Virus record (IMG/VR): IMGVR_UViG_3300035698_020136
Location: 1 to 33,425 of that record
From: a virus
Length of the DNA: 33,425 bases
Reading direction: 5' to 3' (one strand)
Of the stretch, positions 1-33,425 are shown piece after piece (the first letter of the stretch is position 1; the number at the start of each line of letters is the position of its first letter). A program made the position numbers and the translations under genes. Under the pieces are notes generated by a model that was not told the origin of the DNA, did not search any database, and saw only the letters and a program-made list of their open reading frames with translations.

Positions 1-398
1 TAAGCTATATTTATAAACTTTTCTTGTCTATCAACAAAGTAATGGAAAGTAGAAAAACAAATTATAAGATCAAATTTTTCTTCTGTCTTATAACTAAAGA
101 TATCTTCTAACTCAAAAGATACCTTATCATTTTTAAAATACTCTTCATTGATATCATTAGCTATTTTTATAAACTTATCACCTGTATCAATTCCTAAAAG
201 TCTTTTAGGATTTTTGTCTAACATTTTGAATAAAAAATAACCAGCATTACATCCTATGTCTAAAACAGTTTTATCTTTAAGATCATAAGATTCTAATTCA
301 GATAAATCATATTTAAGTTTTGAGTTGCTATCTCTTTTCCCATCTTCTAAAAAATCAAATGTTTGATAATGACTTTTTTCTAAAATATTTTTAGACAT
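1..398 (-). CDS. Class I SAM-dependent methyltransferase, partial (C-terminal part beyond left edge)
   Basis: The first 132 codons are visible and the gene runs off the left edge. A glycine-rich SAM-binding motif I, VLDIGCNAGYF, lies at residues 45-55. It is followed by an acidic residue ending the second strand (LLGIDTG) and by FDLIICFSTFHYF, which fits motif IV of Rossmann-fold methyltransferases. The ATG at 398 is one base beyond the stop of the upstream kinase-like gene and has an AAGGAGA ribosome site, so the two are translated in series. The acceptor is not readable. Sitting downstream of a sugar aminotransferase, it could methylate a sugar, but that is inference. The fold call is firm and the substrate is unknown. 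Confidence 0.82.
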   Translation of the reverse strand, partial: MSKNILEKSHYQTFDFLEDGKRDSNSKLKYDLSELESYDLKDKTVLDIGCNAGYFLFKMLDKNPKRLLGIDTGDKFIKIANDINEEYFKNDKVSFELEDIFSYKTEEKFDLIICFSTFHYFVDRQEKFINIA

Positions 399-399
399 G

Positions 400-840
400 C
401 TATTTCTCCTTCACTATTTCTATTACTTTATTAATTTTTTCAGAGTTATCGATCTCCACATCTTTATAAAACAACCTATAGACATCCTTATACTTTTTTG
501 CTGTAAAGATAAAGGAAGGGTGTTCTCCCATATCCTTAATATAATCTTCTATAGAGCAGAGACTGTATCCTTCGAAGATCAAGTATTCTTTATCTTTATA
601 AGAATTAATTTCTTTCTCTATTATCTCTTTCAAATACTTTGACACTGTATCAAGATTATTTCTAGTAGCTTTGCTTATATTTTTATTATACTTTTCAAAT
701 AAAATGTTTAGCTCTTCATGCCAGCCAACAAAATAACAGTCTAACTCAAATCTTATGCAGTTAGGTAATAAACTAGCGAGTTCTCTACTAAAAGTACTCT
801 TACCTTCCCCACCATTTCCTTTTATAAATATTATTTTCAT
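400..840 (-). CDS. Small P-loop kinase-like protein
   Basis: This 146-residue protein opens with a beta strand and a textbook Walker A loop, GNGGEGKST at residues 8-16, followed by an alpha helix (FSRELASLL). A hydrophobic strand ending in acid (YLIFEGYSL, about residues 85-93) could act as Walker B. The size and layout resemble small nucleotide, gluconate or adenylylsulfate-type kinases rather than AAA or helicase ATPases. No lid or substrate motif identifies the acceptor. It has an AAGGAG ribosome site placed inside the end of the upstream aminotransferase gene, and 2 bases separate the two genes. The kinase fold is well supported. The substrate is unknown; a role in sugar activation is only suggested by the neighbours. 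Confidence 0.78.
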   Translation of the reverse strand: MKIIFIKGNGGEGKSTFSRELASLLPNCIRFELDCYFVGWHEELNILFEKYNKNISKATRNNLDTVSKYLKEIIEKEINSYKDKEYLIFEGYSLCSIEDYIKDMGEHPSFIFTAKKYKDVYRLFYKDVEIDNSEKINKVIEIVKEK

Positions 841-842
841 AA

Positions 843-1943
843 TTACTCCTTACAAGGATTTTCTATAATTAAGCCTATTCTCACGATATCATCTAAACTT
901 AGATCACCATAAAAAGGTATACATAATATTTCTTTACCTATTTTAGCAGCTATAGGTAGATTATTTGATAGGTGGCTATAACAAGGGTAGTCACTACATA
1001 ATGGGGAAAAGTACTTTCTAGTAAAAATATCTTCTACTTTCAATATCTCATACAATTCAGTACGACTTAAAGGATACTCATCCGTTACTCTAATAGGAAA
1101 ATACTGATAACTATTCTGATTAGATTCATCTAGAGGATAATGCTCTATGCCTTTAATACTACTAAGCATATATCTATATAGATTATAGACTTCTTTTCTC
1201 TTTTCAATCTCACCTTGGACTTGCTCTAAAACAACCAAACCTATAGCTGCTTGAATCTCACTCATCTTACCATTAATACCTGATAGGACCACTTCATCTT
1301 CATTCTTAATCCCAAAATTCTTAAGTAAATCTATATGGATCTTTAAGTTCTCATCCCTATAAGTAAGAGCTCCCCCTTCAGCAGTATGGAATAGTTTAGT
1401 CGGATGAAAACTGTGAGTGGTAATATCCCCAAAGTTACCTATACCTATCCCATCAATTTCAGTTTGAAAAGCATGTGAACCATCGTAGATTACTCTTAGG
1501 TTATGTTTATCAGCTATCTTTTGTATAGCTTTAACATTACAAGGATAACCAAAAACATGCACCCCTAATATGGCAGAAGTGTTGGGAGTAATGAGAGCTT
1601 CTATTTTAGAAGGATCTAGAGTATAGGTATCTTCCTCAATATCACAAAAGACAGGAGTTAAACCACACCAATCAATTGCATGGGGAGTTGCAGCAAAGGT
1701 AAAAGGAGTAGTAATTACTTCTCCAGTAATATCTAAACTTTTTAAGGCTAGCATCAAAGCTGACATACCATTAGTGGTTAGGGACACGTTAGGGACTTTA
1801 AGATGTTCCTTTAAAGATAGTTCTAGCTCTTTGTGCTGTTTACCCATGTTAGAGAATATACCTGATCCCCAAATATCTTTTAGTTTGGTTTGGACCTTAT
1901 CGAAATCAGGAATGATAGGGCGTGTCACATATACAGGCTTCAT
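843..1943 (-). CDS. DegT/DnrJ/EryC1/StrS-family PLP-dependent sugar aminotransferase
   Basis: The 366 residues match the usual length of the family that transfers an amino group to a nucleotide-linked keto-sugar. The signature is complete: a TTNGMSAL phosphate-binding segment at about residues 56-63, Asp154 in YDGSHAF (contact to the pyridine nitrogen of PLP) and Lys183 in SFHPTKL (Schiff-base lysine), followed by the AEGG stretch. The usual DAAHA motif reads DGSHA here, a mild variation. The ATG at 1943 has only a weak purine-rich ribosome site, so coupling to the upstream gene, whose stop is 3 bases away, is likely. Known family products are amino sugars for O-antigens, capsules or glycoproteins. 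A PglD-like acetyltransferase elsewhere in the window (14443-15087) would be a natural next enzyme. The exact sugar is not determinable. Confidence 0.93.
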   Translation of the reverse strand: MKPVYVTRPIIPDFDKVQTKLKDIWGSGIFSNMGKQHKELELSLKEHLKVPNVSLTTNGMSALMLALKSLDITGEVITTPFTFAATPHAIDWCGLTPVFCDIEEDTYTLDPSKIEALITPNTSAILGVHVFGYPCNVKAIQKIADKHNLRVIYDGSHAFQTEIDGIGIGNFGDITTHSFHPTKLFHTAEGGALTYRDENLKIHIDLLKNFGIKNEDEVVLSGINGKMSEIQAAIGLVVLEQVQGEIEKRKEVYNLYRYMLSSIKGIEHYPLDESNQNSYQYFPIRVTDEYPLSRTELYEILKVEDIFTRKYFSPLCSDYPCYSHLSNNLPIAAKIGKEILCIPFYGDLSLDDIVRIGLIIENPCKE

Positions 1944-1946
1944 TAA

Positions 1947-2264
1947 CTAAACTTTTTCTGCGTCTAACAATTTTCTCTTGTGGTAATAGATAGCAGGTGA
2001 TGTAACATGGTATTTTAAAGCAAGCTCGTCTGTGTGGAGAGTTTTCAGATCCTCCTTAAACTGCTTATTATTAGCTAAAGCCCAAGGAGCTGTCCTAGCT
2101 TTTTTACCTAATACACCAAAGTATTTAAGCAGATAAGTGTCTATCACCTCAATCAGATCTTCTGAGGTTAACTTTAGTTCCTCTTCGCTGAACACATTTT
2201 GTTTGCTTTTGTACTCTACTATTAATTTTCTTATTGCATTAATTGCAGTTTTTTCTCTACTCAT
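1947..2264 (-). CDS. Small putative helix-turn-helix protein
   Basis: The 105-residue protein is basic and mostly helical. Its C-terminal part (about residues 76-97, LHTDELALKYHVTSPAIYYHK) reads as a helix-turn-helix: a helix with DELALKY, a turn, then a recognition-type helix starting VTSPAIYYHKRKL. The N-terminal 50 residues are amphipathic helices that could dimerise. A strong AGGAGG ribosome site precedes the ATG at 2264, and just upstream lies a 10-bp inverted repeat (2274-2326). It could be a transcription regulator or, less likely given its position far from the large terminase, a small terminase-like DNA-binding protein. I do not recognise a named family. Confidence 0.68.
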   Translation of the reverse strand: MSREKTAINAIRKLIVEYKSKQNVFSEEELKLTSEDLIEVIDTYLLKYFGVLGKKARTAPWALANNKQFKEDLKTLHTDELALKYHVTSPAIYYHKRKLLDAEKV

Positions 2265-2273
2265 AAATTCCTC

Positions 2274-2326
2274 CTATCTTTAATAATACAAAAAGAAAGA
2301 AAAAGATAAAAAGAATTTAAAGATAG
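2274..2326 (-). repeat. 10-bp perfect inverted repeat in the leader of the HTH gene
   Basis: CTATCTTTAA at 2274-2283 is the exact reverse complement of TTAAAGATAG at 2317-2326. The 33 bases between them are almost pure purine on the plus strand (pyrimidine in the minus-strand transcript). In that transcript the second arm ends directly against the AGGAGG ribosome site of the gene starting at 2264, so folding would place the site at the base of a long-loop hairpin. This could tune translation or be a bipartite operator. Confidence 0.45.
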
Positions 2327-2506
2327 TTATTGGCTTTTTTTCTTATGATAATCTCTCACCATAACAAGATTTTTAATGTCATGTTTTATTTCTGAAATTA
2401 CTTTTGGATCCTGCTCAGACTTTAGTCTCTTAAACAGTTCCTCTAGCTTAGCTTTGGCTTCAACATACTTTAGTCTAGAAACTACTTGGTCTATTGGTTC
2501 AGCCAT
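2327..2506 (-). CDS. Small helical protein of 59 residues, unknown function
   Basis: An ATG at 2506 opens 59 codons ending in TAA at 2327-2329. It is preceded by a G-rich ribosome site (AGGGGGAT), the same style as the next gene upstream, whose stop lies 8 bases away. The protein is charged and predicted almost entirely helical (SRLKYVEAKAKLEELFKRLK), with a Lys-rich tail, and probably forms a coiled coil. I recognise no family. The tight spacing and matching ribosome site support a real gene. It occupies what would otherwise be an unexplained 250-bp gap. Confidence 0.62.
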   Translation of the reverse strand: MAEPIDQVVSRLKYVEAKAKLEELFKRLKSEQDPKVISEIKHDIKNLVMVRDYHKKKSQ

Positions 2507-2514
2507 TTATCCCC

Positions 2515-2967
2515 CTATTTTAGATTTATATAAGTTGTATATTCTTGTCGAAAATTATAGAAGCTCACTACCTCTTTGTCCTCCAAATCAAATCTAACAA
2601 AACAATATATAGAAGAACAAGCTATATTCCTATAATAAGTAAACTCTATAACGTCTCCCTTCACATAAGTTCTCTTAACTAAACTAGGACTTCCAAATTT
2701 ATCAATCACATCAGCCATACTTAAACCGTAGTCAATCTTCTGAGCATGATCATATCTATCATAATTAGTTTTATCAACCTGAGTATATTTTTGTGTCCCA
2801 CAACTAACTAAAAAGCTTAGAACTAGAGTTATAGATAAGTACTGTCTAAGTATTTTTACCACTAACTTGAACATAGTAGTCTTATTTTTAGCAGCTTCTA
2901 TCTTCAACAAAGTATGTAGTGAATTTGGTATATTCAATGTTTTTAGTTTAGTGTGTTCTTTTGTCAT
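2515..2967 (-). CDS. Ribbon-helix-helix segment fused to a lipoprotein with a BamE/SmpA-like domain
   Basis: Residues 8-44 read like an Arc/CopG ribbon-helix-helix unit: a strand (LKTLNIP), a helix (SLHTLLKIEAAKN), a turn (KTT) and a helix (MFKLVVKILRQYL). Without a stop, this second helix continues into a hydrophobic stretch and a lipobox, LVSC at residues 53-56. The mature part has YGLSMADVIDKFGSPS followed by EFTYYR, the pattern of BamE/SmpA/OmlA outer-membrane lipoproteins. The ATG at 2967 has a strong GGGGGA ribosome site. An internal Met32 (2874) would make a normal 119-residue lipoprotein precursor but has no clear ribosome site. Either the precursor really starts with the RHH-like segment, or two starts give two products. 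The lipoprotein reading is firm; the RHH reading is good but rests on pattern. Confidence 0.8.
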   Translation of the reverse strand: MTKEHTKLKTLNIPNSLHTLLKIEAAKNKTTMFKLVVKILRQYLSITLVLSFLVSCGTQKYTQVDKTNYDRYDHAQKIDYGLSMADVIDKFGSPSLVKRTYVKGDVIEFTYYRNIACSSIYCFVRFDLEDKEVVSFYNFRQEYTTYINLK

Positions 2968-2995
2968 TTATTCCCCCAAATAAGTGTGTGACTAA

Positions 2996-3024
2996 AATAT
3001 AACATATAGTATAAAAATACACAA
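2996..3024 (-). promoter_or_regulatory. Candidate sigma70-type promoter for the lipoprotein gene
   Basis: On the minus strand TTGTGT (3024-3019), a 17-base spacer and TATATT (3001-2996) lie about 30 bases upstream of the start at 2967. The -10 matches consensus at 5 of 6 positions and the -35 at its TTG. The AT-rich background makes chance matches easy. Confidence 0.42.
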
Positions 3025-3068
3025 GTACATTTCTACATTATTTAGGTAATACCTTTAAAGTCAATAGG

Positions 3069-3365
3069 TTATATAGGCAATTCATCCCAAGTAATTTCAA
3101 ATATGAATAGTTCTTTTCTCTCATAAGGTAGTCTATTTAAACAATAATTATTTGTAACAAGATTATCTTTTATAAGTCTGAGCATCCTAATAAATTCCTT
3201 ATGGGTAAGATTGTTTCTGTACACTGTGTAGATAAGTAAATTTTTATGTGCTAGACAACGATTGTAGATAAGAGAATTTATGGTAGAGAGTTCATAGATT
3301 TTTCTCTTCACCACAAAGTCAGTATCTGCATCCTTTAAGTATCTAGCTTGTTTAGCACTTAGCAT
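3069..3365 (-). CDS. Unknown early protein, 98 residues
   Basis: I chose the ATG at 3365 because AAAGGAGA sits at ideal distance, and because an in-frame ATG at 3431 lies upstream of the likely transcription start and has no good ribosome site. The protein is basic, has no membrane segment, and mixes helices (KQARYLKDADTDFVVKRKIYEL) with a hydrophobic strand near the C-terminus (ELFIFEITWDELPI). I recognise no family. It is the first minus-strand gene away from a divergent control region with an operator-like inverted repeat, a position where regulators often sit. That role is only a positional guess. Confidence 0.62.
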   Translation of the reverse strand: MLSAKQARYLKDADTDFVVKRKIYELSTINSLIYNRCLAHKNLLIYTVYRNNLTHKEFIRMLRLIKDNLVTNNYCLNRLPYERKELFIFEITWDELPI

Positions 3366-3389
3366 AATCTTCTCCTTTGTTCTAAAGTC

Positions 3390-3418
3390 TTGACAGATAT
3401 ATTCACTTAACCTACTAT
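3390..3418 (+). promoter_or_regulatory. Sigma70-type promoter, rightward
   Basis: A perfect -35 box TTGACA (3390-3395), a 17-base spacer and TACTAT (3413-3418, 5 of 6 consensus) predict a start near 3425. That leaves a leader of about 23 bases with AAGGAGG at 3438-3444 before the ATG at 3448. This is the best promoter match I found in the window. Confidence 0.66.
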
Positions 3419-3427
3419 TTCTGTCAA
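3399..3427 (-). promoter_or_regulatory. Candidate leftward promoter overlapping the rightward one
   Basis: The minus strand carries TTGACA at 3427-3422, but the -10 region is weaker (GAATAT at 3404-3399 with a 17-base spacer). The predicted start near 3392 leaves a short leader before the gene starting at 3365. Polymerase could not occupy both this and the rightward promoter at once. Confidence 0.4.
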
Positions 3428-3447
3428 GCATATAATAAGGAGGAATT

Positions 3448-4284
3448 ATGTATAAGAGAGGATACCCTTGGTTTAAGTTAAATAACTTATTTTACCGAGA
3501 ACCTAAAACAGTACTCTTGTTAGGTGAAAAAGGTCCTTATGCCATAGGTATTTATATAATGTTAACAGGACTGATGGCTGATACATGTGAGATACATTAT
3601 GATGAATGTACATTCAATCTTAAGAGATTGGCTCAAGATTTTAACATCTATCACACAACATCACTTATACATTGGCTAGACATACTAGCTACATTCGAGC
3701 TTATCTCCTTTACAAGTGATAAAACTACTTGCACTATAAAAATGCCTAAGTTAATGGAATTACGAGGTAAAGATGCTAAATATAAGGTTAAGAGTGATAA
3801 AAGTAACGATACTTCAACGACTCTAGAGAAAGAAAGAGAAAAAGAACTAAGAATAAGAAATTCTAAATTAGAGAGAAGTACTCACTCAGCTAACAAAGGT
3901 ATGTTAGCTAATTCTGTAGGAGTTTCTAAAATTGCTTCGCAATTTTATGGGGAGCATAAAATTAGTTTACCGGTAAAAGAAAGTGACCTAAGTGAAGATC
4001 AAAAAAGTGTATATTTTGTATGGGGAGAGTTTGGAGAAAAATCTAGATGGCATAAAAAAGAAGATTACAACATTATAGAAGATTTAACGGTTCTGTTTGA
4101 TGATATGAGGGAAGACTATATCGTAGGAGAGCTAGAAAATATCTCAAAAAATTTAGAAGCTAACTTGAAAAAAAAGGAGAGCCGTAATAAATTTGGATTC
4201 CTTTATCTTGTTAACTGTCTTAAAAAATCAAATAACAGAAAAGAGGAAACTCCTGTAATATATGATGACACTCTAGCAAATTAG
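3448..4284 (+). CDS. Phage replication-initiator-like protein (DUF4373/Lin1244-type N-terminal domain)
   Basis: The N-terminal 105 residues follow the pattern of a winged-helix domain found at the start of many phage replication proteins: WFKLNNLFYREPKTVLLL, then GPYAIGIYIMLTGLM, then LKRLAQDFNI. A charged linker (about residues 120-145, KEREKELRIRN) leads to a C-terminal helical region (about 180-270) of the kind used for partner contacts or helicase loading. The 278-residue length fits. It is the first rightward gene behind a strong promoter, has an excellent AAGGAGG ribosome site, and lies beside a 590-bp gene-free region that might hold an origin. The family call is from pattern memory and the replication role is inferred. 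Confidence 0.62.
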   Translation: MYKRGYPWFKLNNLFYREPKTVLLLGEKGPYAIGIYIMLTGLMADTCEIHYDECTFNLKRLAQDFNIYHTTSLIHWLDILATFELISFTSDKTTCTIKMPKLMELRGKDAKYKVKSDKSNDTSTTLEKEREKELRIRNSKLERSTHSANKGMLANSVGVSKIASQFYGEHKISLPVKESDLSEDQKSVYFVWGEFGEKSRWHKKEDYNIIEDLTVLFDDMREDYIVGELENISKNLEANLKKKESRNKFGFLYLVNCLKKSNNRKEETPVIYDDTLAN

Positions 4285-4319
4285 GTAGTATTATTAGGTA
4301 ACTTTTAACAGGAATTTAT

Positions 4320-4640
4320 ATGAAACATTTTTTATGCAAGTGTATAGACGGGGTAAAAGACAAGAAAGTCATTACCTGGTCTCTTAAAGAATCAGCCTTA
4401 AAATATAATTTAGATGTTAGACAAGAAATGATTGAGATCTTTAAAGATCCAGAAGGAGTGAGTGTTATACTTTTATTAGGTGAGTCCCATTATTCAGTAC
4501 ACACCTTTTTTGAGCACAATTATTATATGCTTGACTTATTTACTTGTAACCCTGATACTCCCTGTAAGAAAGTACTTATGGAGTTTGCTAGACTCACTGG
4601 ATCTAAAATAGTAGATGTGGTAGAACTAGATAGGGATTAA
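4320..4640 (+). CDS. speH: S-adenosylmethionine decarboxylase proenzyme (prokaryotic SpeH type, pyruvoyl enzyme)
   Basis: The 106 residues carry the diagnostic core GESHYSVHTFFEHNYYMLDLFTC split as follows. Glu55-Ser56 is the self-cleavage bond that turns Ser56 into the pyruvoyl cofactor, His61 is the processing histidine, and Cys76 is the catalytic cysteine. The spacings of 5 and 20 residues from the serine equal those of characterised bacterial enzymes. The reaction makes decarboxylated SAM, the aminopropyl donor for spermidine. The next gene, 2 bases downstream, is a spermidine-synthase homologue, so the pair forms a pathway. Some relatives in phages and bacteria have changed to decarboxylate ornithine or arginine; sequence inspection alone cannot exclude that. 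The protein is somewhat shorter than typical SpeH at the N-terminus. Confidence 0.9.
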   Translation: MKHFLCKCIDGVKDKKVITWSLKESALKYNLDVRQEMIEIFKDPEGVSVILLLGESHYSVHTFFEHNYYMLDLFTCNPDTPCKKVLMEFARLTGSKIVDVVELDRD

Positions 4641-4642
4641 CT

Positions 4643-5314
4643 ATGCTGTGTGTTAAATTAGAAAATGATTCTAGCACAAGTTTTGTACACGTAAGAAAAC
4701 TTATTGCTCACAAAAAAACTCAATACCAAGAATTGATAATTGCAGATTTAAAGGGGTTTGGTAAATCTCTAGTCTTAGATGACGAATTACAATCCTGCTA
4801 CATAGATCAAATACCTTATCACGAAGCTTTAATTCATCCTTACAAGCCTCATAAACTAGAAAAGGTACTCATCATAGGGTCTGGAGAAGGAACCTCTGTA
4901 GACATCGCTTTAAGGCGAGGCTGGAAAAATGTAACAGCTATAGATATAGATCATCAAGCTATAGAACTTATAGATGAACACTTATCCGACTGGAATAATC
5001 ATATATACAAAAGAACTGATGAGTTCAATATGATATTTGGTGATGCTTTAAAAGTATTGAAAGATACTCCAAACGATTGGTATTCTTACGTAGTGTTTGA
5101 CTTAACATCGAAAGCTATAGTAGAAAATAAGGAGGATTGGATAAGTCAAATACACAGAGTGTTAGTACCAGGGGGTTTAATGACAGCCCAAGATGGATCT
5201 AAATATGAACAGTCCTATTTATTAGATACCGTGTTTGAATATTTTGACACTGAGCCCAATTTTAAAACTATGTTAGACTGGCGATATCTTCACATTGCTA
5301 AAAAAGATTTTTAA
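4643..5314 (+). CDS. speE: Spermidine synthase-like aminopropyltransferase
   Basis: The N-terminal beta part has TQYQELIIAD, GKSLVLDDELQ and YHEALIHP (Tyr59-Glu61), all typical of polyamine aminopropyltransferases. The Rossmann part has VLIIGSGEG (75-83, usually GGGDG), Asp101 in AIDID for the donor ribose, and Asp134 in FGDAL. The family's DxTDP active-site loop reads DLTSKA here (Asp153, Ser156): the first aspartate is kept, but the second, which normally contacts the amine acceptor, is serine. At 223 residues it is shorter than the usual 280-300. It follows the decarboxylase gene by 2 bases, so it probably uses that product. The fold and pathway are firm; the acceptor amine may not be putrescine. 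Confidence 0.88.
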   Translation: MLCVKLENDSSTSFVHVRKLIAHKKTQYQELIIADLKGFGKSLVLDDELQSCYIDQIPYHEALIHPYKPHKLEKVLIIGSGEGTSVDIALRRGWKNVTAIDIDHQAIELIDEHLSDWNNHIYKRTDEFNMIFGDALKVLKDTPNDWYSYVVFDLTSKAIVENKEDWISQIHRVLVPGGLMTAQDGSKYEQSYLLDTVFEYFDTEPNFKTMLDWRYLHIAKKDF

Positions 5315-5342
5315 TAATAACCTAATAATAATATAATTAAGT

Positions 5343-5372
5343 AGTCTCGGCATTTTGGTTTATGCTTCGACT
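5343..5372 (+). other. Imperfect hairpin upstream of the speE terminator
   Basis: AGTC (5343-5346) pairs with GACT (5369-5372), and after a small internal loop GCAT (5350-5353) pairs with ATGC (5362-5365) around TTTGGTTT. It lies 30 bases after the speE stop and 20 bases before the terminator hairpin. It may be part of the same regulatory leader or simply protect the transcript end. Confidence 0.35.
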
Positions 5373-5392
5373 CTTTTAGGATTTCTCTTTCT

Positions 5393-5420
5393 AGTGGAGG
5401 AAGTAAATCTCCACTTTTTT
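5393..5420 (+). terminator. Intrinsic terminator after the polyamine genes
   Basis: AGTGGAG (5393-5399) and CTCCACT (5409-5415) form a 7-bp stem around a 9-base loop, followed by a run of T to 5420. It ends the operon that starts at 3448. Its left arm is also part of a longer competing stem (5396-5432). Confidence 0.72.
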
Positions 5421-5432
5421 CTTACTTCCTCC
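5396..5432 (+). promoter_or_regulatory. Competing 11-bp stem, possible antiterminator
   Basis: GGAGGAAGTAA (5396-5406) is the exact reverse complement of TTACTTCCTCC (5422-5432). Forming this stem uses bases 5396-5399 of the terminator's left arm and places its right arm in the loop, so the two folds exclude each other. The longer stem is itself followed by broken T runs and could instead be a second, weaker terminator. Confidence 0.5.
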
Positions 5433-5523
5433 TTTAAATTATTTTAATTTTTTTTATGTTTAATTTCTTTTACTATTTAAGTATTATTAATTAAACCAAC
5501 AATTATAACTGAAGGAGATAGTT

Positions 5524-6381
5524 ATGAGCAATGAAGTATTTGATTATTATGAGCTTAATATTAGACTGAGAGAGCCTATGCTAGGAACTAACGCAGGTTC
5601 GGATATTATGCATGAGCATGTAATTAAGGTGTCTCGAGATAGAATAATTCAAGCCAATAAGCAGCAAAATAAAATATCTAAAGCTCTCCAAAAGTACAAG
5701 GGAGTGTCCATCACCCATAAAAAAGAAATCGAAGAACTTCAAGGTATTCTAAGAACTAAACAAGAACAGTTATGTGTACAAGAAGATATACCAGAAGATA
5801 TAGAATCTATATTGATCTATGCTAAAGAGTTAGATGAAAGACTGAAAGAAGAAAAGTCTGATGTCCAGAAGGCTACAGTATTTATGAGATCACTAGAAGG
5901 AGAGATTGGTATATCTAGTCATATGCTTCTTGGAAACTTCAAATCAATTATGGCTAATGTGATAAATGGTGGAAATAAGACTATACTTAAATCTAAAGTA
6001 CAAATGGGTGAAGCACTATCAATGGATATAAAATTCTGTGAACCATTTTTAATAGCTTCAAATGATATTGAGAGAAACCCTGATAAAACAGCAAAGCTAA
6101 ATATACGTCCTATTAGATTCAATAGGATGGGAGTGACTGTAACAGCTATAGCTAGTTCTGAACAATTACCATCCGGTACTAAGTTTAAAACAACTATGAG
6201 ATTGAGAAAAGATTCTAAACTAAATTCTCAAGATAACCTAGAGTTTATATTGGCTCATGGTAAATCAATTGGTCTTGGAGCATTTAGAAACTCTAATCAT
6301 TATGGATCCTATGACTTTAAACTCAAGAAGTTAAATGATTATGCTGAAAAAGTTGAAGGTTCAGAAGACGGTTGGTTATAG
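5524..6381 (+). CDS. Conserved phage protein of unknown function (LxEPMLGT ... GxGxFRN type)
   Basis: The 285 residues start with YYELNIRLREPMLGTNAGS, resembling a widespread uncharacterised phage and prophage family whose members open with a strand and an LLGT-type motif. A coiled-coil or helical insert spans about residues 40-125. The C-terminal part has NIRPIRFNRMGV, then SGTKFKTTMRLR, then GKSIGLGAFRNSNHYGSYDF (248-265), a glycine-rich end loop reminiscent of RAMP-like ferredoxin folds. The function is not known to me, and the RAMP likeness is only a shape impression. It follows a terminator and has a good GAAGGAGA ribosome site, so it probably has its own promoter in the T-rich leader at 5433-5510. 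Confidence 0.7.
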   Translation: MSNEVFDYYELNIRLREPMLGTNAGSDIMHEHVIKVSRDRIIQANKQQNKISKALQKYKGVSITHKKEIEELQGILRTKQEQLCVQEDIPEDIESILIYAKELDERLKEEKSDVQKATVFMRSLEGEIGISSHMLLGNFKSIMANVINGGNKTILKSKVQMGEALSMDIKFCEPFLIASNDIERNPDKTAKLNIRPIRFNRMGVTVTAIASSEQLPSGTKFKTTMRLRKDSKLNSQDNLEFILAHGKSIGLGAFRNSNHYGSYDFKLKKLNDYAEKVEGSEDGWL

Positions 6382-6564
6382 ATAAAACAACTAACTAAGT
6401 GTTATCCTGGACACTAAAAAAGCTGCAGGATTATATATAATCATAAGTGGATTGGTACTTTATTAAATTGTCTGATAGCATAGCCTTATAAACTTAAATG
6501 GCGGTAAATATAGGACATTGTCAATTAGAGTCACAAGTAAAGCTAGGAAGATGAGGTAATAAGT

Positions 6565-6593
6565 TTGACAAGATAAATATGTAGCTTAATTAT
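6565..6593 (+). promoter_or_regulatory. Promoter-like sequence inside the gene-free region
   Basis: A perfect TTGACA (6565-6570) is followed after 17 bases by AATTAT (6588-6593, 4 of 6). A start near 6600 would give a transcript with about 370 untranslated bases before the gene at 6974. The -10 is poor and the region is AT-rich. Confidence 0.4.
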
Positions 6594-6926
6594 AAATGTG
6601 GAGTAGCAGTTATATTGGATGAAACAAGGCAAGATGTTATCACAGCAATATGAAGTATAGCTAGATTACTTAAGGGTTAAGTTATGTTTTGTGTTTTTAT
6701 ATATGATGAGATGAGAGTGTACTTAAGTTTTATTAGTTTATTTGGCTGTGATGTTGTATTGAAATAGCTATAGTAACTGGTGAAGTAATATCCTTTTAAG
6801 TTTAGCTACAGTATAGTTTAGTAAAGTTAGATGTTGTGAGAGTACACTTGAGTAAGTTAGATAATGTTGGAGCATAGTGAAGTAAACCTATCTTAGATAA
6901 ATACACTAGTCTGGTTTAGTGGAGTG

Positions 6927-6945
6927 GGGTCTTTTTCACAGACCC
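6927..6945 (+). other. Hairpin 28 bases upstream of the next gene
   Basis: GGGTCT (6927-6932) pairs perfectly with AGACCC (6940-6945) around a TTTTCAC loop. No T run follows, so it is not a typical terminator. It could protect the 5' end of a processed message or mark the end of an RNA. Confidence 0.45.
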
Positions 6946-6973
6946 TTAAACAAAAGTAATAGGAAAGCCAAGG

Positions 6974-7396
6974 ATGGGAAAAAAGAAGAAGAGATGGCAG
7001 CCTGTCTCAATAAAAGGACTTATTGCAGACAAACGCTATGATATGTTACTGGCTATAGAGCTGGGCAAAGAGATTCACTATCCTAATAAAAGGATAAACA
7101 CACTCTTTGGTCAGTTCGCCTTATTATACGAACTCCTTCCCCCATTTGACCTAAATGCCGAAATGATATTAGATAACAAACTCAGAAACTACTTCAAGAA
7201 GTTCCTCATAATAGATAAGAAGAAGAGTAAAGAGGACATTCCTGTACAATTACTTGGTCAAGCCCATGTATTCTTAGAAAGGTATTCAAACAGATTCTAT
7301 TTAATTAACACTAACAATAAACTATACTTATTGGATGAAAAGGAGAAGGAAGATGACAATCTTATTGGTTTTGATTGGGATGGTTTTAACTACTAA
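6974..7396 (+). CDS. Unknown protein, 140 residues
   Basis: The protein starts with a very basic stretch (GKKKKRWQ), has a hydrophobic middle (FGQFALLYELLPPFDL, about residues 45-60) and a charged C-terminus ending DWDGFNY. No membrane segment or catalytic motif is clear and I recognise no family. An AGGAAAG and AAGG pair precedes the ATG. Its last 44 bases overlap the next gene, so the two are probably co-translated. It begins a run of small genes of unknown role leading to the terminase. Confidence 0.6.
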   Translation: MGKKKKRWQPVSIKGLIADKRYDMLLAIELGKEIHYPNKRINTLFGQFALLYELLPPFDLNAEMILDNKLRNYFKKFLIIDKKKSKEDIPVQLLGQAHVFLERYSNRFYLINTNNKLYLLDEKEKEDDNLIGFDWDGFNY

Positions 7397-7736
7397 CATT
7401 ACCTGGGCACTGATTTGGTACTATAGAAAGACTAAAACTTTAGAGTATAAAATAAAGAGCTTTGTTAGGAAAGAGAAGATTGCGCCTCGTATTGGAAAAG
7501 ATAAGATACGGGTATCTGAAGATAAGCTTATACAATTGTTCTTAAGATGTAGAAATGAGGAATTAAGAGAGCACCTAAGAACTGACTGGGGTAGATCTGA
7601 AGCTTTATCCCATTTTAATAAATTACTGAAGAAGGAAGATGACCTATACATACTTAACTTTGAGAATAAGTATTTATCAAGTCCAGCTCCGGTAGCTCCT
7701 CCAATTTCAGAAGATGATGACTTACAAATAATTTAA
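7353..7736 (+). CDS. Small protein with one N-terminal membrane segment
   Basis: I start this at 7353 rather than at the in-frame ATG at 7335, because AAGGAGAAGGA (7340-7350) lies at the right distance only for 7353. The 127-residue product begins with a hydrophobic segment of about 22 residues (TILLVLIGMVLTTNITWALI), then a basic cytoplasmic-type region (WYYRKTK, KIKSFVRKEK), a helical middle and a Pro/Asp-rich tail. By topology it should sit in the inner membrane with its bulk in the cytoplasm. It is not an obvious holin or spanin. Role unknown. Confidence 0.62.
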   Translation: MTILLVLIGMVLTTNITWALIWYYRKTKTLEYKIKSFVRKEKIAPRIGKDKIRVSEDKLIQLFLRCRNEELREHLRTDWGRSEALSHFNKLLKKEDDLYILNFENKYLSSPAPVAPPISEDDDLQII

Positions 7737-7761
7737 TATACTAGTAATATATAATAACTGA

Positions 7762-7784
7762 GTAGATTACCTTTTGGCATCTAC
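7762..7784 (+). other. Intercistronic hairpin with loop TACCTTTTGGC (copy 1)
   Basis: GTAGAT (7762-7767) pairs with ATCTAC (7779-7784) around an 11-base loop. The loop is shared, with one base change, by the hairpin at 13456-13478, while the stem differs and keeps pairing. It lies 31 bases upstream of the gene at 7815. Within the loop CC and GG could add two inner pairs. Confidence 0.6.
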
Positions 7785-7814
7785 CTAATTAACTTACCTA
7801 AAGGATGGTTAACG

Positions 7815-8081
7815 ATGGAATTAAAAAAAATGAAGTTAGACTTCACAGATCTAACACAAGCCGAACTCCGAGCTTATCAAGAAATCTTCGTATCAACAAT
7901 CAGTAAACTTAAGCATGGTTTATTTAATGCCGAGGCAGCTTTAGGACTCCAAAGTAGTCTTATGTTGCTGGGAGAGTTTCATCACCAAACATCAAACAAG
8001 CTAAAGGATATTGCAGCACAACTTGAAGATATAGCTATTAATACTGATGTGACCTTAGGGAATGAAGATGAAACTAACTAA
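7815..8081 (+). CDS. Small helical protein, unknown function
   Basis: The 88-residue protein reads as two or three amphipathic helices (QAELRAYQEIFVSTISKLKH, then AALGLQSSLMLLGEF, then NKLKDIAAQLEDIA) with a short acidic end, a pattern that suggests an oligomer. No family recognised. It follows an 80-base intercistronic stretch containing the shared hairpin, so its expression may be set separately from the genes before it. Its end overlaps the next gene by 20 bases. Confidence 0.6.
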   Translation: MELKKMKLDFTDLTQAELRAYQEIFVSTISKLKHGLFNAEAALGLQSSLMLLGEFHHQTSNKLKDIAAQLEDIAINTDVTLGNEDETN

Positions 8082-8379
8082 AGATGATGCCTATAATTTA
8101 TCTTGTCTTAAATTATATGAGATGGGTGCCTGGACTAGTGAGAGGTGTTTAGAGTCAATAGTTTGGAAGGTTAAGACAAAAAGAGCTAGGGAAAGATATA
8201 TAAAGAGGATGATCCAACTTTTAGCAGATGTGGATAATGCTTACCCCACCCTCATAGAAAACAGTTTTAAAAACAATATTCAACCAACTATAAATGAGTT
8301 GGAGGAGATTAAAAATGGAAGAAAAGAAAAAAGCACCAAAGAAAATAGCACCAAAGAAAATAGCACCAAAGAAAATTGA
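8062..8379 (+). CDS. Small basic protein with STKEN repeats
   Basis: The 105-residue product is helical and basic (VKTKRARERYIKRM). It ends in three copies of the pentapeptide STKEN, encoded by a 15-bp tandem repeat that is read in a different frame by the next gene. ATG codons at 8062 and 8068 are both possible; AGGGAATG sits closer to ideal for 8068. The gene overlaps its upstream neighbour by 20 bases and the downstream one by 65. No family recognised. Confidence 0.58.
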   Translation: MKMKLTKDDAYNLSCLKLYEMGAWTSERCLESIVWKVKTKRARERYIKRMIQLLADVDNAYPTLIENSFKNNIQPTINELEEIKNGRKEKSTKENSTKENSTKEN

Positions 8380-8566
8380 TCTATCTACTTGTGAGAAATC
8401 ATTTACAGTAACCAATGATAAAGAAGGTTGGTATTTTGTAACTAACTATATTCAAGGTAACGAATTGGTTAAGAAAGAGAAGATTGGTCCAACTATGAGA
8501 GCCGTGGTGATTGATGAGTTTAAGATAGAAGCTCAACGTCACATTGAAAAAATGGAAACCATTTAG
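8315..8566 (+). CDS. Small basic protein with APKKI repeats
   Basis: I start at 8315 because GGAGGAG (8301-8307) is correctly placed; an in-frame ATG at 8294 lies upstream of that site. The 83-residue product has three APKKI repeats at residues 7-21, a Lys/Pro tail like those that bind DNA. It is followed by a compact alpha/beta part (KSFTVTNDKEGWYFVTNYIQG, then KEKIGPTMRAVVIDEFKIEA). The repeat region is shared in another frame with the upstream gene. Function unknown; nucleic-acid binding is plausible from charge only. Confidence 0.62.
   Translation: MEEKKKAPKKIAPKKIAPKKIDLSTCEKSFTVTNDKEGWYFVTNYIQGNELVKKEKIGPTMRAVVIDEFKIEAQRHIEKMETI
8332..8376 (+). repeat. Three exact tandem copies of a 15-bp unit, read in two frames
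   Basis: AGCACCAAAGAAAAT occurs three times in a row (8332-8346, 8347-8361, 8362-8376). Because 15 is a multiple of three, gain or loss of units keeps both overlapping genes in frame. One frame gives STKEN units and the other APKKI units. Confidence 0.9.
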
Positions 8567-8574
8567 GAGTAAAT

Positions 8575-8913
8575 ATGATAGGACTAATTATTATAGGACT
8601 AACTATAATCAGCACAGTAATACTTATATCTATAACAGCTTATAAGATATTTGAGATGTATTTTAAGAGTAAGCAAGAATCTAACAATACCCTCTCAGGT
8701 ATAGTTATCCAGAGTATGGTTGAGCTTAAAAAGATTGTAGCCATAACTCATCCCATTGAACCTGACTTAAATGATAAGTTTAAGAAAGATCTTAAAAGGA
8801 TTGAAGCTAATCTACTTAATGTTTCTGAAATGGAAAATGATATAAAAGATCTTAAGTCTAAGTCAGCTACTTATAACGTAGCTAAAGCATTCACCCCAAG
8901 ACGGAAAAGCTAA
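8575..8913 (+). CDS. Small membrane-anchored coiled-coil protein
   Basis: The 112 residues open with a strongly hydrophobic segment (IGLIIIGLTIISTVILISITAY, residues 2-23). A helical, charged part follows (FKKDLKRIEANLLNVSEMENDIKDLKSK, about 68-95) that should form a coiled coil, and the tail is basic (TPRRKS). The topology is inner-membrane anchor plus soluble helix, as seen in spanin-like or phage membrane accessory proteins, but the position before the terminase is not typical for lysis genes. Its stop overlaps the next ATG by one base (TAATG). Confidence 0.62.
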   Translation: MIGLIIIGLTIISTVILISITAYKIFEMYFKSKQESNNTLSGIVIQSMVELKKIVAITHPIEPDLNDKFKKDLKRIEANLLNVSEMENDIKDLKSKSATYNVAKAFTPRRKS

Positions 8914-9224
8914 TGATATCAAAGAAAGTACTCAAGAAGTTATCAACACCAGAACTAGCTGAGTTAATCAGAAGTATCTATATGATAACTTATGGGACAG
9001 AGGGATTTAAGATAGAGCCCAATGACTCTCCTTGGGCTTGTATGGTGCTTAGTAATGTATCTATAAGATTTAACGCTGTACTAGAACCTCTCTTTGATGC
9101 TTTTGAAGAAAGACCTATAGATGAAAAAGCTCAATTTTATAAGCATGGTAAATTCTGTATAGACTCCTCAAAAAGAAATTTTGAAAACTCTAAGCTATGG
9201 GAAGACAAAGTTTGCTATGGATAA
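8913..9224 (+). CDS. Unknown protein, 103 residues
   Basis: The product begins with a basic helix (SKKVLKKLSTPELAELIRSIY), followed by a mixed hydrophobic region with SPWACMVLSNVSIRF and LEPLFDAFEERP, and three cysteines. No motif identifies a function. The start overlaps the preceding stop as ATGA-type coupling, and its end overlaps the next gene by 8 bases, so the whole 7815-9537 run appears translationally coupled. It could be a minor packaging or accessory factor by position only. Confidence 0.58.
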   Translation: MISKKVLKKLSTPELAELIRSIYMITYGTEGFKIEPNDSPWACMVLSNVSIRFNAVLEPLFDAFEERPIDEKAQFYKHGKFCIDSSKRNFENSKLWEDKVCYG

Positions 9225-9537
9225 TTCTACACTAAATCTAGTCAACATTGAAATTACTGCTCTAAAAGTTAAACAGAAGATAAAGTCTCTAGATATTATA
9301 GAGATGAAGAAACTAGAGTCTTTAATTAGGATGAGAAAGGATATTATAACAACTCCTGAAGTAAAGGATGTCTATGAGGAGGTAGACGAAGAGATATTTA
9401 CTGACGAGGAGATATTACAGTTTTTAGCCGAGAGGAAGGCTTCTATAAATGAGCAAGTTAAAGAAGAAAAAGTCAAATCTAAGGCTTCAAAGAAAAAGAC
9501 AAACAAAAAGGCAAAGAAAAAAATATCTAAAAGATAA
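9217..9537 (+). CDS. Small acidic/Lys-tailed protein upstream of the terminase, candidate small terminase
   Basis: The ATG at 9217 gives 106 residues; a longer reading begins only with TTG at 9181. The N-terminal half is helical (NIEITALKVKQKIKSLDIIEMKKLESLIRMRK). The middle is acidic (EEVDEEIFTDEEI), and the tail is almost entirely Lys, Ser, Ala and Arg. Its last 89 bases are also the start of the large terminase in another frame. Position directly before the large subunit, small size and a charged tail fit a small terminase subunit, but I see no HTH, so this is a weak call. Confidence 0.55.
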   Translation: MDNSTLNLVNIEITALKVKQKIKSLDIIEMKKLESLIRMRKDIITTPEVKDVYEEVDEEIFTDEEILQFLAERKASINEQVKEEKVKSKASKKKTNKKAKKKISKR

Positions 9538-10981
9538 CCCTAACTTTGCTGTACAGTTAGCTTGGAAACGAGGTCTTCTTCTATATAAGCTTCAAGATCA
9601 TCAATATTCTTTATATAATATTTTTGAGTCAGCTATAGCTATTAAAACTGTAGTCAATGCTTCAAGACGATGGGGAAAGACAACTGTAGCTTTACTATAT
9701 GCTATTATCTATGCCTTAAAGCATCCAGGTTCTGAGATTAAGATTGCTACCAAAACTCAGAAAGCTCTTAAGAAAACAATGCTACCTATATGGAGGATGC
9801 TTTTAGAAGATGCTCCCGTAAAATATAAACCTAAATGGTCAAGTAAAGAGGATTGCTTTCTATTTCATAATAACTCTAGACTACATATCCATGGTACAGA
9901 CAATCAAAGGCATGATGGTTTAAGAGGTCAAAGGTGTGATTTGGGGATAGTAGATGAGGGATCCTTCTGTTCAGATTTAAGATATATTGTACAGTCTATC
10001 TTATTACCTCAAACACTTACTTGCGGTGGTAAAATAATCATACTCTCCACACCAGAACAAAAAGCTACCCAATCCGGAGAAGAGTTTAAGGATTTTTGTT
10101 TAGAAGCTAAAAGAAAAGGATCTTATTTTTGTAGAGATATTTACTCTAATACATTCATTACTGAAAAAACAATAAAGCTATATAAAGATGAATGTGGTGG
10201 AGAAGATTCTATTGAATGGCAGGTAGAATATCTATGTAGGTTTAAGATAGATCCTGAAAAAGCAATCGTACCTGAATGGCGATCTGATAAAATGGTGATA
10301 GATGAATCATTTAATCCGGAGAGTAACCAATTCTTTAAATTCTACCATAAATATACATGTCTAGATCTAGGGGTAAAGAGAGACTGGACTTTTGGACTGT
10401 GCGGTTATTATGACTTTCAAGAAGCTACTCTATATGTATTAAATGAGTTTTATGTGAGAAATACAACTACGCCAGAAATTGCTAGGTTATTGAAGGAGGC
10501 TGAGTTGGAGACTTTTGGGAATCTCCCCATGTATAGAAGAGTATGTGACTCAGATAACCCTCAACTTGTAAATGACTTTGTCCATCTACATAAGATAGGA
10601 ATTTCGGCTACAGATAAAACAACTTTAGAAGCTATGATCAATACCATGAGGATGATGGTTGGTGGAAACCAAGTGAAAGTACACCCTAGATGTGACTTTC
10701 TAATAAAAACGATGGAAAACGGTGTCTGGTCTGACAGCGTGGCTGGAAAACTACACAAAGACTTTGGTAGGACTAAAGAATTAGGTCATATGGATGCAAT
10801 TGCAGCACTCATGTATTTATGCAGAAATCTTAATAAAACAACTAATCCAGTTCCAACAACTTATGGCTTAAATCTCACTAATACACTTATATCTAACAAC
10901 GTAATAGAGTCACATAACAAAAAACAATTTAAAAAAGCATTTTTGACTCCATCAAAGAGAAGCAAAAAGCGATCCAAATAA
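9449..10981 (+). CDS. terL: Terminase large subunit
   Basis: The packaging motor is recognisable in all parts. Walker A is ASRRWGKTT (residues 71-79) and Walker B is LGIVDEGSF with Asp169 and catalytic Glu170. A coupling motif ILSTPEQK is at about 198-205. The RNase H-like nuclease has Asp306 in CLDLGVKRDW, an acidic VCDSDNP and a final HMDAIAALMYL. The 510-residue length is normal. It would translocate DNA into the prohead and cut it. The first 25 residues are very basic and are read from the same DNA as the Lys-rich tail of the gene before; AGGAAGG precedes this ATG and no later ATG would keep Walker A in a sensible place. The portal follows 16 bases downstream. Confidence 0.96.
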   Translation: MSKLKKKKSNLRLQRKRQTKRQRKKYLKDNPNFAVQLAWKRGLLLYKLQDHQYSLYNIFESAIAIKTVVNASRRWGKTTVALLYAIIYALKHPGSEIKIATKTQKALKKTMLPIWRMLLEDAPVKYKPKWSSKEDCFLFHNNSRLHIHGTDNQRHDGLRGQRCDLGIVDEGSFCSDLRYIVQSILLPQTLTCGGKIIILSTPEQKATQSGEEFKDFCLEAKRKGSYFCRDIYSNTFITEKTIKLYKDECGGEDSIEWQVEYLCRFKIDPEKAIVPEWRSDKMVIDESFNPESNQFFKFYHKYTCLDLGVKRDWTFGLCGYYDFQEATLYVLNEFYVRNTTTPEIARLLKEAELETFGNLPMYRRVCDSDNPQLVNDFVHLHKIGISATDKTTLEAMINTMRMMVGGNQVKVHPRCDFLIKTMENGVWSDSVAGKLHKDFGRTKELGHMDAIAALMYLCRNLNKTTNPVPTTYGLNLTNTLISNNVIESHNKKQFKKAFLTPSKRSKKRSK

Positions 10982-10997
10982 ATAAGGAGCATTATAT

Positions 10998-12992
10998 ATG
11001 TCAGACAATTTATACTTTGCTAAAAAACCGGTTGAAGAGATTGGTTCAGAATTGATGGATAAAGTTGATGAGTACTACGAATACTTAATTAGATCTGGTG
11101 TCTCAACTATGTGGAAAAACTCCTATAATCAATTTTATGAGGCTAGAGAATCTCAAGGGGAGTTATATAGATCTGGTGATCATGGTGAATATCTTAACAT
11201 GCCAGCCAACCACTATAAGTCTTTGTTAAACCACATAAAAGTGTTAACCACTAACCAACGTCCAGCTTTAAAACCTAGAGCAGTAAATACAGATACTAAA
11301 TCCACAGCAGCTTGTAAGTTAGCTACATCTCTTCTTGATTATTATATGAGAGAACAAAAGATAGAGCAGGAGCTCAAGACAGCTGTAGATTATGGCTTGA
11401 AATACGGTGAGGGGTTCTTGGCTGTAACTTGGGATATGGCTATAGGTGAAGATTATGGTGTAAACCCAGAAACCGATGTCTTAATGAAATCTGGTGATCT
11501 TGTAGTAAAAACATATCTCCCTCACTTTATGGTGAGAGATTATCATAACATGAATTCTAGAGATAATCTTTGGTATGTGATGGTTGACTTTGTGAATAAA
11601 TACGAACTTGCTGCCAAATATCCTGATATGGCAGAAGATATTGAAGATACTTTCATGGATGAAAATATCTTCATTAACATAAATAGCTTTTATGCTGGAG
11701 ACTTTAATGAGTCTGAGATTATCCCACTATATACTTTCATACACAAAAGATCAGCCGCAATGCCTGAGGGAAGAGAGACTATTTTTATTGATGATAAGAT
11801 AATCTTAAGTGATGGACCTTTACCTTATAAATATTGTCCAATATATAGACTAGCTCCAGAAGAGCAGGACTTTTGTCAATTTGGTTATACGGTAGCTTTT
11901 GATATCCTAGCAATCCAAGAAGCAATAACAGCTTTATATTCTTGTGTAACAACTAACCAATCAACATTTGCAGTACAATCTATATTAATCCCAAGAGGAT
12001 TTAATATCTCTGTGGATTCATTGACGGGTGGACTTAACTTGATAGAGTATGATCCAGGAATGGGTAAGCCCGAGCCAATTAACCTAACGTTAACAGCTCC
12101 AGAAGTATTTAATTTTATTAAACAACTTGAGCAATTAATGCAGATGTTATCAGGGATATCTGATGTAAATAGAGGAATGGTACCACCTAATATTAAATCA
12201 GGTAATGCTTTAGCTCTATTAGCCTCACAAGCAATTGAATTTAACTCCGGACTTCAGCAATCTTATGTTGAACTTTTAGAAGGTGTCGGCTCAGCTATGA
12301 TCTATACACTTAAAGATTATGCTAAGGTACCTAGAGTTGCTACAATTACTGGTAAATATAATCAATCTTACCTGAAAGAGTTTTCAGGTAATGATCTACA
12401 ACTTGTAAATAGAGTCCAAGTAGATGTTGCTAACCCACTCACTAAAACACTTGCTGGTAAAGTACAACTCGCTGATTCAATGGTTGAACGTGGTTGGATT
12501 AAGAATCCTCAACAATATGAGATGGTTTTAGAAACGGGTAACTTAGATTATGCTGATGAAGCAGATATCAAAGAACTATACCAGATGAGAAGTGAAAATG
12601 AGATGATGATGAATGGGGAAAAGTCTATAGCTATAATCACAGATTCCCATCTACAACATATCCAAGAACACAAGTCAGTGTTAGCTAGTCCAGAAGCTAG
12701 AAAGGATCCTATAGTTGTACAAGCTGTAGTTGATCATATGATGGAACATATAGAACTTCTAAGAACTGGTGATTCTATATTATTACAAAGTCTAGGACAA
12801 CAACCAGTAGCTCCCACGCCAGAAGCTCCCCCGCAACAACCTCAGAGAGGACCAGGTACTCCAGCCCCAGCAGCAGCTAATATATCACCTCCATCTCCAG
12901 TAACTGAAATGGCTGCAGAAACTAATATGCCTAGTATGCCTACTAACCCATTATCTGGTAATAAATTTAACAATGAGACCGGTGGTTTGTAA
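10998..12992 (+). CDS. Portal protein
   Basis: The size (664 residues), position after the large terminase and sequence style fit the dodecameric portal of podovirus-type phages. An N-terminal helical part has YNQFYEARESQGE and LNHIKVLTTNQRPALKPRA. A long alpha/beta wing follows, then a central helix region (EVFNFIKQLEQLMQMLSGISDVNRG, about 365-390) matching the crown or stem of portals. The C-terminus is rich in Pro, Gln and Ala (about 595-640) and probably flexible. TAAGGAG gives a strong ribosome site, and its stop overlaps the next ATG by one base. Confidence 0.9.
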   Translation: MSDNLYFAKKPVEEIGSELMDKVDEYYEYLIRSGVSTMWKNSYNQFYEARESQGELYRSGDHGEYLNMPANHYKSLLNHIKVLTTNQRPALKPRAVNTDTKSTAACKLATSLLDYYMREQKIEQELKTAVDYGLKYGEGFLAVTWDMAIGEDYGVNPETDVLMKSGDLVVKTYLPHFMVRDYHNMNSRDNLWYVMVDFVNKYELAAKYPDMAEDIEDTFMDENIFININSFYAGDFNESEIIPLYTFIHKRSAAMPEGRETIFIDDKIILSDGPLPYKYCPIYRLAPEEQDFCQFGYTVAFDILAIQEAITALYSCVTTNQSTFAVQSILIPRGFNISVDSLTGGLNLIEYDPGMGKPEPINLTLTAPEVFNFIKQLEQLMQMLSGISDVNRGMVPPNIKSGNALALLASQAIEFNSGLQQSYVELLEGVGSAMIYTLKDYAKVPRVATITGKYNQSYLKEFSGNDLQLVNRVQVDVANPLTKTLAGKVQLADSMVERGWIKNPQQYEMVLETGNLDYADEADIKELYQMRSENEMMMNGEKSIAIITDSHLQHIQEHKSVLASPEARKDPIVVQAVVDHMMEHIELLRTGDSILLQSLGQQPVAPTPEAPPQQPQRGPGTPAPAAANISPPSPVTEMAAETNMPSMPTNPLSGNKFNNETGGL

Positions 12993-13174
12993 TGGCTAAG
13001 ACTAGAGAAGATTATATAAGAGAAGCTAGAGAAAAAAAGGATGCTGTTCTTAAATCAAGAGCAGAAGCTGCCGTGTCTAGGAATGAACATATCCCTATAG
13101 CTAAATTTAAACAAGAACATTTGGATAAAGTAGAAGCTTTATACCTACAATTAAAACATAGGAAGGAGAAATAA
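12992..13174 (+). CDS. Small charged helical protein, unknown function
   Basis: The 60-residue protein is rich in Lys, Arg, Glu and Ala and predicted fully helical (TREDYIREAREKKDAVLKSRAEAA, split by NEHIPIAKFK). It overlaps the portal stop by one base (TAATG) and is followed after one base by the next gene, so it belongs to the head operon. It could be a short assembly or scaffold-like factor; I recognise no family. Confidence 0.6.
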   Translation: MAKTREDYIREAREKKDAVLKSRAEAAVSRNEHIPIAKFKQEHLDKVEALYLQLKHRKEK

Positions 13175-13175
13175 T

Positions 13176-13442
13176 ATGTCAATGCAAAATGGAAATGATG
13201 CTCTTAGCTTGAGCTATAATGAAACTAAACTAGGGTTCAGAACTCTTAGTGCTCATGATTTAGTAAACATGTTGATAGGTAACCTCGCCCTCGACTCTTT
13301 TGATGAGATCACAGTTACCTATGCTGCTTTAACAGATACTTTTCTTTTAAAGAAAGCAACTGCTGCTGTAGGTACAGCTGTAGTGACTTATTCCAGTGCT
13401 ACTAAAGAAGTAGCTTCTGGTGTAGCCTACACAGCTGCTTAA
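13176..13442 (+). CDS. Small probable virion protein, unknown
   Basis: The 88 residues are low in charge and rich in Ala, Thr, Val and Leu. Predicted strands at the C-terminus (FDEITVTYAALTDTFLLKKAT, then AVGTAVVTYSS) resemble small phage structural or decoration proteins. Two in-frame ATGs lie 6 bases apart (13176, 13182); GGAAGGAGA favours the first. It sits between portal and scaffold. No named family recognised. Confidence 0.58.
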   Translation: MSMQNGNDALSLSYNETKLGFRTLSAHDLVNMLIGNLALDSFDEITVTYAALTDTFLLKKATAAVGTAVVTYSSATKEVASGVAYTAA

Positions 13443-13455
13443 TAACTTAAACACA

Positions 13456-13478
13456 GCCCTTTACCTTATGGCGAGGGC
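13456..13478 (+). other. Intercistronic hairpin with loop TACCTTATGGC (copy 2)
   Basis: GCCCTT (13456-13461) pairs with GAGGGC (13473-13478, one G-T wobble) around an 11-base loop that differs by one base from the hairpin at 7762-7784. Four of the six stem pairs have changed on both sides. It lies 26 bases upstream of the scaffold gene, just after the preceding stop. Confidence 0.6.
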
Positions 13479-13504
13479 ACTCACTTTATAACCATGGAGG
13501 AATA

Positions 13505-14434
13505 ATGAGTGAAGAAACTAACTCTTCAGATGTAATTGAGAACACTGAAGTTACAGATCAAGAAACAGAAACAACAGAACAAAATTTAGAAAATCCAGGA
13601 GTGCCCTCAGAAGTTAATGAGGATCCTACCGATAAAGTACTTGACAAGATTGCTAGGAAGTATAAGGTAAAATTGGATGGGGAAGAAGTTGAGGTTGATG
13701 AAGATGAACTTATACGAAACTATCAGCTCAGAAAGGTAAGTGACCAAAGACTTCAAGAAGGTGTGAAAGCTCGTAAACAAGCTGAGTCTTTTCTAAACTT
13801 ACTTAAGACTGACCCTCAAAAAGTATTATCTGATCCTAGGATAGGTTTGGATGTTAAGAAGTTTGCTGAGGATATAATCTATAATCAGTTACAACAAGAA
13901 ATGATGACCCCAGAGCAACGTGAACTAGCTGAATATAAACAAAAAGTACAAGCTTATGAATCTCAACAAGCCAAACAAAAACAAGATCAAGAACAGCAAG
14001 AATTAGACTCAGCTCATAACCAAAAGAAAGATGCTTATGTCCAGGATATCTCTGAAGCATTAACTGATTCGGGTTTACCTAAAAATGACTTTACAGTAAG
14101 TAGAGTAGTCCACCACATGACAAAAGCGATAAAGGCTGGCTTCTCTAAAGTGAAAGCTGCTGAAGTAATAGATTTAGTACATGCTGACTATGTTAAGGAT
14201 GTGAAAGCTCTATTTGGATCATCTAGTGAAGAGACTTTAATGAAATTATTAGGTGATGAAGTTGCTGGTAAGATTAGAAACTATGATGTTGAAGAATATA
14301 AACGTAAAAATGCTATACCTAAAACAACTAATGTCAAAGGTAAAGATGGTAAGCCTAGGGTAAAAAGAAAGGAAAAGACTTTGACTCCTAGTCAGTTAAG
14401 AGCTAAAATTGAAAGCGAATACGGTCTAGACTAG
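13505..14434 (+). CDS. Capsid scaffolding protein
   Basis: The 309 residues have no globular hydrophobic core. The N-terminal 45 residues are acidic and Thr/Glu-rich, followed by a basic helix (RKYKVKLDGEEVEVDEDELIRNYQLR). A Gln/Lys/Glu coiled coil occupies about residues 140-180 (EYKQKVQAYESQQAKQKQ), and the C-terminal 40 residues are basic (KGKDGKPRVKRKEKTL), as in scaffolds that bind coat through a basic tail. Position between portal and major capsid protein is typical. The ribosome site is GGAGGAATAATG. The call rests on composition and synteny. Confidence 0.85.
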   Translation: MSEETNSSDVIENTEVTDQETETTEQNLENPGVPSEVNEDPTDKVLDKIARKYKVKLDGEEVEVDEDELIRNYQLRKVSDQRLQEGVKARKQAESFLNLLKTDPQKVLSDPRIGLDVKKFAEDIIYNQLQQEMMTPEQRELAEYKQKVQAYESQQAKQKQDQEQQELDSAHNQKKDAYVQDISEALTDSGLPKNDFTVSRVVHHMTKAIKAGFSKVKAAEVIDLVHADYVKDVKALFGSSSEETLMKLLGDEVAGKIRNYDVEEYKRKNAIPKTTNVKGKDGKPRVKRKEKTLTPSQLRAKIESEYGLD

Positions 14435-14442
14435 GAGATAAC

Positions 14443-15087
14443 ATGATTGTAGTATTAGGTGCTGCTGGATTTGCCAGAGAAGTAGCTTATAATATTTTAA
14501 CTATTAAAGGATCTTTCCAAAAGATAGTGTTTGTAGATGATACTACCGAAATAAAGAATATTAAGTTAATGGGTAAGGATTATCCGGTAGTAAAGGATTG
14601 GAAGTTTCCTACCGAGTGTAAAGAATTTTTAATAGGTATTGGATCTCCTAAAGTTAAACAAATACTAGTTCAAAAAGCTCTATCTGCTGGATTAACTCCA
14701 GCAGATACCCTAATTCATCCTAGAGCCATGGTGCAAGATGCTAAGATAGGTGTAGGTGGTGTAATTACTGCTGGTGTAGTTATCACCACTAATGTAACTA
14801 TTGGTGACTATATAATACTAAACTTGAATGTGACTGTAGGTCATGATGTCATTATTGAGGATTATGTGACAGTTAATCCTTTAGCAGCTATTTCAGGAAA
14901 TGTAGTCTTAAAAAAAAGAAGCTTTATAGGTACTTGTGCTTGTATAAAAGAAAAGATTACTATAGGTGAAGAAGCTATAGTTGGTGGGCAATCTTTTGTG
15001 AATAAGGATGTTGTAGACATGATTACCGTTGCCGGAGTACCTGCAAAAGTACTTAGAACATCTTTTATACCTTTCATGGACTGTTAA
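14443..15087 (+). CDS. PglD/NeuD-type sugar O/N-acetyltransferase (left-handed beta helix)
   Basis: The protein has both parts of this family. An N-terminal Rossmann-like domain opens VLGAAGFAREVAYNI (residues 4-18). A left-handed parallel beta helix with hexapeptide repeats runs from about 90 to 205 (AKIGVGGVITAGVVI, NVTIGDYIIL and onwards). His134 in VGHDVIIEDYV is the position of the catalytic histidine in PglD. Members acetylate UDP- or dTDP-linked 4-amino sugars, or sialic acid. The 214-residue length fits. It lies 8 bases after the scaffold and before the capsid gene, an unusual place for a metabolic enzyme. With the DegT aminotransferase at 843-1943 it could make an acetamido sugar. 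Confidence 0.92.
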   Translation: MIVVLGAAGFAREVAYNILTIKGSFQKIVFVDDTTEIKNIKLMGKDYPVVKDWKFPTECKEFLIGIGSPKVKQILVQKALSAGLTPADTLIHPRAMVQDAKIGVGGVITAGVVITTNVTIGDYIILNLNVTVGHDVIIEDYVTVNPLAAISGNVVLKKRSFIGTCACIKEKITIGEEAIVGGQSFVNKDVVDMITVAGVPAKVLRTSFIPFMDC

Positions 15088-15133
15088 TTTTTTTCATACT
15101 CTATTAATATACCTCTAATGTGATTAGTCTAAT

Positions 15134-15160
15134 TTAAAGGACGGTAAGCCTATCCTTTAA
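15134..15160 (+). other. 8-bp hairpin in the capsid gene leader
   Basis: TTAAAGGA (15134-15141) and TCCTTTAA (15153-15160) pair perfectly around an 11-base loop, CGGTAAGCCTA, which itself could form GG-CC pairs. It lies in the 185-base leader of the major capsid gene. No T run follows, so it is more likely an mRNA-processing or stabilising element than a terminator. Confidence 0.5.
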
Positions 15161-15193
15161 TTAGCCTATAATGATTCACCTAAATTCAATGAG

Positions 15194-15280
15194 ATGGTCA
15201 GTCCTACCGATTTGAAGAAAATAACTGAATCAGTAATTGATTTTATTATTAACTTTAAACATGAGGTAATTCATGGCTAA
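15194..15280 (+). CDS. Possible 28-residue leader peptide overlapping the capsid start
   Basis: ATG at 15194 opens 28 codons whose stop (15278-15280) falls just inside the major capsid gene, in another frame. This is the arrangement of translational coupling. The ribosome site is weak (only GAG) and the peptide has no recognisable motif. It may be chance; I list it because the leader is otherwise unexplained. Confidence 0.25.
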   Translation: MVSPTDLKKITESVIDFIINFKHEVIHG

Positions 15281-16547
15281 CTTAACTTCGCAAACCTTAA
15301 CAGGTTTTTTTAAAGACATTTATGGAGATCAAGTAAAGGTGATCCCAGAATGTTCAAAATTGCAAAAAGCAATTAAATTCGTTGAATCATCTAAGCAAAA
15401 TGGTGGAGATTATATACAAAATGTAATCTTAACTCAAGAGCACGGTGTTTCTTATTTAGCTAGTGACGCAGGTCTTGCTGGTCTTAATGACAGAGTACCT
15501 ATGGTTACTGGTAAAGCCAGTGTTAAAGGTTCTAACCTTTTAATTAGATCTGGTATCTCTTATGAAGATGCTGAAAGAGCTTCTTCAGACAAAAAAGCAT
15601 TTGCATCTCTAGTTCCTATGATCGTTGAAAACATGACAGAAAGTATTTCTAAGAGATTAGAAATTTCTCTTCTTTATGGAAATTCCGACCTAGGTACTGG
15701 TACTTGTGCTGCAAAATCGGGAACAACTGCTGTTCTTACTTTTGGAACTGGTGAATGGTCAGGAATCTGGGCTGGAGCTGAGCAAGCAAGAGTAGCTGCT
15801 ACTTATGGTGGTACAGTTTATGGTCCTTTTAAGATTTCTGCAGTAAGTTTTACAAATAAAACTGTAACTCTTGATGAAGTAACTGACACTAATGGAGCAG
15901 ACGGCGCTCAAACCGGTGATATTGATGATATTGCTGGAAATTCAAGTGTAGCACTTTATTTTTACGGTTCTATTGTTAAAAGTGACGGTTCTTTTAGAGA
16001 CATGATTGGTCTTGACTCTATCTTGACTACTTCTGGATCTCTATTTGGAATCAATAACAGTACTTATGCAATGTGGGCAGGTAATACTAAGTCAGTTTCT
16101 GGTAGATTGACTTTTGCTAAACTTTTAGATGCTCTTAATGTTCCTGTAATGAAAGGACTTCAAGAAAAGATTAAAGTTTATGTACCAATCGAAACATGGC
16201 AAAACCTTAACTCAGATCAAGCAGCTTTGAGACGTTATGACGGAAGTTTTAGCAAAGAAGATGCTGAATTGGGTAATCAAGGTCTTAAGTTTTATGGACA
16301 GTCTGGTGAAGTAGAAGTTATTTCCCATCCTTTCTTAAAAGACAATGAAGCATTTGCAATTCCTGTCGATAAATATCGAAGAATTGGAGCTTCTGAAATT
16401 ACTTTTAAGACCCCAGGAAAAGGTGATGACATCTTCCTTAACCTAGAAAATAACTTTGGTTATGAACTTCGTTGTTTAACTAATCAAGCTCTTTTTCCAA
16501 GACTTACAAGTACTTCTGTTAAGATTTATGGATTTACAAACGCTTAA
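15273..16547 (+). CDS. Major capsid protein
   Basis: The 424 residues follow the scaffold, have balanced composition and read like an HK97-fold coat: an N-terminal helical arm (TSQTLTGFFKDIYGDQVKVIPECSK), a spine-like helix (VPMIVENMTESISKRLEISLLYG, about 112-135), a Gly/Thr-rich insertion with beta strands (about 145-230) and a C-terminal beta/P-domain ending with GYELRCLTNQALFP. Codon choice leans to CTT, TCT and similar more than neighbours, as expected of a highly made protein. It has its own 185-base leader and is followed at once by a strong terminator. Identity rests on synteny and fold pattern. Confidence 0.9.
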   Translation: MANLTSQTLTGFFKDIYGDQVKVIPECSKLQKAIKFVESSKQNGGDYIQNVILTQEHGVSYLASDAGLAGLNDRVPMVTGKASVKGSNLLIRSGISYEDAERASSDKKAFASLVPMIVENMTESISKRLEISLLYGNSDLGTGTCAAKSGTTAVLTFGTGEWSGIWAGAEQARVAATYGGTVYGPFKISAVSFTNKTVTLDEVTDTNGADGAQTGDIDDIAGNSSVALYFYGSIVKSDGSFRDMIGLDSILTTSGSLFGINNSTYAMWAGNTKSVSGRLTFAKLLDALNVPVMKGLQEKIKVYVPIETWQNLNSDQAALRRYDGSFSKEDAELGNQGLKFYGQSGEVEVISHPFLKDNEAFAIPVDKYRRIGASEITFKTPGKGDDIFLNLENNFGYELRCLTNQALFPRLTSTSVKIYGFTNA

Positions 16548-16557
16548 GTATTAATTA

Positions 16558-16581
16558 AGGGGAGGCTAGCCTCCCCTCTTT
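16558..16581 (+). terminator. Strong intrinsic terminator after the capsid gene
   Basis: AGGGGAGG (16558-16565) pairs with CCTCCCCT (16570-16577) around CTAG; the whole 20-base element is a perfect palindrome. A short TCTTT follows. It would cap the abundant capsid message and give partial read-through to the next gene. Confidence 0.8.
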
Positions 16582-16596
16582 AAATGGAGACATTTT

Positions 16597-17112
16597 ATGG
16601 CTAAATTTAGAATAGACATAGACACTAATGTTGCAGTCTCTGAGTTATACCGTTTGGAAGCCGCTAAATCTGGAATTACAGATGTAATTAACTTGCATTC
16701 TGGAATTGAAGGTGGAGTAATAGATGCTGACTATGACATAAGGGTAGACCCTGTTGCAGCTGTATCTACAATTACATTTTCAGCTTCAGGACAACAAGCT
16801 GATGAGACATTAATAATTAATGGTATTACTTTTACAGCTAAAGCAAGTGGAGCAAGTGGAGATCAATTTAATATTAGTGGTGCTATAGCTACTACAGCAG
16901 CCAATATAGTGACTGCTGTAAATGCTTCTGAATCAGCTGGAGTATATGGGGTTGTTACAGCTTCATCTGATGCCGGTGTAGTAACCCTTACCTCTGATTT
17001 TTGTGGACTTGAGAGTAATGGTTTTACAGCTTCTGATACACTTACTAATTGTACAACAGTTGATTTTGCAGGTGGTTCAAACGGAACTAAGAGTACTCTG
17101 TCGAGTAAATAA
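16597..17112 (+). CDS. Probable head decoration protein
   Basis: The 171-residue protein is rich in Ala, Ser, Thr and Gly. Its middle (about residues 58-125) has the pattern of a small beta domain common in phage structural proteins: STITFSASGQQADETLIING, ITFTAKASGASGDQFNISG, then TAANIVTAVNAS. It stands alone between two terminators directly after the capsid gene, so it is probably made in high copy, as decoration or cement proteins are. No disulfide or catalytic pattern stands out. The identity is inferred from composition and position. Confidence 0.7.
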   Translation: MAKFRIDIDTNVAVSELYRLEAAKSGITDVINLHSGIEGGVIDADYDIRVDPVAAVSTITFSASGQQADETLIINGITFTAKASGASGDQFNISGAIATTAANIVTAVNASESAGVYGVVTASSDAGVVTLTSDFCGLESNGFTASDTLTNCTTVDFAGGSNGTKSTLSSK

Positions 17113-17146
17113 ATTTTTTACTATTTAAAAAATAGTTTTTTAAAAA

Positions 17147-17177
17147 GGGGAGACTATTCTGTTCTCCCCATTTTTTT
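17147..17177 (+). terminator. Intrinsic terminator after the decoration gene
   Basis: GGGGAGA (17147-17153) pairs with TCTCCCC (17163-17169) around a 9-base loop, followed by A and seven T. A smaller stem, CTATTT-AAA-AAATAG (17121-17135), lies just before it. Confidence 0.85.
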
Positions 17178-17226
17178 ATTAATTTATTACTTATAGACAA
17201 ACCACTTATAAATCTGGAGATATTTA

Positions 17227-19191
17227 ATGTCTGTAAAACTCACTGTAAATGGCAAAACCTTTGACTATCCTTCAGTACATGATGAAAATTGGGGACCTGA
17301 GAGTACAGCTTGGGCACAAGAAGTATCGACTTCTTTAACTGATCTAGAAACACTCAATTATACAGGACTTCATACTATAGGACCAACAGGTCTTCAAGGA
17401 CTAACTGGAGTTCCAGGACTAGAAGGAACTCGTGGTTCTCAAGGAACAACAGGTTTACATGCTACAGGTATTCAAGGAGCTACAGGATTAAAAGGTCTTG
17501 ACGGTATTAGAGGTGCTCAAGGATTAACAGGACTTAGAGGATTAACAGGACTTATAGGACCTCAAGGTCAGACAGGTGCCCAAGGTAGAACAGGAGTAAG
17601 AGGACATACTGGTATTATTGGAAATACAGGTCTTCAAGGACTAACTGGTTTTAGAGGAGTCACAGGACATCAGGGATATACAGGAGTAAGAGGACAGACT
17701 GGTATTATTGGAAATACAGGTCTTAGAGGAATGACTGGGATCCAAGGGATCACTGGTATTATTGGAAATACAGGTATTATTGGAAATACAGGTATTCAAG
17801 GAATTCAAGGAAATACAGGAGCTTTAGGACAGACTGGTATGGCTCCAGATAATCAAGGTACAACAGGTTTCCAAGGTGTAACTGGATTTCAAGGAAAGGA
17901 TGGTTTTCTAGGTGGTACTGGACCTCAAGGAATGACTGGACCACTAGGTAATACAGGAGCTCAAGGTTATACAGGTTTAACAGGATATACAGGAGCCCAA
18001 CCTCCTAATCAAGGTGAAACGGGAGTACAAGGTATTCAAGGAGCTACTGGAATACAAGGTATTCAAGGGGATACTGGTATTAGAGGGATGACTGGAGCTC
18101 TAGGTAATACTGGAGCTCTAGGTAATACAGGAGCTCAAGGTCCAACAGGTTTCCAAGGTGTAACTGGAATTCAAGGTAATACAGGTATTATTGGAAATAC
18201 AGGTCTTCAAGGACCTACTGGTATTATTGGAAATACAGGTATTCAAGGAAATACTGGAATTCAAGGTAATACTGGTATTATTGGAAATACAGGAATTCAA
18301 GGAGTCACTGGACATCAAGGTAATACAGGTCTTCAAGGACTAACCGGTGCTGGAATTCAAGGTGTGACTGGAATCTTAGGAATTGATGGAGTAACTGGAA
18401 TTAGAGGAATGACTGGAATCTTAGGAATTGATGGATCTCAGGGAGAAACTGGTACACAAGGACTAACTGGCTTATTAGCCGATCAAGGTGTTCAAGGTTT
18501 TCAAGGAGTAACTGGCGTACAAGGAGTAACCGGACTAGTTGGAACTACAGGACTAGAATATCAAAATGACATATATTACGGTTCTACTGGAAGTGAGGAA
18601 ATTCCATCTCATACATTTAAAGGTAATACCGGAATGGGTATTGCTGCCGAACTTGGAACATATAAAGCAACTATTCTTAAAACTGACTCAGGATCTGTAA
18701 ATTGGGATTTACAGGTTTGGTATTATGAGACAGGAAACACTTATATTTATGGGAGCAGAAAATCAGTTATTTCTGGTCCTCAGATTAGTTTTGTAAAAGC
18801 AGGAGATGCTTCTACAAAAGATGCTATTCCTCTTACTTCGGGTACTAACTTTGGAGAATTTGATTGGAGACCTAAAGGTGGTCCTGGATCTGTAGCAGCT
18901 TTTGGAGCTAAACAATCAGGAGCTACAGGTCTAGCTGCTAAATTACACTTCTCAACTCTAAATGTCACAGGTAATATAACAGAAAGAATGGTTATTAAAC
19001 AAGATGGTTTAGTAGGTATTAACAAAACAGCTCCTACAGTACAATTAGATGTCATTGGGGAAATAAATACTAGTACTTGTTATCAAACAGCAGGAGTAAC
19101 AGGACTTTCAGGTGTTTTAGAAGGTGCTACTTTTATAGCAACACTAGATGGTGGAATAGTGACTGGAATGACCGGTGTCGGCTGGAGCTGA
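17227..19191 (+). CDS. Collagen-like fibre protein
   Basis: After a 46-residue head with NGKTFDYPS and WGPESTAWAQEV, a pattern common at the N-terminus of phage fibres, residues 47-443 are Gly-X-Y triplets. Many are Gly-X-Thr (GNTG, GVTG, GIIGNTGIQG). Short breaks occur at about 77-81, 205-211, 257-263, 374-376 and 416-421. The last 210 residues are globular and include ERMVIKQDGLVGINKTAPTV, typical of fibre tips. It should form trimeric triple-helical rods with a C-terminal binding head. It lies between decoration and connector genes, so it could be a head fibre or a tail fibre. The repeats make copy-number change likely. Confidence 0.9.
   Translation: MSVKLTVNGKTFDYPSVHDENWGPESTAWAQEVSTSLTDLETLNYTGLHTIGPTGLQGLTGVPGLEGTRGSQGTTGLHATGIQGATGLKGLDGIRGAQGLTGLRGLTGLIGPQGQTGAQGRTGVRGHTGIIGNTGLQGLTGFRGVTGHQGYTGVRGQTGIIGNTGLRGMTGIQGITGIIGNTGIIGNTGIQGIQGNTGALGQTGMAPDNQGTTGFQGVTGFQGKDGFLGGTGPQGMTGPLGNTGAQGYTGLTGYTGAQPPNQGETGVQGIQGATGIQGIQGDTGIRGMTGALGNTGALGNTGAQGPTGFQGVTGIQGNTGIIGNTGLQGPTGIIGNTGIQGNTGIQGNTGIIGNTGIQGVTGHQGNTGLQGLTGAGIQGVTGILGIDGVTGIRGMTGILGIDGSQGETGTQGLTGLLADQGVQGFQGVTGVQGVTGLVGTTGLEYQNDIYYGSTGSEEIPSHTFKGNTGMGIAAELGTYKATILKTDSGSVNWDLQVWYYETGNTYIYGSRKSVISGPQISFVKAGDASTKDAIPLTSGTNFGEFDWRPKGGPGSVAAFGAKQSGATGLAAKLHFSTLNVTGNITERMVIKQDGLVGINKTAPTVQLDVIGEINTSTCYQTAGVTGLSGVLEGATFIATLDGGIVTGMTGVGWS
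17365..18555 (+). repeat. DNA-level repeats coding the collagen-like region
   Basis: Nine-base GGA/GGT-based units recur in phase for about 1.2 kb, including many near-identical runs such as GGTATTATTGGAAATACAGG at about 17619, 17700, 17755 and 18183. Such identity at synonymous positions points to recent duplication or recombination between units. Confidence 0.8.
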
Positions 19192-19206
19192 GCATAAGAG
19201 GTATAA

Positions 19207-19809
19207 ATGGATTTTTACATAAATTCTTATAACTGTAAAATATATGATCCGAAAGATTCTGGTAATTACCCTCAATCGGCTGAAGGGCTGTCTCATGAGC
19301 TTACTGCTCAAGGTGGAGCTTCTACAAAAATAGAAGGACAATTTTATAGATTTCCAGAAGGGTGCCCATACCCTTCTTATTCTTACACTATTACAGGAGT
19401 TTTAGTGGAACCCATATACTACCCTTTCTTCCCTACAGCCCCAGTATATGAAGTTGTAGATTCGAGTGATTGGATATGTTCTTTTGGTATGAATACTAGA
19501 CCTAACTTTGAGTTAGCATTTCCTAATATCACAGAAGAAGGTTTTTGGAGAGTAGAGTGGGCAGCTAAAGGTTGGACAACAAGTAATTTAACTACGTTTG
19601 CAAATGAAGTGTGTGACTTTTTTTACTCAGTTACACAAGAAGGTACTGGTAATTTTCGTGCTGAAATAATGAGTGATCCTCAAACATTTAATCTTCTTTT
19701 TTACCACCTATATTTTACTCGCCGTGAAGAATATATGGATATCCCTTATTTTTATAAAGGCAATAATCCAGGAGCTGATAGAATACACACTGCTAGCATA
19801 ATAGCATAA
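19207..19809 (+). CDS. Unknown probable structural protein, 200 residues
   Basis: The protein is rich in aromatic residues (Tyr, Phe, Trp) and Pro, with little Lys, and appears beta-rich: YSYTITGVLVEPIYYPFFP, DSSDWICSFGMN, FWRVEWAAKGWTT. It contains four cysteines (Cys10, 53, 90, 136). Following the fibre by 15 bases in the same operon, it may be a fibre-associated or receptor-facing protein. I do not recognise a family. Confidence 0.6.
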   Translation: MDFYINSYNCKIYDPKDSGNYPQSAEGLSHELTAQGGASTKIEGQFYRFPEGCPYPSYSYTITGVLVEPIYYPFFPTAPVYEVVDSSDWICSFGMNTRPNFELAFPNITEEGFWRVEWAAKGWTTSNLTTFANEVCDFFYSVTQEGTGNFRAEIMSDPQTFNLLFYHLYFTRREEYMDIPYFYKGNNPGADRIHTASIIA

Positions 19810-19844
19810 TCTAATAATTTAAACCTACAACGGAGGTACTACTT

Positions 19845-20195
19845 ATGCAAGATAAAGATAAAATTAAACTACTTAAGGATATTCTTGGAGATAAAGACTT
19901 GATATCAAAAGGAATCCTTAAGGAAGAAGATACTGAACCAACTGGAGTACTTTCTGTAGAAGCTGAGGGAGAATCTCCGGAGGATGCCAAAGAAAAAATA
20001 GTTGAACAACTTCAGACTATGGATCTTCCTGATGAAGAAGAAATGGGTGAAATTGTACCAGAAGAAATGGGTGAAGATGAAGAACTTGATGAGGATATGC
20101 TTGATGAAGAAGATCAGGACATCCTAGAATCTTTACCAGAAAAGACTCGAGAATCATTTAAGCAGAGACTGCTAGATAAAATTAAAAAAATGTAA
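19845..20195 (+). CDS. Very acidic small protein, unknown
   Basis: Of 116 residues, the region 55-95 is almost entirely Asp, Glu, Met, Leu and Gly (DEEEMGEIVPEEMGEDEELDED), flanked by basic helical ends (DKIKLLKDILGDK and FKQRLLDKIKKM). It should be soluble and disordered in the middle. It sits between fibre and connector genes with a GGAGG site. Possible roles are chaperone or DNA-mimic; neither is shown. Confidence 0.58.
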   Translation: MQDKDKIKLLKDILGDKDLISKGILKEEDTEPTGVLSVEAEGESPEDAKEKIVEQLQTMDLPDEEEMGEIVPEEMGEDEELDEDMLDEEDQDILESLPEKTRESFKQRLLDKIKKM

Positions 20196-20206
20196 AGGAG
20201 AGTCCA

Positions 20207-21088
20207 ATGAATCTTACTACTGCAGGAATCATATCTGATATTCAATTAGATGCTCTTTTACCTGATGGCATGTATGATGATTCTGATATTGTTTCTTTTA
20301 TGAATGAAGCTTTTTTTTCAGAAGTGTTAGCATTCATAATGAGATATCGTGAAGATTTCTTTCTAACTTATACAGATTTTGACGCTGCTTCAACTATAGC
20401 CATCCCTACAGATGCTATAGCTCAAAAGCTAAAAGATGTGCTGTTAGTGAAGAGTTCTACAAATTTGGTAAATGTCCCAAGACTTTCTATGAATGAGGTC
20501 GCTAGTAGCCACAATGGTGTGAATGGTTTTTATATTCAAGATAACACTTTATACTTTTTCCCTAACACACCTTCAAACACTGTTAGGTTATACTACTTTC
20601 AAAGACCTAAGTATTTAATAGATAGCGGAGATGATTCTGTTTATACTGTTTCATCTATATCCGGTACTAATGTACTAGTTAATAAGGCTCCGACAGTAGG
20701 TGCTCTAGATCTAACTCTATCAAAAGGTTATCAGCCATTTGATACATCAGCTATATCTTGTACAGGTTCAATTACAACTAATAATCATTTAGAAATGAGT
20801 GCAGCGGCTGCAGCAACAGTCACTGTTGGAGATATATTTTGTCCAGAGGGATACTGTGCATTTCCTAAAATACCTTTAGAGTGTAGAAATGTTTTAGTGC
20901 AAGCTTCAATAGTAAAAGCTATGGCTTCTATGAAAGATAAAGATGGTTATGCTATAGCTAAAGAAAATTTAAAACAAGCTATGACTTCTATAGCTAGTCT
21001 TATAAGTCCTCGTATTGATAATGAGGTTAAGAAGATTGTAAACATATCATCTATTTGGGGAAGAAACTCACGAGGATGGGGTAAATAA
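20207..21088 (+). CDS. Head-tail connector (adaptor-like) protein
   Basis: The 293 residues start with a helical part (IVSFMNEAFFSEVLAFIMRYREDFFLTY) and then show NGFYIQDNTLYFFPNTPSNTVRLYYFQRP (about 103-131). This strand-rich segment recurs in podovirus adaptor or gp4-like proteins that close the portal. The C-terminal third is helical (ECRNVLVQASIVKAMASMKDKDGYAIAKENLKQA) and ends in a Gly/Arg/Trp tail. It overlaps the next gene by one base. The role is inferred from pattern and from its place before the large tail protein. Confidence 0.68.
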   Translation: MNLTTAGIISDIQLDALLPDGMYDDSDIVSFMNEAFFSEVLAFIMRYREDFFLTYTDFDAASTIAIPTDAIAQKLKDVLLVKSSTNLVNVPRLSMNEVASSHNGVNGFYIQDNTLYFFPNTPSNTVRLYYFQRPKYLIDSGDDSVYTVSSISGTNVLVNKAPTVGALDLTLSKGYQPFDTSAISCTGSITTNNHLEMSAAAAATVTVGDIFCPEGYCAFPKIPLECRNVLVQASIVKAMASMKDKDGYAIAKENLKQAMTSIASLISPRIDNEVKKIVNISSIWGRNSRGWGK

Positions 21089-23649
21089 TGCAGACCTTAG
21101 GTTTGAAAATAAAGGGTTTAATCACTAACCCTAACACTTTAGATGAGGATATAATCAATGGAGCATTATCTTATGCTGATAACATTGTCATAACTAAAGA
21201 TAACATTGCTGAATCAAGGAGAGGTTTTTCTAAGTTTAATGAATACTTAGAACTAGGATCAGCTACTGGGACAATTGACAACTTATACTCTTATCAAAGC
21301 ACTATAATAGCTCATCACAGTACTTCTCTATCTAAAGATGACGGTGTTGGAGGATGGACAGCTCTTACAGGTACTTTTACAAGCCCCTCTGATTATAAGA
21401 TGAGATCTGTTGAAGAAAATGAGAATCTTTATGTAGCTACTTCATCTGGAGTAAAAAAGTTAGATAGTATTACCTCAGAATTTTATGATGCTGGAGTAAT
21501 AGCTAGTTTAGATGGTTTTGGCTCAACAAGTGGAACTACAGGTTGGTTTACAACAAGTAAAGCGGTAGCCTACAGAATGGTTTGGACTAGAGAGGATGTT
21601 AATGAAAACTTAGTAATTGGAGCTCCAAGTTCAAGATTCACAGTAGTGAACAGTTCTGGTGACACATCAAATGTAAAGCTTACTTTTTTAATACCAAGTA
21701 CAATAACAACTTCTTATCAATATCAGATATATAGAAGTCCTATGACTGAAACCATACTTGATGAACCTACTGATGAAATGCAGCTAATATTATCAGGTAA
21801 CCCATCTTCAGCTGAAATTACTGCTGGTGAAATGGTTATTCTTGATAATGTCTCTGATTCATTAAAAGGAGCGTTTTTATATACAAGCCCTTCACAAGAA
21901 GGAGCTGTCAACGCAAATTATGAACCACCTTTATGTAAAGATATGACTTCTTTTAAAAATCATGTCTTTTATGGTAATACTGAAACAAAATATACCTACA
22001 GTACTTCTCTTTTAGGGACAGGATCCGGTGGTCTTGATGTTAATGATGTTATAATAATTGCAGGAACAACGTATACAGGAGCTGCTGCTGAAGATTCTGC
22101 AGCTGCAGAATTTGAAGTATTTTCTACAGCTAGTCCAGCATCTGATATTGAATCTACAGCTTTATCTTTAGTAAGAGTAATAAATAAATATGCAAGTAAT
22201 ACTAGTATATATGCTTATTATATGTCTGGGTATGATGATCTACCAGGAAAAATAAGATTTCAGTCTCGTACTCTAGGAGCTGATGTTTTTTATATCACTT
22301 CTACTGCAGGCGACGCTTGGTCACCAACACTCCCAGCTTCAGGAACAACAGAACCAGCTAGTAATGATGCTAAAATAAATAGAGTGTACATATCTAAAGA
22401 TCATCAGCCTGAGTCAGTACCTCTACTAAACTATATAGACGTTGGATCTGCTAATAAGGCTATACTTAGAATATTATCTCTAAGAGAATCTGTATTCATA
22501 TTTAAAGAGGATGGTATTTACAAAATTACTGGTGAAAACATCAATAACTTTAGAGCTACACTTCATGATAATACTACAGAAATCTTAGCTCCAGACTCAG
22601 CTGTTGTTTTTAATAACACTGTGTTTTGTATGAGTCTTCAAGGAGTAATTTCAGTATCAGAATCAAGTGTTGCTGTTGTTTCTCGTAGTATTGAACAAGA
22701 ATTGCTCGAGTTAATCCAATTTGATAATTTCGGTACAACAACTTTTGGAGTATCCTACGAATCTGAAAGGAGTTACATATTATTTTGTCAAAATGCAAAT
22801 ACTAATGATTTTCCAATACAAGCTTATGTCTTTAACTCTTTCACAAACACTTGGGTAAGATGGACTTTTTCAGCCACATGTGGATTCGTAAGTCCGGTCA
22901 ATGATAAACTATACTTGGGTGGTAAAGAAGCTGGTTATGAACAATACTGGGTATACAGAGAAAGAAAGACGTTTACAATAAGTGATTTTGTAGATGATGA
23001 CTGGGGTATTACTATAGATTATGTAATATCTGTAAGCGGTACTACAACAGTGCTACAAGTAAACAGAACTCTAAACTGTGTGCTAGGTTATTATATAGTG
23101 CAAACAGATGCCGGAAGTCAGGCAACAGCTATTGGTAAGATTACCAAAATTGACACAGCTACAAAGTATGTGACAGTGACTGTATCAAGCACGAGAGTTT
23201 TTGATAACAATCCTTCCAATTTAACTAATGTTTATAAGCCTATTACTTGTCGAGCTAAATATGTAATGAATACTGCAGGTAATCCAGGATTAGTCAAACA
23301 ATTTAGAGAAGCATCATTTTTCTTTAGAAATGATACTTCATCAGAATTGACTATAGGCTATGAGACGTCTTTAAGACCAGGCTATGAGTCTACTGCGAGT
23401 CAGGTCTATAACATAGGTCTCTGGGGGCAAGGAAATTGGGGAGATCAATCGTGGGGTGGTGTAGATGACACTTACTTCCAACCTTTAAGAGTTGGAGTAC
23501 CCCGTAATAAACAGAGATGTATAGGTATATCTTTTAGTGTGGAGAGTGCTAATGCTTTTTCACCTTTTGCACTAGCTGGAGTATCGGCACAATTTGAAAC
23601 AATAAGTGAACGAATTCCTTATAAGGGGAGAGTATCAGGAAATGGCTAA
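21088..23649 (+). CDS. Tail tube/stabilisation-like protein (tail hub of a podovirus)
   Basis: At 853 residues this is the largest protein in the window. It opens with DEDIINGALSYADNIVITKDNIAESRRGFSKF (about 19-50), a pattern seen at the start of podovirus tail-tube B or P22 gp10-like stabilisation proteins. Beta-propeller-like repeats follow, and the segment VPLLNYIDVGSANKAILRILSLRESVFIFKEDGIYKITG (about 450-490) is typical of the same group. The end has Gly/Trp-rich strands (GQGNWGDQSWGG). It is coupled to the connector before it. The function call is by family resemblance. Confidence 0.7.
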   Translation: MQTLGLKIKGLITNPNTLDEDIINGALSYADNIVITKDNIAESRRGFSKFNEYLELGSATGTIDNLYSYQSTIIAHHSTSLSKDDGVGGWTALTGTFTSPSDYKMRSVEENENLYVATSSGVKKLDSITSEFYDAGVIASLDGFGSTSGTTGWFTTSKAVAYRMVWTREDVNENLVIGAPSSRFTVVNSSGDTSNVKLTFLIPSTITTSYQYQIYRSPMTETILDEPTDEMQLILSGNPSSAEITAGEMVILDNVSDSLKGAFLYTSPSQEGAVNANYEPPLCKDMTSFKNHVFYGNTETKYTYSTSLLGTGSGGLDVNDVIIIAGTTYTGAAAEDSAAAEFEVFSTASPASDIESTALSLVRVINKYASNTSIYAYYMSGYDDLPGKIRFQSRTLGADVFYITSTAGDAWSPTLPASGTTEPASNDAKINRVYISKDHQPESVPLLNYIDVGSANKAILRILSLRESVFIFKEDGIYKITGENINNFRATLHDNTTEILAPDSAVVFNNTVFCMSLQGVISVSESSVAVVSRSIEQELLELIQFDNFGTTTFGVSYESERSYILFCQNANTNDFPIQAYVFNSFTNTWVRWTFSATCGFVSPVNDKLYLGGKEAGYEQYWVYRERKTFTISDFVDDDWGITIDYVISVSGTTTVLQVNRTLNCVLGYYIVQTDAGSQATAIGKITKIDTATKYVTVTVSSTRVFDNNPSNLTNVYKPITCRAKYVMNTAGNPGLVKQFREASFFFRNDTSSELTIGYETSLRPGYESTASQVYNIGLWGQGNWGDQSWGGVDDTYFQPLRVGVPRNKQRCIGISFSVESANAFSPFALAGVSAQFETISERIPYKGRVSGNG

Positions 23650-24067
23650 GCTACCAACAACTAAAATGTTATCTAGAGAAGATATAAAGGATGCTCCGGA
23701 TTGGGTGAATAATCTTATTAACCCACTTAATTCTTTTATGGGAAGTGTGTATTATGCTTTAGATAATGATTTGACTTTTACAGAAAATATAGCTTCCGCT
23801 GTTAAAGTACTTAGCTTTACTACAAGATCTGATTACTCTTCAGCATCTCCTGTAGCAGATGGCTGGGTAGAACAGAAGATATTTAACCCTATTAAAACAA
23901 AACCTATTGGAGTAGTTATATCAGGTATTACAGATAAAACTTCTTATGCCACAATTACTGATCCTGTGTTTATCCATTGGACTTACTTAGATGGGTATAT
24001 AAGGATTCTTTATTGTACAGGCTTAAGTGATAGCACTAAATATGAATTAAACTTACTGATTTTTTAG
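23642..24067 (+). CDS. Small tail-associated beta-sandwich protein
   Basis: I start at the ATG at 23642, behind AAGGGGAGA; a longer frame begins only with GTG at 23606. The 141 residues have an N-terminal helix (DAPDWVNNLINPLNSFMGSVYYALDN). A beta region follows, ending in DPVFIHWTYLDGYIRILYCTGLSDSTKYELNLLIF. This layout is common for small proteins encoded next to podovirus tail genes. It overlaps the previous gene by 8 bases. Exact role unknown. Confidence 0.65.
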   Translation: MAKLPTTKMLSREDIKDAPDWVNNLINPLNSFMGSVYYALDNDLTFTENIASAVKVLSFTTRSDYSSASPVADGWVEQKIFNPIKTKPIGVVISGITDKTSYATITDPVFIHWTYLDGYIRILYCTGLSDSTKYELNLLIF

Positions 24068-24077
24068 GAGAAATAAA

Positions 24078-26174
24078 ATGGCTTATGAACTAAACCCATT
24101 AAAGAAAGATGAAAAATTACTTAAAGGTGATGAAGGGGAAGAAGCTAAGATACTTACTCAAACTGAAGGTGTGATGACTCCTGGTGGAGCACAAGACACA
24201 AGTCAGCTGGGTACGGGTCAAGTAGCTCCTACTGGTGGGCAAGATGTATCTACTCAACAAAAATATGCTGATATTAATAGAGAAAAAGCTGTTGACTTAG
24301 CTAAAAAAACCGGTGGAATGTTGAGGGGAGATATTACTTCAGCACAGGCAGCTTTAACAGCTGCTGGTGAACAATACAAACAAGATATTGAAGCAGGCAC
24401 TAATAAATTAGATCAACCTTTCTACAAAAAAGCTAGTGATTTGTTAACAAATCAAAAAATAGCCCCAACACCTTCTTATGCTCCACCAAATATTTATGCT
24501 CCTATACAGTCTAATGAACAATTCACCGGTCAAGAAAAAATTGTTAGTTCAATGCCGGTTAAGACATCTTCACCTATTATAAGTATAAAGCCAGTGCAGA
24601 AAAGGAATCCTAATAATATTGTGAGCATAATGCCTTTTGGTGGACCTGAAAGAATGGAACCAATTATTAAGACAACACCTATCAGTAAAACAGAGGCTAT
24701 AGAGCCTATAGTTAGTACAATGCCAGTTAATACAACACCTGCTATTTCCTCAGATCCTGTACAGATAATACCTGTTCAAGAACCACCTATAGAAGGTCCT
24801 CCTCCAAAAACTGAATTAGAATTAAGTATAGAGGAATTTTTAGCTGATCAGGAAAACTTAGATCAATTCAATAGTCTTTATAATGCTGAATATAATCCTG
24901 AAAGATATATACAAGGTCAAGACTATTATGCAGAAGCTAACAGACAAGCTGAAAAAGCTCAAGCATCTGCTAAGTTAATAGAGGACATGGCTGGAAGACA
25001 AGAATTGATTGCTAGAACTTATAATAGACCTTCAGGTAGATTTTCTGCAGGAACTTTAGCACTTGATGAAGCCTTACTCTCTTCAAACCCTGAAGCTTAC
25101 GGTGAACTTCAAACAGCTGCTGACACAAGTCTAGGACTCCCTGGACAGATAAAAGATATAACTGAACAATCTTTAAGTGATTATTTAGCCGGTAAAGAAA
25201 CCTCAGATCTTACTCGTCAACAAATGAGAGAACAATTTGACCTAACGAGAGAAGAGCAAGAAATTAGAGATAGATCTGATGCTATGAAATCTCAAGCACA
25301 GGGTGATTATGAGAACTATTTAAAATATGTTCAGGATGCTTATGGTGTACAAGAAGGAATTTCAGCTACTAATTATTTTGATACCCCACAAGATTATGCT
25401 AATATACAAGCTCAAAATGTAGCTACCGCTGAAGATTATGCTAGAATGCAAGCTCTTGAAGAACTTACGGGTGGACTCGGAACACTTACTCCTTTTTCAG
25501 AACAAGCTGGTCAATATTCACAGTATATAAATCCTGCTGATGATTTTAGACGAGCTGAATTTGAATCAAAAGTTAAGGATACAAAAATAAATAGAGTCAA
25601 TGCAGCAGCAGCAGAACGAGCTAGATTAGAAGCTATAGCTAGAGCTGAGCAGGATGCTGAAGATGTTGAGTCAGAAGCAAATCAGAAATCAAAAGGAGCT
25701 GTTATTGGAGGAGGGATTGGATACACTATAGGTGGACCTGGAGGAGCTGCAGTAGGTGCCGTTGTAGGACATACTATTTCAAATATAGTGTGCTTTGACC
25801 CGGCAACACCTGTTGAAATGTTAGACCGATCTACAAAAGCTATAAAAGATATTGAAGTTGGGGATATTTTATATGAGGGTGGTAAAGTCTATACTATTTC
25901 TAAACACATGAACAGTCACCAGATGTTTGATTATGAAGGTGTCTTAGTTACAGGAAAGCATGCTGTAAAAGAAGATGGTTTGTGGATAAGAGTAGAAAAT
26001 TCTAAACTTGCCAATATTTCTAAAAAATCTTGTGATCTAGTTATATCTTTATGTTCAGAAGAGCATTTAATTATATCTAAAGGCATTATTTTTAGTGATT
26101 ATGCTGAAATAGATAATGATCAGGGTCTTACAGATGAACAATGTCTGGTTATAAAAAATATAGGAGTTAAGTAG
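24078..26174 (+). CDS. Probable internal/ejection protein with a C-terminal Hint (hedgehog/intein-like) domain
   Basis: The N-terminal 250 residues are flexible and contain three IVSxMP motifs (155, 181, 211) among Pro/Gln-rich sequence. A long helical middle (about 250-535) has Gln/Glu/Ala-rich coils. Residues 538-571 form a glycine zipper (GAVIGGGIGYTIGG, then GGAAVGAVVGH) able to insert into membranes. Directly after it Cys572 starts a Hint domain: CFDPATPVEML (block A), IKDIEVGDILYEGGKVYTI, then VTGKHAV with the T-x-x-H motif (block B). The final His-Asn and following Cys/Ser of a full intein are absent, so it may cleave without splicing. The position among ejection-type proteins suggests an internal virion protein; this is inferred. 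Confidence 0.8.
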   Translation: MAYELNPLKKDEKLLKGDEGEEAKILTQTEGVMTPGGAQDTSQLGTGQVAPTGGQDVSTQQKYADINREKAVDLAKKTGGMLRGDITSAQAALTAAGEQYKQDIEAGTNKLDQPFYKKASDLLTNQKIAPTPSYAPPNIYAPIQSNEQFTGQEKIVSSMPVKTSSPIISIKPVQKRNPNNIVSIMPFGGPERMEPIIKTTPISKTEAIEPIVSTMPVNTTPAISSDPVQIIPVQEPPIEGPPPKTELELSIEEFLADQENLDQFNSLYNAEYNPERYIQGQDYYAEANRQAEKAQASAKLIEDMAGRQELIARTYNRPSGRFSAGTLALDEALLSSNPEAYGELQTAADTSLGLPGQIKDITEQSLSDYLAGKETSDLTRQQMREQFDLTREEQEIRDRSDAMKSQAQGDYENYLKYVQDAYGVQEGISATNYFDTPQDYANIQAQNVATAEDYARMQALEELTGGLGTLTPFSEQAGQYSQYINPADDFRRAEFESKVKDTKINRVNAAAAERARLEAIARAEQDAEDVESEANQKSKGAVIGGGIGYTIGGPGGAAVGAVVGHTISNIVCFDPATPVEMLDRSTKAIKDIEVGDILYEGGKVYTISKHMNSHQMFDYEGVLVTGKHAVKEDGLWIRVENSKLANISKKSCDLVISLCSEEHLIISKGIIFSDYAEIDNDQGLTDEQCLVIKNIGVK

Positions 26175-26500
26175 TGTTTGATAGTTATTTGAAAGAAAAA
26201 GAAAATTTAGATACTTATACAAATGATCATGGCTTCGCAGCTTATAATGTGAATAAGATATCTAAAATAATGGATATTGGAGATTTTTATATAAAACCAG
26301 AACATCGTAATAATATTAACTCGGTAAATCTTTTTAATGAGATTGTAGAACTAGCTAAAACTAAAAAGTGTACAAAAGTCACGGCAATGGTAGATACAAC
26401 TCAAACTAAAGTAGAACTTAGTTTAAAAGCGTTGCTTAAAGTAAATTTTAAATTGAGCCATCTTGATGGTGAGGCTATTTATTTTTATCAGAATATATAG
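26174..26500 (+). CDS. Small GNAT-fold-like protein, acetyl-CoA site degenerate
   Basis: The start is GTG at 26174, overlapping the preceding TAG by one base, with TAGGAG at proper distance. The 108 residues match the N-acetyltransferase core: DFYIKPEHR (37-45), a helix VNLFNEIVELAKTKKCTKV, a strand VTAMVD, then a helix and a final strand. The acetyl-CoA loop, normally RxxGxG, reads RNNINS (45-50), lacking both glycines, so it may not be active. Small GNAT-like proteins occur in the internal-protein clusters of several podoviruses. Structural reuse of the fold is as likely as catalysis. Confidence 0.65.
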   Translation: MFDSYLKEKENLDTYTNDHGFAAYNVNKISKIMDIGDFYIKPEHRNNINSVNLFNEIVELAKTKKCTKVTAMVDTTQTKVELSLKALLKVNFKLSHLDGEAIYFYQNI

Positions 26501-26509
26501 GAGTATTAA

Positions 26510-26785
26510 ATGGAATATAAAAATGTTATATACACAGAAGCAGAGTATAGGAACTTTGGCGAGGCACTGCTAGGAGCTGCTCCTGAGTTAGATGCTGAGT
26601 TAGAGGATCAAGATGTTATTGACATGTACAATGAGATAAAAGAAAAAACTCCAGATATTAATCCTGAACAAATAGTTAAAATGACATCTCAGATAGCTTT
26701 AAGAGTAAAAGATGAGCTTGCTTCAGGAACAACAGAAGAAGGTGCTGAAACTAATATAGCAGCTCTAACTAGTTTAGGAGAATAA
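26510..26785 (+). CDS. Small acidic helical protein, unknown
   Basis: The 91-residue protein is acidic and helical (EALLGAAPELDAELEDQDVIDMYNEIKE, then PEQIVKMTSQIALRVKDEL) with a short flexible end. It lies 9 bases after the GNAT-like gene and 1 base before the next virion gene. No family recognised. It could be a minor internal protein or a chaperone for its neighbours. Confidence 0.58.
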   Translation: MEYKNVIYTEAEYRNFGEALLGAAPELDAELEDQDVIDMYNEIKEKTPDINPEQIVKMTSQIALRVKDELASGTTEEGAETNIAALTSLGE

Positions 26786-26786
26786 G

Positions 26787-27986
26787 ATGGGCGTTTTTCA
26801 AAGTATTACTGATGGGCTGGGATTAACACAGTATAGTAAACAAGAGAAAGCTACTGCAGATGCAGCCGCACAGTTTGCTGGACTTGAAATTCCTAAAATA
26901 TCTGATATGGAACTGCAGAGGTTAGTAAGTGCTGGTGAAATTACTCCAGAATTAGCAGAAATTATCAAATTAGAAAATAATGCCTTTAAAGATATTTATG
27001 TTGATCCTCGCTTAAAAGCTCAACAAACAAAATCTTTAGAAGGTGTCCAAGAGATTGCCGAAACTGGGATGACTGCACAAGATCGTGCCGACCTTGCTAA
27101 AATATCTGCAGAAGAATCTCAGGCTGCAAGGGGACAACGGGAATCTATTATACAACAAGCTCAAATGAGAGGACTGTCTGGATCAGGTTTAGAGTTAGCT
27201 CAACAAATAGCTAATCAACAAGGATCTGCAACTAGAAGATCTGCAAGAGATACTGAAGTAGCTGGACAAGCTTCAGGAAGAAGAATAGCTGCTCTTGAGC
27301 AAGCCGGTGAAATGGCTGGACAGATGAGAGGTCAAGAATATGGAGAGCAAGCAGATGTTGCTAAAGCACAACAACTAATAGAGCAATTTAATGTGCAGAA
27401 TACTCAGCAACAATTATCACAAAGAGCAGCAGCTCAAAATGCAGCAGCAGCTCAAAACTTAGCTGCTAGACAAGACTTAATGAATAAGAATGTTGGTTTT
27501 ACAAATCAAGAAGAACTATACAGATCTCAAATCCCTCAAATGAATTTTCAAAATAAATTAGCTCTAGCTAATGCAAAAGCTGGAGGGGATACTCAAATGG
27601 CTAACATGTATGGGGAACAATCTAAGACAGGTCTCGGAGGAGCAGCAGGATTCGCTGGAGCCGCTGCAATGTTAGCAGCTTCTGATACTTCTGTTAAAGA
27701 AGACATCAGCTCTTCTAATGAAGACGTTGATAAATTCCTTGAAGACCTTACAGGTTACAGCTTTAGATACAAGCCAGAATATGTTGAGAAAGGAATTGGA
27801 TCAAGAGGTAATAAAGTAGGTGTTATGGCACAAGATATAGAAAAAATATTACCAAGAGCAGTTGAAGAGCATGATATTGACGGTGAGAATATTAAGATGC
27901 TTAATAACAAAGAATTATTACCTGCTGTGTTAGCTGGTGTAGGTAGGTTAAGTGACCGCTTATCTAAAGTAGAGGAGAAAAAATAA
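26787..27986 (+). CDS. Probable internal virion protein with a C-terminal S74-like autoprotease/chaperone domain
   Basis: Residues 100-240 are Ala/Gln/Arg-rich helices (ARGQRESIIQQAQMRGLSGSG, then QQLSQRAAAQNAAAAQNLAARQ). A small Gly/Ala patch follows (GGAAGFAGAAAMLAA, about 283-297). Residues 299-399 match the S74 family: Ser299 and Lys304 in SDTSVKEDI, the Ser-Lys pair with the canonical spacing of 5; then LEDLTGYSFRYKPE, VGVMAQDIEKILP, a KELLPAVLAGV helix and a terminal coil. In fibres this domain folds the trimer and then cuts itself off just before the serine. Here it is attached to a helical protein of the ejection type. The domain call is firm; the role is inferred. Confidence 0.82.
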   Translation: MGVFQSITDGLGLTQYSKQEKATADAAAQFAGLEIPKISDMELQRLVSAGEITPELAEIIKLENNAFKDIYVDPRLKAQQTKSLEGVQEIAETGMTAQDRADLAKISAEESQAARGQRESIIQQAQMRGLSGSGLELAQQIANQQGSATRRSARDTEVAGQASGRRIAALEQAGEMAGQMRGQEYGEQADVAKAQQLIEQFNVQNTQQQLSQRAAAQNAAAAQNLAARQDLMNKNVGFTNQEELYRSQIPQMNFQNKLALANAKAGGDTQMANMYGEQSKTGLGGAAGFAGAAAMLAASDTSVKEDISSSNEDVDKFLEDLTGYSFRYKPEYVEKGIGSRGNKVGVMAQDIEKILPRAVEEHDIDGENIKMLNNKELLPAVLAGVGRLSDRLSKVEEKK

Positions 27987-29344
27987 TGAATAACAACAAT
28001 ACAAATCCTTCTCTTTCACAAGGTTTGAGTTTTGAAGAACAGCTTAAAAGAATTATGGAGTTGAAGAAAGCTCAAGGTATGGAATCTTCACCCCAAGTGG
28101 ACTTGACTCAACCTGAACTTGGATTCAATCCTCAAGATTTAGCTGCAGTTTCTTCTGAAGGTCCTCCTCAACTAGATAGAGAAGCTATGCTCGAGGAATA
28201 TAGACAAAACCTTATGGAAAAAATGGCTTCTTCTCAAGAAAGAATGGATGCTGCTGAAGGTGACTACGCTAAATCTCAAGAAGCTGGGTCCGGATGGGGT
28301 GGAGGTGTAGCTAAAGGTTTAGGAGTGTTTGCTGACACTATGGCTGGAATGGCTGGACAAAAAGGTGGTTATACAAAAGGAGTTATGGGTCAAATTTCTG
28401 GAGAAAAAAAAGCTGGTAAAGAAAAGTATGATAAAGCTAAAGATAGAGAAGCTGGTTATGCAAAGGAATTCCAAAAGTTTGATAGCCAAGACACTATGGC
28501 TCTTAAGGTGAAAAATCTTAAAGAATCATTGGATCCTGCTTCAAAAGAATCAGAAGCTGCTAGAATATTTGCTAAAAAAGCTTATAATTTAGATATCCCA
28601 GAAGGAACTAACTCAGTTTTAGCTGAAAAATATATGAGAAGATATGCTGAAAAAAATAAGCTAGACAATATAGAAGCATGGAAAAAGAAAAGTTTTGACC
28701 AAAAAGAAAGATCTATTGAATCTACTAAAGAAGAGAAAGCTACTGCTCGTAAAGCAAAACTGGAAGCTCCTACTGAAGGAGAGAAAACCATGGATAGAGA
28801 GTTTGCTAAAAAATATACAAACTATCTAAAAGACAAAGGATCTATTGAACAGAACCGTAAGATTTTTAAAGATGTTATAAGTGATTTTGATAATGGAAAA
28901 CTTTCTTCTGGATGGCTGGAAGGAATAAAAACGGGCGCTGCAGAAATGGTAGGTTATAAAACAGATTTAGCTGGAGCAAAAAGAAAAGTAAGAGCTGCTG
29001 TACAAGCTATGATGAGACCTATCCTTGGTGGACAGTTTGCTGAGAAAGAAGGGGAGAGAGTAATCCAATCAGCATTTGGAGAATCATTCAGTTCAAAAGA
29101 CAACAAAGAAGCTCTTGAAAGAGAACTTGCAAAACTTGATGCTCAAGTTAAAACTTTTGAGAGTCAAGCTAAGTTTTTTAAAAAGGAAAGAACTCTTAGA
29201 GGCTGGGTACCTGAAGCAACTCCAGATGAAGCACCTGATGACGGTGGTAGAGGTTTTCCTATGCAACTTAGAAGAGATGGTGAAGTAGCTACAGTAAGCA
29301 ACGCTCAAGAACTAGAAGAAGCTAAACAAGAAGGTTGGCAATAA
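27986..29344 (+). CDS. Probable internal/ejection protein
   Basis: The 452 residues are highly charged and helical, with a short Gly-rich stretch (GSGWGGGVAKGLGVFADTMAGMAG, about 101-124) that could touch membrane. Long Lys/Glu coils follow (EKKAGKEKYDKAKDREAG). The part from about 270 to 390 holds a folded helical region (FAKKYTNYLKDKG, GAKRKVRAAVQAMMRPILGG, ERELAKLDAQVKTFESQ). No enzyme motif such as a transglycosylase glutamate motif is clear. It overlaps both neighbours by one base or codon, so the four large proteins 24078-30708 are coupled and probably enter the host together. Confidence 0.65.
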   Translation: MNNNNTNPSLSQGLSFEEQLKRIMELKKAQGMESSPQVDLTQPELGFNPQDLAAVSSEGPPQLDREAMLEEYRQNLMEKMASSQERMDAAEGDYAKSQEAGSGWGGGVAKGLGVFADTMAGMAGQKGGYTKGVMGQISGEKKAGKEKYDKAKDREAGYAKEFQKFDSQDTMALKVKNLKESLDPASKESEAARIFAKKAYNLDIPEGTNSVLAEKYMRRYAEKNKLDNIEAWKKKSFDQKERSIESTKEEKATARKAKLEAPTEGEKTMDREFAKKYTNYLKDKGSIEQNRKIFKDVISDFDNGKLSSGWLEGIKTGAAEMVGYKTDLAGAKRKVRAAVQAMMRPILGGQFAEKEGERVIQSAFGESFSSKDNKEALERELAKLDAQVKTFESQAKFFKKERTLRGWVPEATPDEAPDDGGRGFPMQLRRDGEVATVSNAQELEEAKQEGWQ

Positions 29345-30708
29345 TGGGCTGGAAAGATACCATTAAAAAAGAAGAATCTTCTTGGAGAGATACCGTTCAA
29401 AAAGAAGAGACTGAAGAAGATAAGCTTCTAGCTTTAGGTGAAGGACCTATTCGATCTCCAAAACAACAAGAAGAAGAAAAGTCATCTTGGAGAGATACCA
29501 TTCAAAAAGAACCTGAACCTAAATCTTCAGCTATAGAAGCTATTGCTGGTGGAATATCTGAAGGTGGCACTATGGGTTTTGCTGGTGAACTAACGGGTGG
29601 GATAAAAGCACTCGGTGAAAAGGTAGGACTAGTGGAAAGTAAACGTTCTGTTTTTGATGAAGATACTTTAGGTGCTGAATATCAAGCTCAGAGAGATTAC
29701 CATCAATCTTATCTGGATGACTTAGCGAAAGAAAGACCTGCTGAGTTTATAGGGGGTCAAGTAGTTGGAGGAGTAGGTAGTGCGTTAGCTACTGGTGGAG
29801 CTGGAGGTCTTGCAGCAAAAGCTGGGCTAACAGGAACTAAAGCTCTAATGGCTGCTGGAGCCTTAGAAGGTGGGGCTTATGGTCTAGGAACATCAAAAGC
29901 TGATTTATTAGAGGGAGAGTTTGGACAGGCTGCCTTAGACACAGGTAAAGGAGCTTTTACTGGAGCTGTTGTCCCAGCTATAGGGGGAGCTGCTGCTAAA
30001 GGTGTAAGAGCCGGAGCTAAAGGTAGTAAAAAAGCTTATGACACTTTATTAGGCTTATCTGGAGATACAAGTAAACTAAAAGTAAGTGGAGCTTCTAAAA
30101 TATTAGGTGTACCTGAGTCTAAGCTATCTGGAGAGATGGTAGATTATTTAAAGGCTAAAGGTTTAGGATCTAAAATAACTGGTACTGGGGGAGCTTCTAA
30201 AAAATCAATTATAGCTAGTATAAAGAAGGATATTGCAAATGCAGGTGATAATGATCTTATATCTAAACTTAAAACAGCTCAGAGTATTATGGAAGAGTCT
30301 AATCCTGCATTATTAAATCAATTCTTAAGAGGTAAAATAGATATAACAGATATAGGAGCGATGACTGCTTTTGGTCTTAAAGGAGCAGCTGTTAAAAGAG
30401 GGAGAGACGTAGTTGCTAATCAAGCTAAATTAAATGCTCCTGAAATAGCAAAAAGAGGTGAAAGTTTTGTACTAGGAGCAGAAAATGTTGCAAAGGATAT
30501 TGCAAATGCATATGAAGGTCAGGTATCCAAAGCTTATCTAAGAATACCTACTATTCAAGCACTTACAGATATGTCAAAAGGTACTAAGTATCAAAATGTT
30601 TTTGACCCAGAAGAAGATTCTCAATTAAATGCTGTAAAGCATAAAGTATTAATGGGTAAGGATCCTGAGTATAGAAAATTATATTTTGATCCAGAAGAAA
30701 AAGAATAG
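29344..30708 (+). CDS. Probable membrane-active internal/ejection protein
   Basis: I start at the ATG at 29344 (overlapping the previous TAA); an in-frame TTG lies 9 bases earlier. The 454-residue protein begins with three short repeats: GWKDTIKKEE, SSWRDTVQKEE and SSWRDTIQKEP. A long Gly/Ala-rich hydrophobic region (about residues 62-230: GGQVVGGVGSALATGGAGGLAAKAG, GALEGGAYGLG, GAVVPAIGGAAAKG) suggests several membrane-inserting hairpins. The C-terminal half is helical and soluble. This profile fits proteins that line a DNA-ejection channel in the cell envelope. No catalytic motif seen. Confidence 0.65.
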   Translation: MGWKDTIKKEESSWRDTVQKEETEEDKLLALGEGPIRSPKQQEEEKSSWRDTIQKEPEPKSSAIEAIAGGISEGGTMGFAGELTGGIKALGEKVGLVESKRSVFDEDTLGAEYQAQRDYHQSYLDDLAKERPAEFIGGQVVGGVGSALATGGAGGLAAKAGLTGTKALMAAGALEGGAYGLGTSKADLLEGEFGQAALDTGKGAFTGAVVPAIGGAAAKGVRAGAKGSKKAYDTLLGLSGDTSKLKVSGASKILGVPESKLSGEMVDYLKAKGLGSKITGTGGASKKSIIASIKKDIANAGDNDLISKLKTAQSIMEESNPALLNQFLRGKIDITDIGAMTAFGLKGAAVKRGRDVVANQAKLNAPEIAKRGESFVLGAENVAKDIANAYEGQVSKAYLRIPTIQALTDMSKGTKYQNVFDPEEDSQLNAVKHKVLMGKDPEYRKLYFDPEEKE

Positions 30709-30717
30709 GAGAAGAGT

Positions 30718-30876
30718 ATGCCTGAAAATTCTACTATTGTCGAAATGATTAGAGATGATATCAAAGACATAAAAAAAGACGTCAAAAGTCTATTAGCATT
30801 TAAGTATAAAGCTTACGGTGTTATAATAGGATTAAGTGTAGTTGTATCTTTAGTTACAACTCTTTTTATAAGATAA
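30718..30876 (+). CDS. Small coiled-coil plus membrane segment protein (XhlA/holin-accessory-like)
   Basis: ATG at 30718 behind AGGAGA opens 52 codons. Residues 7-24 (VEMIRDDIKDIKKDVKSL) are an amphipathic helix, and residues 33-51 (YGVIIGLSVVVSLVTTLFI) are a membrane segment ending in a basic residue. Length, order and charge resemble XhlA-type lysis proteins. It lies directly before another small membrane protein, forming a likely lysis pair at the end of the virion genes. The family likeness is by layout, not by a strong motif. Confidence 0.7.
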   Translation: MPENSTIVEMIRDDIKDIKKDVKSLLAFKYKAYGVIIGLSVVVSLVTTLFIR

Positions 30877-30887
30877 GGAGAATCAAA

Positions 30888-31112
30888 ATGGATTGGACAC
30901 CAATTGTAGAATTTTTAATGAGTTTAGCACCATGGGTTAGCTATGTATTTTTAGGTCTGGGAGCCTTGGTAGTTATTGGGACAGCTATAGATGCTGCGAT
31001 TCCTGATGAAATTGATAAGGGATTTATGTCAAAAGTTCTTTCAATCCCTATTCTAGGTGACTTCTTAATTTTCATAAAGAAATTTTCTCCATTTAACACT
31101 AAAGAAAAGTAG
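30888..31112 (+). CDS. Holin-like small membrane protein
   Basis: The 74-residue protein has a hydrophobic segment (about residues 13-38, LAPWVSYVFLGLGALVVIGTAI), a short acidic turn (PDEIDKG) and a second amphipathic or weak membrane segment (VLSIPILGDFLIFIKKF), ending in a basic tail. Small size, placement after a coiled-coil membrane protein and the final position in the virion gene block fit a holin. No endolysin is visible in the window, so the lysis set is incomplete here. Confidence 0.6.
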   Translation: MDWTPIVEFLMSLAPWVSYVFLGLGALVVIGTAIDAAIPDEIDKGFMSKVLSIPILGDFLIFIKKFSPFNTKEK

Positions 31113-31142
31113 TGTACTATAAGACATATAAGGAAAAGTTTT

Positions 31143-33182
31143 ATGTCGAACTCTTCAAAAGATATATGTCAAGATAAGTGCGGTAGTGTTGTCGGTGAGA
31201 TATACGGTAATAGAAAAATTTATCAAAGCTTTCTTTGTAATAACGATAATCTATATAAATTAGAACTTAAATTTGCTACGTATATGAGAGTCAATAAGGG
31301 ATCTATTTGTATTAGTCTATCAGAGACTAAACATAGACAACCTATCTTTTCTCAGGACATTCCTTGTGAGAGAATAACCGACAACAGCTGGTACCCTGTA
31401 ATATTTAAACCTATATCAGGAAGTCTAGGGAAAAAATATTATCTAAAAATTGAAGGTATTAACTGTGAAAAAGGATCAGCTGTTAGTGTATATTATAATC
31501 ACTCTTCTAATATAGGTAAGTTATGTATCAACAGTACTGAGCTTATTGGAAGTTTATCTCTAAATACATTTTGTAGTAAGATTGCTAGAACAGTAAATCC
31601 TAACTTACTATATTTAAGTAGAATTAAAAACAAAGCTAAACTAAGTGTTTGTTGCATTACCTACAATCAAGTTAAATTTATAAGACAGACTTTAGATAGT
31701 TTTTTATCTCAAGAAACAGATTTCAAATTTGAAATCTTAATCAATGACGATGGCTCTACTGATGGAACTGCTGAGATATTAAAAGAATATCAAGAAGTGT
31801 ATCCAGATATTTTTAGGATTAACTTTGAACCAGTAAATAGGTTTGCAACTAAATCATTCACTAACCTTCTTTCGAGAGCTAAAACAGAATATGTCTCTCT
31901 TTGTGAAGGTGATGACTATTTCTGTTCCCCACACAAGCTACAGAGGCAGGTAGACTTTCTAGATAATAATAAGGATTGTTCCATTTGTTTTCACCCTGTA
32001 TCTATGATTTCTGATTATGAGACTAGATTGTTTCCAACAGCTAAAGATATCTTTTATAAGGATAAGCTAAACTTAGATGATTTAGCTAAAGGTAACTTTA
32101 TACAAACTAACTCAGTAGTATATCGATGGAGATTTGTAGATGAGGACATAACAAAAGTGTTTCCTGAAGATATACTACCAGGAGATTGGTATTTACATCT
32201 ACTTCATGCTGAAAAAGGAGAAATAGGGTTTTTAAATGAGGCGATGGCTTGCTATAGAATACACTCTGGTGGAATATGGTATGGGGGTACAGATAAAGTT
32301 ATACAGAGATTTGGTCGTCACCATGCTCTTTTTTTTGAAAAGCTAGATAAACACTTTAACAATAAATTTCCTCTTTTCCAAAAAAATAGTGATTATCTAA
32401 ATAAAAGATACAATGACTTAAATTCTTCAGCTAAAAAAGTAAGTGTAGTCTTAATAACTTATAACCATGAAAAGTATATTAGAGAATGTTTAGAATCAGT
32501 CATTGCTCAAGCCAGTGTTAAAGTAGAGTTAGTTATATGTGATGATTGTTCTAAAGACAAAACCCTATCTATTATCAAGAAGGTGCTGAAAGAAAATCGT
32601 AAAACTTTACTGCAAAAAGATTTTGAAATAGTAACTATTTCAAATAAAAAGAATTTAGGCATATTAAGTAATCTTAGAAAAGGAATTGCAAAGGCTTCAG
32701 GAGATTACATAGCTATTTGTGAAGGAGATGATGCTTGGACTTCTCCACAAAGATTATATAGCCACCTAACCTTTCTTGAAAATAACAAAGAGTGTGCTGC
32801 AAGCTTCAATTTCTTAGTTTTATTGGATCAAAACAGTAAGAGCTTCAGTGATCACCCTAGTCATGGGAGCCTTGAACATTACCAAATAATTAAACAGGAT
32901 GGAATGTTAACTGAGAACGTACCAGGTAACTATTCTTGTTGTTTCTATAGAGCAGATATTGCTAAAAGAGTAGTTAAAAAGATAACACTTGCTTCTGATT
33001 GGCACTTTAATGTATCGGTTACTTACTACGGTGGTATGGGTTTTCTAAAAGAAAAAAGTAGCTTTTGGAGAGTCCATGATGAAGGAACATGGGGAGGATT
33101 ATCTACACATAAAAAGCAAGTCCTATATCAACAAGCTAAGGAAATTATCATGAATACCTTTAATAATTCTATAACTTTTTAA
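31143..33182 (+). CDS. Glycosyltransferase with two tandem GT2 (GT-A) domains
   Basis: Residues 1-160 look like a beta-sandwich (SWYPVIFKPISGSLGKKYYLKIEG). Domain one (about 167-395) has VCCITYNQVKFIRQTLDS, the NDDGSTDGT nucleotide-sugar motif (Asp202-Asp203) and the metal-binding EGDD (255-258). Domain two (about 433-655) repeats the plan: VVLITYNHEKYIRECLES, CDDCSKD (467-468) and EGDD (527-530). Both end in matching blocks, YRIHSGGIWYGG and WRVHDEGTWGG, so the halves are a duplication. All key acids are present in both, which suggests two active sites and possibly an alternating chain. It would transfer sugar to a virion protein or host glycan. It has a weak ribosome site (AAGGAAAAG). Confidence 0.9.
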   Translation: MSNSSKDICQDKCGSVVGEIYGNRKIYQSFLCNNDNLYKLELKFATYMRVNKGSICISLSETKHRQPIFSQDIPCERITDNSWYPVIFKPISGSLGKKYYLKIEGINCEKGSAVSVYYNHSSNIGKLCINSTELIGSLSLNTFCSKIARTVNPNLLYLSRIKNKAKLSVCCITYNQVKFIRQTLDSFLSQETDFKFEILINDDGSTDGTAEILKEYQEVYPDIFRINFEPVNRFATKSFTNLLSRAKTEYVSLCEGDDYFCSPHKLQRQVDFLDNNKDCSICFHPVSMISDYETRLFPTAKDIFYKDKLNLDDLAKGNFIQTNSVVYRWRFVDEDITKVFPEDILPGDWYLHLLHAEKGEIGFLNEAMACYRIHSGGIWYGGTDKVIQRFGRHHALFFEKLDKHFNNKFPLFQKNSDYLNKRYNDLNSSAKKVSVVLITYNHEKYIRECLESVIAQASVKVELVICDDCSKDKTLSIIKKVLKENRKTLLQKDFEIVTISNKKNLGILSNLRKGIAKASGDYIAICEGDDAWTSPQRLYSHLTFLENNKECAASFNFLVLLDQNSKSFSDHPSHGSLEHYQIIKQDGMLTENVPGNYSCCFYRADIAKRVVKKITLASDWHFNVSVTYYGGMGFLKEKSSFWRVHDEGTWGGLSTHKKQVLYQQAKEIIMNTFNNSITF

Positions 33183-33425
33183 GTTTTAAGAACCAGCGAT
33201 CATACAAAGATCCTTTTTGAAAGCAACTTAAGTATACTCTTTCTATATCAAATTTACCATCACACCACTTTTCTAATTGCAACATGTTAGGATAATCTAA
33301 ACTAACTTTTAAGTGACTTGAAGCAGGTCTTATCTTTTTAGCTACTTCAGGAACATCTGTAATATTCGGATGTATTTCAACTTCTAGAAGAAGTTCTCCG
33401 TTTTCAGCAACCATGTCATAAGCTA
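33169..33425 (-). CDS. Unknown protein, partial (N-terminal part beyond right edge)
   Basis: The frame is open from the right edge to a TAG at 33169-33171, and its Met at 33414 has no ribosome site, so the visible 84 residues are probably the C-terminal part of a longer protein. They read as alpha/beta (ENGELLLEVEIHP, SSHLKVSLDYPNML, IERVYLSCFQKGSLYDRWF). I recognise no family. It converges with the glycosyltransferase gene and overlaps its end by 14 bases, marking the switch back to minus-strand genes. Confidence 0.55.
   Translation of the reverse strand, partial: AYDMVAENGELLLEVEIHPNITDVPEVAKKIRPASSHLKVSLDYPNMLQLEKWCDGKFDIERVYLSCFQKGSLYDRWFLKLKKL

Follow-up and report, generated by a model that had tools for sequence, protein, structure and literature searches.

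Polyamines are required for phage replication, and among the phages with genes of this pathway most have SpeD alone. Pairs of speD and speE have been described in one phage and two algal viruses and restored spermidine in E. coli; apart from these, combinations of two or more polyamine enzymes are known mainly from viruses of eukaryotes (PMC9992855). The phage example is an uncultured freshwater Caudovirales phage with clustered S-adenosylmethionine decarboxylase (AdoMetDC) and aminopropyltransferase genes, both functional in E. coli (Li et al., 2023; PMC9992855). The window analysed here, which spans the whole of IMG/VR record IMGVR_UViG_3300035698_020136 (33,425 bases), resembles that phage in the clustering of the two genes. 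It is set apart, going by the published description, by its SpeE. In the authors' tree, the SpeE of the Caudovirales phage is closest to gammaproteobacterial spermidine synthases (PMC9992855), whereas that of the window is short, belongs to a divergent clade whose acceptor site is altered, and by sequence lies nearest to the Pyrobaculum, Thermus and thermospermine enzymes.

An earlier note on this DNA had presented the pair as less usual in a phage than a lone speD. The pair is indeed rare in isolated phages: a SpeE search of 50,697 phage records gave matches in three only, namely MaAM05, which is bacterial, and two Salmonella records, which were not counted as phage examples. Its novelty is nevertheless smaller than implied, since a phage with a working speD-speE pair had already been reported in 2023 (PMC9992855), and the present pair is thus a further divergent instance and not a new kind of system. 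What is new, judged from the sequences, is a distinct short SpeE clade with a shorter gate loop, a Ser in place of the second Asp/Glu, and no C-terminal extension. "Microcystis phage MaAM05" (GenBank MW495066.1; L002, L147) was considered as a phage speD-speD-speE-speB cluster and rejected, as it carries the bacterial genes aspS, purF, purL, panB, panC and sufBCDS; the record looks mislabelled.

The order speD then speE is common in bacteria (Elusimicrobia, cyanobacteria, Planctomycetes and others). The window shares with these operons the order, the strand and a class 1b SpeD directly before SpeE. The bacterial SpeE differs in being about 300 aa long, with a C-terminal extension and mostly a DxxDP or DxxEP motif, and the phage SpeE sits on a very long stem. 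Cyanophage P-SSM4 and Croceibacter phage P2559S also have a class 1b SpeD that groups with that of the window (support 89/81), but their speD is a single gene without an adjacent speE.

The window record is a viral contig. It encodes a large terminase and a P22-like portal, as identified by Pfam and PHROGs, which together with its origin in IMG/VR upholds the assumption that the pair lies in a phage and not in a host chromosome. A collagen-like repeat protein is also encoded. No tRNA and no Rfam match was found in the window. The large terminase (TerL; 9449–10981) is closest among named phages to that of a phage of Silvanigrella aquatica, and this identity of 27% gives a weak hint of a Bdellovibrionota-like host.

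The two genes lie next to each other on the plus strand, where the earlier note had placed a decarboxylase and an aminopropyltransferase, and the domain matches (PF02675 for the first; PF01564 and PF17284 for the second) agree with that assignment. The speD homolog (4320–4640) encodes a predicted class 1b AdoMetDC proenzyme of 106 aa, and the speE homolog (4643–5314) encodes a short aminopropyltransferase of 223 aa. Only 2 nt separate the speD stop from the speE start. Each gene is preceded by an AGG-type ribosome-binding site, both read directly from the sequence: AGGAA at 4310–4314 (+) for speD, and AGGGA at 4632–4636 (+) for speE. The latter falls within the 3′-end of speD, an arrangement of coupled translation. 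A 278-aa ORF (3448–4284, +) ends 35 nt before speD and probably shares a transcript with the pair; a counterpart with 25% identity precedes the pair in a related phage (G001, below). This ORF has no match among the models of Pfam, PHROGs and NCBIfam, and the nearby replication gene of the earlier note therefore lacks support. The strong promoter that had been proposed for the pair found no support either: the region holds 13 promoter-like matches, fewer than the 14.4 that shuffling predicts, and speD lies only 35 nt from the preceding ORF. On the 3′ side of speE, a hairpin resembling an intrinsic terminator (AGTGGAG...CTCCACT followed by a T run; 5393–5421, +) is the single such hairpin found, against 0.7 expected from shuffles. 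The intergenic RNA at 5315–5523 folds better than its shuffles (z −4.8), and an alternative 11-bp hairpin within it, GGAGGAAGTAA/TTACTTCCTCC, overlaps the terminator hairpin, so that the two are mutually exclusive.

Two sister phages, G001 (IMGVR_UViG_3300033153_004080) and G002 (IMGVR_UViG_3300005613_000249), were found by scanning viral contigs with TerL and the capsid protein. Scans with the window's SpeD or SpeE alone, which rely on short exact patterns, returned no match. Both sisters carry speD and speE in the same order as the window, and their ORFs as called overlap by 13 nt in G001 and 1 nt in G002. The window's SpeE is 50–52% identical to those of the sisters, about equal to the conservation of TerL in G001 (56%). 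In the parts of the two sisters that were compared, nothing corresponds to the leftmost window genes, yet the pair is retained. Its presence across three related phages makes a function likely, and this retention is the best evidence for one.

The window's SpeD matches PF02675 with 61.7 bits (cut-off 25; E 1e-16). It scores 60.2 bits against the TIGR03330 equivalog of NCBIfam, below the cut-off of 75.65, and is for this reason called an AdoMetDC homolog with predicted activity. In Thermotoga maritima SpeD, residues S63, H68 and C83 are essential for processing and catalysis (PMC10407285). They align with Ser56, His61 and Cys76 of the window's protein, which are invariant across all aligned SpeD homologs, in keeping with the expectation that the processing and catalytic residues are all present. 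The Ser56 codon (TCC; 4485–4487, +) marks the predicted site of self-cleavage and pyruvoyl formation.

The family name is not sufficient for identity, since some phage SpeD homologs are ornithine or arginine decarboxylases (PMC9992855; PMC10407285). If the window's SpeD had undergone such a documented shift, its SpeE homolog would have to rely on decarboxylated SAM from the host. In a tree of 53 proteins, however, the paired SpeDs of the window, G001 and G002 fall in the AdoMetDC clade, which is split from the arginine and ornithine decarboxylases with 99/99 support. On the AdoMetDC side lie four of the five enzymes validated as AdoMetDCs, together with every SpeD whose gene neighbours a bacterial speE; the fifth validated enzyme, phiN3, lies on the arginine/ornithine side, in agreement with the published tree. 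Within the AdoMetDC clade, the three paired SpeDs group with the phage SpeDs of P-SSM4 and P2559S and that of viral contig L010, with moderate support (89/81). The Gln/Thr/Phe/Tyr signature of the ornithine decarboxylase SpeDC is absent from the window's SpeD in the alignment, as is placement in the SpeDC clade. One residue may point the other way. In the HTWPE segment, the window's SpeD and the paired SpeD of G002 both have Phe at the Pro position, and one Pro has been reported as fully conserved in AdoMetDCs, separating them from arginine decarboxylases (PMC10407285). The HTWPE Pro is possibly that residue, in which case the Phe would speak against AdoMetDC activity. This Pro is likewise missing from the aligned SpeDs of phiYS40 and phiN3, both validated active AdoMetDCs (PMC9992855), and the paired SpeD of G001 reads HTYPE, so the Pro was probably lost inside the clade. 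A literature search found no papers on the SAM-contact residues of the Thermotoga enzyme, and such residues form no part of the case made here. A shift to arginine or ornithine decarboxylation is a very improbable account of the pair, and an alternative decarboxylase activity of the window's SpeD was judged unlikely given its place among the AdoMetDCs in the tree.

The window's SpeE matches PF01564 with 49.8 bits (cut-off 22.9; E 4e-13) and PF17284 with 23.5 bits (cut-off 22.1). It lies far below the equivalog cut-offs of TIGR00417 (71.2 against 249.55 bits) and PRK00811 (91.5 against 260 bits), and for missing these NCBIfam cut-offs it is not filed as a spermidine synthase. Its architecture is an N-terminal beta domain followed by a complete Rossmann domain, with no C-terminal extension. 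An AlphaFold2 model built with a 64-row homolog alignment reached a pLDDT of 86.1 and a pTM of 0.86, against a pLDDT of only 35.6 without the alignment. The leading structural matches of the model are all aminopropyltransferases (Z 24–25.7 over 218–220 residues, at about 2 Å) and include spermidine, thermospermine and agmatine aminopropyltransferases. When the protein is aligned with its counterparts in the two sister phages and with 80 homologs from bacteria and archaea, the catalytic Asp (D153) and the donor-side residues Q29, Q50, Y59, H60, E61, E82, D103, D134 and Q183 are kept. Domains, fold, and catalytic and donor residues agree, and the prediction that SpeE is a member of the aminopropyltransferase superfamily is well supported.

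Alternatively, SpeE could have lost its activity or could act as a SAM-dependent methyltransferase, with only SpeD in use. Weak methyltransferase Pfam matches were obtained, several family-invariant residues are gone, and a member of the spermidine-synthase fold has turned into an RNA methyltransferase; this protein (8vyd) is the best methyltransferase among the structural matches listed, with Z 18.6. The presence of the N-terminal spermidine synthase domain, the kept catalytic Asp and donor residues, an ORF that stays intact at about 50% identity, and the coupling of speE to speD in three phages all argue against this reading, which we regard as quite improbable. The prediction of an AdoMetDC together with an aminopropyltransferase in a phage is, in our view, well supported.

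The acceptor side of SpeE is another matter. The three phage proteins are 223–229 aa long, against about 300 aa in bacterial SpeE, and they lack the C-terminal extension, which in homologs has a median length of about 63 residues. The gate loop, which follows the catalytic Asp, is five residues shorter, with a stretch of 20 residues where none of the bacterial and archaeal homologs has fewer than 25. The DxxDP motif reads DLTSK in the window (residues 153–157; 5099–5113, +), with Ser156 in place of the second Asp/Glu and Lys in place of Pro157; the Ser is found in all three related phages and in 5 of the 80 bacterial and archaeal homologs. Near-invariant Gly80, Arg87, Glu88 and Asp148 are substituted in the window's SpeE, as is Pro157, and QDGxK stands in place of QAG; the QDGxK and DW motifs are common to the trio. 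From established family structures, we take these changes to map to the amine-acceptor and gate-loop sites. The SpeEs of the three phages form their own clade (100/100) on a stem so long that it cannot be rooted among bacteria, and the best bacterial relatives found, none of them close, share 36–39% identity over partial spans.

With the acceptor side of the active site altered, putrescine cannot be assumed as the acceptor. The earlier note had described an operon for a spermidine-type polyamine; the gene identities, the coupling and the phage context hold, and the product is the part that is not secured. Starting from the decarboxylated SAM made by SpeD, SpeE might transfer to agmatine, to spermidine (yielding thermospermine) or to a larger molecule, so that the product would not be spermidine. 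The remodelling shared by the trio (Ser156, the short gate loop, the lost C-terminal extension, the QDGxK and DW motifs) is consistent with this. So is the company of the protein, as the solved proteins closest to it in sequence include the broad- or agmatine-specific Pyrobaculum and Thermus enzymes and thermospermine synthase. The Glu of its GxGEG motif also differs from the spermine-synthase pattern, but spermidine and aminopropylagmatine synthases are not separable by motifs (PMC11107197). The Ser at the second-Asp position recurs in bacterial and archaeal homologs, as noted, and a predicted ornithine decarboxylase in G001 would supply putrescine, which fits a putrescine acceptor. On balance, transfer to another amine is unlikely, and spermidine is the likely product of the pair. 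The short SpeE offers a natural test of the minimal aminopropyltransferase fold and of the determinants of amine specificity.

The predicted ornithine decarboxylase is a second SpeD homolog of G001 (18815–19171, +; L114:4816–5172), encoded on the strand opposite to speD-speE, between homologs of window ORFs 3069–3431 and 2515–2967. It contains FQLIETSN...HF...YLDVFSC, with the Gln, Thr, Phe and Tyr of SpeDC, the exact columns being our own assignment, and it falls in the SpeDC clade. This signature is described as diagnostic of SpeDC, a pyruvoyl ornithine decarboxylase, and Nitrospirota have been named as a SpeDC-rich phylum (PMC10407285). The G001 protein is 55–64% identical to a family present in 43 of 198 Nitrospirota genomes and is likely an ornithine decarboxylase by these sequence features. 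If it is active, spermidine could be made from ornithine and SAM within one 33-kb contig. The same three predicted activities occur in the speD, speDC and speE modules of Ca. Sumerlaeota (PMC10407285), where speDC is adjacent, whereas in G001 it lies in a separate divergent gene block, and in a phage. Another phage contig, IMGVR_UViG_3300035698_023465, has a SpeDC with 58% identity and no SpeE match. Small phages with a P22-like portal might thus combine a minimal SpeE, whose opened acceptor site yields a product other than spermidine, with a complete ornithine route in the G001 contig, an ornithine decarboxylase/AdoMetDC/aminopropyltransferase route not described for any phage when polyamine genes of viruses were surveyed in 2023; we offer this joint reading tentatively, as one that has a real but minor chance of being correct.

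The account we favour, and consider probable, is a phage polyamine module in which SpeD provides decarboxylated SAM and SpeE transfers its aminopropyl group, most likely to putrescine to give spermidine. SpeD would be made as a proenzyme that cleaves itself at Ser56 to form its pyruvoyl cofactor, and the processed enzyme would decarboxylate S-adenosylmethionine. SpeE, whose gene comes second on the shared mRNA, would pass the aminopropyl group to an amine drawn from the host or, in G001, possibly obtained via the phage's own ornithine decarboxylase. The product may keep translation and replication going in the infected cell once the host's own synthesis of spermidine lags behind, a benefit that we infer along with the two reactions. 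The idea that polyamines neutralise packaged DNA is speculation. A lineage with linked SpeD and SpeE, in which one sister adds a likely ornithine decarboxylase, makes it possible to test whether a phage can produce polyamines free of host regulation.

One or both genes were also found in other viral contigs. L010, a 14.8-kb contig with a partial homolog of the window's portal (35% over 142 aa), carries full-length speE and speD about 3.3 kb apart. L007, a 41-kb viral contig, has an adjacent speE-speD pair with tail fibre and endolysin genes nearby. This pair is immediately preceded by a QueC-like gene (L007:4224–6236), and a large SIR2-like ORF was read downstream; published work connects spermidine with queuosine. 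In L003, a phage terminase gene has as its neighbour a gene for a short SpeE (219 aa; L003:805–1464) that also has neither DxxDP nor the C-terminal extension; no speD was found in this 15-kb contig. In Chloroflexota, single ORFs of 427–440 aa (L059:2075–3355 and L096:2075–3394) match both SpeD and SpeE and apparently represent a natural SpeD-SpeE fusion.

Elsewhere in the window, a tail-region protein (24078–26174) has a C-terminal part (CFDPATPVEMLDRSTKAIKDIEVGDILYEGG) that resembles a Hint/intein-type domain. A DegT-type sugar aminotransferase (843–1943, −), a PglD-like hexapeptide acetyltransferase (14443–15087, +) and an apparent two-domain glycosyltransferase (31143–33182, +) are encoded by genes without counterparts in the compared parts of both sister phages; the three are possibly genes for glycan or surface-sugar modification.
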